From Bacteroidota bacterium (GTDB lineage: Bacteria; Bacteroidota; Bacteroidia; UKL13-3), in the NCBI GenBank assembly GCA_030680835.1, contig JAUXUD010000090.1, forward strand, positions 1 to 64,000: 64,000 nt of DNA, written 5' to 3'. The number at the start of each line of letters is the position of its first letter. Position 1 is the first letter of the stretch. A model generated the notes under the pieces. The model saw only the letters and a list, made by a program, of their open reading frames with translations. It was not told where the DNA came from and ran no database searches. This document shows positions 1-64,000 of this stretch, piece by piece. The translations under genes were made by a program, and so were the position numbers.

Positions 1-1
1 C

Positions 2-1858
2 GGAATTGATACAGCAACAACTGCTATTACTCCTTGTTATGAATGGATTCAGGGAAAACAGATTGCCAGTTTATACCGGGGGAAAAAACATGCCTTAACC
101 ATTACCCGACCCGGTACATCCAGTCCGATGGACAGAAAAGCGTGGATTGATTATAACCGGGATGGTGATTTTTCCACAAATGAACTGGTGATGAATGACA
201 TGAACGGAACTAGTTTGCAGCGTACCGACAGCATATTAATCAGCAATACGCAACCTATAGGTAAAGCTCGGATGCGTGTGGGCGTTACCTATGCCGGAAC
301 GCAACTGGTTTCGAGTGTTACCTTTCTCGGGGTATTTAAAGATTACAATATCAGTTTTCCAATGGACCTGATTAAACCTACAATTACCTTGAATGGGTCA
401 GCAACATTAAATACCTATATTCACGCTCCTTTTATGGATCCCGGAGTTACTGCAATAGATAATATTGAAGGAAATATCAGCAATAAATGTACTGTAATTG
501 GCAGTGTGGATACCAGCAAAACAGGATTCAATTTGTTACGTTATTTTGTTAGCGATTTATACGGGAACACCAGCGATACGCTTTCAAGAATTGTGTTTGT
601 GGTGTTGAACCAAAGCGGACCAACTATTACGCTTATGGGCTCCCAGAATCATTACCTGGAGGTGTATCATAAATACATAGATCCTGGGTTTATTGCAAGA
701 AACAATCTGGGAGCGGATATCAGCAATCTGGTAGTTGCTACAAGTACAATTGATACCGCCCATTTAGGAAATTATACTGTTACCTATGTGGTAACAGATG
801 CTTTTGGCACCGATTCGGCCTTTAGATATATTACCGTAGGAGATACCACCAAACCGGAATTGGTATTACCACCCAATAATATTTATAAGCACCATGTGGG
901 TATGGCAATTGACTTATATAAAATAATAAGTGCAACCGATAATTACTGGCCACCCAATGCCATTACCATTTATAAAATGGGTTCGGTGGATGTGAATACC
1001 CTTGGCTTTTATCAGGTATGTTATGATGCAGTAGATGGGAGCAATAATGTTTGTGCAACAACTTGTATCCAGGTTCATGTGGGTGACTTTAAAGCACCGG
1101 TTATTACGCTGAATGGACCAGACACCATTAAGGTTGAATTATATTCAGGCTTTATAGACCCATGGGTATATGTAACGGATAATTACTGGGCTGCACAAAC
1201 CATTACTGTAATCAGAAAAGGAACTGTAAATACCAATATCAAAGGCAGCTATTTATTATGGTATATAGCAATCGATCCATCTGGCAATAAAGATTCGGTG
1301 AGCCGTTTAATTAAAGTTATTAATACGACAAAACCATGGGTGAATTTATTAAATGTGTTTACTATTACCTGGCCAAATAATAAATTATTCGTAGACGCAC
1401 CTGTTTTATTGGAGGATGATATTAATACAGATGCTGAAATGAGACCATTTTTTAATTGGCCGGATTCGGCTATTATCAAAATGGCACTTCCCTACCCACC
1501 AGGCTTATATTCCTTGCATTATAAAGTGAAAGATTTAGATGGCAATGTGTCTGATCCAGTAACACGATCTGTTTATATGATAAATACCGGCATTGGGGAG
1601 TTAATGATCGAAGATTTTATGACCCTTTATCCAAACCCCGTTGATGGTTTACTATTTATTGCATTAAGAGAATTGCAAAAAGAGGATGTAGAAATTGCCA
1701 TTTTAGATATGTTGGGTAAGGAATTATTCAACAAAACGATTAAAGCAAACACACTGCAAACCGAAACTCTGGATTTGCATATGGTCCCAAAAGGATTTTA
1801 TCTGTTAAAGGTTCAAACCGAAAAGAACATATACATGAAAAAATTGCAGGTGAACTGA
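2..1858 (+). CDS. T9SS-sorted secreted protein with Ig-like repeats (5' partial)
   Basis: The reading frame is open from the first bases of the window, so the true start lies outside; about 618 residues are visible. The first part, with KAWIDYNRDGDF near nt 140-175, looks like a GEVED-type domain. It is followed by four Ig-like units of about 75 residues (nt ~376-1320), each with a [TL]xGx...DPGVxAxDN pattern as in DUF5011/Cry22Aa-type repeats, then a shorter fifth unit. The last ~85 residues form a T9SS type A sorting domain (YPNPVDG..., GFYLLKVQTE, KKLQVN). Inference: an exported, surface-anchored or released adhesin-like protein. The next gene repeats its fifth unit plus tail, so the two are related by duplication. 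Ligand unknown. Confidence 0.85.
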   Translation, partial: GIDTATTAITPCYEWIQGKQIASLYRGKKHALTITRPGTSSPMDRKAWIDYNRDGDFSTNELVMNDMNGTSLQRTDSILISNTQPIGKARMRVGVTYAGTQLVSSVTFLGVFKDYNISFPMDLIKPTITLNGSATLNTYIHAPFMDPGVTAIDNIEGNISNKCTVIGSVDTSKTGFNLLRYFVSDLYGNTSDTLSRIVFVVLNQSGPTITLMGSQNHYLEVYHKYIDPGFIARNNLGADISNLVVATSTIDTAHLGNYTVTYVVTDAFGTDSAFRYITVGDTTKPELVLPPNNIYKHHVGMAIDLYKIISATDNYWPPNAITIYKMGSVDVNTLGFYQVCYDAVDGSNNVCATTCIQVHVGDFKAPVITLNGPDTIKVELYSGFIDPWVYVTDNYWAAQTITVIRKGTVNTNIKGSYLLWYIAIDPSGNKDSVSRLIKVINTTKPWVNLLNVFTITWPNNKLFVDAPVLLEDDINTDAEMRPFFNWPDSAIIKMALPYPPGLYSLHYKVKDLDGNVSDPVTRSVYMINTGIGELMIEDFMTLYPNPVDGLLFIALRELQKEDVEIAILDMLGKELFNKTIKANTLQTETLDLHMVPKGFYLLKVQTEKNIYMKKLQVN

Positions 1859-1918
1859 TTGTAAGGATAGGTCGGGTACTATTAATTAATTCTATATTTA
1901 ATAACTTAATAAAAAAGA

Positions 1919-2626
1919 ATGAAAACTATAATTTATCCAACAGCATTATTAATGATATGTTTATTGGGATTTAATGTAAGAGCGCAATCAACAATGCATT
2001 CAAAATTTATATTAAAAAAAGATCCGGCAATTAACCTTATTGGTCAGCAACAAGATTTACAAAAAGTAAAATCGGATACAATTAAACCCGTTGTGAACCT
2101 TTTGAATATTACAGAATTGGACCTGGAATGTTGGAAAGAATACACCGATGCGCCGGTACAACTCGTGGATGATGTTAGTACAGATGCAGAAATGAGGCCA
2201 AATCTGTTGATAACAACCAATATGCCCAAGAATACAGCCGGTAATTATTATTGCGATTGTGATGGGCCCTACAAAATTAAATATGTAGTTAGGGATATGG
2301 CAGGAAATAAATCAGATACTGCAGTACGTACTATATTCTGTATACCGGCATCTGGCATTAAAGATATACTAAATATTGACAACTTAATACAGGTTTATCC
2401 CAACCCAGGCGATGGTATTATTTATGTGCGTTTGGCCTACACACAAAAAGAAGATTTGCAGATAATGGTGTTAGATATGCTGGGTAAAGAAATATTACAT
2501 ACCCGCATAAAAGGCAATAATCTGCAAACCGAAGAACTGGATCTGACTGGGGCACCAAAAGGCTTCTACCTGTTAAAGGTTCAAACCGGACAAAGCATAT
2601 ACATGAAAAAATTGCAGGTGAATTAA
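1919..2626 (+). CDS. Small T9SS type A cargo protein, paralogue of upstream C-terminus
   Basis: A 235-residue protein with an N-terminal signal peptide (residues 1 to ~22, ending RAQS). Residues ~57-140 match the last Ig-like unit of the preceding gene: both carry a DAPVxLxDDxxTDAEMRP segment. Residues ~155-235 are a T9SS type A sorting domain that is close to identical in its final part (KGFYLLKVQT..., YMKKLQVN). It lies 60 bp downstream of its relative on the same strand and may be co-transcribed. It looks like a minimal secreted module made of one domain plus the sorting signal. No catalytic motif is visible and its function is unknown. Confidence 0.8.
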   Translation: MKTIIYPTALLMICLLGFNVRAQSTMHSKFILKKDPAINLIGQQQDLQKVKSDTIKPVVNLLNITELDLECWKEYTDAPVQLVDDVSTDAEMRPNLLITTNMPKNTAGNYYCDCDGPYKIKYVVRDMAGNKSDTAVRTIFCIPASGIKDILNIDNLIQVYPNPGDGIIYVRLAYTQKEDLQIMVLDMLGKEILHTRIKGNNLQTEELDLTGAPKGFYLLKVQTGQSIYMKKLQVN

Positions 2627-2642
2627 TATACCTGAAAATCCG

Positions 2643-2687
2643 TATTTTCGCACAATATTTTAAGTAAAATTAAGCTAATTATTGTGC
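2643..2687 (+). promoter_or_regulatory. Candidate asnS promoter and dyad over the start codon
   Basis: TATTTTCG at 2643-2650 resembles the Bacteroidota -7 box TAnnTTTG. GCACAATA at 2650-2657 and TATTGTGC at 2680-2687 form an 8-bp perfect inverted repeat with a 22-nt loop; the right arm contains the GTG start of asnS (2684). It may be an operator or an RNA hairpin hiding the start. No experimental support. Confidence 0.4.
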
Positions 2688-4207
2688 AAAAATATTTGAT
2701 AAAAGACCTTGCTAAATATGAAGGTCAGGATGTTACCTTAATGGGTTGGGCCAGCAACAAGCGCGAAAGCAAAGGCCTGGTGTTTATTGTTTTACGCGAT
2801 GGTACAGGCTGGTGTCAATGCGTGGTGAGCCTGGAAACTGTGGGGGAGAACCTGTTTGAAGAAGCCCGTAAAGTGAGCCTTGAATCATCACTGACTATTA
2901 GCGGAAAAATTATAAAAGACGAACGCCAGATGGGCGGCTTTGAATTGCAGGCAACGTCTGTAACTTTAATAGGGGAATCGATTGAATACCCGATTGCCAA
3001 CAAAGAACATGGAGTTGATTTTTTAATGGATAAACGCCATTTGTGGCTGCGTACACAACGGCAGTGGGCGATTATGAGAATCCGCAACCAGATTATTTTT
3101 GCCATACATAAATTTTTTCAGGAAGAAGGTTTTGTACAAATGGATGCGCCCCTTTTTACCGGAAATGCCTGCGAAGGAACCAGCAACCTGTTTGAAACCG
3201 ATTTTTACGGAGATACTGCCTACCTGAGTCAGAGCGGACAATTATACGGGGAAGCCATGGCATTTAGTCTGGGTAAAATTTATACATTCGGACCTACTTT
3301 CAGGGCCGAAAAATCGAAGACCAGAAGACACCTAAGCGAGTTTTGGATGATAGAACCCGAAATGGCGTTTTATGATATTTTCGACAATATGAATTTAATT
3401 GAAAACTTCCTGAGATACGTTACCACAGAAGTACTTCAGAATTGTGAAAAGGAGCTTGTGATAATTGGAAGAGATACGAGTATTCTCAAAAATATCAGCA
3501 AACCCTTTCCACGCCTCTCATACGATGAAGCCGTTAAAATTATTAAGGGGGAGCAGGATGTAAATGGTAAAAATGCAATCACTTCATTAGAAGAAGAACT
3601 GAAAATGGTTCAGGCCCGGATGCAGGCAATTAAAGAGGAAATACTGCAAAGAGAAGAGAAGTTAAAAGTACCGGGTATGAAGAAAGGTGAAATAGGTTTT
3701 AACCAGGCACAGATTGATAAATTAAAGCAGGAGCTGGCTGACTGTGAAGAACAGGAAAGAAACATTCCGCAATGGTTAAACAGTGCGCGTAATTTTGAGT
3801 ATGGCAACGATTTTGGTGGCAGCGATGAAACGGTAATAACGCGTTTGTTTGATGTACCGATTATGGTGTATAACTGGCCGCATGCAGTGAAGGCATTTTA
3901 CTTAAAACGCGATCCGGCCGACAGCAGGTTTGCAAGAGGAGTGGATGTGTTGGCTCCTGAAGGTTATGGCGAAATAGTGGGAGGCGGTGAACGTGAAACC
4001 GATGAAAAATTATTGATCGAAAAAATAAAAGAACATGAGTTACCCATGGAGGCATTTGAATGGTACCTCGATTTGCGCAGGTATGGAACCGTGCCCCATG
4101 CCGGTTTTGGTTTGGGTTTGGAGCGCCTGGTAACCTGGCTGTGCAAGTTGCCGCATGTTCGCGAAAGTATCCCCTTCCCGAGAATGTACGGACGTTTATT
4201 ACCTTAA
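2684..4207 (+). CDS. asnS: Asparaginyl-tRNA synthetase
   Basis: Charges tRNA-Asn with asparagine in the cytoplasm (class IIb synthetase). The 507-residue protein has an N-terminal OB-fold anticodon-binding domain (residues ~1-105), class II motif 2 around FRAEKSKTRRHLSEF (~207-221), and motif 3 GFGLGLERLV (~474-483) near the C-terminus. The start is GTG at 2684, directly before QKYLIKDLAKYEG. Residues ~292-368 form a Glu/Lys-rich segment predicted to be coiled-coil, inserted in the catalytic domain before NDFGGSDETVI. This makes the protein longer than the ~466 residues of the E. coli enzyme. Such insertions occur, as I recall, in other Bacteroidota AsnRS. The next gene overlaps its stop codon (TAATG). 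Confidence 0.96.
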   Translation: MQKYLIKDLAKYEGQDVTLMGWASNKRESKGLVFIVLRDGTGWCQCVVSLETVGENLFEEARKVSLESSLTISGKIIKDERQMGGFELQATSVTLIGESIEYPIANKEHGVDFLMDKRHLWLRTQRQWAIMRIRNQIIFAIHKFFQEEGFVQMDAPLFTGNACEGTSNLFETDFYGDTAYLSQSGQLYGEAMAFSLGKIYTFGPTFRAEKSKTRRHLSEFWMIEPEMAFYDIFDNMNLIENFLRYVTTEVLQNCEKELVIIGRDTSILKNISKPFPRLSYDEAVKIIKGEQDVNGKNAITSLEEELKMVQARMQAIKEEILQREEKLKVPGMKKGEIGFNQAQIDKLKQELADCEEQERNIPQWLNSARNFEYGNDFGGSDETVITRLFDVPIMVYNWPHAVKAFYLKRDPADSRFARGVDVLAPEGYGEIVGGGERETDEKLLIEKIKEHELPMEAFEWYLDLRRYGTVPHAGFGLGLERLVTWLCKLPHVRESIPFPRMYGRLLP

Positions 4208-5340
4208 TGCGTAAATATATTTTCTTTTTTTTTGTACAGGCTGTAATTGCACATCAGGCAATTGCTCAGGAGAAAGGTAAACTTCTGCGTTTAATTGATA
4301 AAACATACAGCCTCATTGAAGGCGATTCTGCCAAACCCAGAAAAAGTTATTTATTTGTATTACCCATCTGGGGCGTATCGCCCGAAACAGGCTGGAGACT
4401 GGGCTTGTCGTTTGGATTTTTATATAAAGCAAAACAGGATGGCTTCACCAGGCCTTCGTTACTGCGTTTAAATACCCAGTTTACTCAAAATAAACAATTT
4501 AGTATCAGACCCACAATTGATCTTTTTTTTGCCGAGAATAAATACAATTTAAAAGCAGAATTTGTTTACAATAAATTCAATGAATATTACTGGGGAATTG
4601 GAAACCTGCAAACAGATACAACTAAAGAATTGTATAATTTTAAACAGAACCGGTTTAACATAAAACTTACACGGCAGTTTGTAAAAAATCTATATTTGGG
4701 GGCACAACTAAAATATGATAAATTATATCAGATTGATTTTGATAATCCGGCAAGCATAACGCAATTAAGCGGAGTAAGCGGCATCAATGGTTTTCAGGTT
4801 CTGGGTTTGGGTTTTGCAATTACTTATGATAACCGTGATAATATTTATTATCCACTAAAAGGTTCTTATATCGATTTGTCAAATTTAACTTTTCAAAAAG
4901 TATTGGGAAGCAAGCAGGCTTTTGATAATTATACCCTTGATGCCAGGCATTTTGTTTGTTTGTGGAAACAAAATGTGCTGGCTGCACAGGTTTTTGGTAA
5001 TTTTAATTTTGGGGATGTTCCCTACCGGCAAATGGGTACTATGGGTAACGACATGATTATGCGTGGCTATTATAATGGGAGATATCGCGATCATCATTTA
5101 GTGGCCTTTCAGGTTGAATTGCGCAAAACCATCTGGGGTCCGGTGGGGATGACTGTTTTTGGAGGAGGAGGAAATGTAGGTGCGAATTCAAAGGATCTTT
5201 TTTCAAGGATTAAACCCAATTACGGACTCGGCTTGCGTTGTCTGGTCATCAGAAAAGAACATGTAAATATTCGCATCGATTTGGGCCTGGGAGAAAAAAA
5301 TATCAAAGGACTCTACTTTACCATGGCTGAAGCCTTTTAA
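4207..5340 (+). CDS. BamA/TamA-like surface antigen outer membrane protein
   Basis: A 377-residue protein whose ATG shares a base with the asnS stop (TAATG, 4205-4209), implying translational coupling. Signal peptide at residues 1 to ~21 (VIAHQAIAQ). The body shows alternating hydrophobic/aromatic strands and the pattern GLGFAITYDNRDNIYYP followed by GSYIDLS, typical of the C-terminal barrel of the bacterial surface antigen family (Omp85-like). No POTRA domain fits in the short N-terminus, so this is a barrel-only member rather than BamA. The role is unknown; outer membrane location is inferred. A longer frame opening at 4060 is rejected because it lies inside asnS and the signal peptide starts at 4207. 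Confidence 0.82.
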   Translation: MRKYIFFFFVQAVIAHQAIAQEKGKLLRLIDKTYSLIEGDSAKPRKSYLFVLPIWGVSPETGWRLGLSFGFLYKAKQDGFTRPSLLRLNTQFTQNKQFSIRPTIDLFFAENKYNLKAEFVYNKFNEYYWGIGNLQTDTTKELYNFKQNRFNIKLTRQFVKNLYLGAQLKYDKLYQIDFDNPASITQLSGVSGINGFQVLGLGFAITYDNRDNIYYPLKGSYIDLSNLTFQKVLGSKQAFDNYTLDARHFVCLWKQNVLAAQVFGNFNFGDVPYRQMGTMGNDMIMRGYYNGRYRDHHLVAFQVELRKTIWGPVGMTVFGGGGNVGANSKDLFSRIKPNYGLGLRCLVIRKEHVNIRIDLGLGEKNIKGLYFTMAEAF

Positions 5341-5367
5341 GGAAATGTCAGCTCGAACAGACAAAAA

Positions 5368-6432
5368 TTACCTATTTAAAAAAGAACTTGCATTGATGCC
5401 TGCCGAATAAGATCCCAATAAATTACCTGTTGTATCATAGCGCAAAATTTCACTGCGCTGTACAAAATCTTTCGCATCACCAACCAAAATTTCGGCGTTC
5501 GCATGGTGATAACCCAGTGCATATAAATTTCTGTTGCCTGTATTAATCCATGCTGATGTTGGGAGTTGTGTGGCATCTGTGTTCATGCTATAAACCTGAT
5601 TATTGATCCAGTATAGTTTTGTTTTATTTGTGTTTGTTATGAGTTTTAATGGTTTTGCAAGCATTGGAAAATTAAAGGAAGAAATGATACCCAATGTTTG
5701 TGGATTGATTACATATAACTGCGGAGGGATGGACAATGAAGTGCTACCTGAAGTTAGAATCCAGATTCGATTTTGAGCATCTGTTAGGATGCATGATGAG
5801 CCAAAGCCAATTGCAATGCTGTCGCTTATCTGATCGCTAATGCCATTAACGATGTACAAATATTCAGAGGTTTTATTGCAAACAAAAACACGGGAACCCA
5901 CAAGCAGCATTTCCTCTGTCCAGCCCTTACAGGGTATTTTGCCCACAACTTTTTTCTGCTGTAAATCAAGTACCGCAATTTGATTGTCGTACAAATCACT
6001 CACATAAGCTTTATTGGGGTTGATCCCCAGGAAATATCTCGGAGAACGCAGGCCCGTAATGGTTCCGCTTGAAGCAAACGTTTTTGGGTTCATCATTTCA
6101 ATTTTACCCGAATTATTTAATACGGCATACATCATATTATTATAAATTACCATCGACTGTAAAACATCACCCAATGATTTATTATTAATGGCTTTATATA
6201 CATCTTCATACAATACTTTTTTTGCTGTATTATAAAAGCTCATGCTGGCATTATTCCATTGAAAATTGCCCTCATTGCATATAAAGTATCCTGTAGCAAG
6301 ACTATCGGCTGTTTCAGGTTTAACCTGGCTGCTTTTAGGTGCCTTATCGCAGGCACTTGCAAGAACCAACAGCATTGTATAAAAAATACTTTTCAAAATA
6401 CCTTGATGCTGAGATTTGTTTTTATTGTGCAT
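5368..6432 (-). CDS. BtuG-like beta-propeller lipoprotein (putative B12 capture)
   Basis: A 354-residue lipoprotein: the hydrophobic leader ends in LASAC (lipobox Cys near residue 28). The body consists of YncE/DUF5074-like propeller repeats, for example AYVSDLYDNQIAVLDL and a later QLYVINPQTLG. It is the last gene of the minus-strand cluster that starts with a cobalamin riboswitch and a BtuB-like receptor. In Bacteroides the surface lipoprotein BtuG is a seven-bladed propeller that binds B12 with very high affinity and caps BtuB. Size, fold class, lipoprotein signal and gene order all fit that role here. The assignment is by context and fold, not by recognised binding residues. It is separated from the upstream gene by 136 bp with a hairpin repeat. 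Confidence 0.75.
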   Translation of the reverse strand: MHNKNKSQHQGILKSIFYTMLLVLASACDKAPKSSQVKPETADSLATGYFICNEGNFQWNNASMSFYNTAKKVLYEDVYKAINNKSLGDVLQSMVIYNNMMYAVLNNSGKIEMMNPKTFASSGTITGLRSPRYFLGINPNKAYVSDLYDNQIAVLDLQQKKVVGKIPCKGWTEEMLLVGSRVFVCNKTSEYLYIVNGISDQISDSIAIGFGSSCILTDAQNRIWILTSGSTSLSIPPQLYVINPQTLGIISSFNFPMLAKPLKLITNTNKTKLYWINNQVYSMNTDATQLPTSAWINTGNRNLYALGYHHANAEILVGDAKDFVQRSEILRYDTTGNLLGSYSAGINASSFLNR

Positions 6433-6480
6433 TTATTGTTTAATTATAAAGTATTACCTGCGAATCCGGAATTGCATTAA

Positions 6481-6557
6481 ACACATAGGCACAATAGGAA
6501 AATACATAGACACATAGTTTTCTATGTGCCTATGGTTTTATCTATGTGCCTATGTGT
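6481..6557. repeat. Nested imperfect inverted repeat (CATAGGCACATAG)
   Basis: Four copies of a roughly 13-17 bp unit related to CATAGGCACATAG lie at 6481-6497, 6505-6517, 6522-6534 and 6542-6557. The first two face the last two, so the whole can fold into one long interrupted hairpin with a TTTT apex at 6518-6521. It lies between the DUF4465 gene and the BtuG-like gene and could attenuate or process the B12 operon mRNA. Confidence 0.75.
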
Positions 6558-6568
6558 TTCATTCTTCC

Positions 6569-7534
6569 TTAAAGTTTAACAAATTTCTCATTTATAAAAC
6601 CAAGATTAGTTTTTACTTGAACCAAATATACACCTGTTTTTAAACCACCAATATCAACCCGGGAATTGACTTGTTCTATCAATAACTCACCCTGCAAATT
6701 TAAAACTTTTACCCACTCCAATTCATGATCCAATATTATGTTAAGCACATCATAAGCCGGGTTGGGAAATAAATTTACTCCCTGAGCAATTTCTATACTT
6801 TCAATACCTGCACCTATATCTTTTGTAGTAAAATTATCCATACAAAAATAAAGCGGATTGTTAGGTCCCCAGCTTCCGGTATCCGATGAATAATACGTAA
6901 AACTTAAGCTGTCAATATTTCCCAATGAACTCAAATCAACCCATTCCCAGGTTTTCACAATATAATCCTTGCTGTTATCACTGTTGCGATAATCGGCAAG
7001 GTAAAATTTAACACTGTCAGATGTAGTAATACTGCCTTTCCAGCCTTTGATACTCACATAAAAATAATCAGGAGTATTGCCTGATGAATCTCCAAATTTT
7101 CTTGAAAAAGCAGTTCCGTTTTTTAATCCGTAATACCCAATGGTGCTGTTGGTAATATAAAAACCACTAACTGGTTTCCCGGCAGCAGCACCGGTTAAGC
7201 GAATTTTACCGCCGGTATAATTTACGGCATAGGTATTTGAGTTATTATAACCTTTACCGGTAATCGCACTGTATTGATTGGTGTACGATACGGTAGAATC
7301 ATCGGTGGTTGTTGATGCCGAAAATCCTTCCCAGTAAACCCCGAATGTTGAATCAAAATAATTGGCAAAAAAAGCATTTCCGCTGCTGAACCCTCCCGAA
7401 TAATCTTTACCGTTCCAATATGTGTTTGTACTTAAATTCAGGTTTTCAAAGCTTGAAATAGTTTGCGCATGCAACGTTCCGGCAAACAGAACCCACAGCA
7501 GACAGATTTTTAATTTTTGTAAATGAATGTTCAT
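6569..7534 (-). CDS. DUF4465-type exoprotein with T9SS tail in B12 locus
   Basis: A 321-residue protein with a signal peptide (ends TLHAQT, residue ~24). Residues ~27-230 match the DUF4465 pattern as I know it: FENLNL near the start, NGKDYSGGFSSG, FYITNSTIGYYGLKNG, FYLADYRN, then W.WVDLSSLG..DSLSF and Y.CMDNF. Residues ~245-321 are a T9SS type A sorting domain (NLFPNPAYD...). It starts 5 bp downstream of the BtuB-like gene, under the cobalamin riboswitch. DUF4465 proteins recur in Bacteroidota B12 loci, and the B12-binding BtuH proteins of Bacteroides may be related; I cannot confirm this. Inference: an exported B12-binding accessory delivered to the surface by T9SS rather than by a lipid anchor. 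Confidence 0.75.
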   Translation of the reverse strand: MNIHLQKLKICLLWVLFAGTLHAQTISSFENLNLSTNTYWNGKDYSGGFSSGNAFFANYFDSTFGVYWEGFSASTTTDDSTVSYTNQYSAITGKGYNNSNTYAVNYTGGKIRLTGAAAGKPVSGFYITNSTIGYYGLKNGTAFSRKFGDSSGNTPDYFYVSIKGWKGSITTSDSVKFYLADYRNSDNSKDYIVKTWEWVDLSSLGNIDSLSFTYYSSDTGSWGPNNPLYFCMDNFTTKDIGAGIESIEIAQGVNLFPNPAYDVLNIILDHELEWVKVLNLQGELLIEQVNSRVDIGGLKTGVYLVQVKTNLGFINEKFVKL

Positions 7535-7539
7535 AATGT

Positions 7540-9522
7540 TTAAAATTTATAGTTAATTGATATTTGATAATTTCTGAGTGGCATGGGCCGGTTTTGCATT
7601 ACCTGGTAAGTTTCGTTATATAAATTATTTACCTGTAACTGAAACCCGATGGTATGTGCTTTTAACCGGAAGAATTTTGCAAGACAGATTTTGGCAGTTT
7701 GGTAAGGCAGCAGCCAGCTTTGATTGTCGGTGGAGGCAAAACGGATTCCGGTATAATTGTGATAATAGGACAATGCGAAGCCTTTGTAACCAATACCCAA
7801 CTCAAACAAGTGTTTGATCCTTGGGGTATAAATTAATTGTTTATTGACGGATGAATCATTCATAGATTTTGAAGCTGAGTTGCTCGCCAGCGTCAGGTTA
7901 TGCATTCCGCCTGCATGGAAATCCCATTTCTGTATATTCCAGTTTATTTTCCATTCGGCTTCTGAACCCCGGCTCCATACTTTGCTAATATTTTGGGGAC
8001 TTACATTTCCACCGGCATCGGGCACCCAGATAATCCAGTTGCTTATGTTTTTATTAAATAGAGTGATGTTTGCCTGCAAGTGCAGTTTATTGGCAATTGC
8101 AGTTTTTCCTGAAAGACTTATTTCTTCATTCCATCCTGATTCGGGTAATAATAAGGGGTTACCATAAACTGCCCAATACAAATCGTTAAAGGTGGGTAAA
8201 CGGTAGCTACGCGAAACATTGCCGCTAAATTTAATTTTTGAATGGATTTGATATTCTATTCCGTATGCAGGCATCATGGGAATGGTATTTCCCAAAACCC
8301 ATTCCTGCCTGATGCTGATTTGCTGCTGCAATTTTTGGTTCAGCCAAAGCCATTTAAAAGATCCAAATATGGCCACCCGGTTTTGTTGAACCCACCCAAT
8401 ATAAGATGCATTTGAGGCGCTGTTAAACTGGTTCATTAAACTCAGTTGAAAACTGTATTTGGCAAGCCTGTAAAACTGATCTACATAACTAATATTGCTT
8501 TGTGATTTGCTGATAGAAAGTCCGGAGTTTTTATCGTAATAACTTAAATAATCATCAAAAAATCCATGCCTGATATTGATTTCATAAGCCTGTTTTTTGT
8601 ATTTATATTCTGCGCTTATTTTTCGGGTTTTATCAATTTGCTGAGCCGAAGTATCCGGGATGTTTAAAGCAGGAGGCAGGTTTCTTAGATTGTTCTGAAC
8701 CCAGCTTCTCAGCATCAATGAATGGTTTTGTTTGGGCGTAAAATCCAGTTCCTGAATCCATGCACGGGTTTCGTAACTGCCGTTTATAGCTCTTTGTGTA
8801 TTTGCCTGATCTGCATTGATGTGATTACTACCCGTTGATTTTTGTAACAAATCAATGTTTTTGTATTCAAAATTATTCAATGAATTTTGCACAAATAATT
8901 TTTGTGTGATTTGCCATTTTTCGGTTCTGTAATAAAGTTTAATTCCGCTACTATAGGTTTGGTAACTGGCTGTGCCAATCATTACTTCACCTTTCAATCC
9001 TTTTTGAACAGGAGCCTGTGTTTGCAAATGAATGGTACCCCCCATGGCACCCGAGCCAAAAAGCGCAGCCTGACTGCCATACTGAACAGCCAGTCCTTCC
9101 ATTAAAAATCCCGGAATCAATGAAAAATCTACTTGTCCGTTCATGCTGCTTTGCAAGTTAAAGCCATTCCACAATACCGGTGTATGATACGCATTACCAC
9201 CTCTGAAACCAGGTGACGCCAGGGTTGATGGTCCGTATGATTTGATAAACAACTGACTGTGATCGGATAATAATTGAGCCAGTGTGTTTTGATTATTTTG
9301 GGCTATGATTTTGGTATTAATAAACTCAAATTTATTGCCGGTAAAAAAGGCAGGATATCTAATATCGGAAATGGTTATAAGAGATAATATTTTAGTTGAA
9401 TCAGTTTGGGTGGTATCTGTGTTTTGCTCCTGAATTAAAACAAGCGGACACAAAAGGGTAGCAGCAAAACCTTTGCCTGAAAGCATCAATCCGAATACGC
9501 ATAAAACCAGCCTTTTCAACAT
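7540..9522 (-). CDS. btuB: BtuB-like TonB-dependent cobalamin receptor
   Basis: Outer membrane TonB-dependent transporter of 660 residues. Signal peptide at residues 1 to ~20. The plug domain spans ~60-175, with NTLAQLLSDHSQLFIKSYG, ASPGFRG and YGSQAALFGSGAMGGTIHL as typical landmarks. The remainder is a 22-strand-type barrel ending in an aromatic residue (INYKF). There is no N-terminal carboxypeptidase-like domain, which sets it apart from SusC-type receptors. Substrate assignment comes from the cobalamin riboswitch about 120 bp upstream on the same strand and from the BtuG-like partner downstream. TonB/ExbBD and the inner membrane BtuCDF genes are not in the window. The start ATG at 9522 directly precedes a Lys-Arg-rich signal peptide. 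Confidence 0.88.
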   Translation of the reverse strand: MLKRLVLCVFGLMLSGKGFAATLLCPLVLIQEQNTDTTQTDSTKILSLITISDIRYPAFFTGNKFEFINTKIIAQNNQNTLAQLLSDHSQLFIKSYGPSTLASPGFRGGNAYHTPVLWNGFNLQSSMNGQVDFSLIPGFLMEGLAVQYGSQAALFGSGAMGGTIHLQTQAPVQKGLKGEVMIGTASYQTYSSGIKLYYRTEKWQITQKLFVQNSLNNFEYKNIDLLQKSTGSNHINADQANTQRAINGSYETRAWIQELDFTPKQNHSLMLRSWVQNNLRNLPPALNIPDTSAQQIDKTRKISAEYKYKKQAYEINIRHGFFDDYLSYYDKNSGLSISKSQSNISYVDQFYRLAKYSFQLSLMNQFNSASNASYIGWVQQNRVAIFGSFKWLWLNQKLQQQISIRQEWVLGNTIPMMPAYGIEYQIHSKIKFSGNVSRSYRLPTFNDLYWAVYGNPLLLPESGWNEEISLSGKTAIANKLHLQANITLFNKNISNWIIWVPDAGGNVSPQNISKVWSRGSEAEWKINWNIQKWDFHAGGMHNLTLASNSASKSMNDSSVNKQLIYTPRIKHLFELGIGYKGFALSYYHNYTGIRFASTDNQSWLLPYQTAKICLAKFFRLKAHTIGFQLQVNNLYNETYQVMQNRPMPLRNYQISINYKF

Positions 9523-9639
9523 AATAGTTTATGTTGCAGCTACAGAAAAAAATGAAACGAGATGATTTGCCCAAACCGACAAATGAAATACAAACCGTAT
9601 CACCAAGCTCTTTTTCCCGAAAGCTACATTGATTAAAAA

Positions 9640-9945
9640 ATTACTTCTGGCAGGTCTTCTGACTTGCACCATTTTTATCCGGTCTTCCCATCTCGCGTTA
9701 AAACGAAACAGTGACAAAGAGAGAGATAAAAATCGACGTCTAATTTGAGTCTGAGCTAGAATGTTCTCTGGCAAGGCTTGCGAAGTCACCAAAAGCGCAG
9801 TGTACTGGTGTACTTGAGCATTTTGGGGATGAGCATAACGCAGCCAGAGGACATTATAGACAGACTCACGTCTGGTGCTTACAGCAGCGGGTACTGTCCG
9901 GGATTTTCACCCGTGTTCCCTTTTCATTGCACACTTGAATGTACA
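9640..9945 (-). promoter_or_regulatory. Cobalamin riboswitch controlling the btuB operon
   Basis: Read on the minus strand, 9930 to 9640 contains the conserved B12-aptamer landmarks in order: AAGGGAACACGGGTGAAAAT, then CCCGGACAG, CCCGCTGCTGT, later GATGGGAAG, and finally the B12 box AAGTCAGAAGACCTGCC (9651-9667). About 190 nt separate CTGTAAG from GATGGGAAG, against roughly 45-50 nt in the E. coli btuB element as I recall it, so the P6 region is greatly enlarged. B12 binding is expected to reduce expression of the downstream receptor. The leader 9523-9639 after the aptamer holds the expression platform, and 9946-10039 upstream holds no gene I can see. Small frames inside this RNA are not genes. 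Confidence 0.93.
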
Positions 9946-10039
9946 AACCGAAAGCGTTACAAAAATAGTTTTTGAATGGGATTGCGCAAGTAAAATAATT
10001 TTAAATTCCTTAAAGCTCTTATTCTACAGGCAAAGAAAT

Positions 10040-11461
10040 TTATTGTGCTTCATATGCTCCCACTGTTGAAATAATAGAACTGCGGTTGCGGTTTTTAATA
10101 TCCCGAATAATTCCGCTTATGGGTGAACCAAACCTGCAGGGGGTGCTGCTTTCGAGGTCATAATCGGCGTTTTGTACATCTTTAAACTTCGGGTCTTTGT
10201 TCAGTTGATTTTCATTGATGTTGAGTGAAATGTCTTTTGTTTTGATCAGATTATTCTGTAATATTTTTATCCCCAGCGGCAAGCCATCCGGATCAACATA
10301 AATACTGAATTCATCATCTAAAGCACCATAAATAATATTGTTTTTGATATTAAAATTCAGGGTAAAATTTGCGGTAATATTTCCATTTTTATCGCGTGCA
10401 GGTTCGTTGCTTAAATAAAAGCCGGGATATTTTCTGCCTGCGCTTGAACCCACCGCGGCAAATGTGTTATAGAACAAGTCGTAGGTTCCGCCTATCATAC
10501 CAAAAAAACTAAAAACCCCGCAATTTGCAATCAGGTTATTTTCGGCATATAGTTTTGATGTGAAATTATAAAGCCCGGCTGCACTCATATTTTTTATAAT
10601 GCTTTGTTTGAGTTCAAGTCCATAGGTTCCGGTAGCGGGCATCGAATCTATTTCAATTCCGATAAAACCGTTTTTAATAATAGCTCCTGTAATTTTATTG
10701 CCGCTGCTTCCCTGTAAAAAACGTATCCCAATCCATTGTCCCGGTACTTCTTTGTATTCATCATCCAGTCTGCTTCCTTCAAATACCACGGGTTTGTCAA
10801 CCGTGCCATTTACAATTAAAGTACCCTGAACCAAAATGCAGGAAAGGTTAAAATTATGAATACGGGTTCCGGCTTCAATGGTTAATGTGCAGCCTTTGGG
10901 AATAAGAATGGAGTCATAAATCACATAGGGTTTATCACTGGTCCATAACAAACTTCCGGTAGTGCATTTCAATACTTCCCCTTTGAAATAGTTAGCGTCC
11001 TGCGTCCAAACAACCAGGTCAACATCCTGTTTATTGCCATTGGTTTCAAATAAAATTTGATCGGTTACAATAAAAGGGGTATTGCTACCAACCATATTGA
11101 TGTATGCCTGCACAAAAATATAAATGCTGTCTTTTCCCCGAATTTCAATATCATTAAAATTTGTCCCGCTACGGCCATCCACATTTATTTTAAATATACC
11201 GTAAAAGTTTCCGGCCAGTCTGATACTGGTTTTTACGGCGTTTACGCTGGGATTGCTTACTTTTATATGCAAGGTAACACTGCGGGGTGTATTGGGGTCT
11301 GAACCCAATTTCGAAAAAATAGTATCAAAAAACAGTGTATCGGTTGAAAATTGAAGACTTACCGACTCTTTGGTAAAAGTATCGTTTTTACGGCAACTGT
11401 TGGCAACAAAAAGGAAAGCCAGCAGACTCAGCCAAATGCTATGTTTAATAATATAATTCAA
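10040..11461 (-). CDS. Beta-helix repeat lipoprotein
   Basis: A 473-residue lipoprotein (signal ending FVANSC, Cys at residue ~23, followed by RKND). Residues ~25-150 form a beta-rich N-terminal domain; residues ~180-400 show the short strand pattern of a right-handed parallel beta-helix (for example GCTLTIEAGTRIH, LIVNGTVDKPVVFEG, IIKNGFIGIEID, NNLIANCG). The C-terminal part contains LNKDPKFKDVQNADYDL, a segment often seen at the end of such proteins. It follows a thioesterase gene with 23 bp between, so they may be co-transcribed. Likely exposed on or under the outer membrane. No catalytic motif allows a substrate to be named. Confidence 0.72.
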   Translation of the reverse strand: MNYIIKHSIWLSLLAFLFVANSCRKNDTFTKESVSLQFSTDTLFFDTIFSKLGSDPNTPRSVTLHIKVSNPSVNAVKTSIRLAGNFYGIFKINVDGRSGTNFNDIEIRGKDSIYIFVQAYINMVGSNTPFIVTDQILFETNGNKQDVDLVVWTQDANYFKGEVLKCTTGSLLWTSDKPYVIYDSILIPKGCTLTIEAGTRIHNFNLSCILVQGTLIVNGTVDKPVVFEGSRLDDEYKEVPGQWIGIRFLQGSSGNKITGAIIKNGFIGIEIDSMPATGTYGLELKQSIIKNMSAAGLYNFTSKLYAENNLIANCGVFSFFGMIGGTYDLFYNTFAAVGSSAGRKYPGFYLSNEPARDKNGNITANFTLNFNIKNNIIYGALDDEFSIYVDPDGLPLGIKILQNNLIKTKDISLNINENQLNKDPKFKDVQNADYDLESSTPCRFGSPISGIIRDIKNRNRSSIISTVGAYEAQ

Positions 11462-11484
11462 TGCTGCAATAATAAAATAAAATT

Positions 11485-11913
11485 CTAAATCGCATAACGC
11501 TCAATAATCCATTCTGGTATTATAGCCGCTTTTCCGGTATCAAAATGCACCATGGTATAATTAAAATATCCCGAGCATGCCATTTTGTTGTCCTTATTCC
11601 TTATAATTTCAAAATTCACCTTTACCCCATCTTTAAATACCTCATCAATAAAAGTAACAATCCGCATTTCATCACCCAAACCAAGCGGACGTTTAAACTC
11701 CATGAACGTATTTTTAATTACCCAGCCATAACCATGTTTAATAAACTCTTCCATGGGCATTTTGTAAAATACATCCATTTGTTCAAACCGGGCTGCCAGC
11801 ACATAATCCATGTATCTGCTGCTATGCACATGCTGCATCATGTCAATATCATCGGGCCTTACTTTTAAAACAGTTTCAAACCGGCTTTTATTTATTGGAA
11901 TCATTATATGCAA
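11485..11913 (-). CDS. Hotdog-fold acyl-CoA thioesterase (4HBT/YbgC-like)
   Basis: A 142-residue cytoplasmic hotdog-fold protein. The segment VRPDDIDMMQHVHSSRYMDY corresponds to the family motif in which an Asp precedes xxGHVNNxxY; here the usual GHVNN is replaced by QHVHS. Later segments EFKRPLGLGDEMRIVTFIDE and NYTMVHFDTGKA match the strand pattern of 4-hydroxybenzoyl-CoA thioesterase-like enzymes. It presumably hydrolyses an acyl-CoA, with substrate unknown. Start is ATG at 11913; an in-frame ATG at 11904 is equally possible. It precedes the beta-helix lipoprotein with 23 bp between. The 180 bp upstream is an AT-rich intergenic region shared with a divergent gene. Confidence 0.82.
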   Translation of the reverse strand: MHIMIPINKSRFETVLKVRPDDIDMMQHVHSSRYMDYVLAARFEQMDVFYKMPMEEFIKHGYGWVIKNTFMEFKRPLGLGDEMRIVTFIDEVFKDGVKVNFEIIRNKDNKMACSGYFNYTMVHFDTGKAAIIPEWIIERYAI

Positions 11914-12074
11914 TATTACAATTAAATATTTTCTGAGAGGAGCTTATTTGCCTGCCTTTCAATCTTTTTTAACCTAAAGCTGTAAGGCACTAACAAATAT
12001 CATAAATAACTAAACAATCACAATTATCAGTTAAAATACTGTTATTAAAGCGTAAAAATTACCAATAAGTTTAT

Positions 12075-12082
12075 TAAATTTG
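12075..12082 (+). promoter_or_regulatory. Candidate -7 promoter box
   Basis: TAAATTTG matches the Bacteroidota -7 consensus TAnnTTTG and lies 11 nt before the GTG start at 12094. A clear -33 TTTG at the usual 19-21 nt spacing was not found. Confidence 0.35.
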
Positions 12083-12093
12083 AACTTCAATCC

Positions 12094-14469
12094 GTGAAAA
12101 AACTAATTTTTATATTAACATTAATGTTTCCCCTTTTTCTAAATGCAACCCATTTGGTAGGGGGTTGTTTTGAATTAAAGTGGCTGGGCGGAGATAACTA
12201 CAGACTCATAGTAAAAATTTTAAGAGATTGTGAAAATGGCAATCCGGATGCCTGGTTTGATAGCCCGATAACAGTTGGATTCTTTGAGAAATCTACACAT
12301 ATTAAAAAGAAAGAAGTTTATCTGAACTTTAATACCTTCGAAAATGAAACATTAAAATTTACCGGACCCAATTGTGCAAATATTGTAAAAGGATGTACAC
12401 ATATTGCCACGTATTCGCAGAATATTACGTTACCAGCAGCTCAATACCCGAACAACGGAGGGTATTACTTAAGCTGGCAACGTTGTTGCCGAAATAGTAT
12501 CATTTCCAATATTATTCAACCCGGTAATGCTGCAATGACTTTATATGCAGAAATTCCCAGCCCCAAGTTTATTAAAAACTCAACACCCCGTTATAGCAGC
12601 AGTCCAAATACCCTGTTATGTACAAATAATTTATTTAAATACAACATGGATTTTGTGGATGACGATGGGGATGAATTACGTTATTCATTAATTGAGCCCA
12701 TGAATGGGAATCTGGTTCCTAATAATCCATCATCTACAACAGCAACTGCCGGGCCGTATTCAAATATTGTATGGCGCAACGGATACAGCAATCAAAACGT
12801 GATAACCGGAAATTTACCCCTGGTGATTGACTCGGCTACCGGAGAATTAACCTGCAATCCAAACGCATCCGGTGTTTATGTTGCAAGTATACGGGTGCGT
12901 GAATTCAGGTATGGGGTACAAATAGGAGAGGTTCGGCTGGAGCTCCAGTTTACGGTTACCAATTGTCCGAATAACCCACCTATAGCCAGTATTATTTCAA
13001 TCAATAATCAGCTCATAACAAGCGATACCATTGAAGTTCAGGTACCCGATGAAATATGTGTAAAGATCAGAGGGATGGATCAGACAGATTCAATTTATTT
13101 GCGGGTAATTACCCCTTTTTCAGATTCCTTGTATGTTAATTTACCTGTATACGATACTTTAAATGCGGGATATCTGGCAGTAGAAACAAAATTTTGCATA
13201 CAGTCGGCATGCGAACATGAAAGAGTTAATAAGCCATTTCCGGTTTATGTTAGCATTGTAGATAATGGATGTCCTATTTCAAGAAATGCAGAAGCATACT
13301 TTTGGGTCAGAATAAAACCCATGCCTTTGGCAAACCCTACCGATTTATTATGTATGACTTTGGTTGATAACAAGGAAACCTATTTTTATTACGGAGATTC
13401 AACCAGCCGGACCAATCCCTATTGGAATAAGTATTATGTATACAAAGGGATTAATTACACAAACAATAAAATCCTGGATTCGATTTTTACCAAGAATCAG
13501 AATTTATATCATGACAGAGAAACGCCGGACTATGAAAATATAAATTATACGTATTATATGGTTGGGATCAACAATTGTTTAAAACCAGGCCCAAGCTCCG
13601 ATACTTTGGGTACATTTGAACAGCTAAAGTTTATTCCTGAGAAGCAGTATTTAAAATTTGTTACCGTAGCCGATAACAACCATCTGGAAATGGTTTGGCC
13701 GGCAACATGGGAACGGGATTTTGCCAAATACTTTCTTTATAAATCGGTAAGAGGCAATAATAATTTTGAATTGATACACACATTTGAAGTTTTGAATGAT
13801 ACCGCTTTTACCGATATGCAGGTTAATGTTAAAGACACCTCTTATTGCTACTATCTGGTGATGAAAGATACCTGTGATAATTTGGGTCCGATGGGAAAGG
13901 TTGCCTGTTCTGTTGTACTTAAAGGTAATTCAGGCGAATTCATGAACAAACTCAATTGGAATAATTATTTGGGTTGGGAACCGGGTGTGGAGCAATACCG
14001 GGTTTTAAGAAGCGATCCATCATCCCCTTTTTTACAGATCGCCAAAACAGACAGCAATTTATTTCTAACAGATGACCGTCTGAATTTAAATGAAGGTTTG
14101 TTTTATTATTATGTGGTTGCCAAAGAAAAATGGTCGGAAAATTACCGGTATTTTGGTTCAAGCAGTCAGTCTAATACCATAGAATTATTACAACCTCCGA
14201 TTGTTTATGTTCCCAATGCATTTACTGCAAATGGCGACGGATTAAACGACCAGTTTAAATGGATTCCTGTTTTTGTAAAAGACTTTAGCATTCAGATATT
14301 CAACCGTTGGGGTGAGCTCATATATCAAACCAACGATAAAAATGCACCCTGGGATGGTATATACAAAGATCAGCTTTGTGCAAGTGATGTATATTTCTAC
14401 AGAATAAGCTATACCGGATGGGAAGGAAGCGAAAAACACAGCTCGGGTAATTTTACCCTGCTCAGGTAA
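12094..14469 (+). CDS. Gliding motility-associated C-terminal (T9SS type B) protein
   Basis: A 791-residue exported protein beginning at GTG (VKKLIFILTLMFPLFLNATHL, a signal peptide of ~18 residues). Residues ~20-290 resemble the N-terminal region of Bacteroidota cell-surface proteins that begin ATHLVGGCFELKW and include WQRCCRN. The middle holds fibronectin/Ig-like beta segments. The last ~85 residues form a CHU_C domain (VPNAFTANGDGLNDQF, FNRWGELIY, W.G.Y), the T9SS type B sorting signal, which directs secretion and is often linked to PorP/SprF-type partners. No sprF/porP gene is adjacent. Likely a large surface or secreted structural protein; its ligand is unknown. Confidence 0.85.
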   Translation: MKKLIFILTLMFPLFLNATHLVGGCFELKWLGGDNYRLIVKILRDCENGNPDAWFDSPITVGFFEKSTHIKKKEVYLNFNTFENETLKFTGPNCANIVKGCTHIATYSQNITLPAAQYPNNGGYYLSWQRCCRNSIISNIIQPGNAAMTLYAEIPSPKFIKNSTPRYSSSPNTLLCTNNLFKYNMDFVDDDGDELRYSLIEPMNGNLVPNNPSSTTATAGPYSNIVWRNGYSNQNVITGNLPLVIDSATGELTCNPNASGVYVASIRVREFRYGVQIGEVRLELQFTVTNCPNNPPIASIISINNQLITSDTIEVQVPDEICVKIRGMDQTDSIYLRVITPFSDSLYVNLPVYDTLNAGYLAVETKFCIQSACEHERVNKPFPVYVSIVDNGCPISRNAEAYFWVRIKPMPLANPTDLLCMTLVDNKETYFYYGDSTSRTNPYWNKYYVYKGINYTNNKILDSIFTKNQNLYHDRETPDYENINYTYYMVGINNCLKPGPSSDTLGTFEQLKFIPEKQYLKFVTVADNNHLEMVWPATWERDFAKYFLYKSVRGNNNFELIHTFEVLNDTAFTDMQVNVKDTSYCYYLVMKDTCDNLGPMGKVACSVVLKGNSGEFMNKLNWNNYLGWEPGVEQYRVLRSDPSSPFLQIAKTDSNLFLTDDRLNLNEGLFYYYVVAKEKWSENYRYFGSSSQSNTIELLQPPIVYVPNAFTANGDGLNDQFKWIPVFVKDFSIQIFNRWGELIYQTNDKNAPWDGIYKDQLCASDVYFYRISYTGWEGSEKHSSGNFTLLR

Positions 14470-14671
14470 TCACCTGTAAATTAGTATATTATAATTCAAG
14501 TTCATTTTGGGATTTTTTCTCTGTTTTTAAAAAGAATGACTTGTTCAAATGTTTCCAACTTTTATTTGCCTGAGGTTGAAAAGTATGGGCACCATAACCT
14601 GCAATTCCCAAATTCTTTAGCCATCTTTTTACCTTGGATTTTGTAATTTTACACACGAAAAAAGGAATAAG

Positions 14672-15040
14672 ATGAGCAAATTAGATGAAAAACCGGTTGT
14701 ATTAAGCAAAAGACGTAATATTCAGACTTTAATTGATTATTGTTTAGATCAGCGTGTGGCCTTTACGGTTACTCCCAGAGCAATATCCAATGATGATTTT
14801 GAGGTAGAAGTGGATATTGAAGGCATTAAACAGGCAATTGCACTGGGAATGTTTATTAAAGAAAATAAGTTTGATATTACAGGCATGGGGGAATGGGTTA
14901 AACCTAAAGCAGTAGCTGCTACAGCAAAAAAGACTGATCCTAAAGAAGTTTCCATAGCTAAACCGGTAAATACAACACCTGAACCTGCGAAAGAAGAAGG
15001 TTCATTGTTAAGTTTTGACTTAAATGTTAACGGCAACTGA
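14672..15040 (+). CDS. Conserved small protein of unknown function
   Basis: A 122-residue soluble protein with no signal peptide. Residues ~10-75 form a compact alpha/beta-looking domain (RRNIQTLIDYCLDQRVAF, DDFEVEVDIEGIKQAIALGM, GMGEW). Residues ~80-122 are a low-complexity Lys/Pro/Ala-rich tail. I do not recognise the family. It stands alone: 202 bp of AT-rich sequence precede it and a strong hairpin terminator follows at 15123. A purine-rich stretch GGAATAAG sits just before the ATG. Translation seems likely given its length, clean start and own terminator. Confidence 0.6.
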   Translation: MSKLDEKPVVLSKRRNIQTLIDYCLDQRVAFTVTPRAISNDDFEVEVDIEGIKQAIALGMFIKENKFDITGMGEWVKPKAVAATAKKTDPKEVSIAKPVNTTPEPAKEEGSLLSFDLNVNGN

Positions 15041-15122
15041 TAAATAAATTTATTGGTTGTTGCCATATTTTAAGTTTCGTTGTTTGTGATAAAACAGCGA
15101 AGATTTGATTGATTACACAAGA

Positions 15123-15147
15123 ATAGGAGCTCAGGCTCCTATTTTTG
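15123..15147 (+). terminator. Intrinsic terminator
   Basis: ATAGGAGC-TCAG-GCTCCTAT is a perfect 8-bp stem with a 4-nt loop followed by a T run. It ends the small unknown gene upstream. Confidence 0.8.
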
Positions 15148-15149
15148 TG

Positions 15150-15157
15150 TACCTTTG
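15150..15157 (+). promoter_or_regulatory. Candidate -7 promoter box of rluD
   Basis: TACCTTTG fits the -7 consensus TAnnTTTG and lies only 6 nt before the ATG at 15164, directly after the preceding terminator. If active, the mRNA would have almost no leader. No convincing -33 box seen. Confidence 0.4.
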
Positions 15158-15163
15158 CTGCTT

Positions 15164-16270
15164 ATGCAAGAGAGAGAATTTGAAGATGATTTAGACGCAA
15201 ACGAAGAGCAGGAACTCTATGAGCATTTCAGGCTGGTGGTTGACAAAGGTCAGAGCATGTTGCGTATAGATAAGTTTTTGGTGAACCGTATTGAGAATGC
15301 CACACGATCTAAAATACAGGCCGCTGCCGAAGCCGGGGCAATACTGGTAAATGATAAGCCTGTAAAATCCAGTTATAAGGTAAAGCCATCGGATATAATT
15401 TCTATTGTACTTCCAACGCCTCCAAAAAATACCGAAATTATTCCAGAGGAAATTCCAATTGATATTATTTATGAAGACACGGATGTATTGCTGGTAAATA
15501 AAGTTCCCGGTATGGTGGTTCATCCCGGTTATAACAATGTTAGCGGAACCTTGGTAAATGCGCTTGCCTGGCATTTACGCAATGTTGAGTTTGTAACCGA
15601 AAACAATATCAGACCGGGTTTGGTTCACCGGATAGATAAAAATACGAGTGGTATACTTGTAATTGCCAAAAACGAAATTGCCATGACCCATTTGGCAAAA
15701 CAATTTTTCGATCATAGCATTGAAAGAAGTTATCAGGCTTTGGTTTGGGGTAATATGGAACAGGATGAAGGTACCATTAGCGGTTTTATAGGAAGGAGTG
15801 TAAGAGACAGAAAAGTATTTCAGTTATATGATGATGCTGAAAAAGGGAAATGGAGCATAACCCATTATAAGGTTCTTGAACGTTTTGATTATGTAACCCT
15901 GATTGAATGCAAACTGGAAACCGGGAGAACGCACCAAATCAGGGTTCATTTAAAAAGTATCGGACATCCTATTTTTTCAGATAGTACCTATGGGGGTGAT
16001 TATGCAGTGAAAGGAACCACTTTTACCCGTTATAAGCAATTTGTAGATAATTGCTTCAAGTTAATGCCCCGTCAGGGTTTACATGCAAAATCACTTGGAT
16101 TTATTCATCCCAAAACTAAGGAGTCTGTTTTTTTCGATAGTGAATTGCCCGAAGATTTTACCAGTGTTTTGGATAAGTGGAGACACTATATAAACTTTAT
16201 GCCTTTGGAAGAAAATGCAGTTGTAGCGAAAGTTAAAACAGCACAAAAATCGGTTAAAGTAAAAAAATAA
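15164..16270 (+). CDS. rluD: RluA-family 23S rRNA pseudouridine synthase
   Basis: A 368-residue RNA-modifying enzyme that isomerises uridine to pseudouridine, most likely in 23S rRNA helix 69 if it is RluD. An N-terminal S4 RNA-binding domain (residues ~25-90, LRIDKFLVNRIENATRS) precedes the catalytic domain. The signature HRIDKNTSGILV carries the catalytic Asp158. RTHQIRVHLKSIGHPI is the second conserved block. Start chosen at ATG 15164 rather than the in-frame TTG at 15155, because the -7-like box overlaps the latter. It faces the next gene convergently with 29 bp between. RluD versus RluC/other family members cannot be settled from sequence alone. Confidence 0.9.
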   Translation: MQEREFEDDLDANEEQELYEHFRLVVDKGQSMLRIDKFLVNRIENATRSKIQAAAEAGAILVNDKPVKSSYKVKPSDIISIVLPTPPKNTEIIPEEIPIDIIYEDTDVLLVNKVPGMVVHPGYNNVSGTLVNALAWHLRNVEFVTENNIRPGLVHRIDKNTSGILVIAKNEIAMTHLAKQFFDHSIERSYQALVWGNMEQDEGTISGFIGRSVRDRKVFQLYDDAEKGKWSITHYKVLERFDYVTLIECKLETGRTHQIRVHLKSIGHPIFSDSTYGGDYAVKGTTFTRYKQFVDNCFKLMPRQGLHAKSLGFIHPKTKESVFFDSELPEDFTSVLDKWRHYINFMPLEENAVVAKVKTAQKSVKVKK

Positions 16271-16299
16271 AGACTAAAAATAAGGTCTTAAATAATTAC

Positions 16300-16770
16300 C
16301 TATAAATAAGGCACAATAGATTCGAGAATTTTTAGGAAATCTACCTTTAATAAAAGCTTTACACCCATAATTAATAAAGTCCAGAAGCAAAGGGAACAAA
16401 ACATAATAAACTTTATTCGCCATTTATTATGCTCAATGGCAGCTGCCAGTAAAGTACCCACCGGCACGGTTATGATAGGTGTAAGTATTGCAATGCCCCA
16501 AACTTCATATTTTCTGATAAAAATGACCAGTCTGCGTTTGAATTTGCTAAACTTAACGGGTTTGGGTTTACGTGGGTAATACTTATGGTAAATTTTTAAA
16601 GTTGCATCGCGGGCATATAAGGTAAAAATAACCCCAAGCATACCTCCGCCAACACAAAAAATAAGTATTTCAATTTGGTTTAATCCTGAACCCATGGCCA
16701 AACCAATACCAAATAAAAACTTAAAGCTGCTTAAGAAAACGACCGATATTATTTTTAGAAAAAATTCCAT
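16300..16770 (-). CDS. Small multi-pass membrane protein
   Basis: A 156-residue integral membrane protein with about four hydrophobic segments (~3-20, ~30-52, ~92-112, ~120-142) and a basic loop between the second and third (KYYPRKPKPVKFSKFKRR). The segment GIAILTPIITVPVGTLLAAAIE resembles the re-entrant region of the small multidrug export (Sm_multidrug_ex) or DedA-like proteins. It lies downstream of murQ on the same strand with 41 bp between. Function not established; a transporter is possible. Confidence 0.65.
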   Translation of the reverse strand: MEFFLKIISVVFLSSFKFLFGIGLAMGSGLNQIEILIFCVGGGMLGVIFTLYARDATLKIYHKYYPRKPKPVKFSKFKRRLVIFIRKYEVWGIAILTPIITVPVGTLLAAAIEHNKWRIKFIMFCSLCFWTLLIMGVKLLLKVDFLKILESIVPYL

Positions 16771-16811
16771 GTATTAGATACTTTTTTAAATTACGCTGCA
16801 CTTTTCAATAA

Positions 16812-17633
16812 TCATTTTGATTGTGCAACTATTGCTTTCCGCACATTTCCATGCAGTTTAAGCAATTCACCGGCCTTTTTTGCATTAATTTTTAATTCTT
16901 CCATCAGCATTTGAGTACCTCTGTTTACGAGTTTGTTATTACTCAACCGCATATCCACCATTTTGTTTCCTTTAACTTTTCCGAGTTTAATCATCAGGGA
17001 GGTGCTAATCATGTTCAGCACTAATTTTTGCGCAGTTCCTGCCTTCATCCGGGTACTTCCGGTAACAAACTCCGGTCCAACGATTACTTCAATGGGATAT
17101 CTGGCAACTTTAGCCAAAGGAGAATTTTTGTTGCAGGTAATACATGCGGTATTGATGCCCATTTTGTTTGCAATTTCTAAAGCTCCAATTACATAAGGGG
17201 TAGTTCCACTTGCGGCGATTCCTATTAAAAAGTCCTTTTCGGTAATTTTGTATTTCATTAAATCCTTCCACCCCTGGTCCATATCATCCTCTGCAAACTC
17301 AACAGCCTTCCTGATTGCTTTGTCACCGCCCGCAATAATCCCGATAACCCGGCCGAAAGATACACCGAATGTGGGCGGGCATTCACTGGCATCAATAATC
17401 CCCAATCGCCCGCTTGTTCCTGCCCCGATATAAAACAAGCGACCCCCCGTTTGCATTTTTTTAAAAGCAGCATTTACCAATTTCTCAATTTTGGGTAATA
17501 CTTTTTCAACTGCAAAAGGCACTGTTTGATCCTCTTTGTTTATTGCCTGTAATAAAGCCCTGGTGGTCATATTATCCAGATTTTTGTGGCGTGAATCTTC
17601 TTCGGTTATACGAACTATTTTTTTTGTTACCAT
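16812..17633 (-). CDS. murQ: N-acetylmuramic acid 6-phosphate etherase
   Basis: Cleaves the lactyl ether of MurNAc-6-phosphate to give GlcNAc-6-phosphate, a step in peptidoglycan recycling in the cytoplasm. The 273-residue protein has the SIS-domain signature GAGTSGRLGIIDASECPPTF (~70-89) and the later block GPEFVTGSTRMKAGTAQK. N-terminal residues TEEDSRHKNLDNMTT are also typical. It is slightly shorter at the C-terminus than the ~300-residue E. coli enzyme, lacking most of the final helical extension. It is divergent from the ctp protease gene, separated by 62 bp. Confidence 0.93.
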   Translation of the reverse strand: MVTKKIVRITEEDSRHKNLDNMTTRALLQAINKEDQTVPFAVEKVLPKIEKLVNAAFKKMQTGGRLFYIGAGTSGRLGIIDASECPPTFGVSFGRVIGIIAGGDKAIRKAVEFAEDDMDQGWKDLMKYKITEKDFLIGIAASGTTPYVIGALEIANKMGINTACITCNKNSPLAKVARYPIEVIVGPEFVTGSTRMKAGTAQKLVLNMISTSLMIKLGKVKGNKMVDMRLSNNKLVNRGTQMLMEELKINAKKAGELLKLHGNVRKAIVAQSK

Positions 17634-17695
17634 GTTTCTATTCTGAATTCTAATTGCACAAAGTATATATTTGCTAAAATACTGTTTTCAAAAAT

Positions 17696-19315
17696 ATGTC
17701 AAATAATATCAATAAATGGCAACCGCTTATATATGCACTTCTTATTTCACTAGGATTATTGCTCGGAATATACTTAAAGCCTGCCAATTTTGTTCAAAAT
17801 TTTACAGCTGGAAATAACAAGTTTTCCGAATTGCTTTCAATTATTGATCAATCCTATGTTGATTCAATCAACATTGTTGATATGGAAGAAAAAACCATCA
17901 ATAATTTATTAAACAGTTTGGATCCTCATTCGGTCTACATTCCGGCATCCCGTTTAAAATTAACAACCGAACAGCTTGAGGGCAATTTTGAGGGAATAGG
18001 CATTGAATTTAATATATTCGGAGATACCATAATGGTTGTTTCGGCAATTAGCGGAGGACCTGCACAAGAGTTGGGCATTCAACCCGGAGACAGAATTATA
18101 AAAGTTGAAACTTTAAATGTGGCCGGTGTGGGAGTTACCAGCGACCGGGTTTTTAAATTGTTAAAAGGCAAAGGAGGAACTGAGGTAAATATTGTTGTAT
18201 ATCGCCCTTCTTCAAAGCAAATGATTCCTTACAAAATCATCAGAAGTAAAATTCCAATTTATAGTGTGGATGCATGGATGATGTTAAATACAGAAACAGG
18301 CTATATTAAAGTAAGCCGGTTTGCCGAAAACACGCATAAAGAATTTTTAAAAGCGTTTTCTGAACTTGAAAAGCAGGGATTAAAGAATCTTGTTCTCGAC
18401 TTAAGGGGAAATCCCGGTGGTTATCTGAGTGCAGCCATCGACCTTGCTGATGAGTTTCTGGACGATAGAAAGTTAATTGTTTATACTCAGGGAAGAACCA
18501 AACCACGCGCACAGTATGAGGCCGAACATGCGGGAATCTTTGAAAAAGGCAAACTTGTGGTTTTAATAGATGAAGGTTCTGCTTCGGCAAGTGAAATTGT
18601 AAGCGGTGCGGTTCAGGATTGGGATCGCGGAATTATTGTAGGAAGAAGGAGCTTCGGAAAGGGCCTCGTGCAGGAACCTTACGAATTTAAAGATGGATCA
18701 GCACTTCATTTAACGGTTTCACGTTATTATACCCCGAGTGGCAGATGCATTCAGAAAGATTACTCGAATTCTGAAAACTATCAAAACGATTTATTAAACC
18801 GTTTTGAAAACGGTGAAATGGAAGACTATTCAAAACGCTTAATTCTTGATTCTACTCCATACCACACAAAAGAATTAAACAGAACAGTTTTCGGGGGTGG
18901 TGGAATTTCTCCTGATTTATTTGTACCCCTGGATACCAGTTATAACTCGCATTTTCTTACCCTTGTTGTTTCAAATGCCTTGATTGGAAAGTTTGCCTAC
19001 GATTACCTGGATAGAAACAGGAATGCAATCAGTGCCATTTCAAGCTTAAAAGTTTTTAATGATACATACCAGATAAGTAACCTTGCCTATAAAGAGTTTA
19101 TTACGTTCGTGGTCAGTCAGGGAATTTTAGCTCCGCCTGAAACGGACAACAGGCGCTCAGAAGAATTTATAAAGTTACAGATTAAGGCCTTAATCGCACG
19201 CCAGATTTGGCGCGATCAGGGTTATTATGCGGTTATTCAAAAAGATGATAAGGCGCTTAAACAGGCATTGTTTGCCATTGAACATTACAAAACTTTACTT
19301 TCGGCAAACAAATAA
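17696..19315 (+). CDS. Carboxyl-terminal processing protease (S41)
   Basis: A 539-residue periplasmic or membrane-tethered serine protease of the CtpA/Prc family. One N-terminal hydrophobic segment (residues ~9-27) serves as anchor or signal. The PDZ domain lies around residues 90-170 (GIGIEFNIFGDTIMVV, QPGDRIIKVE). The S41 catalytic dyad is Ser297 in GSASASEI and Lys322 in SFGKGLVQ, at the normal 25-residue distance. Such proteases trim or degrade envelope proteins from the C-terminus. The last 31 bp overlap the convergent trmB gene. Start ATG at 17696 lies directly before a hydrophilic start and the hydrophobic segment. Confidence 0.93.
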   Translation: MSNNINKWQPLIYALLISLGLLLGIYLKPANFVQNFTAGNNKFSELLSIIDQSYVDSINIVDMEEKTINNLLNSLDPHSVYIPASRLKLTTEQLEGNFEGIGIEFNIFGDTIMVVSAISGGPAQELGIQPGDRIIKVETLNVAGVGVTSDRVFKLLKGKGGTEVNIVVYRPSSKQMIPYKIIRSKIPIYSVDAWMMLNTETGYIKVSRFAENTHKEFLKAFSELEKQGLKNLVLDLRGNPGGYLSAAIDLADEFLDDRKLIVYTQGRTKPRAQYEAEHAGIFEKGKLVVLIDEGSASASEIVSGAVQDWDRGIIVGRRSFGKGLVQEPYEFKDGSALHLTVSRYYTPSGRCIQKDYSNSENYQNDLLNRFENGEMEDYSKRLILDSTPYHTKELNRTVFGGGGISPDLFVPLDTSYNSHFLTLVVSNALIGKFAYDYLDRNRNAISAISSLKVFNDTYQISNLAYKEFITFVVSQGILAPPETDNRRSEEFIKLQIKALIARQIWRDQGYYAVIQKDDKALKQALFAIEHYKTLLSANK

Positions 19316-19962
19316 TCAGGTAAAGTAAACTTCATATACTTAATGGTTCTTCCTTTTGCCTGAAAAAGTTTTTCATAATGCGTACTAATATTTCTGACAA
19401 AAGCATCCGTTTCAGTAGATTGATGAACATCTGAAACAATTTGTTCAGGGATAATATTTATGGATTTAAACAGTTCACAGGTATAATTAAACAAACCGTC
19501 ATCGTCGGTTTTAAAATGAATGATACCGTTTTGCCGGATTACCTGTTTATAGATTTTTAAAAACCGGGGATGTGTTAAACGATGTTTTTCATGCCTGTCT
19601 TTCGGAAAGGGATCCGGAAATGTAATCCAGATTTCATCTACTTCACCCGGTTCAAAATGCAGGTCAAGCTTTTCAATAATCATTCTTACGAAAGCTACAT
19701 TGCCTCGTTTATTTTCCAGTGCAATTTTTGCTCCCACCCACATCCGGTTCGATTTTAGGTCGATACCAATAAAATTTTTTTCAGGAAAGGCTTCTGACAG
19801 ATTAACTGTGTATTCTCCCTTGCCGCAGCCCAGTTCGAGTACAATCGGGTTGTTATTTTTAAAATATTCTTTTTTCCATTTACCCTTCAGGTGATAGGGA
19901 TAATCGAAGCAGTTTTGAAACGTTAGGAATTCGGCAAATCGTCGGAGTTTATCTTTGGCCAT
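19285..19962 (-). CDS. trmB: tRNA (guanine-N7-)-methyltransferase
   Basis: Methylates G46 of tRNAs at N7 using S-adenosylmethionine. The 225-residue protein contains the SAM-binding block LELGCGKGEYTVNLSEAFP (~40-58), FIGIDLK, and the family signature WITFPDPFPKDRHEKHRL. Length is normal for TrmB. Its 3' end overlaps the convergent protease gene by 31 bp, stop codon TAA at 19287-19285. It lies 23 bp downstream of the antiporter gene on the same strand, so it may form the end of the usp-antiporter-trmB unit. Confidence 0.95.
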   Translation of the reverse strand: MAKDKLRRFAEFLTFQNCFDYPYHLKGKWKKEYFKNNNPIVLELGCGKGEYTVNLSEAFPEKNFIGIDLKSNRMWVGAKIALENKRGNVAFVRMIIEKLDLHFEPGEVDEIWITFPDPFPKDRHEKHRLTHPRFLKIYKQVIRQNGIIHFKTDDDGLFNYTCELFKSINIIPEQIVSDVHQSTETDAFVRNISTHYEKLFQAKGRTIKYMKFTLPDYLFAESKVL

Positions 19963-19985
19963 TTAAATCAAATTTTAGTAAAAAT

Positions 19986-21236
19986 CTATTTTTCGGATTT
20001 CTGTAATACTTTGCTTTTTAAAAGCCATTGCAACATGGGTCCTGCCATAACACTGGTAAGTACTGCCATTATTATGATGGCAACAAATAGTTCTTCACCA
20101 ATTAATTTGGCCTGCAGGGCAAGTGTAGCAAGAATAATTTCCATGGCTCCACGGGCATTCATACCAAAGCCCACAGCCAGACTCTCTTTTTTATTTAAGC
20201 CCCCCAGGTAAGCCCCCAGTGATGCGCCGAATACCTTTCCTAAAATAGCAATTCCAATTACCAGCAAAGTTATCTGCAGATTGAAATGAAGGATAAAATT
20301 AACTTTGAAACCGATGGCAACAAAAAACAAGGGGGCAAAAATATTGGTTACAAATTGGTTTACGATGTCTTTGGTTTTTTCGGTAACATGCACCGAATCT
20401 CCAAATGCGATTCCTACAATAAATGCACCGAAAATTGCGTGAAGCCCCATGTATTCTGTTAATGCAGCACCCAAAAAAGCAAGACCCAGCGAAATACTTA
20501 AAAACCCACCCGGCCAGCTGAAATGTTTTTCGGCCCAGGGTAGCGATTTGTTAATTAATATACGGCCAAATGTCAGCATCAATACAGCATACGTCAATGT
20601 GTACATCAGGGTTAAAATAATACTGTGATTTGCACTTCCTTTTAACATTCCCATAGTCATTGAAAACAGAATCCAGCCGATTAAATCATCAATCATGGCA
20701 GATGCGATGATGATGGATCCAACCCGGGTTCTGAACAAACCCAGATCCATTAAAGTTCTGGCAATAACCGGTAATGCCGAAATTGACATTGCAGTTCCCA
20801 GAAACAATGAAAATGCCAGTATATCTGAACTGTTTTCTCCAAAATAAGGTGTAAAATAATAAGCCGCCACAAAACCAAACCCTAATGGAATAACCAGTCC
20901 CAGAGAACTTGTGGTAAATGCTGCTTTACCTTGCTGACGAATAAGGGAAAGATCAAGTTCCATACCTGCAACAAACAACAGCATGATAACCGATACATTT
21001 ATAATCCCCCCCAAAGCATAGGAAGCATTAATGTTTTTTGTAAAAACAAGCTCACTTAATTCGGGATAAAAATGACCCAGTAATGTAGGACCTAAAACTA
21101 CACCCGCAATGAGTTCGCCAACTACCAGCGGCATTTTTAATTTCCTGAAAAATTCCCCGAAAATACGGGCAATTATAAGCATCAAACCCATGCTTAAAAT
21201 CAGGCTGATATTTTCGTTGTGTGTAAGCGTTTTCAA
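19986..21236 (-). CDS. Cation:proton antiporter (CPA2/KefB-like)
   Basis: A 416-residue inner membrane protein with about 12-13 hydrophobic segments, of the Na+/H+ exchanger (CPA2) family. Landmarks include KMPLVVGELIAGVVLGPTLLG near the N-terminus, ASAMIDDLIGWILF (the DD/ND ion-binding-type motif region), and FGMNARGAMEIILA, typical of KefB/NapA-like antiporters. It lacks the cytosolic RCK/TrkA domain of full KefB. It follows a universal stress protein gene by 9 bp, a common pairing that suggests stress or pH-linked ion homeostasis. Whether it carries Na+ or K+ is not visible. Confidence 0.9.
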   Translation of the reverse strand: MKTLTHNENISLILSMGLMLIIARIFGEFFRKLKMPLVVGELIAGVVLGPTLLGHFYPELSELVFTKNINASYALGGIINVSVIMLLFVAGMELDLSLIRQQGKAAFTTSSLGLVIPLGFGFVAAYYFTPYFGENSSDILAFSLFLGTAMSISALPVIARTLMDLGLFRTRVGSIIIASAMIDDLIGWILFSMTMGMLKGSANHSIILTLMYTLTYAVLMLTFGRILINKSLPWAEKHFSWPGGFLSISLGLAFLGAALTEYMGLHAIFGAFIVGIAFGDSVHVTEKTKDIVNQFVTNIFAPLFFVAIGFKVNFILHFNLQITLLVIGIAILGKVFGASLGAYLGGLNKKESLAVGFGMNARGAMEIILATLALQAKLIGEELFVAIIIMAVLTSVMAGPMLQWLLKSKVLQKSEK

Positions 21237-21245
21237 ATTGGGTTG

Positions 21246-22109
21246 TTAGTCTTGCTCTTTGGAATGTACAATTAATAAGTTACAGGGTAGGTCCGAAAGA
21301 GCATACTCAATATCATGAGGAAAAACGCGGTCAAGTAGATTTAACTGTTTATCAGGCGAACTAACAACCAATAAATCGGCCTGACAATCACGGGCAAATT
21401 TGCTAATTACATAACCGGGTTTTCCTTCAATCCGTTCCACTTTAACTTCCAGGTTTCCGCAATCTGTGCAGCGCAGTATTTCTTTTAGTTTTTCATCTTC
21501 TTCTTTCAAGAGCTGTTTTTTTCGTAAGCCGGCTTCATTTTCTTTTAATTCATCGCTCCGTATCAATGCCAGTTTACTCAGGTCTGATTCCTGAATAATA
21601 TTTACTTTTTTAGCATGATAAGCTTTGGCAACTTCTACTGCAACAGCAATGGTATTTTCGGTTTTTGGGTGGTCGGTACCTTCAACAACAATTTGTGTCA
21701 AACCTTTTGGATGGATATTGGGTTCGGTTAACATTAACAAACTGCATTTAACCTTACGGCTCAACTGGCGGGATACACCCCCCATAAAATATTTTAATAA
21801 ACTTTCTTTTTCCAGTGCACCGGCCACCAGCAAATCAATTTTCTCTTGCTGACAAATTTCTAGAATAACATCTACCGGATCACCTTCTTTCCATATGGTT
21901 TTGTTTTCGGGCTGATCCAATCCAAAGCGATGTAAAAGGTGCTTTAAATACAGCTCTTCCTGTAAACTGTTTTTGCCTACATGAATGAAAACCATGTTTG
22001 AACCAAATGTTTGCTGCAACAACCGGGCTTCTGCCAATATAGCTTCACAACGGGGTGAAAAAGCTACAGCAACTGCTATTTTTTCAAATATTACTGCGTC
22101 ACTACTCAT
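21246..22109 (-). CDS. Tandem universal stress protein
   Basis: A 287-residue cytoplasmic protein with two UspA-type domains (~5-140 and ~145-285). The first contains KIAVAVAFSPRCEAILAEA and LLVAGALEKESLLKYFMGGVSRQL; the second contains QIVVEGTDHPKTENTIAVAVE and DLLVVSSPDKQLNLLDRVFPHDIEYAL, ending in the typical DLPCNLLIVHS strand. The ATP-binding G-x2-G-x9-G(S/T) motif is not clearly intact in either half. A CxxC pair (CTDCG, about residue 215) in the second half is unusual and might respond to redox or metal. It is first in an apparent operon with the antiporter and is divergent from the E1 dehydrogenase gene. Confidence 0.88.
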   Translation of the reverse strand: MSSDAVIFEKIAVAVAFSPRCEAILAEARLLQQTFGSNMVFIHVGKNSLQEELYLKHLLHRFGLDQPENKTIWKEGDPVDVILEICQQEKIDLLVAGALEKESLLKYFMGGVSRQLSRKVKCSLLMLTEPNIHPKGLTQIVVEGTDHPKTENTIAVAVEVAKAYHAKKVNIIQESDLSKLALIRSDELKENEAGLRKKQLLKEEDEKLKEILRCTDCGNLEVKVERIEGKPGYVISKFARDCQADLLVVSSPDKQLNLLDRVFPHDIEYALSDLPCNLLIVHSKEQD

Positions 22110-22194
22110 TCTGCAATAATACGGAAAATAAAAACAGCAAATAAAATCTAGTCTGCGATTTGCATTTTATTGCCTAAACTTGTACGCGATAAGT

Positions 22195-24243
22195 ATGGAT
22201 AAAGAAATTCTCTTGGAAGCCTATTCCCATATGTGCGCTGCACGGGCTATGGCTAATATTTACGATGCCAACAGGCCTATTACCAGATATGTTCATTCAA
22301 CAAGCCGCGGCCATGAAGCTATTCAACTGGCTGTTGGGATGCAATTAACGGGTATCGATTACGCAACCCCGTATTATCGGGATGAAAGTATGCTGCTTGC
22401 CATGGGCATGAGTCCCTATGAATTAATGCTGCAATTGCTTGCTAAAGCTGAAGATCCCTTTTCGGGGGGCAGAACGTACTATTCCCACCCCAATTTAAAA
22501 CGGGATGGATTTGTAAAAATGCCGCACCAAAGCAGTGCTACCGGAATGCAGGCCATCCCCGCCACAGGCATGGCCCACGGCATAGCCTATCTGGAAAGTC
22601 AGGGTTTGTTCGATGCGAGTGAAAAACCTGTTGTTTTGTGCAGCTTAGGGGATGGTTCAGTTACCGAAGGAGAGGTTTCAGAAGCATTTCAGATGGCGGT
22701 TCTTAAAAAACTGCCTGTTTTTTATCTGATACAGGACAATGACTGGGGAATAAGTGCAAGTGGTTCCGAAATGCGGGCGAACGATGCATACGAATACGCA
22801 GGAGGGTTTAAGGGACTTCAAAGAATGCGTGTAGATGGAAGTGATTTCTTAAAATCATGGACTGCAGTTTCACAATGTATCGATTATGTGAGACAGGAAC
22901 GAGCCCCCATTTTATTGCATGCAAAAGTTCCTCTGTTGGGTCATCATACTTCCGGAGTTCGTAAAGAATGGTATCGCAATGAATCGGATATGGATAAACA
23001 TTTAAAAGACGATCCGATTCCAAAATTATATGCCCATTTAATCAGTCTGGGAATCAGTGCATCAGAATTAACCGAGATTGATGAAATTGAAACCGATAAG
23101 GTAACCCAGCAGTTTAAGCAGGCAGTGTCGGCCCCGGAACCTGCAGCCGAAACCGCGATGGACCATATATTTACGCCCAGTGGTTCAACCGAAGAAACAG
23201 GAATTCGCAAACCCGAAGGCAGAGAAGTTGTGGTAATGGTTGATGCGGCTTTGCACGCGGTGGATGAACTGATGCGCAAACATCCTGAATGCATTTTTTA
23301 TGGTCAGGATGTGGGAAGAAGATTGGGAGGTGTATTTCGTGAAGCCGCCACATTAGCAATAAAATATGGCGATGAAAGGGTATTTAACACACCTATTCAG
23401 GAGGCTTATATTATAGGTTCAACAGCTGGAATGAGTGCAGTAGGTGTTAAACCCATTGTTGAAATTCAGTTTGCCGATTACATTTGGACCGGGATTAATC
23501 AGTTGGTTTGTGAAATAAGCAAATCATGTTATTTAACTATGGGTAAATATCCCGTAAGTACGGTTATTCGTGTTCCCATAGGGGCTTATGGTGGGGGCGG
23601 CCCTTATCATTCGGGAAGTATCGAGTCAACTTTGCTAAATCTTAAAGGTATAAAAATAGCATATCCCAGCAATGCTGCCGATATGAAGGGTTTGATAAAA
23701 GCAGCATATTACGACGGAAATCCCTGCGTTATTCTTGAACACAAAGGTTTGTACTGGAGTAAAAATCATGGAACGGAACTGGCCCGTTGTATTGAACCGG
23801 ATGAAGATTATATTTTACCATTTGGCAAGGCTGCTACCATTCTTTTTGCAGATGATGATTCGCTTGAAAATGGTGAAACCTGCGCAATTATAACTTATGG
23901 AATGGGCGTTTACTGGGCCCTGGAGGCTGCCAAAAATTTTCCGGGTCAGATTGAAATTCTGGATCTCAGGAGCCTTCAGCCTTTAGATGATGACGCGGTG
24001 ATGGACACCGTTCGCAAACATGGTAAATGTTTGCTGCTTACCGAAGAGCCTTTGCTTAACTCTTTCACTGAAAGTCTGGCAGCACGCATCATGCAGCAAT
24101 GCTTTGTATTTTTAGATGCCCCGGTTGCAACATTAGGTTCCAAAAATGTGCCGGCTATTCCATTAAATACAGGACTCGAATCGGAGATTTTGCCAAATGC
24201 CGGCAAAGTGACTGCAAAATTGAAAGAACTGTTAAATTTCTGA
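22195..24243 (+). CDS. Fused alpha/beta 2-oxoacid dehydrogenase E1
   Basis: A 682-residue thiamine diphosphate enzyme combining the E1 alpha subunit (residues ~5-300) and E1 beta subunit (~350-680) of a branched-chain 2-oxoacid or pyruvate dehydrogenase complex. The ThDP motif GDGSVTEGE...QDNDWGISA is in the alpha half; the beta half carries EAYIIGSTAGMSAVGVKPI and QFADYIW. It catalyses decarboxylation and reductive acylation of the E2 lipoyl arm. Fused E1 proteins of this type are common in Bacteroidota. Start at ATG 22195; an in-frame TTG at 22180 is less likely. E2 and E3 are not in the window. The next gene starts 17 bp downstream. Confidence 0.92.
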   Translation: MDKEILLEAYSHMCAARAMANIYDANRPITRYVHSTSRGHEAIQLAVGMQLTGIDYATPYYRDESMLLAMGMSPYELMLQLLAKAEDPFSGGRTYYSHPNLKRDGFVKMPHQSSATGMQAIPATGMAHGIAYLESQGLFDASEKPVVLCSLGDGSVTEGEVSEAFQMAVLKKLPVFYLIQDNDWGISASGSEMRANDAYEYAGGFKGLQRMRVDGSDFLKSWTAVSQCIDYVRQERAPILLHAKVPLLGHHTSGVRKEWYRNESDMDKHLKDDPIPKLYAHLISLGISASELTEIDEIETDKVTQQFKQAVSAPEPAAETAMDHIFTPSGSTEETGIRKPEGREVVVMVDAALHAVDELMRKHPECIFYGQDVGRRLGGVFREAATLAIKYGDERVFNTPIQEAYIIGSTAGMSAVGVKPIVEIQFADYIWTGINQLVCEISKSCYLTMGKYPVSTVIRVPIGAYGGGGPYHSGSIESTLLNLKGIKIAYPSNAADMKGLIKAAYYDGNPCVILEHKGLYWSKNHGTELARCIEPDEDYILPFGKAATILFADDDSLENGETCAIITYGMGVYWALEAAKNFPGQIEILDLRSLQPLDDDAVMDTVRKHGKCLLLTEEPLLNSFTESLAARIMQQCFVFLDAPVATLGSKNVPAIPLNTGLESEILPNAGKVTAKLKELLNF

Positions 24244-24260
24244 TTGTAGAAAGATTAAAC

Positions 24261-25913
24261 ATGCCCCTGAAATTTAAGGAAAGATGCGATATGTTTTTGA
24301 TTCAGCAGAAACTTTTCGATGCTGAAAATAAAGCACTGCAGGAGCAAACACTGTCACAACTTTTAATGAATGGGTTTAATGGTGAAAAAACAATCATTCA
24401 ACTGCATCACGCATTGTTATTTACAATAGCCTATCCGGCAAATGCAAGTATATTAAAAGGGGCAAATCTGTTAATGCAAAAATTGGTTCAGGTAGTAACA
24501 AAGCAGGTTAAGAAAAATCCGGATTTGTTTTATAACTCGGGCATTACCGGTTCTATTGTATGTGCTCAGTTTGGTTTATTACTGAATCAGTATTTACTAC
24601 ATAAAAATCCAGGTTTGTTAGCGCTCTCATCAATTGAAGGGGAAAATACAGATTTGGTTACAAGATTAACCTGCACTTTGGATTCGGTTGAGCAGGAACT
24701 CATGCCCGATGATGCCTGTTATTTTAAGAAATGGCAAAAAAAATACCTGGGCAATTTAAAATTAAGCAATAAAAAACTGCTGAATTATTATATAAATGCA
24801 TCTATGCAAATGTCCGGCTCCATTTCGCAAAAAGAAGCAATATTTGCAGGCTTTGAATTATACACCCGGTTTTGTCTCGATCCGGGTCTACAGGGCTTAA
24901 GTATAGCACGTCAAAGCATTGGAAACATCTATTATCATCCTGATGGTATCCGGAAAAAAGCAGCTATTGAAGAGGTGGTTTCTCAGGGGAAACCCAAATC
25001 TATTTTTTTGAGTCTGAGTGAAAAGGAGAATCTGGTAAATCTGGCAAGAGGAACCATGGCCTCATTACTACGCGAAACCGATACGTTTACCTATGCGCAA
25101 ATCCATGAAACAGAATTGTTCGACATGGGCGAAGGAATTACAATAGCAGTTTACTATATGATTCCTGAACAAAAATTTTTCCTGCAATCCTATATTGGCT
25201 TTTTACTATTTAAAAACGGAGCCCCAATGGCATACGGAGGGTGCTGGTTGTTTGCCAGGCAAGCTGCTTTCGGAGTAAATGTTTTACCGCCATATCGTGG
25301 CGGCGAATCAGCCCATGTGGTTTGTCAGCTACTCCGTTTGTACTATCACCGTTTTAAAGTTATGCAATTTACAGTTGATCTGTACCAGATTGGAAAAGGA
25401 AATGATGATGGGATTTCATCCGGCGCATTTTGGTTTTATTATAAACTTGGATTCAGACCGATGCAAAAAAAATATGCAGAGTTGGCTCAAACCGAAATGC
25501 AAAAAATAGATTTGGATAAAAACTACAAAACATCCCGTAAAACTTTAAAGACACTTGCCAATTCAGAATTGTATTGGAAAAAGGAAACAAGTAATCCAGC
25601 GTATTATCCATTGATAAAAGTAAGTGAAAACATTAGTGAATTTGTAAATGATAATTATTCCGGAAATAGAAAAATTGCATTAGAACATTCCCTCAGAAAG
25701 TATCAAAAACTAACCAAAACCAGGTTACCCAAAGGCTCATTTCTATATAAGCTATTGTTAACATTAGATGCCTTAGGTACATTTGAGAAACTTCATATCA
25801 ATACCTTAAAAAAGGTTTGTGATGCTTATATTCTTAAAAGCGAAAATGAGGCAAAAGCATTTTTAGATTTAAATAAAATCAGCAGTTATTTCAAACTGTT
25901 TCCAAATAATTAA
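24261..25913 (+). CDS. Conserved protein of unknown function, GNAT-like C-terminal half
   Basis: A 550-residue protein starting at ATG 24261, 17 bp after the E1 gene, so probably co-transcribed. Residues ~10-200 look all-helical. Residues ~255-430 are alpha/beta and contain GAPMAYGGCWLFARQAAFGVN, LPPYRGGESAHVVCQLLR and GISSGAFWFYYKLGFRP. The order of a self-report strand, an [RG]GGES loop before a helix, and a final FYYKLGFRP strand resembles an acetyltransferase (GNAT) fold. I recall similar hypothetical proteins in other bacteria but cannot name a family. No signal peptide. A longer frame from 24099 overlaps E1 and is rejected. Function unknown. Confidence 0.7.
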   Translation: MPLKFKERCDMFLIQQKLFDAENKALQEQTLSQLLMNGFNGEKTIIQLHHALLFTIAYPANASILKGANLLMQKLVQVVTKQVKKNPDLFYNSGITGSIVCAQFGLLLNQYLLHKNPGLLALSSIEGENTDLVTRLTCTLDSVEQELMPDDACYFKKWQKKYLGNLKLSNKKLLNYYINASMQMSGSISQKEAIFAGFELYTRFCLDPGLQGLSIARQSIGNIYYHPDGIRKKAAIEEVVSQGKPKSIFLSLSEKENLVNLARGTMASLLRETDTFTYAQIHETELFDMGEGITIAVYYMIPEQKFFLQSYIGFLLFKNGAPMAYGGCWLFARQAAFGVNVLPPYRGGESAHVVCQLLRLYYHRFKVMQFTVDLYQIGKGNDDGISSGAFWFYYKLGFRPMQKKYAELAQTEMQKIDLDKNYKTSRKTLKTLANSELYWKKETSNPAYYPLIKVSENISEFVNDNYSGNRKIALEHSLRKYQKLTKTRLPKGSFLYKLLLTLDALGTFEKLHINTLKKVCDAYILKSENEAKAFLDLNKISSYFKLFPNN

Positions 25914-25983
25914 TTATTAGGCATTTAAGCATTCTTAAACACAAAATGAATTTATTAATAAAATTTTAATAAATTTTAAATGT

Positions 25984-25991
25984 TAACTTTG
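25984..25991 (+). promoter_or_regulatory. Candidate -7 promoter box
   Basis: TAACTTTG fits TAnnTTTG exactly and precedes the lipoprotein ATG at 26009 by 17 nt. The upstream sequence is nearly pure A/T and shows no clear -33 TTTG. Confidence 0.4.
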
Positions 25992-26008
25992 CGGTTAAAT
26001 CTAAATCT

Positions 26009-26587
26009 ATGAAAAAAACTCAAATATATTTAATCGTTTTATTATCAAGCTTCATTTTTATTAACTCCTGTAGTAAGGATAAAACAGAAACACAGCCAAA
26101 TACAAAACCTTTGGATATAGGTGTGGATTATCAGGGAGGAAAAATTGCTTATATACTTCAACCGGGCGACCCGGGTTATATTTCCGGGCAAATACATGGT
26201 TTAATTGCGAGTCCAGGTAACCTAAGTACAGGCGTAAGATGGCATAATACCACCTATATAATAATAGGGGATACCGCAACTGCACTAGGAGCAGGCATGG
26301 CCAATACCAATGCAATTGTTAACAGCCAGGGAGCTGGAAGCTATGCGGCTAAACTTTGTTATGATTTCGTATCAGGGGGTTATAGTGATTGGTACTTACC
26401 AAGCAAAAATGAGTTAAACAAACTTTACTTAAATAAAACCGCAATTGGTGGTTTTTCCGCATTCAACTATTGGAGTTCAAGCGAATCCGATGTCAACAAT
26501 GCAAAGTACCAGATATTCTCTAATGGCTCTCAGCTCAAATACGATAAGAATATTCCCTTATACGTTCGGGCAGTTCGGTCCTTTTAA
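26009..26587 (+). CDS. DUF1566-type lipoprotein
   Basis: A 192-residue lipoprotein with a signal ending FIFINSC (Cys ~21). Residues ~35-190 show the DUF1566/Lcl pattern: GGKIAYIL near the start, GGYSDWYLPSKNELNKLYLN, YWSSSE and the terminal VRAVRSF. This module occurs in many secreted proteins and is related to the C-type lectin-like formylglycine-generating fold; function unknown, possibly carbohydrate or matrix binding. It stands alone between AT-rich intergenic regions. The following 198 bp to purL hold a weak GGCTCT...AGAGCC hairpin at 26627-26651. Confidence 0.8.
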   Translation: MKKTQIYLIVLLSSFIFINSCSKDKTETQPNTKPLDIGVDYQGGKIAYILQPGDPGYISGQIHGLIASPGNLSTGVRWHNTTYIIIGDTATALGAGMANTNAIVNSQGAGSYAAKLCYDFVSGGYSDWYLPSKNELNKLYLNKTAIGGFSAFNYWSSSESDVNNAKYQIFSNGSQLKYDKNIPLYVRAVRSF

Positions 26588-26785
26588 CAATTTAAAAACA
26601 TCGGTGCAGGCGATTATTAAAAATTGCGGCTCTGATATTCATTTTCCAGCAAAGAGCCATCGAAAGATTCAGGTTAAACTTTGTTCCTTCGTTTCTTCAC
26701 AGTAAAAAAATATAGTCAACAAATCCCTCCCATTATTTGGCATTCGCTTTATTTATGCGCAAATTTGCGGATTCCAGAAAATAAA

Positions 26786-29023
26786 ATGAGTCAAACACAA
26801 CCCGTAGGAAATATTGCTACAACAGAACAGGCATTGCAACTTGGGTTGCGGCCCGAGGAGTTTGAAAAAATTAAAGAAATTTTAGGCAGAACGCCAAACT
26901 TCACAGAACTAAGTATATACAGTGTTATGTGGAGCGAACATTGTTCCTATAAGAACTCTATTGTTTGGCTTAAAACTTTGCCTAAAGAAGGAGAGAAAAT
27001 GCTGGCCAAAGCCGGTGAAGAAAACGCAGGTTTAATTGATATTGGTGATGGTTTGGCTTGTTGTTTTAAAATCGAGAGCCACAATCACCCGAGTGCCATT
27101 GAGCCGTATCAGGGTGCTGCAACCGGAGTTGGCGGGATTAACCGCGATATTTTCAGTATGGGAGCCCGGCCCATTGCCCAGTTAAACTCACTGCGCTTTG
27201 GAAATATTGAAAATGAACGTACCAAATGGCTGGTTCGCGGAGTAGTTAAGGGAATTGGAGATTATGGAAACGCTTTTGGAATTCCAACCGTGGGTGGTGA
27301 AGTTTATTTTGACGACTGTTACCAGATAAATCCTTTGGTTAATGCCATGAGTGTTGGCATTGCAAAGGTTGGCAAAACAGTTTCTGCAATTTCTGAAGGT
27401 TTAGGAAATCCCGTTTATATATTCGGATCCGCAACAGGCAAAGATGGAATTCATGGAGCTGCCTTTGCCTCAAAAGATATTACCGAAGATTCTGCAAAAG
27501 ACCTGCCTTCGGTTCAGGTAGGCGACCCATTTTGGGAGAAATTAATTTTGGAAGCGAGCCTGGAGTTGCTGGAAACCGATGCTGTTGTTGGCATGCAGGA
27601 TATGGGTGCAGCAGGGATTACCTGTTCAACCAGTGAAATGAGTGCAAAAAGCGGCACCGGCATGAAAGTATGGCTGGATAAGGTTCCGATGCGTCAAAAT
27701 GGGATGAAAGATTGGGAAATTCTGCTTTCTGAAAGTCAGGAACGAATGCTGGTGATTGTAAAAAAGGGAAAAGAGCAAATTGTTGAAAAAATATTTGAAA
27801 AATGGGATTTAACCTTTGCCATCATCGGTGAAGTTACCGATACGGAGCGCGTTCAGTATTTTATGAATGGCGAGTTACGGGCAGATATTCCGGGTGAAAG
27901 TCTTGTTTTGGGAGGAGGTGCTCCCGTGTATCATCGTGAGTATATTGAACCTAAATATTTTAAGGAGATAGAAAAATTTGAAATCAGTCAGGTTGAAGAT
28001 TGTTCAATTGAAGAAGCCATAATTATTACAAAATATTTATTGGGTCACCCAAACATTGCCAGCAGGCAATGGGTGTATAAGCAATACGACAGCATGGTGG
28101 GAACCATTAACCAAACCACAAATGCGCCTAGTGATGCCGCAGTGGTAAAGGTAAAAGGTTCAAACAAATCCATCGCCATGACGGTGGATTGCAATAGCCG
28201 TTATGTTTATGCAAATCCTTTTGTGGGTGCACAAATTGCAGTTTCGGAAGCTGCCAGGAATCTGGTTTGTTCGGGCGCTGAGCCGGCAGCAATTACCAAT
28301 TGCCTGAATTTTGGAAATCCCTACAATCCGGAAGTTTATTACCAGTTTGTATATGCGGTTAAAGGCATTGGAGAAGCCTGCAAAAAATTTGGTACACCCG
28401 TAACCGGCGGTAATGTTAGCTTTTACAACCAAAGCAGTGATGATAACGCGGTTTTTCCAACACCAACAATTGGTATGGTGGGGATTATTGAAGGGCGTAA
28501 AAAACACATGACCCTGGATTTTAAAAATGAAGGCGATTTGATTTATATGCTGGGAATTTCAAAAAACGATATCGCTTGTTCGCATTACCTGGCTCATTAT
28601 AAAAAAGTGGCTATGTCGCCGGCACCTTATTTTAACCTGGAAGAAGAACATAAATTGCATCAGGATTTGCTAAGCCTGATTCATGCGGATTTGGTTCAAA
28701 GTGCGCATGATGTGAGCGAAGGAGGCTTGATGATTGCACTGATGGAAAGTGCCATGGCCGGAAACCTGGGTTTTTCAATTATTACCCGGAATGATATCCG
28801 TCTGGATTCTGCCTTATTCGGAGAGGCACAAGGAAGAATAGTGGTTTCGGTAAATCCTGTTTTTTGCACTGCATTTGAAGCTCTGGTCAGGGAATCATCA
28901 ATAGTATGCGAAATACTTGGGAAGGTAACAGCAGGTACAATTGATGTAAATGGCCATGAATTTGGTTCATTAAAAAATTTCAGCAACACGTATGATACAG
29001 CTTTAGAGAATTATTTAAGTTAG
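26786..29023 (+). CDS. purL: Phosphoribosylformylglycinamidine synthase, PurL subunit
   Basis: Catalyses the ATP-dependent conversion of FGAR to FGAM in purine synthesis. At 745 residues it is the small PurL form, which works with separate PurQ and PurS proteins; neither is in the window. Visible landmarks are [52 protein letters not shown], and [18 protein letters not shown]. The C-terminal AIRS-like half contains [19 protein letters not shown] and [15 protein letters not shown]. The start is ATG 26786 (MSQTQPV), which aligns with other PurL N-termini; the longer frame from 26681 is rejected. tatC follows after 23 bp. Confidence 0.96.
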
Positions 29024-29046
29024 ATAGGTAAGGTTATAAAAAGTAA

Positions 29047-29877
29047 ATGGCATCAGATCAGATAGAAGAAAATACAATCAAGGATAAAGAAATGGGTTTT
29101 TTCGACCATATTGATGAGTTGAGAAAACACGTTATCCGCTCGGTAGTAGCTATTTTGGTTTGTGCAGTTGTGGTATTTGTAAACAAAAGCATCCTGTTCG
29201 ATACGATTCTGTTTGGACCCATACATGTTGATTTTTGGACCTACAGGCAAATGTGCGGACTCTCTCACTGGCTCACCGGGTCAGACCAATATTGTTTAAA
29301 AGAAATGGGTTTTGTACTCTCCAACATTGATATTACAGGGCAGTTTACACAGCACCTTTTTATTGCATTTGTTGGGGGAATTGTAATTTCATTTCCTTTT
29401 GTGCTGTATCAGTTCTGGGCATTTATCAAACCCGCTTTGGGTGCTACCGAAATACGTTATGCAAGGGGACTCGTTTTTTATAGTTCATCTTTGTTTTTTA
29501 TCGGAATTTTATTTGGCTATTATGTATTATCTCCGCTATCAATCAGTTTTTTAGGTTCATACCGGGTAAGCGAACTGGTAAGCAATGAGATTAATCTTGA
29601 ATCGTATATTTCTTTTTTATCAACACTTACTTTTGCAACCGGCATAATTTTTGAGATGCCTATTTTGGTTTATTTTTTAGCTAAAATAGGTGTTTTGGGT
29701 AGCAGTTTAATGCGCAGGTATCGCAGGTATGCGTTGGTTGTAATATTAATACTGGCGGGCATTTTAACGCCTTCACCCGATATGGCCAGCCAGATTATGA
29801 TGGCATTACCTTTATACGGATTATATGAGTTAAGTATATTGGTAGCCAAGGGTGTAGAGAAAAATAAACTAAAATAA
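29047..29877 (+). CDS. tatC: Sec-independent protein translocase TatC
   Basis: Inner membrane receptor of the twin-arginine export system, 276 residues with six hydrophobic segments. The conserved N-terminal block MGFFDHIDELRKHVIRSV and the central FVLYQFWAFIKPAL, with the P-loop-adjacent Glu/Phe features of TatC, are clear. The segment SYISFLSTLTFATGIIFEMP is the late conserved block. The protein is a little longer than E. coli TatC because of an insert between TM1 and TM2 (WTYRQMCGLSHWLTGS). TatA/B genes are not next to it. It lies 23 bp downstream of purL. Confidence 0.95.
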   Translation: MASDQIEENTIKDKEMGFFDHIDELRKHVIRSVVAILVCAVVVFVNKSILFDTILFGPIHVDFWTYRQMCGLSHWLTGSDQYCLKEMGFVLSNIDITGQFTQHLFIAFVGGIVISFPFVLYQFWAFIKPALGATEIRYARGLVFYSSSLFFIGILFGYYVLSPLSISFLGSYRVSELVSNEINLESYISFLSTLTFATGIIFEMPILVYFLAKIGVLGSSLMRRYRRYALVVILILAGILTPSPDMASQIMMALPLYGLYELSILVAKGVEKNKLK

Positions 29878-29931
29878 ATTTTTTATTTTTACGGCTTTAA
29901 TTTACATTTACCTTAAAATAACGTATCATAA

Positions 29932-30393
29932 ATGAATAAAAATGTCAACTTGTTTTTAGGAGTAATCATCCTTGCAATTTCGTTTTACGGCTGTAAAAAG
30001 GCTGAAAAACAATTGCCTTTAACTTCTGATGAGGCATTAATTACATCAAAAGATTGGGTAATGATAGCAGGTGAAATTGCTTCTCAGGGTGGGAAAATAG
30101 ACTTTTATAGAATTTTACCGGATTGTCAAAAAGATGATTTAACCCGGTATAATGCAGACAATACAACTACCTATAAATCGGGAGCTGTTAAATGCAATCC
30201 TGATGAGCCGGAGGTTTCGCCCGGAGGTACCTGGTATCTGGACAAAGAAAAAAAAATATTTATTACATACGACAGCGGGGATACAACCCGGATGGATATT
30301 TTAGATTTGACCGCAACAACCTTTATCGTTTCAGAAACCAATAGCACTGGAGGGAACAGTGTTACCACGGTTATTACCTACTCAAGCAAGTAA
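29932..30393 (+). CDS. Small lipocalin-like lipoprotein (copy 1)
   Basis: A 153-residue lipoprotein with lipobox SFYGC (Cys ~21). The mature part is beta-rich: SKDWVMIAGEIASQGGKIDFY, DDLTRYNADNTTTYKSGAVKC, GGTWYLDKEKKIFITY, TTFIVSETN. The pattern resembles Bacteroidota lipocalin-like domains. Two Cys (about residues 65 and 84) could form a disulphide and are shared with the next gene. It lies 95 bp upstream of a paralogue. Function unknown; likely outer membrane or periplasmic. Confidence 0.78.
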   Translation: MNKNVNLFLGVIILAISFYGCKKAEKQLPLTSDEALITSKDWVMIAGEIASQGGKIDFYRILPDCQKDDLTRYNADNTTTYKSGAVKCNPDEPEVSPGGTWYLDKEKKIFITYDSGDTTRMDILDLTATTFIVSETNSTGGNSVTTVITYSSK

Positions 30394-30488
30394 AACAGAT
30401 TGAAATAAAATAAATCTTGCAATTCTGATATTTGTTATAACTTTACATTGTTTTTCGACATTAAATTTATCATTTAAATTAAATTAAT

Positions 30489-30953
30489 ATGAAAACAATT
30501 AAAAGCTTCACCACAACATTTCTTTTTACAATTATCATATTGTTTTCTTCATGTAAAAAAGATGAAACAAAGCCTGTAGAAACCGTTTCAAAAGCACCAA
30601 CACTCACTGCTAAAGATTGGTTGCTGATTGCTTCAAAAGGAGAGGCCCTGGGTGTTACCATTGATCTTTATGATAAGATGGATGCCTGTCTGAAAGATAA
30701 TTTAACCAAATACAATACGGATAAATCAATTACTGCAAAGTCGGGCTCAGTTAAATGCTTTCCATCTGAACCCGATTCATATCTGTCAGGTATGTGGACA
30801 CTGCTGGAGAACGAAACCAAATTAAGGATTATTGATTTTGATACAATTGACTGGAAACTGATAACCTTAAATTCAACCACATTAAAAGTAACATATTCTG
30901 ATAACAGCGGCAGCACGACCCAAACAATAACCAATACTTTTTCGGCGCAGTAA
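30489..30953 (+). CDS. Small lipocalin-like lipoprotein (copy 2)
   Basis: A 154-residue paralogue of the preceding gene: TAKDWLLIASKGEALGVTIDLY, DNLTKYNTDKSITAKSGSVKC and PDSYLSGMWTLLENETKLRI align with copy 1 along their length, including the two Cys. Signal ends LFSSC (Cys ~21). Its start overlaps no other gene. An intrinsic terminator follows at 30971. Same caveats on function as copy 1. Confidence 0.78.
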   Translation: MKTIKSFTTTFLFTIIILFSSCKKDETKPVETVSKAPTLTAKDWLLIASKGEALGVTIDLYDKMDACLKDNLTKYNTDKSITAKSGSVKCFPSEPDSYLSGMWTLLENETKLRIIDFDTIDWKLITLNSTTLKVTYSDNSGSTTQTITNTFSAQ

Positions 30954-30970
30954 TAGTTACTGCATATATT

Positions 30971-31000
30971 AAAGCCGCATTGTTACATGTGGCTTTTTTT
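30971..31000 (+). terminator. Intrinsic terminator
   Basis: AAAGCCGCAT-tgttac-ATGTGGCTTT is a 10-bp stem with one G-T pair and a 6-nt loop, followed by a T-rich run. It ends the twin lipoprotein unit before rpiB. Confidence 0.8.
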
Positions 31001-31017
31001 ATTTGTATACATAGATG

Positions 31018-31025
31018 TAACTTTG
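31018..31025 (+). promoter_or_regulatory. Candidate -7 promoter box of rpiB
   Basis: TAACTTTG fits TAnnTTTG and ends only 4 nt before the ATG at 31030. If used, transcription would begin at or just after the start codon. A TTTG at 31002-31005 is too close to be a standard -33 box. Confidence 0.35.
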
Positions 31026-31029
31026 AACC

Positions 31030-31458
31030 ATGAAAATAGCAATAGGTTGCGATCACGCTGGTTTTGAATTTAAAGAAGCAATCAAAAAAATGTTGAGCGA
31101 TGCGGGACATGAGGTAAATGATTTTGGCACCTATAGTACCGATTCGATGGATTATCCGGATATTGCCCACCCGGTTGCAGGTGCTGTAGAAACCAGGGAG
31201 TGCGAACTTGGGGTATTGATTTGCGGAAGTGCAAACGGTGTGGCAATGGCAGCAAATAAGCATCAGGGAATCAGGGCGGCAATATGCTGGCAAAATGATT
31301 TAAGTTTTTTGGCACGAACCCATAACGATGCAAATATTGTTTGTTTACCTGCACGGTTTATTTCAATTGACATGGCCATTCAAATTGTTCAAACGTTTAT
31401 CAGCACCCAATTTGAAGGGGGCAGGCATGCAAACCGTGTAAATAAAATTGACTGTTAA
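31030..31458 (+). CDS. rpiB: Ribose-5-phosphate isomerase B
   Basis: Interconverts ribose 5-phosphate and ribulose 5-phosphate in the pentose phosphate pathway. The 142-residue protein shows the RpiB/LacAB fold landmarks IAIGCDHAGFEFKEAI, YPDIAHPVA, the catalytic-Cys loop LICGSANGVAMAANK and HNDANIVCLPARF. The loop reads CGSANG rather than the more usual CGTGIG. Length is typical. meaB starts 17 bp downstream on the same strand. Confidence 0.94.
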   Translation: MKIAIGCDHAGFEFKEAIKKMLSDAGHEVNDFGTYSTDSMDYPDIAHPVAGAVETRECELGVLICGSANGVAMAANKHQGIRAAICWQNDLSFLARTHNDANIVCLPARFISIDMAIQIVQTFISTQFEGGRHANRVNKIDC

Positions 31459-31475
31459 GGCTCTCAGATAAACCC

Positions 31476-32378
31476 GTGCAAAAAAATTTAATAGAAAAAA
31501 TTCAGGAGGGTGATATGCGGGCTTTGGCACGCTTTATTTCTATGGTTGAAAATGAAGCTCCGGGCTATGAAAAAATCTTATCAACTTTAATTTTTGCCAA
31601 CACCCCTGTAATCGGAATAACAGGTCCGCCAGGAGCCGGCAAAAGTACCCTTATCAATGGCCTTGCAAGCAATTTATTAAAGCAAAACAAAAAAGTTGCC
31701 ATCATTGCAGTCGATCCAAGTTCTCCATTTAATCATGGCGCTTTAATGGGTGACCGATTGCGGATGAGTGAACATTTTCTGAATCCGAAGCTTTTTATCC
31801 GAAGCATGGCTACCAGAGGCAATTTAGGTGGGCTGGCCCCAAAAATATTTGAAGTTTGTGATGTTTTAAGAGCATTTCACTTTGATTATATTATTATTGA
31901 AACTGTGGGTGTAGGGCAAAGTGAAGTAGAAATTGCAGGATTGGCCGACACAACGGTTCTGGTTTTGGTGCCTGAGGCAGGTGATGATATTCAAACAATG
32001 AAAAGTGGTGTATTGGAAATAGCCGATATTTTTGTACTCAACAAAGCGGATCGGGAAGGGGCCGATATTTTCTATAAAAATCTGGCAGCATTAGCCCATA
32101 TCAATGCAAGCGAACAATGGGAAATTCCGGTAATAAAAACCATTGCCAGCCAACAGCAAGGTATTGATTTATTGGTGCAGGCGATTCACAATCACGCATT
32201 TATTCCGGTTAACTCTTTCAAAAAAATACATCTTTTGGCCCAAAAAGCATTGGTAATGATTAAAGCATTAAGAACAAATGATATTGATTTTAATATGCTT
32301 GAAAACGATTTAAAATCAGAAACCACCGGGTTGAATTTTAATTTATACCGATATATTGAAAAGTATAGATTGAAATAA
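31476..32378 (+). CDS. meaB: Methylmalonyl-CoA mutase-associated GTPase MeaB
   Basis: A 300-residue G3E-family GTPase that chaperones adenosylcobalamin loading and protection of methylmalonyl-CoA mutase. The Walker A motif GPPGAGKST lies at ~50-58, followed by AVDPSSPFNHGALMGDR (Mg/base switch region), and IIETVGVGQSEVEIA. NKAD is the guanine-specificity motif. Start is GTG at 31476. The mutase genes are not in the window, but its presence means a B12-dependent pathway, which agrees with the B12 import operon at 5.4-9.9 kb. The next gene starts 11 bp downstream. Confidence 0.94.
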   Translation: MQKNLIEKIQEGDMRALARFISMVENEAPGYEKILSTLIFANTPVIGITGPPGAGKSTLINGLASNLLKQNKKVAIIAVDPSSPFNHGALMGDRLRMSEHFLNPKLFIRSMATRGNLGGLAPKIFEVCDVLRAFHFDYIIIETVGVGQSEVEIAGLADTTVLVLVPEAGDDIQTMKSGVLEIADIFVLNKADREGADIFYKNLAALAHINASEQWEIPVIKTIASQQQGIDLLVQAIHNHAFIPVNSFKKIHLLAQKALVMIKALRTNDIDFNMLENDLKSETTGLNFNLYRYIEKYRLK

Positions 32379-32389
32379 GAAAAATAATT

Positions 32390-32962
32390 ATGCGTATTAC
32401 ACTTTTATCAGGCTCGGCCCGTTCCAACAACAATACGATCCGGGTTGCAGAGGCCATTAAAAAATTACTTGAACCGAAACATGCGGTGCGTATCGTTGAC
32501 TTTATGGAATACGATATTCCATTAATAGCCCAGGGCGGTTTGAACCCAGGTACTTTAACTGCTTTTCAGAAGTATTTGATTGATAAATTAGATGAAGCAC
32601 ATATAGTTATATTTATATCACCTGAATACAACTGGAGTACAACACCCGAAATATTAAATATGCTGCACCTGTTGCCGGAACGGCCCTATAATAATATATT
32701 TAACAACAAAGTATTCGCATTTGTTGGGGTTTCAACCGGTAGAGGAGGGAAAGCTCCTGCCGTACATCTCATGCAAATTGTAAATAAGCTGATTAGTTTC
32801 AGTAACCACGATTCCATAGTATCTGCACGTATATTCGAATCACATGATACAAAGGAAGCACTGGATCATGAAGGAAACAGTTTGGGTAATGAAACCTATA
32901 ACAAAGGACTCTATGATTTTTGCAACTATACCATCAGAATTGCAGAACGATGGTTTAAATAA
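32390..32962 (+). CDS. NADPH-dependent FMN reductase
   Basis: A 190-residue flavodoxin-like protein. LLSGSARSNNNTIRVAEAI is the FMN phosphate-binding loop and FISPEYNWSTTPEILNML is the conserved second block of the SsuE/ArsH-type family. No secretion signal. Likely a cytosolic NAD(P)H:FMN or quinone reductase; substrate not determined. It lies 11 bp after meaB and only 6 bp before the end of the convergent gldH. Confidence 0.88.
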   Translation: MRITLLSGSARSNNNTIRVAEAIKKLLEPKHAVRIVDFMEYDIPLIAQGGLNPGTLTAFQKYLIDKLDEAHIVIFISPEYNWSTTPEILNMLHLLPERPYNNIFNNKVFAFVGVSTGRGGKAPAVHLMQIVNKLISFSNHDSIVSARIFESHDTKEALDHEGNSLGNETYNKGLYDFCNYTIRIAERWFK

Positions 32963-32968
32963 ATTACT

Positions 32969-33442
32969 TTACTTCACCAAAGCAGCCTCTTCAATTCTTA
33001 TCCCTGCTGATTTTACATTCAATAAAGTATCATTACGCATATTTTGTTCCAGTTCAAAACGGTAAATTCCTCTTTCATGAAATTTGATGTTTGGATAAAC
33101 CTGTATCTGATAATCATATAAATCTCCCAAACCTTTACCCAGCCATCTTCCGCTTTCATCAGCAAGTATAAATTCCTTTCGTTCCTTTAGTGTAAGTTTA
33201 CTCGGACTGGTTTGATGGAGCATCATAAATAAATTGCAGTATTTATAATCATTGCTCACTCTCAGGTTCACATAAATATTATAAAATTTATTGGTATCCT
33301 CAATGTTCACATCAAACAATAAATGGTTTTTATAGTACCATTGCTCGTTTGCAATTTCTTTATTTTCATCAAACAAACGCGCTTTATCGCAGGCTTCAAT
33401 GCAAAATAAAGCGCATAACAATACCAGATAAATATTTTTCAT
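32969..33442 (-). CDS. gldH: Gliding motility lipoprotein GldH
   Basis: A 157-residue lipoprotein (signal ends FCIEAC, Cys ~18) with the GldH pattern: LFDENKEIANEQWYYKNHLLFDVNI near the N-terminus and GRWLGKGLGDLYDYQI in the C-terminal half. GldH is required for gliding in Flavobacterium and also occurs in non-gliding Bacteroidota. The start is ATG at 33442; the TTG at 33454 adjoining the ricT stop gives a poorer signal peptide. It is the last gene of holB-ricT-gldH, with 12 bp from the ricT stop. No other gld genes are in the window. Confidence 0.88.
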   Translation of the reverse strand: MKNIYLVLLCALFCIEACDKARLFDENKEIANEQWYYKNHLLFDVNIEDTNKFYNIYVNLRVSNDYKYCNLFMMLHQTSPSKLTLKERKEFILADESGRWLGKGLGDLYDYQIQVYPNIKFHERGIYRFELEQNMRNDTLLNVKSAGIRIEEAALVK

Positions 33443-33454
33443 ATACCTGTTCAA

Positions 33455-34822
33455 TTAAGGTTTAGGTTTGCGGTTTTGATTGTTACGGTTTCTGTTAAAA
33501 TTGTTGGGTTTACGATTTGGATTTTGCTGATTTGGATTCTGCTGATTCGGATTTTGCTGAATTTTATTTTGTTGATTCGGAACCGTTCTGTTCGGATTAA
33601 CTGCTGATTTATCCGGGGTTTCCGGTGCAGGCTTATTTGTAAAGCCGATGCCTTTATTTTGTGCTCCGCGATTCCGGTTACTCTTATTCCGGTCACCGGA
33701 ATTTCGTTTGCTTCTGTCGCGTTCATCCAGGCGGGTAAGACTGTCAACACCCATATCATTTTTAAACTCAAGTTCTGCTTTTTCAGGTTTAAGGGGTTTT
33801 TTCTCAAAAAGCACCAATTCGGGTTTTTCTCCTTTTCTGTTACTGTCCTGAAATTCTCTGACCTGTTTAACCGGAAAGCTAATCCATTCACCTCCCATTT
33901 CCGTTTGAGGGGCGAACCACATCATACGTTTTAGGATATCTGTTTTAACCGAGCGATATGTTTTCTCATTTGCAAACTGGAGTGTAACTGTATTTTCAGT
34001 TGGAAATTCGCCCAGGGCTTCCATATAACTGTCCAATTCGTAATTCAAACAGCATTTTAACTTACCACATTGCCCGCTAAGTTTTAAAGGATTCAGTGAT
34101 AAATTCTGGTAACGTGCGGCATTTGTATGAACAAGTTTAAAATCTGTAAGCCAGGTACTGCAGCACAATTCGCGCCCACAACTACCAATACCCCCTAAAC
34201 GTGCTGCCTCTTGCCGGTATCCAACCTGACGCATTTCTATGCGTACTTTAAAAGAATCAGCAAGTCGCTTTATCAATTCCCTGAAATCAACCCGATCTTC
34301 TGCAGTATAAAAAAAAGTTGCTTTGCGCCGGTCGCCCTGATATTCAACATCGCTTAGTTTCATGCTCAAACCCAGCTCCATGGCGATGCTTCGGGCTTTA
34401 TACATAGTAGGAACTTCAAGTTCCTGGTTTTCTTTCCATTTGGCTATATCAGCCTCGCTTGCCCTTCTGGTAATCTTTTTAAAATCGGTATCGTTTTCAC
34501 TCCGGTTAAATTTTTTCAACTGCAATTTAACCAGTTCCCCTTTTAAGGCAACTTTGCCAATGTCGTAACCATTTTCGGTTTCAACAACTACAAACTCATT
34601 AATATAAAAATCAATATGATATGAATTTTTATAAAATTCTTTACGTGTACCTTTAAACCTGACTTCAACAATATCGAATGGTTTCATATGAGGTGGAAGA
34701 TCCATCTCACTTAACCAGTTATAGGTATTTAATTTATTACATCCACCTGTGCTGCAACCGCCACTGCTGCAACCTCCGGTGGTACAGCCGCCTGTGCTGC
34801 AACTTCCTGAACCACATCCCAT
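33455..34822 (-). CDS. ricT: RicT/YaaT-type PSP1 protein with Cys-rich N-terminus
   Basis: A 455-residue PSP1-domain protein. In Bacillus, RicT (YaaT) forms a complex with RicA and RicF that binds [4Fe-4S] clusters and affects mRNA maturation; yaaT is also next to holB there, as here. The N-terminus has six Cys at positions 3, 8, 13, 18, 23 and 28, spaced exactly five apart in Gly/Ser/Thr-rich sequence. The PSP1 core spans ~45-280 with GIGSCGRELCCSTWL and SGQCGKLKCCLNYEL, extra Cys clusters. Residues ~355-455 are low-complexity Asn/Gln/Pro/Arg-rich with QQNPN repeats. A 75-bp gap separates it from holB. Confidence 0.9.
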   Translation of the reverse strand: MGCGSGSCSTGGCTTGGCSSGGCSTGGCNKLNTYNWLSEMDLPPHMKPFDIVEVRFKGTRKEFYKNSYHIDFYINEFVVVETENGYDIGKVALKGELVKLQLKKFNRSENDTDFKKITRRASEADIAKWKENQELEVPTMYKARSIAMELGLSMKLSDVEYQGDRRKATFFYTAEDRVDFRELIKRLADSFKVRIEMRQVGYRQEAARLGGIGSCGRELCCSTWLTDFKLVHTNAARYQNLSLNPLKLSGQCGKLKCCLNYELDSYMEALGEFPTENTVTLQFANEKTYRSVKTDILKRMMWFAPQTEMGGEWISFPVKQVREFQDSNRKGEKPELVLFEKKPLKPEKAELEFKNDMGVDSLTRLDERDRSKRNSGDRNKSNRNRGAQNKGIGFTNKPAPETPDKSAVNPNRTVPNQQNKIQQNPNQQNPNQQNPNRKPNNFNRNRNNQNRKPKP

Positions 34823-34897
34823 TTTATATACTTCCTGCTCTGATAAAAGTTAAACATAAATGTTGCACGCATGCAATCTCAAATTTTTTTTAAACTG

Positions 34898-36019
34898 TTA
34901 AGCTGCTTTTGCTCCACTCTTCAATTGTCTGCCAATATACAAAGAAAGATTTAAAAACATTATTTTTAGGTTGGCATTCCTTTCTGTAAATATCACAGCC
35001 TCATCGAGTGCTTTAGTAATTTCAGGAATGTTTTGCGAATGAATAAAGTTTGTAAACTTTAACAAAAACTGTAATTCCTGATCATTTACCCGTAATAATT
35101 TTTGATCCCCATAGCGGTAAATAAACGCGGCACGTATCATTTGAGAAGTATATCCGATAAAGTTTTTTACGTATTCTCTACCCGAACCACTTATTTCATC
35201 AACCCATTTCTGCATTTCGTCTATTTTGCCGCTATAACAAAACCGCATCCAGTTGCTGAATTGCAAAAAATAACCATCGTGTTCCATCCCCGCCAAACTC
35301 ATTGCCAGGTTGTAGTTGCCATCAGCAAGACGTGCAATATCCGTTGCTTTTTGGGGCGTACATTCATGATTTGTAATTAAAGCCTTCTCAATTTCTGCAT
35401 CCTTTAATTTCGGAATTTTTATCGTTTGAGATCTCGACAGGATGGTTGCAATTATTTTTTCTGTATTGTTTGCCACCAAAATAATTAAAGTTCCCAGGGG
35501 AGGTTCTTCCAGTAATTTTAGCAGAACATTGCCTTCGTTTTTTAAATGCTCGGGTTGCCAGATAATCTGCGTTTTAAATTTAGCCTCATAGGCTGTAAGT
35601 CCTAAACGATGCACTACATCACGGCATTCATCAATGGTAATATTACCCTGTTTATTGGCACCCGAATCAAGTGTATTGAGCCAGTCAAAATCAGATAGGT
35701 ACGGATTTTTTATAAATGATTCCCGCCAGTCTTCAGCCAGTTCACGACTTAATTTATAAGGAGAAATTGTGGGTACTGTAAAATGCAAATCCGGATGAAT
35801 GAGTTTGTCAAACTTCACACAGGAAGAGCACATTCCGCAACTGTCATCAATCTGAGGATTCAGGCAATTTACGTATTGGGCAAATGCAATAGCCAATGGT
35901 AGGTTCCCGCTTCCTTCAGGACCGGCAAACAGCTGTGTATGGCTAATTCTTCCTTCGGAAGCCATGTTTATAAGACGGTCCTTTATATAATCCTGGCCAA
36001 CAATTTGTTTAAATAGCAC
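34898..36019 (-). CDS. holB: DNA polymerase III delta-prime subunit
   Basis: Clamp-loader subunit of DNA polymerase III, 373 residues. The N-terminal block FKQIVGQDYIKDRLINM...RISHTQLFAGPEGSG contains a degenerate P-loop, as usual for delta-prime, which does not hydrolyse ATP. A Cys cluster (CGMCSSC, with an upstream Cys) fits the structural zinc module. LLKLLEEPPLGTLIILVANN and the SRSQ segment complete the AAA+ core. It leads the holB-ricT-gldH group on the minus strand; the first two are syntenic with Firmicutes. Confidence 0.92.
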   Translation of the reverse strand: MLFKQIVGQDYIKDRLINMASEGRISHTQLFAGPEGSGNLPLAIAFAQYVNCLNPQIDDSCGMCSSCVKFDKLIHPDLHFTVPTISPYKLSRELAEDWRESFIKNPYLSDFDWLNTLDSGANKQGNITIDECRDVVHRLGLTAYEAKFKTQIIWQPEHLKNEGNVLLKLLEEPPLGTLIILVANNTEKIIATILSRSQTIKIPKLKDAEIEKALITNHECTPQKATDIARLADGNYNLAMSLAGMEHDGYFLQFSNWMRFCYSGKIDEMQKWVDEISGSGREYVKNFIGYTSQMIRAAFIYRYGDQKLLRVNDQELQFLLKFTNFIHSQNIPEITKALDEAVIFTERNANLKIMFLNLSLYIGRQLKSGAKAA

Positions 36020-36252
36020 GGTTGTTTATGTTAAAGTTTGCAAAGTAATACCAAATATAAAATAATAACAGCGCTTTCGATTTAAAATTTAAACACATGT
36101 ATTGCCCGTTACAGCACCTGTTCCTGATATGCGTATCATTAAAAAGTGTAAAATAAATGTAAATAAAACTTAAAGTTTCCTTAAACAGGTTAATTATTGT
36201 ACCTTTTCTGATGAAAGGATTAGTATTGCACAAAAATTAATATTGCATTAAA

Positions 36253-36435
36253 ATGAGCAATCAGGTTTTTAAATACCAACTTAATGGACATTGCCCAAAA
36301 TGCGGTTCCTGGGATATTGAGCGCGTAAAACGTCCTTTTTATGCACGTTACCTGTTGTTTTTTCTAAATCTGAAAAGTTTTTGGTGCCGTAAATGTTTTG
36401 TAGTTATATCCTGTCTTAAAAAGGTAAACAATTGA
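36253..36435 (+). CDS. Small zinc-ribbon protein
   Basis: A 60-residue protein with two CxxC knuckles, CPKCG (residues ~14-18) and CRKC (~45-48), separated by an aromatic, basic linker. This spacing fits a zinc ribbon. A poorly conserved hydrophobic stretch LLFFLNL lies between them. It starts at ATG 36253, and convergently faces a small membrane protein gene. The size is short but the paired knuckles and clean start argue it is real. Function unknown; nucleic acid or protein binding is possible. Confidence 0.6.
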   Translation: MSNQVFKYQLNGHCPKCGSWDIERVKRPFYARYLLFFLNLKSFWCRKCFVVISCLKKVNN

Positions 36436-36446
36436 TATAAAAGTAA

Positions 36447-36692
36447 TTAACTATTATAACCTCCACTAAAATCAGAAGGTGGGTTTGTTGAGGTATTTTC
36501 TTCCAATTGCTTGTGAAGTTTTCTTTTATGTAAAAATTCCTTAAGCCAATAAATTCCTTTTTCTATGCCGAACCAGGCACCAAGAAATCCCAACAGGATT
36601 CCATAGAGCACCAATAACTCTGAATTTTCGGGCTTTCCTAAGGCAAATGCTGCTATAGGAGAGAATAAAAACAAAAAAAATAATTTTTTCAT
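36447..36692 (-). CDS. Small membrane protein
   Basis: An 81-residue protein with a signal-like or first transmembrane segment at ~3-18 (FFLFLFSPIAAFAL) and a second hydrophobic segment at ~27-47 (LVLYGILLGFLGAWFGIEKG), then a charged helix with KEFLHKRKLHKQLEEN. The tail is hydrophilic. It ends 11 bp from the convergent zinc-ribbon gene. No family recognised. Confidence 0.55.
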   Translation of the reverse strand: MKKLFFLFLFSPIAAFALGKPENSELLVLYGILLGFLGAWFGIEKGIYWLKEFLHKRKLHKQLEENTSTNPPSDFSGGYNS

Positions 36693-36838
36693 GATGATGG
36701 CTTATTAATTACAAGTTTCCATTATTCGAAGTTAGTAAAATAAACTTCTAAAATCCAAAATTAAATTACATTTTAAATTGTATAAGGCAAAATAAATCGA
36801 CTTATTATCAATAAGATATAGCGAAATAAAAAATAATG

Positions 36839-36871
36839 TTTGTACAATAAATGTATATACATGTAAATTTG
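36839..36871 (+). promoter_or_regulatory. marR promoter with palindromic candidate operator
   Basis: TTTG at 36839-36842 and TAAATTTG at 36864-36871 are separated by 21 nt, matching the Bacteroidota -33/-7 consensus well. Between them, at 36851-36862, is the perfect 12-bp palindrome ATGTATATACAT. The marR ATG lies 9 nt beyond the -7 box. The palindrome is well placed to be the binding site of the MarR product. Confidence 0.6.
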
Positions 36872-36880
36872 TTCCTGCAA

Positions 36881-37330
36881 ATGAATTTAGAAACATCCAT
36901 AAAGCAAACAAAGTTTAACAGTGAGCATCATAAAATGATGTTAAATCTTATTTACACCGCCGGTACGATTAATGCCCGGCAGATGCGATTTTTTAAGAAT
37001 TACGATATTTCTCCGCAACAATATAATGTGTTGAGAATTTTACGGGGACAATTTCCCAAACCTGCCAGTGTTTGTTTGTTACAGGAAAGAATGCTGGACC
37101 AAATGAGCAATGCTTCGCGGCTGGTAGAAAAATTAAAACATAAGAACCTGGTATCCCGAAAAGAATGTAAGGCCGACAGAAGGCAGGTTGATATAATTAT
37201 TACGGATGAAGGCTTAAAGCTGCTGGAAAAAATTGACCTGGATTATCAGGATTTCGATGAAAAGATTGGCCCTTTAAACATTGAGGAGGCCAGATTGTTA
37301 AATGAATTATTAGATAAATTAAATAAATAG
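36881..37330 (+). CDS. MarR-family transcriptional regulator
   Basis: A 149-residue winged-helix repressor-type protein. The segment ISPQQYNVLRILRGQFPKPASVCLLQERML is the helix-turn-helix approach, and RLVEKLKHKNLVSRKECKADRRQVDIIITDEG is recognition helix plus wing with the conserved DRR. The start is ATG at 36881; the ATG at 36851 lies inside the palindromic operator, upstream of the -7 box, so it is rejected. It is followed by yceI after 16 bp, a pairing I know from other Bacteroidota, suggesting the regulator controls it. Ligand unknown. Confidence 0.9.
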   Translation: MNLETSIKQTKFNSEHHKMMLNLIYTAGTINARQMRFFKNYDISPQQYNVLRILRGQFPKPASVCLLQERMLDQMSNASRLVEKLKHKNLVSRKECKADRRQVDIIITDEGLKLLEKIDLDYQDFDEKIGPLNIEEARLLNELLDKLNK

Positions 37331-37346
37331 ATAAATAAATAAACAA

Positions 37347-37979
37347 ATGAAAAAGTACATTTTTATGTTAACCGTGACAGGTCTGGGAATATCAGTTTTT
37401 GCAGCTCCTCCCGTTAAAAAATTAAAAAAAACAACTGAAATTAATTATCAGGTAGATGCTGCGGCTTCTTCTTTAAAATGGAACGCTAAAAAAGTAACGG
37501 GCGAACATTCAGGAACTTTAAACTTCGGCAGCGGAACCATTAATATTATAAACAACACATTGGTTGGTGCCTTAATAACAATAGACATGAATACCATGGA
37601 TGTTACTGATTTAAAAGGCGAATACCATGATAAACTGGTAAACCATTTAAAAAGTGATGATTTTTTTAGTGTTCAAAAATTTAATACAGCTGTTTTAAAG
37701 GTAAAATCTGCAAAAGCAATCAAAGGGGATTTTGCTGATAATTATATGATCGTTGCGGATTTAACGATTAAAGGTATCACAAAAGAGATAACATTTCCTG
37801 CCATTGTGGTTATTAATAAAAACCAGGTAATTGTGAATACAGAATTTGATATCGACAGAACCGACTATGATATTAAATATGGCTCCGGAAAATTCTATGA
37901 AAATATTGGCGATAAGGCAATCATGGATAAGTTTAATATTAAAGTAAGGATTATTGCAAATAAACTGATTTCAAATTAA
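37347..37979 (+). CDS. YceI-family periplasmic protein
   Basis: A 210-residue secreted protein with a signal peptide (residues 1 to ~19, ISVFAAP). The mature part shows the YceI lipocalin-like fold: YQVDAAASSLKWNAKKVTGEHSGTLNF, MNTMDVTDLKGEYHDKLVNHL, DDFFSVQKF and ADLTIKGITKEITFPA. YceI proteins bind isoprenoid or amphiphilic molecules. It forms an operon with marR and ends at a bidirectional terminator at 38007. The physiological ligand is not evident. Confidence 0.92.
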   Translation: MKKYIFMLTVTGLGISVFAAPPVKKLKKTTEINYQVDAAASSLKWNAKKVTGEHSGTLNFGSGTINIINNTLVGALITIDMNTMDVTDLKGEYHDKLVNHLKSDDFFSVQKFNTAVLKVKSAKAIKGDFADNYMIVADLTIKGITKEITFPAIVVINKNQVIVNTEFDIDRTDYDIKYGSGKFYENIGDKAIMDKFNIKVRIIANKLISN

Positions 37980-38006
37980 GGGTTGAGCAAACAAACATAC
38001 ATTTAT

Positions 38007-38042
38007 AACAAGGGATGATGCAGCGTTGCGTCATCCCTTGTT
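38007..38042. terminator. Bidirectional hairpin terminator
   Basis: AACAAGGGATGA (38007-38018) and TCATCCCTTGTT (38031-38042) are perfect complements with a 12-nt loop. T-rich sequence follows on the plus strand. It sits between the convergent yceI and M1 peptidase genes and can end both. Confidence 0.8.
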
Positions 38043-39703
38043 TATTTTACCTGCTCTGTTGTAAAATAAAATGACCGGTTATTTATTGAAAACTTTTCCA
38101 TGCTTTGAATTTCATAAGTCGACTCTTCAGAAGTAGGATACAGTCGTATAATCCGCCATCCGTCATGAATATCTATTGGCATTTTAAAACCCGGGTCAGT
38201 ATCCATCCATTTGTACTTCATATACCATAAATTGTTTGCAGGATTTAATTCGGTTTTATATTTAAATCTCGCAGGTTTACGATTGTATAAAAACTGCTTA
38301 AAGAACCAGTTATAATCTTTTTTGGTTTTTTCATTCACCATTTCAATAAAGTTTGATGAATTTACTATTGTAAATTTATGCTTGCTATAGAATGATTTCA
38401 GGATATCAAAAAATACTTTATCGTTTCCAATAGTGCCCCTTAAACTGTGCAGCATTAAAGCACCTTTCAAATAGGGGTCAGAATCTTTATAATCCCAGTA
38501 ATTCACATTGCGTGGACCCACTACCGGTTTTTTATTGGCGATGAGGGTGCTGTAAAAATTAAGGTAATTGATATACCGGTCATAGCCATATTTATCCTCA
38601 AGAAAAAGGGCTTCACTATAAGTTGCAAAACCTTCATGAATCCAGATATCGGCATAATCGCCGGCGGATACCGCATTTCCCCACCATTCATGCGCTGTTT
38701 CATGGAGGATGATATAATCAAATCCATCGGCATTGTTTTTATATTTGTTCCCATAAGCAATGGCTGATTGATGTTCCATCCCGGCATAGGGGCTTTCAAT
38801 TAGTTTATATCCATCGTTCCAAAAAGGATATTCTCCGTAAATTTTTTCGAAGAACTGAATGATTCCTTTTGTTTGTTTAAAATGTTCCCGGGCTGTTTCA
38901 AGGTGGTTGCTTAATACATAGAAATTTAAAAGCTTTCCATTAACAGTATCGTAGGGAATTGAAAAGTGTTGAAAGTCCCCAATGTAAAAGGTAATATTAT
39001 AAGTATTAATCGGAGCGCTTACATTCCAGCAAAAAGTTTCCCTATTATTCGGTTTGATGACACGTTCCATGAGTATCCCATTGCTCACACAAATGAGTCC
39101 AACTGGAACGGTAAAATTTAAGGAAGCACTATCGGGCTCATCCGAATTATGGTCCTTTAAAGGCCACCAAATGTTTGCGCCGATCTTTTCGCATGCCACC
39201 GCAATCCAAGGATTTTTAAGCTGATCCTTTTTCCACACAAATCCTCCCTTCCAGGGCGGTCGGGGAGCCTCTACGGGTTTGCCCTCATAAAATACCCGGA
39301 TTATTATTTTTTCGCCTGCCAGAATGCTTCTGTTAAAAACAACAAACACTGCATCCAGTTTTCGTTTAAAGCTCAGGTTTGACGATTCAAACTGAATTTG
39401 ATTCAGCTTCATATTATCCCTTAAATTCAACTGAATGGTATCAAGATTCTTTAAAGCCTTAAGATGAATATCAACCGAACCCTTGATTGTTTTTTGTTCG
39501 ATATTAAAATCAATATTCAGTTTGTAATAATAAACATCAAAGCTATTTCTGTAAGGGTTCAGATATCCCAATAAAGAATCTTTTTCAGTAAATACCGGGT
39601 ACTTTGCAGCCTTCCGTGCTGCTTTTTTTTTCATGTTGAACCCAAGCAGGGAACAGGAAGTTATTAGTAAAGTAAGAAGGATAAATGGCAGTGTTTTTTT
39701 CAT
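38042..39703 (-). CDS. M1-family metallopeptidase, lipoprotein
   Basis: A 553-residue zinc aminopeptidase-like protein. Signal ends LLITSC (Cys ~17), so a lipoprotein. The N-terminal beta domain spans ~50-260. The zinc site is HETAH with His334 and His338, and Glu357 in HEGFATYSE, giving the normal HExxH-x18-E. GMEHQSAIAYG replaces the usual GAMEN exopeptidase motif with GMEHQ, as in many bacterial M1 enzymes. The start ATG directly follows the hutU stop (TGAATG), so the two are translationally linked. Role: degradation of extracellular or periplasmic peptides. Confidence 0.92.
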   Translation of the reverse strand: MKKTLPFILLTLLITSCSLLGFNMKKKAARKAAKYPVFTEKDSLLGYLNPYRNSFDVYYYKLNIDFNIEQKTIKGSVDIHLKALKNLDTIQLNLRDNMKLNQIQFESSNLSFKRKLDAVFVVFNRSILAGEKIIIRVFYEGKPVEAPRPPWKGGFVWKKDQLKNPWIAVACEKIGANIWWPLKDHNSDEPDSASLNFTVPVGLICVSNGILMERVIKPNNRETFCWNVSAPINTYNITFYIGDFQHFSIPYDTVNGKLLNFYVLSNHLETAREHFKQTKGIIQFFEKIYGEYPFWNDGYKLIESPYAGMEHQSAIAYGNKYKNNADGFDYIILHETAHEWWGNAVSAGDYADIWIHEGFATYSEALFLEDKYGYDRYINYLNFYSTLIANKKPVVGPRNVNYWDYKDSDPYLKGALMLHSLRGTIGNDKVFFDILKSFYSKHKFTIVNSSNFIEMVNEKTKKDYNWFFKQFLYNRKPARFKYKTELNPANNLWYMKYKWMDTDPGFKMPIDIHDGWRIIRLYPTSEESTYEIQSMEKFSINNRSFYFTTEQVK

Positions 39704-41380
39704 TCAAGACACATTCTGTTTGCCTTCAAGTCTTTGTTTCAAATCCAGGCGATGTTTTCTTGCGGTATCAATGGCAATATCGTATCCGGCATCGGCATGG
39801 CGTATTACTCCCATGGCCGGATCGTTGTGCAGTACACGGGCCAGGCGAAGCGCAGCTTCATCGGTCCCATCAGCCAGTATTACCATTCCTGCATGAATGC
39901 TGTAACCCATTCCAACTCCTCCACCATGATGCACGCTCACCCAGCTTGCACCTCCGGCGGTATTGATTAAGGCGTTTAAAATGGGCCAGTCGGCAACTGC
40001 ATCACTGCCGTCTTTCATGGCTTCGGTTTCACGGTTGGGTGAAGCTACCGAGCCGGTATCGAGATGATCACGGCCGATTACAATCGGACCTTTTACCTTA
40101 CCTGTTTTAACCAGATCGTTAAATGCAAGTGCCGCTTTTTGCCTGTCGCCCTGACCGATCCAGCAAATGCGTGCAGGCAGGCCCTGGAATGCGATTCGTT
40201 CGCGGGCCATATCCAGCCAGCGGTGCAGGGAAGCATTTTCGGGAAACAGTTCTTTCATCACCTGATCGGTTACATATATATCATTTGGGTCACCACTTAA
40301 TGCAACCCAGCGGAAGGGCCCTTTCCCTTCGCAAAATAAGGGACGAATATAAGCGGGTACAAATCCCGGAAAATCAAATGCATTCATAACCCCACGCTGG
40401 TCTTTTGCCTGGCCCCTCAGGTTATTGCCATAATCGAAAGTTACCGCGCCCCGCGATTTTAACTCAAGCATTAATTTTACATGGTGTGCCATGGTATCCA
40501 AAGAAAGCCTGATGTACTTATCAGGGTCTGTTTTACGCATGCGGTCTGCTACTTCTTCTGCCAGGTCTTCGGGATAATAACCATTCAAAGGGTCATGTGC
40601 CGAGGTCTGATCCGTTAACAAGTCGGGTGTAATATTACGTTCAATCATGCGCTCAAGCAAATCAATGGCATTGCACACAACGCCTATCGACAAGGCTTCT
40701 CCAGCTTCTTTGGCACGCAGGGCCAAATCAATCGCTTCGTCAATATTGCGGCTCATCCTGTCGAGATAACGGGTTTCGATACGTTTTTTGATGCGCCATT
40801 CAACCATTTCGGCAGCCAGGCATACCCCATTGCACATGGTAACCGCCAGGGGTTGTGCACCTCCCATTCCACCCAAACCGGCCGTAACCGTTAAAGTACC
40901 TTTTAAGGAGCCTCCAAAATGCTGCCGGGCTGCTTCAGCAAACGTTTCATAGGTGCCCTGTACGATTCCCTGTGAGCCAATGTAAATCCAGCTTCCTGCT
41001 GTCATCTGTCCATACATCATCAGGCCTTTTTTGTCGAGTTCATGAAAGGTTTCCCAGTTGGCCCATTTGGGCACCAGCATGCTGTTTGATATGATTACCC
41101 GGGGGGCGTCTTTATGCGTAGGTAAAATGCCTACCGCCTTACCACTTTGAATAATTAACGTTTCGTCATTTTCCAGATCATGCAGGGCTTTCACAATCAG
41201 GTCAAAACATTCCCAATTGCGTGCAGCTTTGCCGATACCACCATAAACAATCAAATCTTCAGGGCGTTCTGCAACATCAGGGTCCAGATTGTTATATAGC
41301 ATTCTCAGGGCGGCTTCCTGTATCCATCCTTTGCAACTGATTGTATTTCCGGTTGCGGCATGTAAATCTTTTCTGCTCAT
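39704..41380 (-). CDS. hutU: Urocanate hydratase
   Basis: Second step of histidine degradation, converting urocanate to imidazolone propionate with NAD+ as electrophile. The 558-residue protein matches urocanase along its length: [15 protein letters not shown] near the N-terminus, [33 protein letters not shown], and the C-terminal [20 protein letters not shown]. hutH, hutI and hutG are not in the window. It is directly followed by the M1 peptidase, suggesting joint use of peptides and histidine. A -7-like box lies about 38 nt upstream. Confidence 0.97.
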
Positions 41381-41418
41381 TTTGATAAAATCGGATAAGA
41401 ATAAAGTTGAATTCGGGG

Positions 41419-41426
41419 CGAAATTA
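41419..41426 (-). promoter_or_regulatory. Candidate -7 promoter box of hutU
   Basis: On the minus strand the sequence reads TAATTTCG, close to TAnnTTTG, about 38 nt before the hutU ATG. The rest of 41381-41513 is AT-rich with no other recognisable feature. Confidence 0.35.
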
Positions 41427-41513
41427 GTTTTAAATATTCGTTTACTAAAAAAGTATTTAAATTTTACTGTGAAAGCTTTACGAATAATGATCGGTTTTTA
41501 AATCAGGTAAAGT

Positions 41514-41776
41514 TGAACAGGTATTTGGAATATGTTCAATTATATGCCATTAAATGGACATATAAAAAATATTTGAATAAAAGTGAACATATATGCGCTA
41601 TGTGTTCAAATTTATGCCAAAAAATGAACATATAGTAAAGAGTAGATAAAAAATGAACACATAATCCGGATATGTTCAAATATTTGATAAAAAATGGACA
41701 TATAATGTTTTGAAATATAAAAAATGAACATATATTTGTATTGTGTTCAGTAATTGTATAAAAAATGAACATATAA
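41514..41776. repeat. 70-bp-period array of TGAACATA boxes upstream of fic
   Basis: Twelve copies of an 8-bp box (consensus TGAACATA, with TGAACACA and TGGACATA variants) lie in fixed order. Forward boxes start at 41514, 41555, 41584, 41625, 41654, 41695, 41725, 41766; reverse boxes (TATGTTCA or TGTGTTCA) at 41531, 41601, 41671, 41742. Each unit is forward, +17 reverse, +24 forward, +29 next unit (30 in the third), a period of 70, 70 and 71 bp. Each forward-reverse pair makes a 25-bp dyad with a 9-nt spacer. Boxes are conserved while spacers diverge. The array ends 6 bp before the fic ATG. Confidence 0.92.
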
Positions 41777-41779
41777 AGT

Positions 41780-42892
41780 ATGGTTAAATACGATCGAAAG
41801 AATCCCTTTAATGAGTTGCCTTTATTGCCACCATCTGAATCCATAATGGATATGGAAATATTGATGAAATGGGGTTATGCCAGCAGGGCATTGGCAGAGC
41901 TCAATAAAAATATTTTACGTTTACCCAATCCGGGCATGCTCGTTAATACCCTTTCGCTGCAGGAGGCTCGAAGTTCGTCGGAGATTGAAAATATTTTTAC
42001 TACGGAAGATGAATTGTACAAGGCGATTTCGGAAACCGTGAAAGAAGAGAATGCAAACAGCAGTGTAAAAGAGGTTTTGCGTTACCGGGAAGCCATGTGG
42101 GCAGGTTACCACCAGATAAGCAAAACCGGTAAAATTAATGAACGCGCTATTGTTAAAATATTCAGAGAGGTAAAAAATACGAGCGAAGGCTTCAGGCCCC
42201 CACAATCTTTGGTGGTAATCAAACGGGGCCAAAGTGAGTTCAGATCGGGTGAAGTGGTTTATACTCCGCCAAGGGGTAAAGGGATTATTGAAAATAAAAT
42301 GAAAAATCTGGTGAGCTATTTAAATGATCACAAAAAATTTACCGCCGATCCCCTGCTTAAAATGGTTATTGCACACTACCAGTTTGAGGCGATACATCCC
42401 TTTACTGATGGCAATGGCAGAACAGGTCGTATTTTAAATTTACTGTATCTGGTAAACCAAAAACTATTATCGCATCCCGTTCTTTATCTGAGTAAGTACA
42501 TCATCGAAAATAAAGATGAATATTATTTTACCCTCGGTGCTGTTACCCAACGCAAGGCCTGGAAACCCTGGATATTATTTATGCTGGAGGCTGTTGAGCG
42601 AACATCCCGGCACAGCAATGGAATGATAGATGATATTGTTGCCCAAATGGAATCAACCTATTTGCAGGGCAGGTCTGCTATTGGCTGGTATTCAAAGGAG
42701 GTAAATGAACTGTTGTTTTCACAGCCTTATGTAAAGGCAAAATTAATTGGAGATGCGGTAGGAAAAACCAGCCGGACCACCATCACAAAATATATGAATG
42801 AATTGGTAGGACAAGGGATATTGAGTAAAAAAACAGACGGCAAAGAAGTCTATTTTTTGAATAATGATTTGCTACGGATTCTTAAAACCTAA
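41780..42892 (+). CDS. Fic-domain protein (class II, probable AMPylase)
   Basis: A 370-residue Fic enzyme, expected to transfer AMP from ATP to a target protein. The catalytic motif IHPFTDGNGRTGR carries His206. The N-terminal inhibitory motif SxxxEN (Ser66-Glu70-Asn71 in SSSEIEN) places it in the self-inhibited class II group, where this helix blocks the ATP site. Residues ~300-370 look like a winged helix (LIGDAVGKTSRTTITKYMNELVGQGILS), so it may bind DNA and regulate itself. No toxin partner or antitoxin gene lies next to it. The upstream box array is the obvious regulatory candidate. Target protein unknown. Confidence 0.93.
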   Translation: MVKYDRKNPFNELPLLPPSESIMDMEILMKWGYASRALAELNKNILRLPNPGMLVNTLSLQEARSSSEIENIFTTEDELYKAISETVKEENANSSVKEVLRYREAMWAGYHQISKTGKINERAIVKIFREVKNTSEGFRPPQSLVVIKRGQSEFRSGEVVYTPPRGKGIIENKMKNLVSYLNDHKKFTADPLLKMVIAHYQFEAIHPFTDGNGRTGRILNLLYLVNQKLLSHPVLYLSKYIIENKDEYYFTLGAVTQRKAWKPWILFMLEAVERTSRHSNGMIDDIVAQMESTYLQGRSAIGWYSKEVNELLFSQPYVKAKLIGDAVGKTSRTTITKYMNELVGQGILSKKTDGKEVYFLNNDLLRILKT

Positions 42893-42914
42893 AACCTAAA
42901 ACCAAATAACTTTA

Positions 42915-45900
42915 TCAATACTTCAGCAATTTGAATGCTTTTTTATTAATCATCAAAATATAGATACCTTCAGGCAATTTACTCAATTCTATTTTTACCG
43001 GTTCATCAGCTAAAATATTTTCAGTTGTTTTTATAAGGTTTGAACCCTTCATATTGTTTATTTCAATATTTATACTTTCTGCATTCCTGCCGGCGTATAT
43101 ATATAATATGTCTGTGGCAGGGTTCGGATAAATAATATAATCATCTTCTTTCATGACTTGTGTTAGGCCCACCGTAGTTGCTGAAAATTCATCTGATATA
43201 TTACTGCAGCCATTGGTGCCAAAAGTTTTAACTTTATAGATCCCATTTTTATTGATGATTAAATACTGACGGGTTGAATCGTATATTAGCGAATTATTAT
43301 AAAACCATTCGTACGTATGGGCAGGGGAGCTAAAGAGTGTATTATTGGCCAGCATGGTAATTATGGGTTTAAACGGATTTGGATTAACTGCAATGATTCT
43401 GAAAGTACTGTCCATGCATCCTTCATTGGCTATCCGCGTTAATTTAACAACATAATTGCCGGGCGAATCATACTTTTTGGCCTGGCTCAACAAAGAACCT
43501 GTATCATTCGCACCGGTTCCCAGATTCCAGATTCTTGCATCCTGACTGTGTGCAATGGAGATATCTGAAAAAATAAAATAATTTTCATCCAAACACTGAA
43601 CGCTGTCATTAATAGTAAATGCGGTTTCGGGTTGTGTGTTTACTTTAATTTTTATAGCAGCAGAAGTATCATAAAATTCGCCCGAGATAACCAGTCTTTT
43701 GTACCAGGTATCCGTATCGCTTTTTGTGGGAATATAGTCTTTAATTGTGTTGGGTGCAGGAGCAGGTGAATATCCTGAATTTATTCCGCTGTTTGAGCTT
43801 AACCACATATATTGATGTGAAGAATAACCCCCCGTAATGGTTGAGCCATGGAGGGTATCGGGAGTATTCCCCCTGCAAAGTTGCTGGCTGTTTCCAATGG
43901 TATTGTTTTTAATCGTTAACAATCCCCCGTTTTTAGTAAAAGCCGCTAAAAAAGCATCATACGCTCCACCACCATATATTGTGTGGTAAGCTCCCGGAGA
44001 TGCAATATGGTCAGTAGAAGAAGTTAAACCGCATACAAAAATATTCCCCGTACTGTCGCAGGCAATTCCGGTTCCCTCATCGGCATTGCCTGAACCAAAA
44101 TAGCCGCTCCATAATTTGTTGCCGGCAGAATTATATTTTGCAAGAAACGCATCATGGGTTCCGCCAAAAACATTCTGATGAACCAAACCAGTCACCATGC
44201 CTGAATCTGAATTGGTAAATCCGGTAATCAAAATATTGTTTTCGCGGTCTGTGGTAAGTGCAAAAGTACCATCTTCATTTTTTGACCCGTAATAAGTCGA
44301 CCACAATACCGAGCCGGCAGCATTAAATTTAACCAGATACGCATCGCCCAGGGCAGATTTGATCAATTGATTGCCTCCCGAATAAGCGATACCGCTATCA
44401 GAGTTTGTTGACCCGGTCATAAAAATATTTCCGCTCCTGTCAAAAGCAATATCAATTCCATAATCGTATCCGCTACCCCCAAAATAGGTACACCACAATC
44501 TGCTCCCTGCCTGAGAAATTTTCAGTAAAAAAGCATCTCCATTACCGCCATATTGAGTTTTAAATGCAGCCGTGGTAACCATCCCCGAATCGCAGTAGGT
44601 TATACCCGAAACTGCCAGATTTTCCATACTGTCAATTGCAATTTTACAACCATAATCGGGATACACATTGCCATAATATGTGCCCCATTGCCGGACTCCG
44701 GATGCATTAAATTTTGCAATGATTGCATCCGGTCCTCCCGAAAGAATTGTTTGAAAAGCACCGGATGTTGCAATTGACTGGACGGGATAGTCTGATGTTG
44801 TGTATCCGGTTAAAAAAATATTTCCGTTTTTATCACATACTATTCCATTCCCGTAATCATCGTTATCACCTCCGTAATAAGTACCCCATAAGCGTGTTCC
44901 CGCCGCATTAAATTTAACTATAAATGCATCTCCATAAGTTGTGCCTCCCCCAAAAGTAGTTTGGTGGGCACCCATTGTAGCGATACCTGTTGCGGAAAGT
45001 GTATAACCCGTTATTAAAATATTGTCATTTAAATCAACGCTTATATCGATTCCGTTTTCCAAATCGGGGCCACCAAAATAAGTTGCCCAGAGGCATGCCC
45101 CTGAGGCATTAAACTTTGCCACAAAAACATCAATATTTCCGCCATAGGTTGATTGGTAGGCACCCGATGTTGCCAGGCCTGAAGCCGATGATGTAAATCC
45201 TGTAATTACAGGTTCTCCCAGTGAATTGATGGCCACCCCGTTAGCCCGGTCATCATTATTTCCTCCAAAATAAGTAGCCCAGGGTACCGGGTCGATTACC
45301 AGAGTTTTTGTTGTATCAAAATCATTAGCCTGCAACCCAAAAAGGTTCTCTCCTGTTTGCATAAATTTGGTTTGAATGGAACGATTCACTTGATAACTGT
45401 ATGGGATTTTTTCCAGAATATTCCCAAAAGCCGTTTTGATTAAAATATTTCCATCTTCTGTTAAAACGGTTTTAAAAGCTCCCGCAATTTTTAATTGAAT
45501 ATGATTGATATTACCCCCAGGATGAATGATGAAGTTATACTTAAACCGGCTATGATCGGTTACATCTTTAGCAGGTTTGCCGGAAGTATTAATTAAAAAT
45601 TCAATATCAATTTGAGGATAAACATTTTTGTAAACTATTTTATGATAATGATTAATGTGTAACTGTGACTTGTTTAATGATTCATCGTTATAGTAATTGA
45701 TAAAACCTGCTCCGGGTTCAGAAGGAATTATACTGAAGACGCTTTGTTTATTCCCGCTAACCGTTGTTTTTGTATCTGTTGCATTTGAACCTGTAAATGA
45801 AATATCTATTCTATGAATAGAGTGAGTGGTTTCAGATTTATTTAAGGGTTTAAACACTTCATAACTAAACCCATTTTGTTTTAACTGAACATGAAATCCG

Positions 45901-46070
45901 GGATCACTGAACAGGAACAAAACGTCCCTGTTTGTTTTATTATTCTGATCAAAAAACTGGCCTTTATTCTCAATAAATCCGTAAACAAAGGGCTTTTCCG
46001 TTGTTTTACCGGCATTCACGATCAGGTGTGAAAAAAACAATGATGCTAATAATAAAAATGAAAATCGCAT
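42915..46070 (-). CDS. SBBP-repeat T9SS cargo protein (1051 aa)
   Basis: A 1051-residue secreted protein. Signal peptide at 1 to ~20. Residues ~28-270 form an N-terminal domain (YGFIENKGQFFDQNNK..., HPGGNINHIQLKI) of the type now called DUF7948. Residues ~270-715 contain about eight SBBP beta-propeller-type repeats of ~60 residues (WATYFGGNNDDRANGVAI, ITGFTSS). One PKD-like unit (~795-885; INDSVQCLDENYFIFSD...) precedes a T9SS type A tail (~965-1051). It is related to the next larger gene with a 76-bp gap between. Probably surface exposed; the ligand is unknown. Confidence 0.85.
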   Translation of the reverse strand: MRFSFLLLASLFFSHLIVNAGKTTEKPFVYGFIENKGQFFDQNNKTNRDVLFLFSDPGFHVQLKQNGFSYEVFKPLNKSETTHSIHRIDISFTGSNATDTKTTVSGNKQSVFSIIPSEPGAGFINYYNDESLNKSQLHINHYHKIVYKNVYPQIDIEFLINTSGKPAKDVTDHSRFKYNFIIHPGGNINHIQLKIAGAFKTVLTEDGNILIKTAFGNILEKIPYSYQVNRSIQTKFMQTGENLFGLQANDFDTTKTLVIDPVPWATYFGGNNDDRANGVAINSLGEPVITGFTSSASGLATSGAYQSTYGGNIDVFVAKFNASGACLWATYFGGPDLENGIDISVDLNDNILITGYTLSATGIATMGAHQTTFGGGTTYGDAFIVKFNAAGTRLWGTYYGGDNDDYGNGIVCDKNGNIFLTGYTTSDYPVQSIATSGAFQTILSGGPDAIIAKFNASGVRQWGTYYGNVYPDYGCKIAIDSMENLAVSGITYCDSGMVTTAAFKTQYGGNGDAFLLKISQAGSRLWCTYFGGSGYDYGIDIAFDRSGNIFMTGSTNSDSGIAYSGGNQLIKSALGDAYLVKFNAAGSVLWSTYYGSKNEDGTFALTTDRENNILITGFTNSDSGMVTGLVHQNVFGGTHDAFLAKYNSAGNKLWSGYFGSGNADEGTGIACDSTGNIFVCGLTSSTDHIASPGAYHTIYGGGAYDAFLAAFTKNGGLLTIKNNTIGNSQQLCRGNTPDTLHGSTITGGYSSHQYMWLSSNSGINSGYSPAPAPNTIKDYIPTKSDTDTWYKRLVISGEFYDTSAAIKIKVNTQPETAFTINDSVQCLDENYFIFSDISIAHSQDARIWNLGTGANDTGSLLSQAKKYDSPGNYVVKLTRIANEGCMDSTFRIIAVNPNPFKPIITMLANNTLFSSPAHTYEWFYNNSLIYDSTRQYLIINKNGIYKVKTFGTNGCSNISDEFSATTVGLTQVMKEDDYIIYPNPATDILYIYAGRNAESINIEINNMKGSNLIKTTENILADEPVKIELSKLPEGIYILMINKKAFKLLKY

Positions 46071-46084
46071 AAATTATACACAGT

Positions 46085-46092
46085 CAAAGATA
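46085..46092 (-). promoter_or_regulatory. Candidate -7 promoter box
   Basis: On the minus strand this reads TATCTTTG, a match to TAnnTTTG, 14 nt before the ATG at 46070. It suggests that the 1051-residue gene has its own promoter rather than depending only on its upstream paralogue. Confidence 0.4.
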
Positions 46093-46146
46093 ACTTACAA
46101 TTGTTGAAAAAAGCATGAAGATTTCTATGCCGGGAAATATTTAGAA

Positions 46147-49100
46147 TTAATTATGTTTTACAAGCCTGGTGGCTTTATTATTGAGCAATAAGATATATAC
46201 TCCATTACTTAATGAACTTATATCCATTTTTACAGGTTCATTAACCAAAATATTTTGTGTTTGTGTGAGCTGTATGTTTCCCTGCATATCAAAAATTTCA
46301 ATACTTACATCATTCAGGTTTTGGTTCAGAAGAGAGATTAAAAACACCTCATTTCCGGAAGGATTGGGATATATTGAAATTCCTTTGCCACCCCATATTT
46401 CTGCAGCGCTTACTTTTGTTGCATTAAAAATATCGGAGGTGCTGCTGCAACCGTTTGTACTGTCAATGGTAACTTTGTAATTTCCGTTTTGACTGATGAT
46501 AAGTTGTTGCTGATTTGAATTAACAAGCGGGTTGTTATTATAAAACCAAAGATAAGTATGTGCGGGGGTACTTTGCAGCAGGGTACTTGAAATTGCTGTA
46601 ATTACAGGCTTTGCAGGATTGGACTTTACGCGCAGGGATTGAATCAGACTGTCTTTACATTGATTTAAATCTGCAATGATTAATTTTACATAATAAACGC
46701 CTGCCTGGGTGTACGATTTTGTAAAAACAGCATTGGTATTTGATGTTAAATCCCCTGCATTCCAGTAACGCCAAAGTAATCCGGAAGCCGCTGAAGAAAG
46801 ATCAGTAAATGTAAAGCTGTTGCCGGCCAAACATTGTTCATTGTTGTTGATGGAAAAATTAGCGAAAGGTTGAGGAAATACATGAAGTGTTTTAGATACG
46901 GAGTCTCTGCAGTTATTATCTGAAATCAGTGAAAGCTTAACTTCATATATTCCTGCCAGAGAAAAGCTTTTATTAATGTTTGCACTGGTATAGGTTTCAA
47001 GTGTACTGAATGACCAGATTCTTGAGAGTGTTCCTGACATATTAATTGACGTATCCTGGAATATAAAATTATTCCCGCTTAAACATTGGGCGAGGTTATT
47101 AGCACTAAATCCTGCTGTGGGTTTTGGAAACAATCGAACTGTTTTGGAAGCGGAATCCTGGCAACCATTCACCGACAAGGCAATCAGCCTGATTTTATAG
47201 GTACCTTCCTGAATATATGATTTAACAGGATTCGCCTCGGTTGAAAAATTACCATCTCCGTAATCCCATACTCTGGATGCCGTACCAAACGGATAAGTAG
47301 AAGTATCGTATAAGAAAAATACGTTATTATTGACACACTGCAGGGTACTATTAATTGAAAAACCAGCAACCGGATTGGGCCGGGTGTTTATGGTTTTTAT
47401 AAGAGAATCTTTACATCCCGAACTGCCGGTCGCAATCAGTTTAATATAAAATGATCCTGCCGAATAATAATTTCTTTCAGGCGACGGGAGTGAAGAAGTG
47501 TCTGTTAATCCCGCACCCAGATTCCATAAGCGGGTATAGGTTCCGGTATTTGCATAGCTTGTGTCGGTAAAAATAAAATGATTGCCGTTTAAACATTGTA
47601 ATGGATTGTTTATAGTAAAGCCTGCTACTGGTTTTGGAATGATGCTTATAAGTACCGGCTGGCTAGTATCTTTTAAATCTCCGGAGATAACAACTCTTTT
47701 ATACCAGGTATTGCTTATTAATGAATTTGGAGAATAATTAATAAAACTATTGGGCAATGAAGCGGGAACAAAACCTGAATTTGGGCCATTTACAGAACTC
47801 AGCCAAATATAAAATTTTGCAGTATTGCCACCCAGGGGTACTGAACCGTTTAATGACGCCGGATATGATCCCTGACAAATTTGTTGTGAGCTGCCTATGG
47901 TATTGTTTTGAATCAGAAGTAAAGACCCGCCCGGTGTAAATGCGCCCATAAAAACATCGTAAACGCCTCCCCCATAATTTGTCTGAAAGGCACCGGGTGA
48001 TGAAATTCCGCTTGTGGATGAAGTAATGCCGGTTACGAAGATGTTACCTGATGAATCCACGCACAATCCATTTCCCTGTTCGAGATTATCTGCGCCATAA
48101 TACGTCGACCATTGACGATATCCCAGGGAATCAAACTTTACAATAAAGGCATCAACGTCTCCTCCAAAATCTTCCATATATGCACCGGAAGAAGTGAACC
48201 CAAGGCTGGAATACGTATAACCGGTAATTGCAATGTTTCCCTGAATATCTGAACAGATTCCCAGGGCTCCTTCATCATAGCCGCCGCCAATATAACTCGA
48301 CCATAACCGGGATCCCGCCGGGTTGTATTTTGCAATAAAGGCATCGTATCCGCTCGACTTTACAGTCATGAATGCTCCGGATGATGCGATTCCATTTGTT
48401 GAAGCGCTGGTTCCTGCAACGAGGATATTACCCGATATATCAGTAGATACATCGGAAGCATAATCCAGGTTATTTCCACCAATATAGGTACACCAAAGGC
48501 GGTCACCAGCTGCGTTGAATTTTACCAAAAAGGCATCTCCATTGCCCCCAAAAGTGGTTTGAAAAGCACCTGATGTGGTGATTCCATAATTAGAAACGGT
48601 ATAGCCGATCATGCTTGCATTTCCATTTGCATCCGTTGTTACTTTATATCCGTAATCTTCATAGATGCTGCCATAGTATGTGCACCATTGCCGAATACCC
48701 GCCGAATTAAATTTTACCAGAAAAGCATCGTAATTTCCGTTGTTTGAAGTCTGAAATGCTCCTGATGTTGCCAGTGAAGCGGAATTTGTGAAACCTGAAA
48801 TATACAAATTGCCATTGGGTTCAATGGCAATCCCATCTCCATAATCATCGCCTGAACCTCCTATATAGGTTCCCCATTGTTTTACGCCGGATGCATTGAA
48901 TTTCATTAAAAATGCATCCCCGGTAGATGAGCCATTTCCAAATGTACTCTGATGGGAACCGGCAGTTGCAATTCCTGAAGATGAAAGGGTATTTCCCGTG
49001 ATAAAAATATTATTGTTCTGATCAACCGCAATATCGTTTCCGTTATCCTGACCAGAGCCTCCCAGATAAGTGCTCCAAAGCCGCATACCCGAATGATTGT

Positions 49101-50118
49101 ATTTTATGATAAAGGCATCAAAGTTTCCCGAAACGGAAGTTTGATAAGCACCGGCAGTAGCTAAACCGGTTGATGTGGATGTTGTGCCGGTGCCCAATAT
49201 ATTCCCATTTTTATCAACGGCAACTTTTGTTCCCCGGTCTTCGCCATTACCACCAAAATAAGTCGACCAGGGGGCAGGGTCTATTACAAGGGTTTTTTGT
49301 TTATCATATCCTTCAACGGCAATGCCAAAAATGTTTTCTTCTTTCCTGATGTAATATGCGTTTACACTTTGTTTCTCATTATTCACCAATGTTTGAAAAC
49401 TGTATGGAATGCTCTCGTCAATTTTACCATTAGAAGTTTCGAGGATTATATGCCCTTCTGCTGTTAACATTGATTTATCTGCACCTTCAAACTTTAATTT
49501 AATATCATTGATATTTCCTCCCGGATGAATAATGAAATTATATTTGAACTGCCCCTGTTTATAATCATTTTCTTCATTTGCATCGGGCAGATTTAACAGG
49601 AATTCTACATCTATATTTGGATAAATATTCTGGTAAGTAATTTTTTGATAGTGATGAATCTGTGTGACACCGGACTGACCGGTGATGGAAGAAAAATAAT
49701 TTATGAAATCAGGTGCAGGTTGCTCATGCAAAATGTCCGGGTTTTTTGAGGAGCCTAAAAAAGTAATATCGATCCGGTGAACTAAAAAATTGAAGTTTGT
49801 TAACAAATCCGGATTAGCAGGTATCTGCTTATTGGGGGCCTTACGTTTTTGTGTTGCAGTACTTCGATACGTTTCATAGCTAAATGAATTTTGCTTAAGT
49901 TGTACATGAATATCCAAACCATTGAACAGGTATAACACAGCCTTGTTTGGTTTGTTAAACTGGTCAAATACCTGTCCTTTATTTTCAATAAAGCCATATT
50001 GAACAGATGCAGGCCTGACATCAGAAATATTTTTGTTTTCCGGTTTGTTGGGAGAAACTGCAGTAAGCAGGTACCCGTGTAAAAGTAAAAAAAACAGTAT
50101 GGGTAGTTTTATTTTCAT
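46147..50118 (-). CDS. SBBP- and PKD-repeat T9SS cargo protein (1323 aa)
   Basis: A 1323-residue paralogue of the 1051-residue protein. Signal peptide at 1 to ~21. DUF7948-type domain at ~40-290 (YGFIENKGQVFDQFNK, HPGGNINDIKLKF). SBBP repeats at ~290-735 (for example WSTYLGGSGQDNGNDIAVD). Then four PKD-like units of ~88 residues (~825-1170), each with FxxNxxxQCLxxNxFxFxDTS near its start. T9SS type A tail at ~1240-1323. The PKD block has three more units than the neighbour, which explains the length difference. Divergent from the TonB receptor gene, with 241 bp between. Confidence 0.86.
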   Translation of the reverse strand: MKIKLPILFFLLLHGYLLTAVSPNKPENKNISDVRPASVQYGFIENKGQVFDQFNKPNKAVLYLFNGLDIHVQLKQNSFSYETYRSTATQKRKAPNKQIPANPDLLTNFNFLVHRIDITFLGSSKNPDILHEQPAPDFINYFSSITGQSGVTQIHHYQKITYQNIYPNIDVEFLLNLPDANEENDYKQGQFKYNFIIHPGGNINDIKLKFEGADKSMLTAEGHIILETSNGKIDESIPYSFQTLVNNEKQSVNAYYIRKEENIFGIAVEGYDKQKTLVIDPAPWSTYFGGNGEDRGTKVAVDKNGNILGTGTTSTSTGLATAGAYQTSVSGNFDAFIIKYNHSGMRLWSTYLGGSGQDNGNDIAVDQNNNIFITGNTLSSSGIATAGSHQSTFGNGSSTGDAFLMKFNASGVKQWGTYIGGSGDDYGDGIAIEPNGNLYISGFTNSASLATSGAFQTSNNGNYDAFLVKFNSAGIRQWCTYYGSIYEDYGYKVTTDANGNASMIGYTVSNYGITTSGAFQTTFGGNGDAFLVKFNAAGDRLWCTYIGGNNLDYASDVSTDISGNILVAGTSASTNGIASSGAFMTVKSSGYDAFIAKYNPAGSRLWSSYIGGGYDEGALGICSDIQGNIAITGYTYSSLGFTSSGAYMEDFGGDVDAFIVKFDSLGYRQWSTYYGADNLEQGNGLCVDSSGNIFVTGITSSTSGISSPGAFQTNYGGGVYDVFMGAFTPGGSLLLIQNNTIGSSQQICQGSYPASLNGSVPLGGNTAKFYIWLSSVNGPNSGFVPASLPNSFINYSPNSLISNTWYKRVVISGDLKDTSQPVLISIIPKPVAGFTINNPLQCLNGNHFIFTDTSYANTGTYTRLWNLGAGLTDTSSLPSPERNYYSAGSFYIKLIATGSSGCKDSLIKTINTRPNPVAGFSINSTLQCVNNNVFFLYDTSTYPFGTASRVWDYGDGNFSTEANPVKSYIQEGTYKIRLIALSVNGCQDSASKTVRLFPKPTAGFSANNLAQCLSGNNFIFQDTSINMSGTLSRIWSFSTLETYTSANINKSFSLAGIYEVKLSLISDNNCRDSVSKTLHVFPQPFANFSINNNEQCLAGNSFTFTDLSSAASGLLWRYWNAGDLTSNTNAVFTKSYTQAGVYYVKLIIADLNQCKDSLIQSLRVKSNPAKPVITAISSTLLQSTPAHTYLWFYNNNPLVNSNQQQLIISQNGNYKVTIDSTNGCSSTSDIFNATKVSAAEIWGGKGISIYPNPSGNEVFLISLLNQNLNDVSIEIFDMQGNIQLTQTQNILVNEPVKMDISSLSNGVYILLLNNKATRLVKHN

Positions 50119-50275
50119 AAGTTTATTTCTAAATCAAATATAAGTGTTTGATTTTAAAAACAATGGGTTTGCAAAAAATGCAAAACGAATTTTACAATCA
50201 AAAAATGGATGATTTATAATATGCTTTAAACCGGTTTTAATCTTAACGAACTTAATTTTCAATTTCTTTTTTATT

Positions 50276-50359
50276 TACTTTCGCACCCTTGATTGGGAGA
50301 ACCCCCCATTTCCTGATACAACAAAGCATTCATCGTGACCCGGTAATCAGATATCTTTA
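50276..50359 (+). promoter_or_regulatory. Candidate promoter and structured leader of TonB receptor
   Basis: TACTTTCG at 50276-50283 resembles the -7 box. The following ~70-nt leader contains GATTGGG near its start and CCCGGTAATC before the ATG, which can pair as an interrupted stem, plus a short GGGAG/CCCC hairpin. No known riboswitch pattern was recognised. Metal or ligand control is possible but unproven. Confidence 0.3.
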
Positions 50360-52708
50360 ATGATTAAAATATTTTATGTAAAAATACTGCAGGCAAAAAA
50401 AAACTTTGGTGCATTGGTACTCATTTTAATTTACCTGGGTATGGGTTCAATCAATGCCCAAAATTTGCATTTACAGGTAAAAATTCTTGATAGCCTGAGT
50501 ATGGAACCATTATACGGAGCCTCGGTAAGCATGCAAAAGCACAGACATTTGCACATCAGCAATCAGGATGGAATTGTAATTTTTGATTCGGTGGAAAACG
50601 GACAATGGGTATTGCATGTTTCCTATATCGGATACCACCACCAGGATGTAATGGTAAATATGTTTTTAAACAGAAGCATCACTATTTTATTATGTTCCGA
50701 ATCATTTCATTTGCATGAAAGTATTGTGCTGGAAAAAGCAGTAGAGAAAGATGCGTCCATGCGCAAAAAAGATATTTTGGATCCAAATCAGATTGCTAAA
50801 AAACAAGGTCAGAATATTGCCGATTTGTTAGCCAATATAAATGGGGTTACAACCCTGTCTTCTGCCGGAGGCATTGCCAAGCCTGTAATCAGAGGCATGC
50901 ACAGTCAGCGTTTGGTAACCATGCAGGGAGATAACCGCCTGGAAGGCCAGCAATGGGGGGAAGATCACGGACCTGAAATAGACCCTTTCTCAGCCAACAG
51001 AATTGAGGTGATAAAAGGGGCAGCATCTGTTGAGTACGGTACCGATGCCATTGGGGGCGTAATAAAAATTTTACCGCGACCCTGGTTGGATCAACCCGGA
51101 ATAAAAAGGTTGTTGCAAACAGGTGTATTCAGCAACAACAAACAGGGTGCCGTATCCTTATTGCTGGAAGGTAGAAAAGGAAAGGAAACATTTGTGGTAT
51201 GGCGTACGCAAGGCAGTTTGCGAAAAGCAGGTGACAGCCATAGTGCACAATATAATTTAAGTAATACCGGCTTTGCCGAAAATGCGCAATCGGCGGCTAT
51301 TGGATTTGGCTATAAAAAGATTTTTCTGGAAACAAATCTCAGCAGATATAAAACCACTCTGGGAATCTTATCGGCATCGCATCTGGGGAATTTAGATGAT
51401 TTAAAAGCTGCACTTAAAGCAAATAAGCCATTGGTAATTTTACCATTTACCTATCAGATCGGAAAACCTTATCAGGAGGTGGAGCATATTTTATTTTCGG
51501 TGAAAGGAACGTATCGGTTCAACAAAAGCAATAGTATATCATTAAGTTTCGCACAGCAAGTTAACCGCAGAAAAGAGTATGATGCAGACAGGGTTTATAA
51601 TCTTGCATTGCAAGGGAAACCAGCCATGGATTTTGAAATACAAAGTGTGAATGGAAATCTTGTTTATGAAACCCGCTGGGCACACCACTGGCATATTAAA
51701 GCCGGTACCCACATGATGTGGCAATACAATACGGTGGCAGGTTTGCAGTTTATTATTCCGCCGTTTAAGTCGTTAACCAATGGGCTGTTTGCGGTAATCA
51801 GAAAAGATTTATATGAAGGAAATATTGCTTTTGGTTTGCGGTATGATATGCGTTGGCTGGATGTGCCCACTTACACGAGGGTATATAAACAATATACGTA
51901 TCAAAGATTTTTTAACAGTCCTACGTTGGTTATAAATTACAATAAACTGCTTATACAGAAATTGTTTTTTACTGCAACCCTAAGCTCGGCATGGCGCCCC
52001 CCCACAGTAAACGAGTTGTATAGTTATGGATTACATTATGGTATAGCCAGTTTTGAAAAAGGGGATAGTTTATTAAAACCCGAACGGAGTTACCTGGCAG
52101 AAATCAGTTTTCAGAGGCAACATAAAAACTGGTTTACTGAACTCACTTTTTTTACGCAGTTTTACGAAAATTATATTTATAAAAAACCATTGGCTGATCC
52201 AACCCTAACCATCAGGGGTGCTTTTCCTACTTTTCAATTTACACAGGACAATGTGCAACTATTGGGTTCAGAACTTACCCTAAATTATAAACCGGCAACA
52301 AAAATTTATGGCGGCATGATGTTGAGTTATTTGCATGCGCAGAATACAGGCACAGACCAGCCTTTGTTGTTTATGCCCGCTAACCGCTTACAAACGCAAT
52401 TGGGTTATTTATTTAAAAACAAAACAAAGCTAAAAGGTTTGTATCTGGAGTTGCAATTTATTGCTGTTGCCCGTCAGAACAGGTTTACTCCCGGAGCCGA
52501 TTATCAGGACCCGCCGGCAGGATATAATTTGTTGCATGTTAACGGAGGTTTCAGTTTTAAACCTTTTGCCAAAGGAAATGCATGGCAAGTGAATATGAGT
52601 TTTCAGAATGTATTGAACACAAGTTATCGTGATTATATGAGCCGGTTCAGGTATTTTGCGGATGAAACCGGGTTTAATGCGATTGGGAGAATGCAGATTC
52701 CGTTTTGA
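50360..52708 (+). CDS. TonB-dependent receptor with N-terminal carboxypeptidase-like domain
   Basis: A 782-residue outer membrane receptor. Signal peptide to ~34 (ends INAQN). Residues ~35-115 are a CarboxypepD_reg-like domain. The plug (~135-240) contains PVIRGMHSQRLVTMQGDNRL, EGQQWGEDHGPEID and IEVIKGAASVEYGTDAIGGVI; the barrel follows and ends in RMQIPF. The plug wording is typical of receptors in Flavobacteria paired with a small lipoprotein, and of ZnuD-like metal receptors. His clusters near the N-terminus (KHRHLH, GYHHQD, FHLHES) hint at metal binding. Substrate is inferred, not shown. The partner lipoprotein follows at 52915. Confidence 0.88.
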   Translation: MIKIFYVKILQAKKNFGALVLILIYLGMGSINAQNLHLQVKILDSLSMEPLYGASVSMQKHRHLHISNQDGIVIFDSVENGQWVLHVSYIGYHHQDVMVNMFLNRSITILLCSESFHLHESIVLEKAVEKDASMRKKDILDPNQIAKKQGQNIADLLANINGVTTLSSAGGIAKPVIRGMHSQRLVTMQGDNRLEGQQWGEDHGPEIDPFSANRIEVIKGAASVEYGTDAIGGVIKILPRPWLDQPGIKRLLQTGVFSNNKQGAVSLLLEGRKGKETFVVWRTQGSLRKAGDSHSAQYNLSNTGFAENAQSAAIGFGYKKIFLETNLSRYKTTLGILSASHLGNLDDLKAALKANKPLVILPFTYQIGKPYQEVEHILFSVKGTYRFNKSNSISLSFAQQVNRRKEYDADRVYNLALQGKPAMDFEIQSVNGNLVYETRWAHHWHIKAGTHMMWQYNTVAGLQFIIPPFKSLTNGLFAVIRKDLYEGNIAFGLRYDMRWLDVPTYTRVYKQYTYQRFFNSPTLVINYNKLLIQKLFFTATLSSAWRPPTVNELYSYGLHYGIASFEKGDSLLKPERSYLAEISFQRQHKNWFTELTFFTQFYENYIYKKPLADPTLTIRGAFPTFQFTQDNVQLLGSELTLNYKPATKIYGGMMLSYLHAQNTGTDQPLLFMPANRLQTQLGYLFKNKTKLKGLYLELQFIAVARQNRFTPGADYQDPPAGYNLLHVNGGFSFKPFAKGNAWQVNMSFQNVLNTSYRDYMSRFRYFADETGFNAIGRMQIPF

Positions 52709-52808
52709 AGAAGCATTCAGGAGTGTGAGAGGGTAAGAGTGTAGGAGTGTAGGAATTTAAGTATGATAGAAAACTTAGATAAAATAAATGAAAATTAAGT
52801 TTGTTTTC

Positions 52809-52873
52809 CTTTGTTCCTTTGTTTCTTTGAAGCCTTAGGAATTCCAGTTGCTACAAAGTAACAAAGGAACAAA
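52809..52873. repeat. Long imperfect inverted repeat (CTTTGTTCCTTTG)
   Basis: The 21-bp arms 52809-52829 and 52853-52873 are complementary except for one position, with a 23-nt loop. There is no T run after the right arm, so it is not a normal terminator. It lies between the TonB receptor and its companion lipoprotein gene; the short repeats of GTGTAGGA at 52736-52754 are next to it. Confidence 0.75.
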
Positions 52874-52914
52874 GAAGAAATAATTTATAACTGAATTAAA
52901 AAATTTGAAACATA

Positions 52915-53469
52915 ATGAAACGATATTATATAATCATTTATGTATTAACTTTTGTAGGTTTTATTTCCTGCAAAAAGCAACCAACCAACCAACCCCCTGT
53001 TGAAGAAAATGAATTGATTACTACGGTAAAATTTACCTTTGTGGATTCACTTACAAGCGATACTTTACGTTTTAAATGGACTCAGCCGGGAGGGCCGGGA
53101 ACATTGATAACAGCGGATACGATTGAATTGATTACTGACAGGATTTATTTAGTGAGCGTAACGATTTTTGATGAAAGCAAAACACCCATATTTAATGTAA
53201 GTGATGAAATAAAAAAGTTACAAAACGAACACCGTTTTTTTTATACTTCAACCACCAGCAGAATGTTAACCCAGATAATAGATTTTGATACGCAAAATCC
53301 ACCCATGGAACTGGGATTAAGATTTAGGGCAATCACTTCTGCAAACGGAACTGTGACCGGAAATTTCAGGGCATTGTTGAGGCATTATACAGCAAGCTCA
53401 CCCAAAACGGGAGGCGCAATGGCAGGTACTGCAGATATTGATGTGATATTGCCGCTAAGGGTGCAATGA
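52915..53469 (+). CDS. Companion lipoprotein of TonB receptor
   Basis: A 184-residue lipoprotein with signal ending FVGFISC (Cys ~20) and KKQ after it. The mature part is beta-rich: ELITTVKFTFVDSLTSDTLRF, DRIYLVSVTIFDESK, EHRFFYT and GTADIDVILPLRV. It resembles proteins that Flavobacteria annotations call type 1 periplasmic binding fold superfamily, which often sit beside TonB receptors like the one upstream. Probably outer membrane-anchored and involved in substrate capture. The exact ligand is unknown. The 206-bp gap to the receptor contains a long hairpin. The following 227 bp to the S9 peptidase hold only short direct repeats (GCCTTTAGC at 53487 and 53508). Confidence 0.75.
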   Translation: MKRYYIIIYVLTFVGFISCKKQPTNQPPVEENELITTVKFTFVDSLTSDTLRFKWTQPGGPGTLITADTIELITDRIYLVSVTIFDESKTPIFNVSDEIKKLQNEHRFFYTSTTSRMLTQIIDFDTQNPPMELGLRFRAITSANGTVTGNFRALLRHYTASSPKTGGAMAGTADIDVILPLRVQ

Positions 53470-53696
53470 GGTGAAATCTGGTATAGGCCTTTAGCTGTTG
53501 GCATTTAGCCTTTAGCAGATTTGTGGGTGTCGTTAATTTAGTTATTCATTATTTTTTAGTGAATCCGTGAAATAACAAAAGATAGGCAAATTGTTAGCTG
53601 AATCCGGCACGACAGAAAAGCCTTTATCACGTTTATTTACCAATTATCAAATATTGGTTTGGCGGGCTCTTTAATTGGCGTTAACTTGGAGGTTTA

Positions 53697-55631
53697 ATGG
53701 ATAAAGTAATGAGGAAAATATATTATATATTTGGTTTACTGTCTGGGTTTTCAATTTTTTTAGCCTGTAATTCTGATCAGAACAAGATTGTTAAGCAGCC
53801 CCGGGTAATACCCATGAAAGATTTTTTCAGGAATCCGGAGAATGCTTCTTTTATGCTGTCTCCCAGTGGCGATTATATTGCTTTTACGAAGCCGGTAAAT
53901 CAAAGAATGAACGTGTTTGTTACCAAAATTGGTTCAGGCGATACCACACAGGTTACCGCGATAAAAGACAGGGATGTGGCGGGTTATTTTTGGAAAACCG
54001 ATAAACGGATTATATATGCAAAGGATAACGGCGGTGATGAAAACTTTCACTTGTTTGCAGTTGACACCGATGGTAAAAATGGAAAAGAACTCACTCCGTT
54101 TGCAAAAGTGAATACACAAGTTATAGATGATTTGCGGGATAATGATTCGATGATGTTAATTGGAATGAACAAGGAAAATCCGGAGCTCTTTGATGTGTAT
54201 CGGTTAAATGTTAATACCGGCGATTTAAAGCTTGCGGCAAAAAATCCGGGTGGAGTGGCCGACTGGATTACCGACCATGATGGCAAGATACGGGCGGCCG
54301 TGCAAAGCGATGGAGTAAACAACGTGTTGTTATACCGGGATGATGAAAAGCAAAACTTCAAACAGGTTCTGCGCACGAATTTTAAAGAAAGTGTAAATCC
54401 CTTGTTTTTTAGTTTTGATAATAAATATGTGTATGCCTGTTCGAATTTAAAGCGGGATAAGGCAGCGCTGATTAAGTTTGATATAGCCAATGGAAAAGAA
54501 CTGGAGATTTTATTTGAACACCCTGAAGTGGATGTGGAAGATTTGAACTATTCGCGCAAACGAAAAGTACTTACACAAATCATGTATGAAACAGCCAAGC
54601 CGGAAAAGAAATTTTTAGATGAGGAAACAGAAGAAATTTATAATAAGGTAAAAGAAAAACTAGGGGAGGATTACGAAATTTATTTTACCAGTGAAAATAA
54701 AAATGAAGACAAGTTTATCATCCGTACCATCAGCGACCGTTCGCTGGGAGCTACTTATTTTTATGATGTAAAGCAGGACAAGTTAACAAAAATAGGAGAC
54801 AGAGCTCCGTGGTTAAATGAAACAGAACTCGCTGTTATGAAGCCTGTAAGTTATCAAACCAAAGATGGTTTAACTGTTAATGGCTATCTAACATTACCAG
54901 TAGGGATTGAAGCAAAAAATTTGCCAGTTGTCATTAATCCGCATGGAGGACCCTGGGCAAGAGATAGCTGGGGCTGGAATCCGGAAGTGCAATTTTTAGT
55001 AAACAGAGGTTATGCGGTTTTGCAAATCAATTTCAGGGGCTCAACCGGATACGGAAGAAAATTTTGGGAATCAGGTTTTAAACAGTGGGGCAAAACCATG
55101 CAGAATGATATTAGTGAAGGTGTTGAGTGGCTGATAAAAGAAGGAATTGCCGACCCTAAAAAAGTTGCAATATACGGGGGCAGTTATGGCGGATATGCAA
55201 CACTGGCCGGTATTACTTTTACGCCTGATTTATATGCATGTGCTGTTGATTATGTGGGCGTATCCAACCTGTTTACTTTTATGGGTACCGTACCTCCCTA
55301 TTGGAAACCTTTTATGGAAATGATGTATGAAATGGTGGGTGATCCTAAAAAAGATTCGGTACTCCTGCACAATGCCTCGCCGGTTTTTTATGTCGATAAA
55401 ATTAAGGTGCCTTTATTTATTGCGCAGGGGGCTAATGATCCCCGGGTGAATAAGGCCGAAAGCGATCAGATAGTAGAAGCGTTGAAAAAGCGCGGGGTAA
55501 AAGTTGAATACATGGTTAAGGAAAATGAAGGACATGGGTTTTATAATGAAGAAAATCAATTTGATTTTTACGGAACCATGGAAAAGTTTCTGGCAAAGCA
55601 TTTGGGAGGAAGAGTTGAGACAAGTAAATGA
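53697..55631 (+). CDS. S9 prolyl oligopeptidase-family lipoprotein
   Basis: A 644-residue serine peptidase. Signal ends SIFLAC (Cys ~24). The N-terminal ~40-390 is a beta-propeller and the C-terminal ~400-640 an alpha/beta hydrolase domain. Catalytic Ser496 is in YGGSYGGY, Asp581 in GANDPRV and His613 in EGHGF. Start ATG 53697 is preceded by GGAGG, an unusual Shine-Dalgarno-like site for this phylum. Its stop overlaps the next ATG (ATGA), so it is translationally coupled to an ABC exporter. It probably cleaves short peptides in the periplasm, perhaps ones moved by the exporter. Confidence 0.92.
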   Translation: MDKVMRKIYYIFGLLSGFSIFLACNSDQNKIVKQPRVIPMKDFFRNPENASFMLSPSGDYIAFTKPVNQRMNVFVTKIGSGDTTQVTAIKDRDVAGYFWKTDKRIIYAKDNGGDENFHLFAVDTDGKNGKELTPFAKVNTQVIDDLRDNDSMMLIGMNKENPELFDVYRLNVNTGDLKLAAKNPGGVADWITDHDGKIRAAVQSDGVNNVLLYRDDEKQNFKQVLRTNFKESVNPLFFSFDNKYVYACSNLKRDKAALIKFDIANGKELEILFEHPEVDVEDLNYSRKRKVLTQIMYETAKPEKKFLDEETEEIYNKVKEKLGEDYEIYFTSENKNEDKFIIRTISDRSLGATYFYDVKQDKLTKIGDRAPWLNETELAVMKPVSYQTKDGLTVNGYLTLPVGIEAKNLPVVINPHGGPWARDSWGWNPEVQFLVNRGYAVLQINFRGSTGYGRKFWESGFKQWGKTMQNDISEGVEWLIKEGIADPKKVAIYGGSYGGYATLAGITFTPDLYACAVDYVGVSNLFTFMGTVPPYWKPFMEMMYEMVGDPKKDSVLLHNASPVFYVDKIKVPLFIAQGANDPRVNKAESDQIVEALKKRGVKVEYMVKENEGHGFYNEENQFDFYGTMEKFLAKHLGGRVETSK

Positions 55632-56287
55632 TCCGCTTAAAAAACATCCACAAAACATACTATACCGGGAGCAGCAGTTTGCATGCTTTAAAAGGAATTG
55701 ATGTATCGATTGAAGCCGGAGAAATGGTATCCATTATGGGTTCTTCGGGAAGCGGAAAATCTACCTTGTTAAATATTGTGGGAATTTTAGACTCGTATGA
55801 TGACGGCGAATACTGGCTGGCAAATGAACATATTAAAAGTTTGGGAGAAAAACATGCAGCGCAGTTAAGGAATAAATTAATCGGATTCGTATTTCAATCC
55901 TTTAACCTGATTTCATTTAAGAATGCACTTGAAAATGTTGCCTTGCCATTGTACTACCAGAATGTAAGCCGAAAAAAAAGAAATTTGATTGCCATGGAAT
56001 ATCTGGATAAAATGGGTATCAAAGATTGGGCAACACATTTACCCAATGAGTTGAGCGGAGGTCAGAAACAAAGAGTAGCCATAGCCAGGGCATTAATTTC
56101 TCAGCCCAAGGTAATTTTGGCGGATGAACCCACAGGCGCGCTGGATACACAAACAAGTTATGAGGTAATGACTTTGTTAAAAGAAATAAATGCAAATGGT
56201 ATTACGGTAGTTATTGTAACCCATGAACATGATATCGCAGAAATGACTGACCGGACGATTCATTTGAAAGACGGAGCCATTGTTTAA
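55628..56287 (+). CDS. ABC transporter ATP-binding protein (MacB/LolD-type)
   Basis: A 219-residue nucleotide-binding domain. Walker A GSSGSGKSTL, Q-loop FVFQSFNLI, signature LSGGQKQRVAIARAL, Walker B VILADEPTGALD and switch His in VTHEHD are all intact. Sequence style fits the MacB/LolD exporter subfamily. It overlaps the S9 peptidase stop and is followed by two FtsX-like permeases and a periplasmic adaptor, together forming a tripartite-type efflux or lipoprotein/peptide export system. A TolC-like outer membrane factor is not in the window. Confidence 0.93.
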   Translation: MIRLKNIHKTYYTGSSSLHALKGIDVSIEAGEMVSIMGSSGSGKSTLLNIVGILDSYDDGEYWLANEHIKSLGEKHAAQLRNKLIGFVFQSFNLISFKNALENVALPLYYQNVSRKKRNLIAMEYLDKMGIKDWATHLPNELSGGQKQRVAIARALISQPKVILADEPTGALDTQTSYEVMTLLKEINANGITVVIVTHEHDIAEMTDRTIHLKDGAIV

Positions 56288-56303
56288 AAAAGGAATAATA
56301 TAA

Positions 56304-57536
56304 ATGTTTGACCTGGATAAATGGCAGGAAATTTTGGGGAATATTGCTAAGAACCGGATGCGTACCTTTCTTACCGGGTTTAGTGTGGCCTGGGGTATTT
56401 TTATGCTGATTGTATTGCTGGGAGCCGGCAAGGGCTTGGAGAATGGAGTTAAAAACCAGTTTAACCAGGATGCCATCAACAGTCTTTGGATTAACTCGGG
56501 AAGAACATCCATTGCTCATGAAGGATATCAGCCCGGACGGCTGATTCAATTTACGAACGAAGATTATGATTTGTTATCCAGGTCGTATAAAAACATGGAG
56601 CACATGAGTGCAAGAATGGACCTGGATGAAATTAATTTAATCAGTTATAAAAGCCGTTGGGGAAATTTTAACGTGAAAGGGGTACACCCGGAAATGGTTT
56701 TTCCTGAAAAAGTGAATGTGATCAGCGGAAGGTTTTTAAATGAACTTGATATTAAGGAAGGCAGAAAAGTTGCCAGTATTGGGAAAAAAATAGTGGAAGA
56801 ACTGTTTCGCAAAGAAGATCCCATTGGAAAGGAAATCAATATAAACGGAGTGATGTTCAATGTGGTGGGGGTTTTCTTTGATGACGGTGGTGACAGGGAT
56901 ATCCGGCGCGCATATATTCCGGTTACGACCTCTCAAAAAACATTTTCCGGAACAAACATTGTCAACCGGATTGTTATGACCATTAATGAAAAAGATATTG
57001 ATCGAAGCGAGGAAATAACTGCAGAAATCAGAAAAATTCTGGCCAACCGTTTGCATTATAGTCCCGAAGATAAAAAGGCAGTATTTGTATGGAATAATCT
57101 GGTTGAATACCGGCGGATTATGGGATTAATGAAAGGCATCAATATTTTTATCTGGATTATTGGAATAGGAACGCTGATAGCAGGTATTGTCGGGGTAAGC
57201 AATATCATGATGATTGTGGTTAAAGAAAGAACCAGGGAAATAGGAATCAGAAAAGCATTAGGTGCAACTCCCAATAGTATTGTAGCATTAATTTTACAGG
57301 AGGCCGTTTTTATCACTTCGTTATTCGGGTATATCGGATTGGTATCAGGTATATTTTTACTGGAAATGTTCAGAAAAAATGTTCCGGATTCTGACTTTTT
57401 CAGCAATCCGGAAGTAGATTTGAAAATTGCTTTTTATGCCATGATTTTACTGGTTGTCTCTGGTTTATTTGCAGGTTTTTTGCCGGCACGAAAAGCGGCT
57501 TCGATTCAACCAATAGATGCTTTAAGAGATGAATAG
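56304..57536 (+). CDS. FtsX/MacB-like ABC permease 1
   Basis: A 410-residue inner membrane permease. One N-terminal transmembrane helix (~20-42, TFLTGFSVAWGIFMLIVLLGAG), a large periplasmic MacB_PCD domain (~45-270), and three C-terminal helices with the FtsX signature VSNIMMIVVKERTREIGIRKALGATPNSI. It ends with the conserved PARKAASIQPIDALRDE. It forms a pair with permease 2. Starts 16 bp after the ATPase. A heptamer microsatellite lies just downstream. Confidence 0.9.
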   Translation: MFDLDKWQEILGNIAKNRMRTFLTGFSVAWGIFMLIVLLGAGKGLENGVKNQFNQDAINSLWINSGRTSIAHEGYQPGRLIQFTNEDYDLLSRSYKNMEHMSARMDLDEINLISYKSRWGNFNVKGVHPEMVFPEKVNVISGRFLNELDIKEGRKVASIGKKIVEELFRKEDPIGKEININGVMFNVVGVFFDDGGDRDIRRAYIPVTTSQKTFSGTNIVNRIVMTINEKDIDRSEEITAEIRKILANRLHYSPEDKKAVFVWNNLVEYRRIMGLMKGINIFIWIIGIGTLIAGIVGVSNIMMIVVKERTREIGIRKALGATPNSIVALILQEAVFITSLFGYIGLVSGIFLLEMFRKNVPDSDFFSNPEVDLKIAFYAMILLVVSGLFAGFLPARKAASIQPIDALRDE

Positions 57537-57542
57537 AAATTT

Positions 57543-57612
57543 ACGAAATACGATGTACGATGTACGATGTACGATGTACGATGTGCGATGTACGATGTGC
57601 GATGTGCAATGT
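57543..57612 (+). repeat. Heptanucleotide microsatellite (ACGATGT)n
   Basis: Ten consecutive 7-bp units related to ACGATGT fill 57543-57612, with several units reading GCGATGT and the edges degenerate. It lies between the two permease genes, which would otherwise be close. An oppositely oriented array occurs at 60895-60957. Confidence 0.9.
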
Positions 57613-57659
57613 ACCATTTATTATGAGTGAAGTTGGTGAAATAATAAAGAAAAAAAATA

Positions 57660-58916
57660 ATGATTGACGGGGATAGAATCAATGAAATATTTGAAACGTT
57701 GAGTAAAAATAAGCTCAGGACCACGCTCACGGCTTTTGGGGTGTTTTGGGGAATTTTTATGTTGATTATTATGTTGGGTTCAGGCAATGGTTTAGAGAAT
57801 GGGGTGGGAAGGTCGTTTGGCGGTTCGGCAAAAAATGCAGTTTATATGTGGGCTCAAAGTACTACCATACCTTATAAGGGTTTACCCAGGGGGCGCAGAT
57901 TTAATTTTGAGAATGATGATATACAGGCAATCCGTGACAATATACAGGAACTCGCAGTTTTGGCTCCTTCGGCCCAGTTAGGCGGTTATGGTGGCGAAAA
58001 TAATGTAAGCCGGGGAATCAAAGCAGGTCCGTTTGTAGTACGGGGAGATTTTCCCGACAATCGTTTTATTCAATCTTTTACCATTACATCGGGACGTTAT
58101 TTAAACGAACTGGACATTAAGGAAAAGAGAAAAGTATGTGTAATTGCCAGTCGTGTTCAGGAAGTATTATTTGATAAAAAAGAAAATCCGCTCAGTGAAT
58201 ATATTCAGGTGAATGGTACCTATTTTAAAGTAATCGGGACGTTAACAACCGATAAAGCCGGAGAGGATGCAGAGGAAAAAATGCAAACCGTTTATATTCC
58301 TTTTACCACCTTTCAACAGGCTTTTAACTGGGGGGGCAAAATTGGTTGGTTCAGCTTAACTGCCAAGCCGGATATTTCGGCATCGCTGGTTGAAAACAAA
58401 GTGAAAATATTGCTGGCACAACGGCATAAAATTTCACCGGATGATCCCTATGCCATCGGAAGCTGGAACAGTGAAAAGGAGTTTGCAAAAATACAGGGCT
58501 TGTTCAATGGAATTCGTATTTTGGTATGGATAGTTGGTGTAGGTACTTTGTTTGCAGGTGTAATTGGAGTAAGTAATATTATGCTGATTATTGTAAAAGA
58601 AAGAACCCGTGAAATTGGTGTGCGACGTGCATTGGGCGCTACGCCTGCTTCCATTATTTCGCAGATCGTTGCCGAATCCATTTTGCTGACTTCAATGGCC
58701 GGTTACCTGGGTTTGGTAGCAGGAATATTTTTAATGGAAGGCATCAATAATGCGATGGAGGGTCAGGATACCGGTATGTTTTTGAATCCGGGTGTAGATA
58801 TTTCTATCGCCATAAAGGCGCTTGTAATTTTAATTGTAAGCGGAGCTCTTGCGGGAATCATTCCGGCCCGGAAAGCTGTTTCTATTAGTCCGGTTGATGC
58901 CTTGAGATATGAATAA
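57660..58916 (+). CDS. FtsX/MacB-like ABC permease 2
   Basis: A 418-residue paralogue of permease 1 with the same layout: TM1 (~23-43, TLTAFGVFWGIFMLIIMLGSG), periplasmic MacB_PCD domain, three C-terminal helices and the block VSNIMLIIVKERTREIGVRRALGATPASI. It ends PARKAVSISPVDALRYE. The pairing of two different FtsX-like permeases suggests a heterodimer. It is preceded by the heptamer array and followed 32 bp later by the adaptor gene. Confidence 0.9.
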   Translation: MIDGDRINEIFETLSKNKLRTTLTAFGVFWGIFMLIIMLGSGNGLENGVGRSFGGSAKNAVYMWAQSTTIPYKGLPRGRRFNFENDDIQAIRDNIQELAVLAPSAQLGGYGGENNVSRGIKAGPFVVRGDFPDNRFIQSFTITSGRYLNELDIKEKRKVCVIASRVQEVLFDKKENPLSEYIQVNGTYFKVIGTLTTDKAGEDAEEKMQTVYIPFTTFQQAFNWGGKIGWFSLTAKPDISASLVENKVKILLAQRHKISPDDPYAIGSWNSEKEFAKIQGLFNGIRILVWIVGVGTLFAGVIGVSNIMLIIVKERTREIGVRRALGATPASIISQIVAESILLTSMAGYLGLVAGIFLMEGINNAMEGQDTGMFLNPGVDISIAIKALVILIVSGALAGIIPARKAVSISPVDALRYE

Positions 58917-58948
58917 ACAAAATTAATTATTTAGTAAAAGCAGATTAT

Positions 58949-60052
58949 ATGAAAAGATTTTTTAGAATATCCATTTTTAGTGTATTGGGTTTATTATTGA
59001 TTTATACGATTTGGTTTTTGTATAATAAATCTGAGCAAAAACCTGTTATATATAAAACGGTTCAGACATTTAAAACGAATATCATTAAAAAGACGGTAGC
59101 CACAGGAGCAGTAGTACCACGAAAAGAAGTAAATATCAAGCCACAGGTTTCGGGAATTATAGAAAAACTATATGTAATTGCCGGAGATAAAATACGTAAG
59201 GGAGACATGATTGCGCGGATACGGATTATTCCGAACATGATAAATCTGGCAAACGCCGAAAGCCGCGTAAACAGGGCACAACTGGCGTATGACAATGCAA
59301 AAATTGATTATGATAGAAACCAGAAGCTGGTAGATGCAAAAATGATTTCCAATGCCGAATTTCTGCAAATAAAACTTGCATTTAACAATGCAAAAGAAGA
59401 GCTGGATGCCGCCGAAAACAATATCCAGTTAATTAAGGAGGGGGTAAGCAAGAGTGCAGGAAAAGTAACCAACACCATTGTTAAAAGCACCATTGATGGA
59501 ATGATACTTGATGTTCCATTAAAAGAAGGAAGCAGTGTGATTGAAAGCAATACCTTTAATGAAGGCACAACAATAGCTGTTGTGGCCGACATGGGGGAAA
59601 TGATTTTTGAAGGCAAGGTAGATGAAAGTGAAGTGGGAAAAATAAAACCCGGTATGGATTTAATTTTAACGGTAGGAGCGATAGATATGGATAAATTCTC
59701 AGCGCAACTGGAGTATATCGCACCCAAAGGCGTGAAGGAAAACGGGGCCATTCAGTTTCAGATAAAAGCAAAAGTTATATTAAAAGCAAACACGTTTTTA
59801 CGCGCCGGGTACAGTGCCAATGCCGATATTGTTCTGGCCCGCAAAGATAGCGTTTTAAGTATTCCGGAGGCGGTACTGCAATTTGAAAACGAACGCACAT
59901 ATGTTGAAGTGGAAACCAGTCCCCAGGTTTTTGAAAAACGTTATTTAAAAACCGGTTTAAGTGATGGAATCAATATTGAAATTTTGGAAGGGGTAACTCA
60001 AAAAGATAAAATTAAGGACCCGAATATCGCTACGAAAGAAGAGAAGAAATAA
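58949..60052 (+). CDS. HlyD/MacA-family periplasmic adaptor
   Basis: A 367-residue membrane-fusion protein. One N-terminal transmembrane segment (~7-25). The barrel-sandwich hybrid motif TVATGAVVPRKEVNIKPQVSGIIEKLYV and KIRKGDMIARI precede a coiled-coil of ~55 residues (AESRVNRAQLAYDNAKIDYDR...), then IVKSTIDGMILDVPLKEGSSV and a beta-barrel domain. In MacAB-type systems this adaptor links the permeases to TolC. It is last in the exporter operon and convergent with the CoA-transferase gene, 8 bp apart. Confidence 0.9.
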   Translation: MKRFFRISIFSVLGLLLIYTIWFLYNKSEQKPVIYKTVQTFKTNIIKKTVATGAVVPRKEVNIKPQVSGIIEKLYVIAGDKIRKGDMIARIRIIPNMINLANAESRVNRAQLAYDNAKIDYDRNQKLVDAKMISNAEFLQIKLAFNNAKEELDAAENNIQLIKEGVSKSAGKVTNTIVKSTIDGMILDVPLKEGSSVIESNTFNEGTTIAVVADMGEMIFEGKVDESEVGKIKPGMDLILTVGAIDMDKFSAQLEYIAPKGVKENGAIQFQIKAKVILKANTFLRAGYSANADIVLARKDSVLSIPEAVLQFENERTYVEVETSPQVFEKRYLKTGLSDGINIEILEGVTQKDKIKDPNIATKEEKK

Positions 60053-60060
60053 GCAAGTTT

Positions 60061-60759
60061 TTATGCCGGTCTTGTTGTAACCTGTTCAATCCGCTTCTCG
60101 TAATCCACTCCTTTAAATATACGGTTCACATAAATGCCGGGAGTATGTATTTGATCGGGTTCCAGTTCGCCGGGTTCTACCAGCTCTTCTACTTCGGCAA
60201 TGGTAATTTTACCGGCCATGGCCATTAAGGGATTAAAATTACGTGAGGTCGCCCTGAAAATCAGATTCCCCTGGGTATCGCCTTTCCAGGCTTTTACAAT
60301 TGCAAAATCCGAATCAAAAGCATGTTCCAAAAGATAGGTTTTACCATTAAACTCCCTGGATTCTTTACCAATAGCTACTTCGGTTCCTACACCTGCAGGC
60401 GTGAATATGGCAGGCATTCCATAGCCTGTGGCCATGCAACGGGTTGCCAATGTTCCCTGCGGAATTAATTCTACCTCCAGTTCGCCGCTTAATAATTGTC
60501 TTTCAAATTCGGCATTTTCACCCACATAGGATGAAATCATTTTCTTTACCTGTTTGGTTTTTAACATCAGGCCAATTCCAAAATCATCAATGCCTGCATT
60601 GTTTGAAATACATGTTAAATTTTTTGTACCTTTTTGAACCAGGGCATTTATGCAATTTTCGGGGATTCCGCATAAACCAAATCCACCCAACATAATTACC
60701 GCACCATCTTCAATATCTTTTATCGCTTCCTGCGCATTTGCTACAACTTTGTTTAACAT
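60061..60759 (-). CDS. scoA: CoA transferase subunit A (unpaired)
   Basis: A 232-residue subunit A of a 3-oxoacid (succinyl-CoA:acetoacetate-type) CoA transferase. GAVIMLGGFGLCGIPENCI (glycine-rich loop) and GTLATRCMATGYGMPAIFTPAGVGTEVA are typical. The catalytic Glu is in subunit B, which is not next to this gene: the downstream neighbour is the convergent adaptor gene and upstream is a repeat region. A separated scoB elsewhere is needed for activity. The specific acid substrate is not determined from subunit A alone. Confidence 0.88.
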   Translation of the reverse strand: MLNKVVANAQEAIKDIEDGAVIMLGGFGLCGIPENCINALVQKGTKNLTCISNNAGIDDFGIGLMLKTKQVKKMISSYVGENAEFERQLLSGELEVELIPQGTLATRCMATGYGMPAIFTPAGVGTEVAIGKESREFNGKTYLLEHAFDSDFAIVKAWKGDTQGNLIFRATSRNFNPLMAMAGKITIAEVEELVEPGELEPDQIHTPGIYVNRIFKGVDYEKRIEQVTTRPA

Positions 60760-60858
60760 GTTTTTCGAATTAATATTTTATTTTATTACTTACAATTTTT
60801 CAAACCAGAAATCAATTTAAAATAATATAATTTCTTAAGTGTTCATTTTTCGTGTTCA

Positions 60859-60893
60859 TGTCAAGATTGTTCTCGACTCCGCTCGAACTGACA
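60859..60893. repeat. Short inverted repeat (GTTCTCGACTCCGCTCGAAC)
   Basis: TGTCA at 60859 and TGACA at 60889-60893 flank GTTCTCGA and TCGAAC arms around CTCCGC. The core resembles the TCGAGCGGAGTCGA-type intergenic repeat I recall from many Bacteroidota genomes. It touches the heptamer array that follows. Confidence 0.6.
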
Positions 60894-60894
60894 T

Positions 60895-60957
60895 ACATCG
60901 TACATCGTACATCGTATATCGTACAATGTACATCATACATCATACATCGTACATTGC
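60895..60957 (-). repeat. Heptanucleotide microsatellite (ACATCGT)n
   Basis: Nine 7-bp units related to ACATCGT, the reverse complement of the 57543 array unit, fill 60895-60957, with units reading ACATCAT, ATATCGT, ACAATGT and ACATTGC. It ends directly after the clpS stop codon region. Opposite orientation to the array 3.3 kb away. Confidence 0.9.
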
Positions 60958-60958
60958 C

Positions 60959-61237
60959 CTACTCAACTACTGCCGAAAGGTCACGGTCACATAAGGCCTG
61001 GCAAATGTTTTTCATATCATCGAGACTGCCTGATTTAACATTTGCTTTCCCTTTAAAATGTACCAGCAGGGCACATTGCTCAGCCTGTATCGAATCCTGA
61101 TCACAGATATCAATCAGGCATTCAATCACCCAATCAAAAGTATTTACATCATCATTGTATAAAATTACTTTATAGGCCGGTATGTCTTCCTCTAAAATGG
61201 AAATTTCCTCTTCTTTTTTTGTTACTTCCTTTAACAT
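60959..61237 (-). CDS. clpS: ATP-dependent Clp protease adaptor ClpS
   Basis: A 92-residue adaptor that delivers N-degron substrates to ClpAP or the ClpC homologue. YKVILYNDDVNTFDWVIECL is the ClpS signature, with NDD for the N-degron amino group, and EQCALLVHFKGKANVKSG carries the conserved His. The N-terminal ~20 residues are charged and variable. It follows plsY by 7 bp and ends beside the heptamer repeat. Confidence 0.93.
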   Translation of the reverse strand: MLKEVTKKEEEISILEEDIPAYKVILYNDDVNTFDWVIECLIDICDQDSIQAEQCALLVHFKGKANVKSGSLDDMKNICQALCDRDLSAVVE

Positions 61238-61244
61238 ACTATTT

Positions 61245-61895
61245 TCATTTTATATTACTTATTTCAGGCTTTTTATTAAAAGTAAATTTAGTTTCGCTGC
61301 CGTTTTTTAGTCTTTCAATATTGGTTCGGTGTGTGTATAAAACCATTAAGGCTACACCGATACAAAAATAAATGAAAAATTGTTCATTTGAACCATAGAT
61401 GAAATAAACAAATATGGGACTGATTGCAGAAGCAATCATTGAGCCCAGTGAAATATATTTACTGAGCCATACCACCAGAATAAAAGTTAGGATACACAAT
61501 ATTGAAACCTGCCAACTGATTGCTACGATAACGCCCAATAAGGTGGCTATACCCTTGCCGCCCCTGAAACGGGCAAAAACAGGATACACATGACCCAATA
61601 CAGCAAAAGATCCAAACAACATCTGAATTTCTCTGAATTCAGCGGTGTTGGGTATCATGTTTGATTGAAAATAAACCAGGTATGCAGCAGCAAAACCTTT
61701 TAAGAAATCTATTATCAAAACGCTGATACCTGCAGTTTTTCCCAGTACACGCAAGGTATTTGTGGCTCCTGCATTTCCGCTGCCATGCTCGCGAACATCA
61801 ATACCGTAAAATGTTTTGCCAATCCAAACAGATGATGGAATGGAACCCAGCAGATACGAAAAGGATGACCCTAATATTAAAAATAATAAATCCAT
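61245..61895 (-). CDS. plsY: Glycerol-3-phosphate acyltransferase PlsY
   Basis: Membrane acyltransferase that uses acyl phosphate to acylate glycerol-3-phosphate, first step of phospholipid synthesis. The 216-residue protein has about five to seven hydrophobic segments and the three PlsY motifs: GSGNAGATNTLRVLGK (~38-53), FARFRGGKGIATLLG (~108-122) and a later SKYISLGSM. It starts one base after the stop of the large upstream gene and is followed by clpS. The unit therefore runs large gene-plsY-clpS. Confidence 0.94.
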   Translation of the reverse strand: MDLLFLILGSSFSYLLGSIPSSVWIGKTFYGIDVREHGSGNAGATNTLRVLGKTAGISVLIIDFLKGFAAAYLVYFQSNMIPNTAEFREIQMLFGSFAVLGHVYPVFARFRGGKGIATLLGVIVAISWQVSILCILTFILVVWLSKYISLGSMIASAISPIFVYFIYGSNEQFFIYFCIGVALMVLYTHRTNIERLKNGSETKFTFNKKPEISNIK

Positions 61896-61896
61896 T

Positions 61897-64000
61897 TTAC
61901 TTTTTCATTGCCCTTACAAATTTATTTCTGTCGGAAACGCTTGCAACCCGTATTTTATAATCTACTTTTTCTTTAGAAATTTTGTCAATATTAGTTTTTA
62001 ATATTTCATTAAACAAAATGTCTGAACTTATCACCGCCATAACGCCTTTTTGATATTTGAAATAGTACCAGCTGCCCCGTGGCTGTTGAATATATAATAC
62101 AAAATCATCACCCCCCCTGCGATGCGTTATTTCAATTTTACCTTTAATTCTGCGTTCTACCTGGTTTTTTTCTATACTTCTTAACCCCAGATCACCAACA
62201 CTTGAAAACGAACGGGTAGCGGTGTTCCACGACAAAGTAACATCCGTAAAGAAAAAAGTTTTCTGCAGGTCCTCCATGTTTTTACTGCTTAATTCTTCCT
62301 CCATATTATCCCCTAAACGTTTGTATGTTTTTTCATCAACCAATTCGGGGATACTCGATTTAATAACCCTTTTATCATAATAGTCACCCGAGGCTTCCAA
62401 TGATTGTTCATTAATTGAATCCAGCATTAATTTTAAACCCGCTTCCGGTAATATCATGCTTATAATCATACTCACCTTCATGCCAAAGGAAGTATCAGCC
62501 AGATTAAATGTTGAATAGCCGGCCGTTTTTACAGAAAATCCCTCAGTTGCAAAACCCAGATTGAATAGGCCTTCCCCATAAATAATTTTTTTGGTTTCAC
62601 TCATCGCCATAAAATTCCCTCGTTTTGCTTCACCAAATATTTTATCGAAAGCGCCCAGTCTGAATTCATCAAACTTTTCGTTATAGGTAAATGTTCCCTC
62701 GCACTTAAATAATTCCTGATCGCTTTGATTCCGTTTACGTGAAAATAAAGCCGGATATACATGGGTAGAATCGTTTGAAACAAAAAATCCGTTGGTTAAT
62801 GTTTGCCTGAATAAATTGGTGAGCGGGGGGGTAAGGTTGATATAAACAGAGTCGGGGTTTATGGTTGCAGCTGACCTGAACCAATCTGTTTTGGGAATAA
62901 ACTGATTATGCATTGCTTTAAAAAATCCGCTGTATTCAAGGTTTTTATTAAAACTATGCAGGATGGCATTTCCCCTGAAACCTATTTTGGGTCCAACTAA
63001 AAAATTAATAGTATCCGGAATCAGTGTTTTGCCTTCCAGGAATTTTTTTTCGCTCACATAAATTTGATCGAGATAAAATTTCTGAGGCTTTTTATTTTTA
63101 TCGAAATAGGTATAGGTACCCGCACCATTGCAATCGGTGCGTCCATTTATTTTAATGGCAACTTTTTCAATACTGTGATATTTGGTAATTGTATCGGCAG
63201 TTATTTTAGCGTTTGTGAGCATATCCATTTCTGCATTCTGGCGGATAACTGCCTTCCCATCATCGGGCATTACCCTGCTATCGGCAACATTGATATAGGG
63301 AATTTTACCCACCTGCATTACATAATCTCCCAGTGATAATAATACACTTCCTGCAGCAAATTTTAAACTGTCCTGCGAAGGCCGGTTACTTACCAGATAG
63401 CTTCCTGCATCTGCAATTTTGTTATTGGGAGGACCTGTAAATTCAAGCGTTTTGGGAATCATCTCCCATTTTAATTTTTCGAATGCGCCAGCATAATTAT
63501 TTAAAATAAATTTATTATTGAGCCCCGGGAAATTGTTGTAGGTAAATTCTGCAAACTTCAAATCCAGGTTCACATAGGCTTTTACTTTCCCGGTTTCAAA
63601 CGAAATTTGAGTGCTGTCTTTAGGATTTCTTTGTCTGAATACCGCATCTTCCGAAAGAACTTCTACCGGCTTTAATTCAAACATACTGGCCAGGAGCTCT
63701 CCCCCTTCAATATCCATTTTGCCTTTAGCCTTCATCGCCTTAGGGGTTAAAATAATGGTACCGTATAGTTTGGCTCCGTCATAAGCTATTTTCATAGGTT
63801 CACCCTTATTGGTAATAAACATGGTATCCTGGTAGGGCAACCAATGGTTAAATACGTTGGGAGATTTAATTACTGTAGGAAACAATGAAGTTCTGTCGTT
63901 TTCGAACATATAACTGTTCGAATTCATGGAATCGAGCATAAATTCAAAGCGGTTTGATGAAGTTCTGGATGCCAGATAGGAAAGTTTTCCGGCACCTACC
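61897..64000 (-). CDS. Large protein of unknown function (5' partial)
   Basis: The frame stays open to the right edge, so the gene starts beyond the window; about 701 C-terminal residues are visible. The sequence is beta-rich and hydrophilic (GNAILHSFNKNLEYSGFFKA, GYSTFNLADTSFGMKV). No transmembrane segments or T9SS tail are visible; it ends VSDRNKFVRAMKK. The stop is followed after one base by plsY. The strand-rich repeats with fixed spacing recall large Bacteroidota proteins of unknown function. An in-frame ATG at 63939 is not the real start. Cellular location cannot be judged without the N-terminus. Confidence 0.7.
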   Translation of the reverse strand, partial: VGAGKLSYLASRTSSNRFEFMLDSMNSNSYMFENDRTSLFPTVIKSPNVFNHWLPYQDTMFITNKGEPMKIAYDGAKLYGTIILTPKAMKAKGKMDIEGGELLASMFELKPVEVLSEDAVFRQRNPKDSTQISFETGKVKAYVNLDLKFAEFTYNNFPGLNNKFILNNYAGAFEKLKWEMIPKTLEFTGPPNNKIADAGSYLVSNRPSQDSLKFAAGSVLLSLGDYVMQVGKIPYINVADSRVMPDDGKAVIRQNAEMDMLTNAKITADTITKYHSIEKVAIKINGRTDCNGAGTYTYFDKNKKPQKFYLDQIYVSEKKFLEGKTLIPDTINFLVGPKIGFRGNAILHSFNKNLEYSGFFKAMHNQFIPKTDWFRSAATINPDSVYINLTPPLTNLFRQTLTNGFFVSNDSTHVYPALFSRKRNQSDQELFKCEGTFTYNEKFDEFRLGAFDKIFGEAKRGNFMAMSETKKIIYGEGLFNLGFATEGFSVKTAGYSTFNLADTSFGMKVSMIISMILPEAGLKLMLDSINEQSLEASGDYYDKRVIKSSIPELVDEKTYKRLGDNMEEELSSKNMEDLQKTFFFTDVTLSWNTATRSFSSVGDLGLRSIEKNQVERRIKGKIEITHRRGGDDFVLYIQQPRGSWYYFKYQKGVMAVISSDILFNEILKTNIDKISKEKVDYKIRVASVSDRNKFVRAMKK

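Follow-up and report, generated by a model that had tools for sequence, protein, structure and literature searches.

The fic gene and its upstream boxes

The window, by which we mean the whole 64,000-nucleotide stretch of DNA analysed here, carries a solitary fic gene on the plus strand, with a minus-strand gene for a 558-aa protein (39704-41380) on one side and a minus-strand gene for a 1051-aa protein on the other. Just 5' of this SoFic gene, twelve boxes of the type TGRACA (plus strand) or TGTYCA (minus strand) were found between 41514 and 41771. The features of the locus are listed below, with the boxes grouped in four consecutive units.

41514..41538, plus: convergent pair of unit 1, TGAACA (41514-41519, plus) and TGTTCA (41533-41538, minus), 19 bp start to start
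41555..41560, plus: third box of unit 1, TGGACA, 22 bp past the minus box
41584..41608, plus: convergent pair of unit 2, TGAACA and TGTTCA
41625..41630, plus: third box of unit 2, TGAACA
41654..41678, plus: convergent pair of unit 3, TGAACA and TGTTCA
41695..41700, plus: third box of unit 3, TGGACA
41725..41749, plus: convergent pair of unit 4, TGAACA (41725-41730) and TGTTCA (41744-41749), flanking the putative promoter -7 element
41731..41738, plus: TATATTTG, match to TAnnTTTG, putative -7 element, 6 bp past the start of the unit 4 plus box
41766..41771, plus: third box of unit 4, TGAACA, the box nearest to the ATG
41780..42892, plus: SoFic-family class II Fic gene, 370 aa, Fic_N + Fic + SoFic-like_C (Pfam, PADLOC, fold match)
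41975..41992, plus: inhibitory-helix motif SSEIEN, residues 66-71
42395..42430, plus: catalytic motif HPFTDGNGRTGR, residues 206-217, intact
42686..42871, plus: C-terminal winged helix-turn-helix, residues 303-364 (Pfam PF21248, AlphaFold model)

Judging from its domains and motifs, the fic product is a member of the SoFic anti-phage family. The Pfam families PF13784, PF02661 and PF21248 all exceeded their cut-offs, PADLOC assigned the protein to SoFic with E=9.9e-103 across 355 residues, and the predicted structure matched Shewanella SoFic 3zcn with a Z score of 33.6 and an rmsd of 2.9 over 343 residues. SSEIEN fits the class II inhibitory motif (S/T)xxxE(G/N) as defined in PMC9755527, and HPFTDGNGRTGR conforms to the active Fic motif HxFx(D/E)GNGRxxR. 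In the AlphaFold model, helix 332-344 is in the recognition position and residues 348-361 form a beta wing; both this model and PF21248 agree with the winged-helix-like C-terminus that the earlier note had read from the letters.

Within the 266 bp preceding the ATG, eight plus-strand TGRACA boxes start at 41514, 41555, 41584, 41625, 41654, 41695, 41725 and 41766 and four inverted TGTYCA boxes at 41533, 41603, 41673 and 41744, with start-to-start steps of 19, 22, 29, 19, 22, 29, 19, 22, 30, 19 and 22 bp. Four units with a period of 70, 70 and 71 bp, each in the order plus, minus, plus, were read from the sequence and recovered as a four-copy repeat, exactly as the earlier note had counted them. 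Its placement of the second, inverted box at 17 bp and of the third box 24 bp further on is correct in an 8-mer register, and so is the distance of 6 bp between array and fic, since the last 8-mer stops 6 bp before the ATG at 41780. Eleven 8-mers within one mismatch of TGAACATA were counted in 276 bp, compared to 0.36 expected from the rest of the window. The three-box pattern occurred four times in the 4.3-Mb genome, in all cases within the fic array; a genome-wide regulon was therefore ruled out, the pattern being private to the fic locus.

Identity between the four units amounted to 0.89 in the box columns and 0.55 in the spacer columns, compared to 0.33 by chance for this composition. Since the spacers are more alike than chance, the units may have multiplied by duplication, with the boxes being preferentially kept. 

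Bacteroidetes promoters have a -7 element with the consensus TAnnTTTG. Besides the match to this consensus in unit 4, the TTTG at 41709-41712 is a possible -33 element, as judged from the sequence. Among the 88 close homologues described below, TAnnTTTG was present in the last 100 bp before the start codon in 58, compared to a chance level of 10%, and its start was 6 bp past that of a plus box in 40 cases, while in 46 it preceded GTYCA by 14 bp. The inverted boxes bracket the TAnnTTTG of fic's own promoter, this promoter being assigned by consensus, and a protein on unit 4 would cover the putative -7 element.

The lattice at close and distant SoFic genes

Relatives of the fic gene were collected from whole genomes and a genome collection, and the close set consisted of 88 non-identical proteins with an identity of 58% or more. 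Most of these were 60-69% identical; since they share ancestry, the 88 homologues are not 88 independent events. The search for the same box and spacing before orthologous fic genes, which had been proposed in the earlier note, revealed boxes on the same lattice in all 88 distinct homologues, with 3-12 boxes per homologue and a mean of 5.94 in the 300 bp upstream, compared to 0.29 in 1213 control stretches from the same loci. Missing or randomly placed boxes, which the earlier note had named as grounds for refutation, were thus not observed. Neighbouring boxes were 19 bp apart from plus to minus (136 pairs), 21 or 22 bp from minus to plus (150 pairs) and 29 or 30 bp on the same strand (73 pairs). 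When all pairs were considered, 464 same-strand distances lay in the range of 10-80 bp, of which 447 fell on the lattice. The full unit is {+0, -19, +41, -60} with a repeat of 70-71 bp, and the filled sites vary among loci; the array in the window is better described as such a lattice of four sites in every 70 bp, of which the fourth is empty. Inverted boxes are found here at distances of 19, 21/22, 48/49, 50-52 and 88-90 bp. At one locus (L029/L013 on G037:C71), the homologue is split into two reading frames and a TGGACA/TGTCCA array is still present upstream, so that the putative operator either has survived the disruption of the gene or was there before it, unless the split is due to a sequencing error.

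The distant set comprised 88 homologues of less than 58% identity. For these, the box was defined as the commonest repeated upstream 8-mer, found without spacing information; the finder worked with 8-mers and one mismatch and missed degenerate boxes. The box letters were mostly different in these homologues, with families including TTTACATG, TTACCCTC, TTAAGG and TTAGTGTT. Same-strand distances of 40-42 bp were obtained 80 times, compared to a mean of about 7 and a maximum of 14 in 20 shuffle sets, distances of 29-31 bp 41 times, compared to about 6 in the shuffles, and distances of 69-72 bp 50 times. Taken individually, 49 of the 88 distant loci beat their own shuffles and 39 did not. Similarly, 21 plasmid or viral SoFic loci, mostly from Pseudomonadota where named and with the Salmonella and Yersinia plasmid copies left out, had 14, 11 and 12 distances in the ranges 40-42, 29-31 and 70-72 bp, respectively, compared to about one each by chance. 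A scan of viral contigs with the alignment of the close homologues yielded one locus.

Among 5426 complete E. coli genomes, 278 have a chromosomal relative of a Cedecea SoFic gene. Three E. coli SoFic variants and the Cedecea plasmid copy displayed the lattice with TCGACA/TGTCGA and TAAACA-like boxes, and the steps in E. coli strain E189 (21, 19, 11, 19, 21, 19, 11, 19 and 21 bp, with a 70-bp repeat) are the numbers of the Bacteroidota arrays. The 41/30/70-bp grid recurs before SoFic genes from Bacteroidota to E. coli despite the differing letters.

Some loci of this survey showed additional features. In E. coli E189 (L303), a second Fic-family gene lies directly 3' of the SoFic gene on the same strand, and a similar SoFic/Fic pair, with a restriction subunit gene in between, is located on an Azotobacter plasmid (L207). 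Fic loci of less than 37% identity on viral contigs have upstream boxes spaced by 31, 51, 62 and 70 bp, i.e. related to the SoFic grid yet different from it, and at locus L028 the sequence TTAGTTAA recurs upstream every 41 bp. The boxes at L028 and at the Fic loci of less than 37% identity suggest that self-operators may occur beyond SoFic.

A probable self-operator of SoFic and its alternatives

We consider it probable (roughly 0.82) that the array is the operator of fic itself, and that SoFic dimers bind it through their winged helix and repress their own promoter. With regard to the identity of the binder, box similarity correlated with Fic similarity (Mantel r 0.78, permutation p 0.0005). 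In genomes with at least two SoFic genes, matches to the box of one gene averaged 0.54 upstream of its paralogue, compared to 2.54 upstream of the most similar homologue from a different genome. The genome of the window itself contains a second SoFic gene (L002, G000:C16:40931-41977), 39-41% identical, which lacks TGAACA boxes; the TAACCCAAAA repeats upstream of it resemble the box at its close relative L102 and are candidate boxes. Neighbouring genes were compared for products of at least 70 aa, and each such family was common to at most 5 of 65 loci. On these grounds, a regulator or antitoxin of at least 70 aa shared by the neighbourhoods was rejected, and with neighbours of this size considered, Fic itself is left as the one trans-acting candidate that recurs at every locus.

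The partial correlations of the box were 0.41 with the recognition helix given the core and 0.42 with the core given the helix. In cases where helix and core were discordant, the box followed the recognition helix in 68% (permutation p 0.01), and several segments outside the winged helix, e.g. residues 92-105, matched this performance. As the partial correlations and other segments are equal to the helix in this respect, the covariation ties the box to Fic and does not single out the winged helix; the recognition helix, significant against the core but not unique along the protein, was dropped as proof. The equally good tracking of the Fic core would also fit another host DNA-binding protein that binds the boxes and controls fic in place of Fic. 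We regard such a protein as unlikely, since the letters differ between SoFic paralogues of the same genome and agree between homologues of different genomes, the rest of the genome lacks the pattern, no neighbour of at least 70 aa is conserved, and an identical lattice geometry is combined with different letters across phyla.

As to how SoFic could act on its own promoter, a precedent is provided by CccR of Yersinia pseudotuberculosis, a class II Fic protein with a C-terminal HTH that represses its own promoter and needs both dimerisation and the HTH for this (PMC9755527). The two DNA-binding helices of CccR are 70.2 Å apart (PMC9755527), which at 3.4 Å per bp corresponds to about 21 bp and is similar to the spacing of 19-22 bp of the inverted boxes in the array, although the boxes of CccR itself are 36 bp apart. 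This distance and the autorepression of CccR led us to propose that SoFic dimers may occupy the array and repress the promoter enclosed in it. The dimers would pair via their N-terminal domain, and the two C-terminal winged helices of a dimer would sit on a convergent pair of boxes with a distance of 19 bp. Additional dimers, probably in a cooperative manner, would fill the neighbouring sites 41 and 30 bp away, near the same helix face, and in the last unit the bound dimers would cover the -7 element and thereby repress transcription. In this way, a standalone and potentially toxic AMP-transferase would be kept at a low, self-limiting level, and the purpose of the arrangement may be the safe storage of a phage-defence toxin. 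According to PMC12249575, E. coli Sofic is toxic, and its cloning is difficult even when expression is no more than leaky; tight self-repression would thus be sensible for a defence protein lacking a conserved partner gene.

The self-operator could also have a role in sensing infection. SoFic systems might share a fixed-geometry promoter array on which DNA-bound dimers are stored, and the loss or remodelling of this array during phage takeover, e.g. by degradation of host DNA, would then both de-repress the gene and free or activate the enzyme; we give this extension a slim chance. Slightly less probable still is an array that serves as a scaffold for keeping SoFic dimers on DNA, where occupancy would set the AMP-transferase activity and the loss of DNA or of binding in phage infection would free active toxin. 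Such a scaffold would account for up to 12 boxes, far exceeding the needs of simple repression, and would be in line with the more than 20-fold increase in the activity of the related CbFic2 by DNA (PMC10628234) and with SoFic being an anti-phage abortive-infection protein (PMC12249575). On the other hand, repression and toxicity were reported to be independent for CccR (PMC9755527), DNA activates and does not inhibit CbFic2, and many loci have only 3-5 boxes.

Since convergent boxes are complementary by nature, they might function at the RNA level by forming hairpins in the leader of the fic mRNA. This is highly improbable, as the R of plus boxes and the Y of minus boxes did not covary (A-T 45, A-C 34, G-C 38 and G-T 29; Fisher p 0.13), most of the array precedes the putative -7 element and would be missing from a transcript started at that promoter, the direct plus-plus spacing is conserved as well, and no Rfam match was obtained. 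A neutral relic of tandem duplication or recombination, as could be read from the spacer identity between units, is hardly credible and refuted as the whole explanation by conservation, because both the boxes and their spacing are retained throughout the 88 distinct homologues and recur with changed letters in other phyla.

Relation to known systems and further repeats

The fic product shares with the SoFic family (PADLOC/PF21248; Shewanella 3zcn and 3eqx; E. coli Sofic) the same three domains, the same fold (Z 33) and intact Fic and inhibitory motifs, and the E. coli SoFic homologues have the same operator lattice as fic here. For E. coli Sofic, phage protection is reported in PMC12249575, whose passages considered here do not mention the operator lattice. 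For SoFic of E. coli H397, the same source describes a downstream antitoxin of 47 residues, AS1, whereas the neighbours here were compared at a size of at least 70 aa. No accompanying paper was found for the newest SoFic entries of the PDB (9tch, 9tc4, 9tcl and 9tb0).

The proposed arrangement resembles that of CccR, as published, in the class II Fic fold, the C-terminal HTH, the dimer and autorepression via inverted boxes near core promoter elements. It differs in that the footprint of CccR is a single pair, AGATAATCAT-N26-ATGATAATCT, with 36 bp from box to box, whereas the boxes here form an array of TGRACA sites, 19 bp apart, on a 41/30-bp grid. The 26-bp spacer of the CccR type (36 bp start to start) does not occur among the inverted boxes here, and 36 bp is not a lattice distance. 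In addition, CccR is a secreted T6SS effector (PMC9755527). CbFic2 of Coxiella burnetii likewise is a Fic protein with a DNA-binding C-terminal winged helix, but it bound random DNA well, its AMPylation was stimulated and no operator was defined (PMC10628234). By analogy with CbFic2, DNA could also regulate the SoFic enzyme. The operators of type II toxin-antitoxin modules such as phd-doc are similar in their negative autoregulation via repeated boxes at the promoter of the module; in phd-doc it is the antitoxin that carries the DNA-binding domain, whereas the fic product unites toxin and DNA-binding domain in a single polypeptide, and a conserved partner gene of at least 70 aa was not found.

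A regulatory role of HTH domains fused to Fic was suggested in 2009 (PMC2686095), and since autorepression via an operator of two boxes has been published for a single class II Fic, CccR, the principle is known. The statement of the earlier note that no such array is described for Fic genes thus has to be restricted: it does not apply to autorepression via inverted boxes (PMC9755527), but it holds for the multi-site lattice, its fixed geometry across phyla and its diverging letters, of which no description was found in the literature searched, most subscription journals being outside its scope. SoFic is a widespread single-gene phage defence with unsolved control, as it is toxic, hard to clone and mostly without obvious antitoxin. 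A self-operator that accompanies every close homologue examined and many of the more distant genes, those of E. coli among them, is a concrete candidate answer to this question of control. The rigid grid with diverging letters represents a large natural data set for the DNA-recognition code of this winged helix, and the putative operators are usable to find or re-annotate SoFic genes.

The window contains other repeats as well. The heptamer TAAAACC is present in three exact copies at and right after the fic stop codon (42883-42903). The tandem heptamer TACGATG (plus orientation) and its reverse complement form arrays at 57549-57614 and 60894-60954, both intergenic; since three exact TACGATG units in a row match 137 times genome-wide (overlapping matches), this is a dispersed heptamer satellite. 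Finally, 15-bp tandem repeats, GATTTGGATTTTGCT with 4.5 copies and GTGCTGCAACCGCCA with 3.7 copies, are located at 33514-33581 and 34749-34803, with a period that would keep the reading frame.
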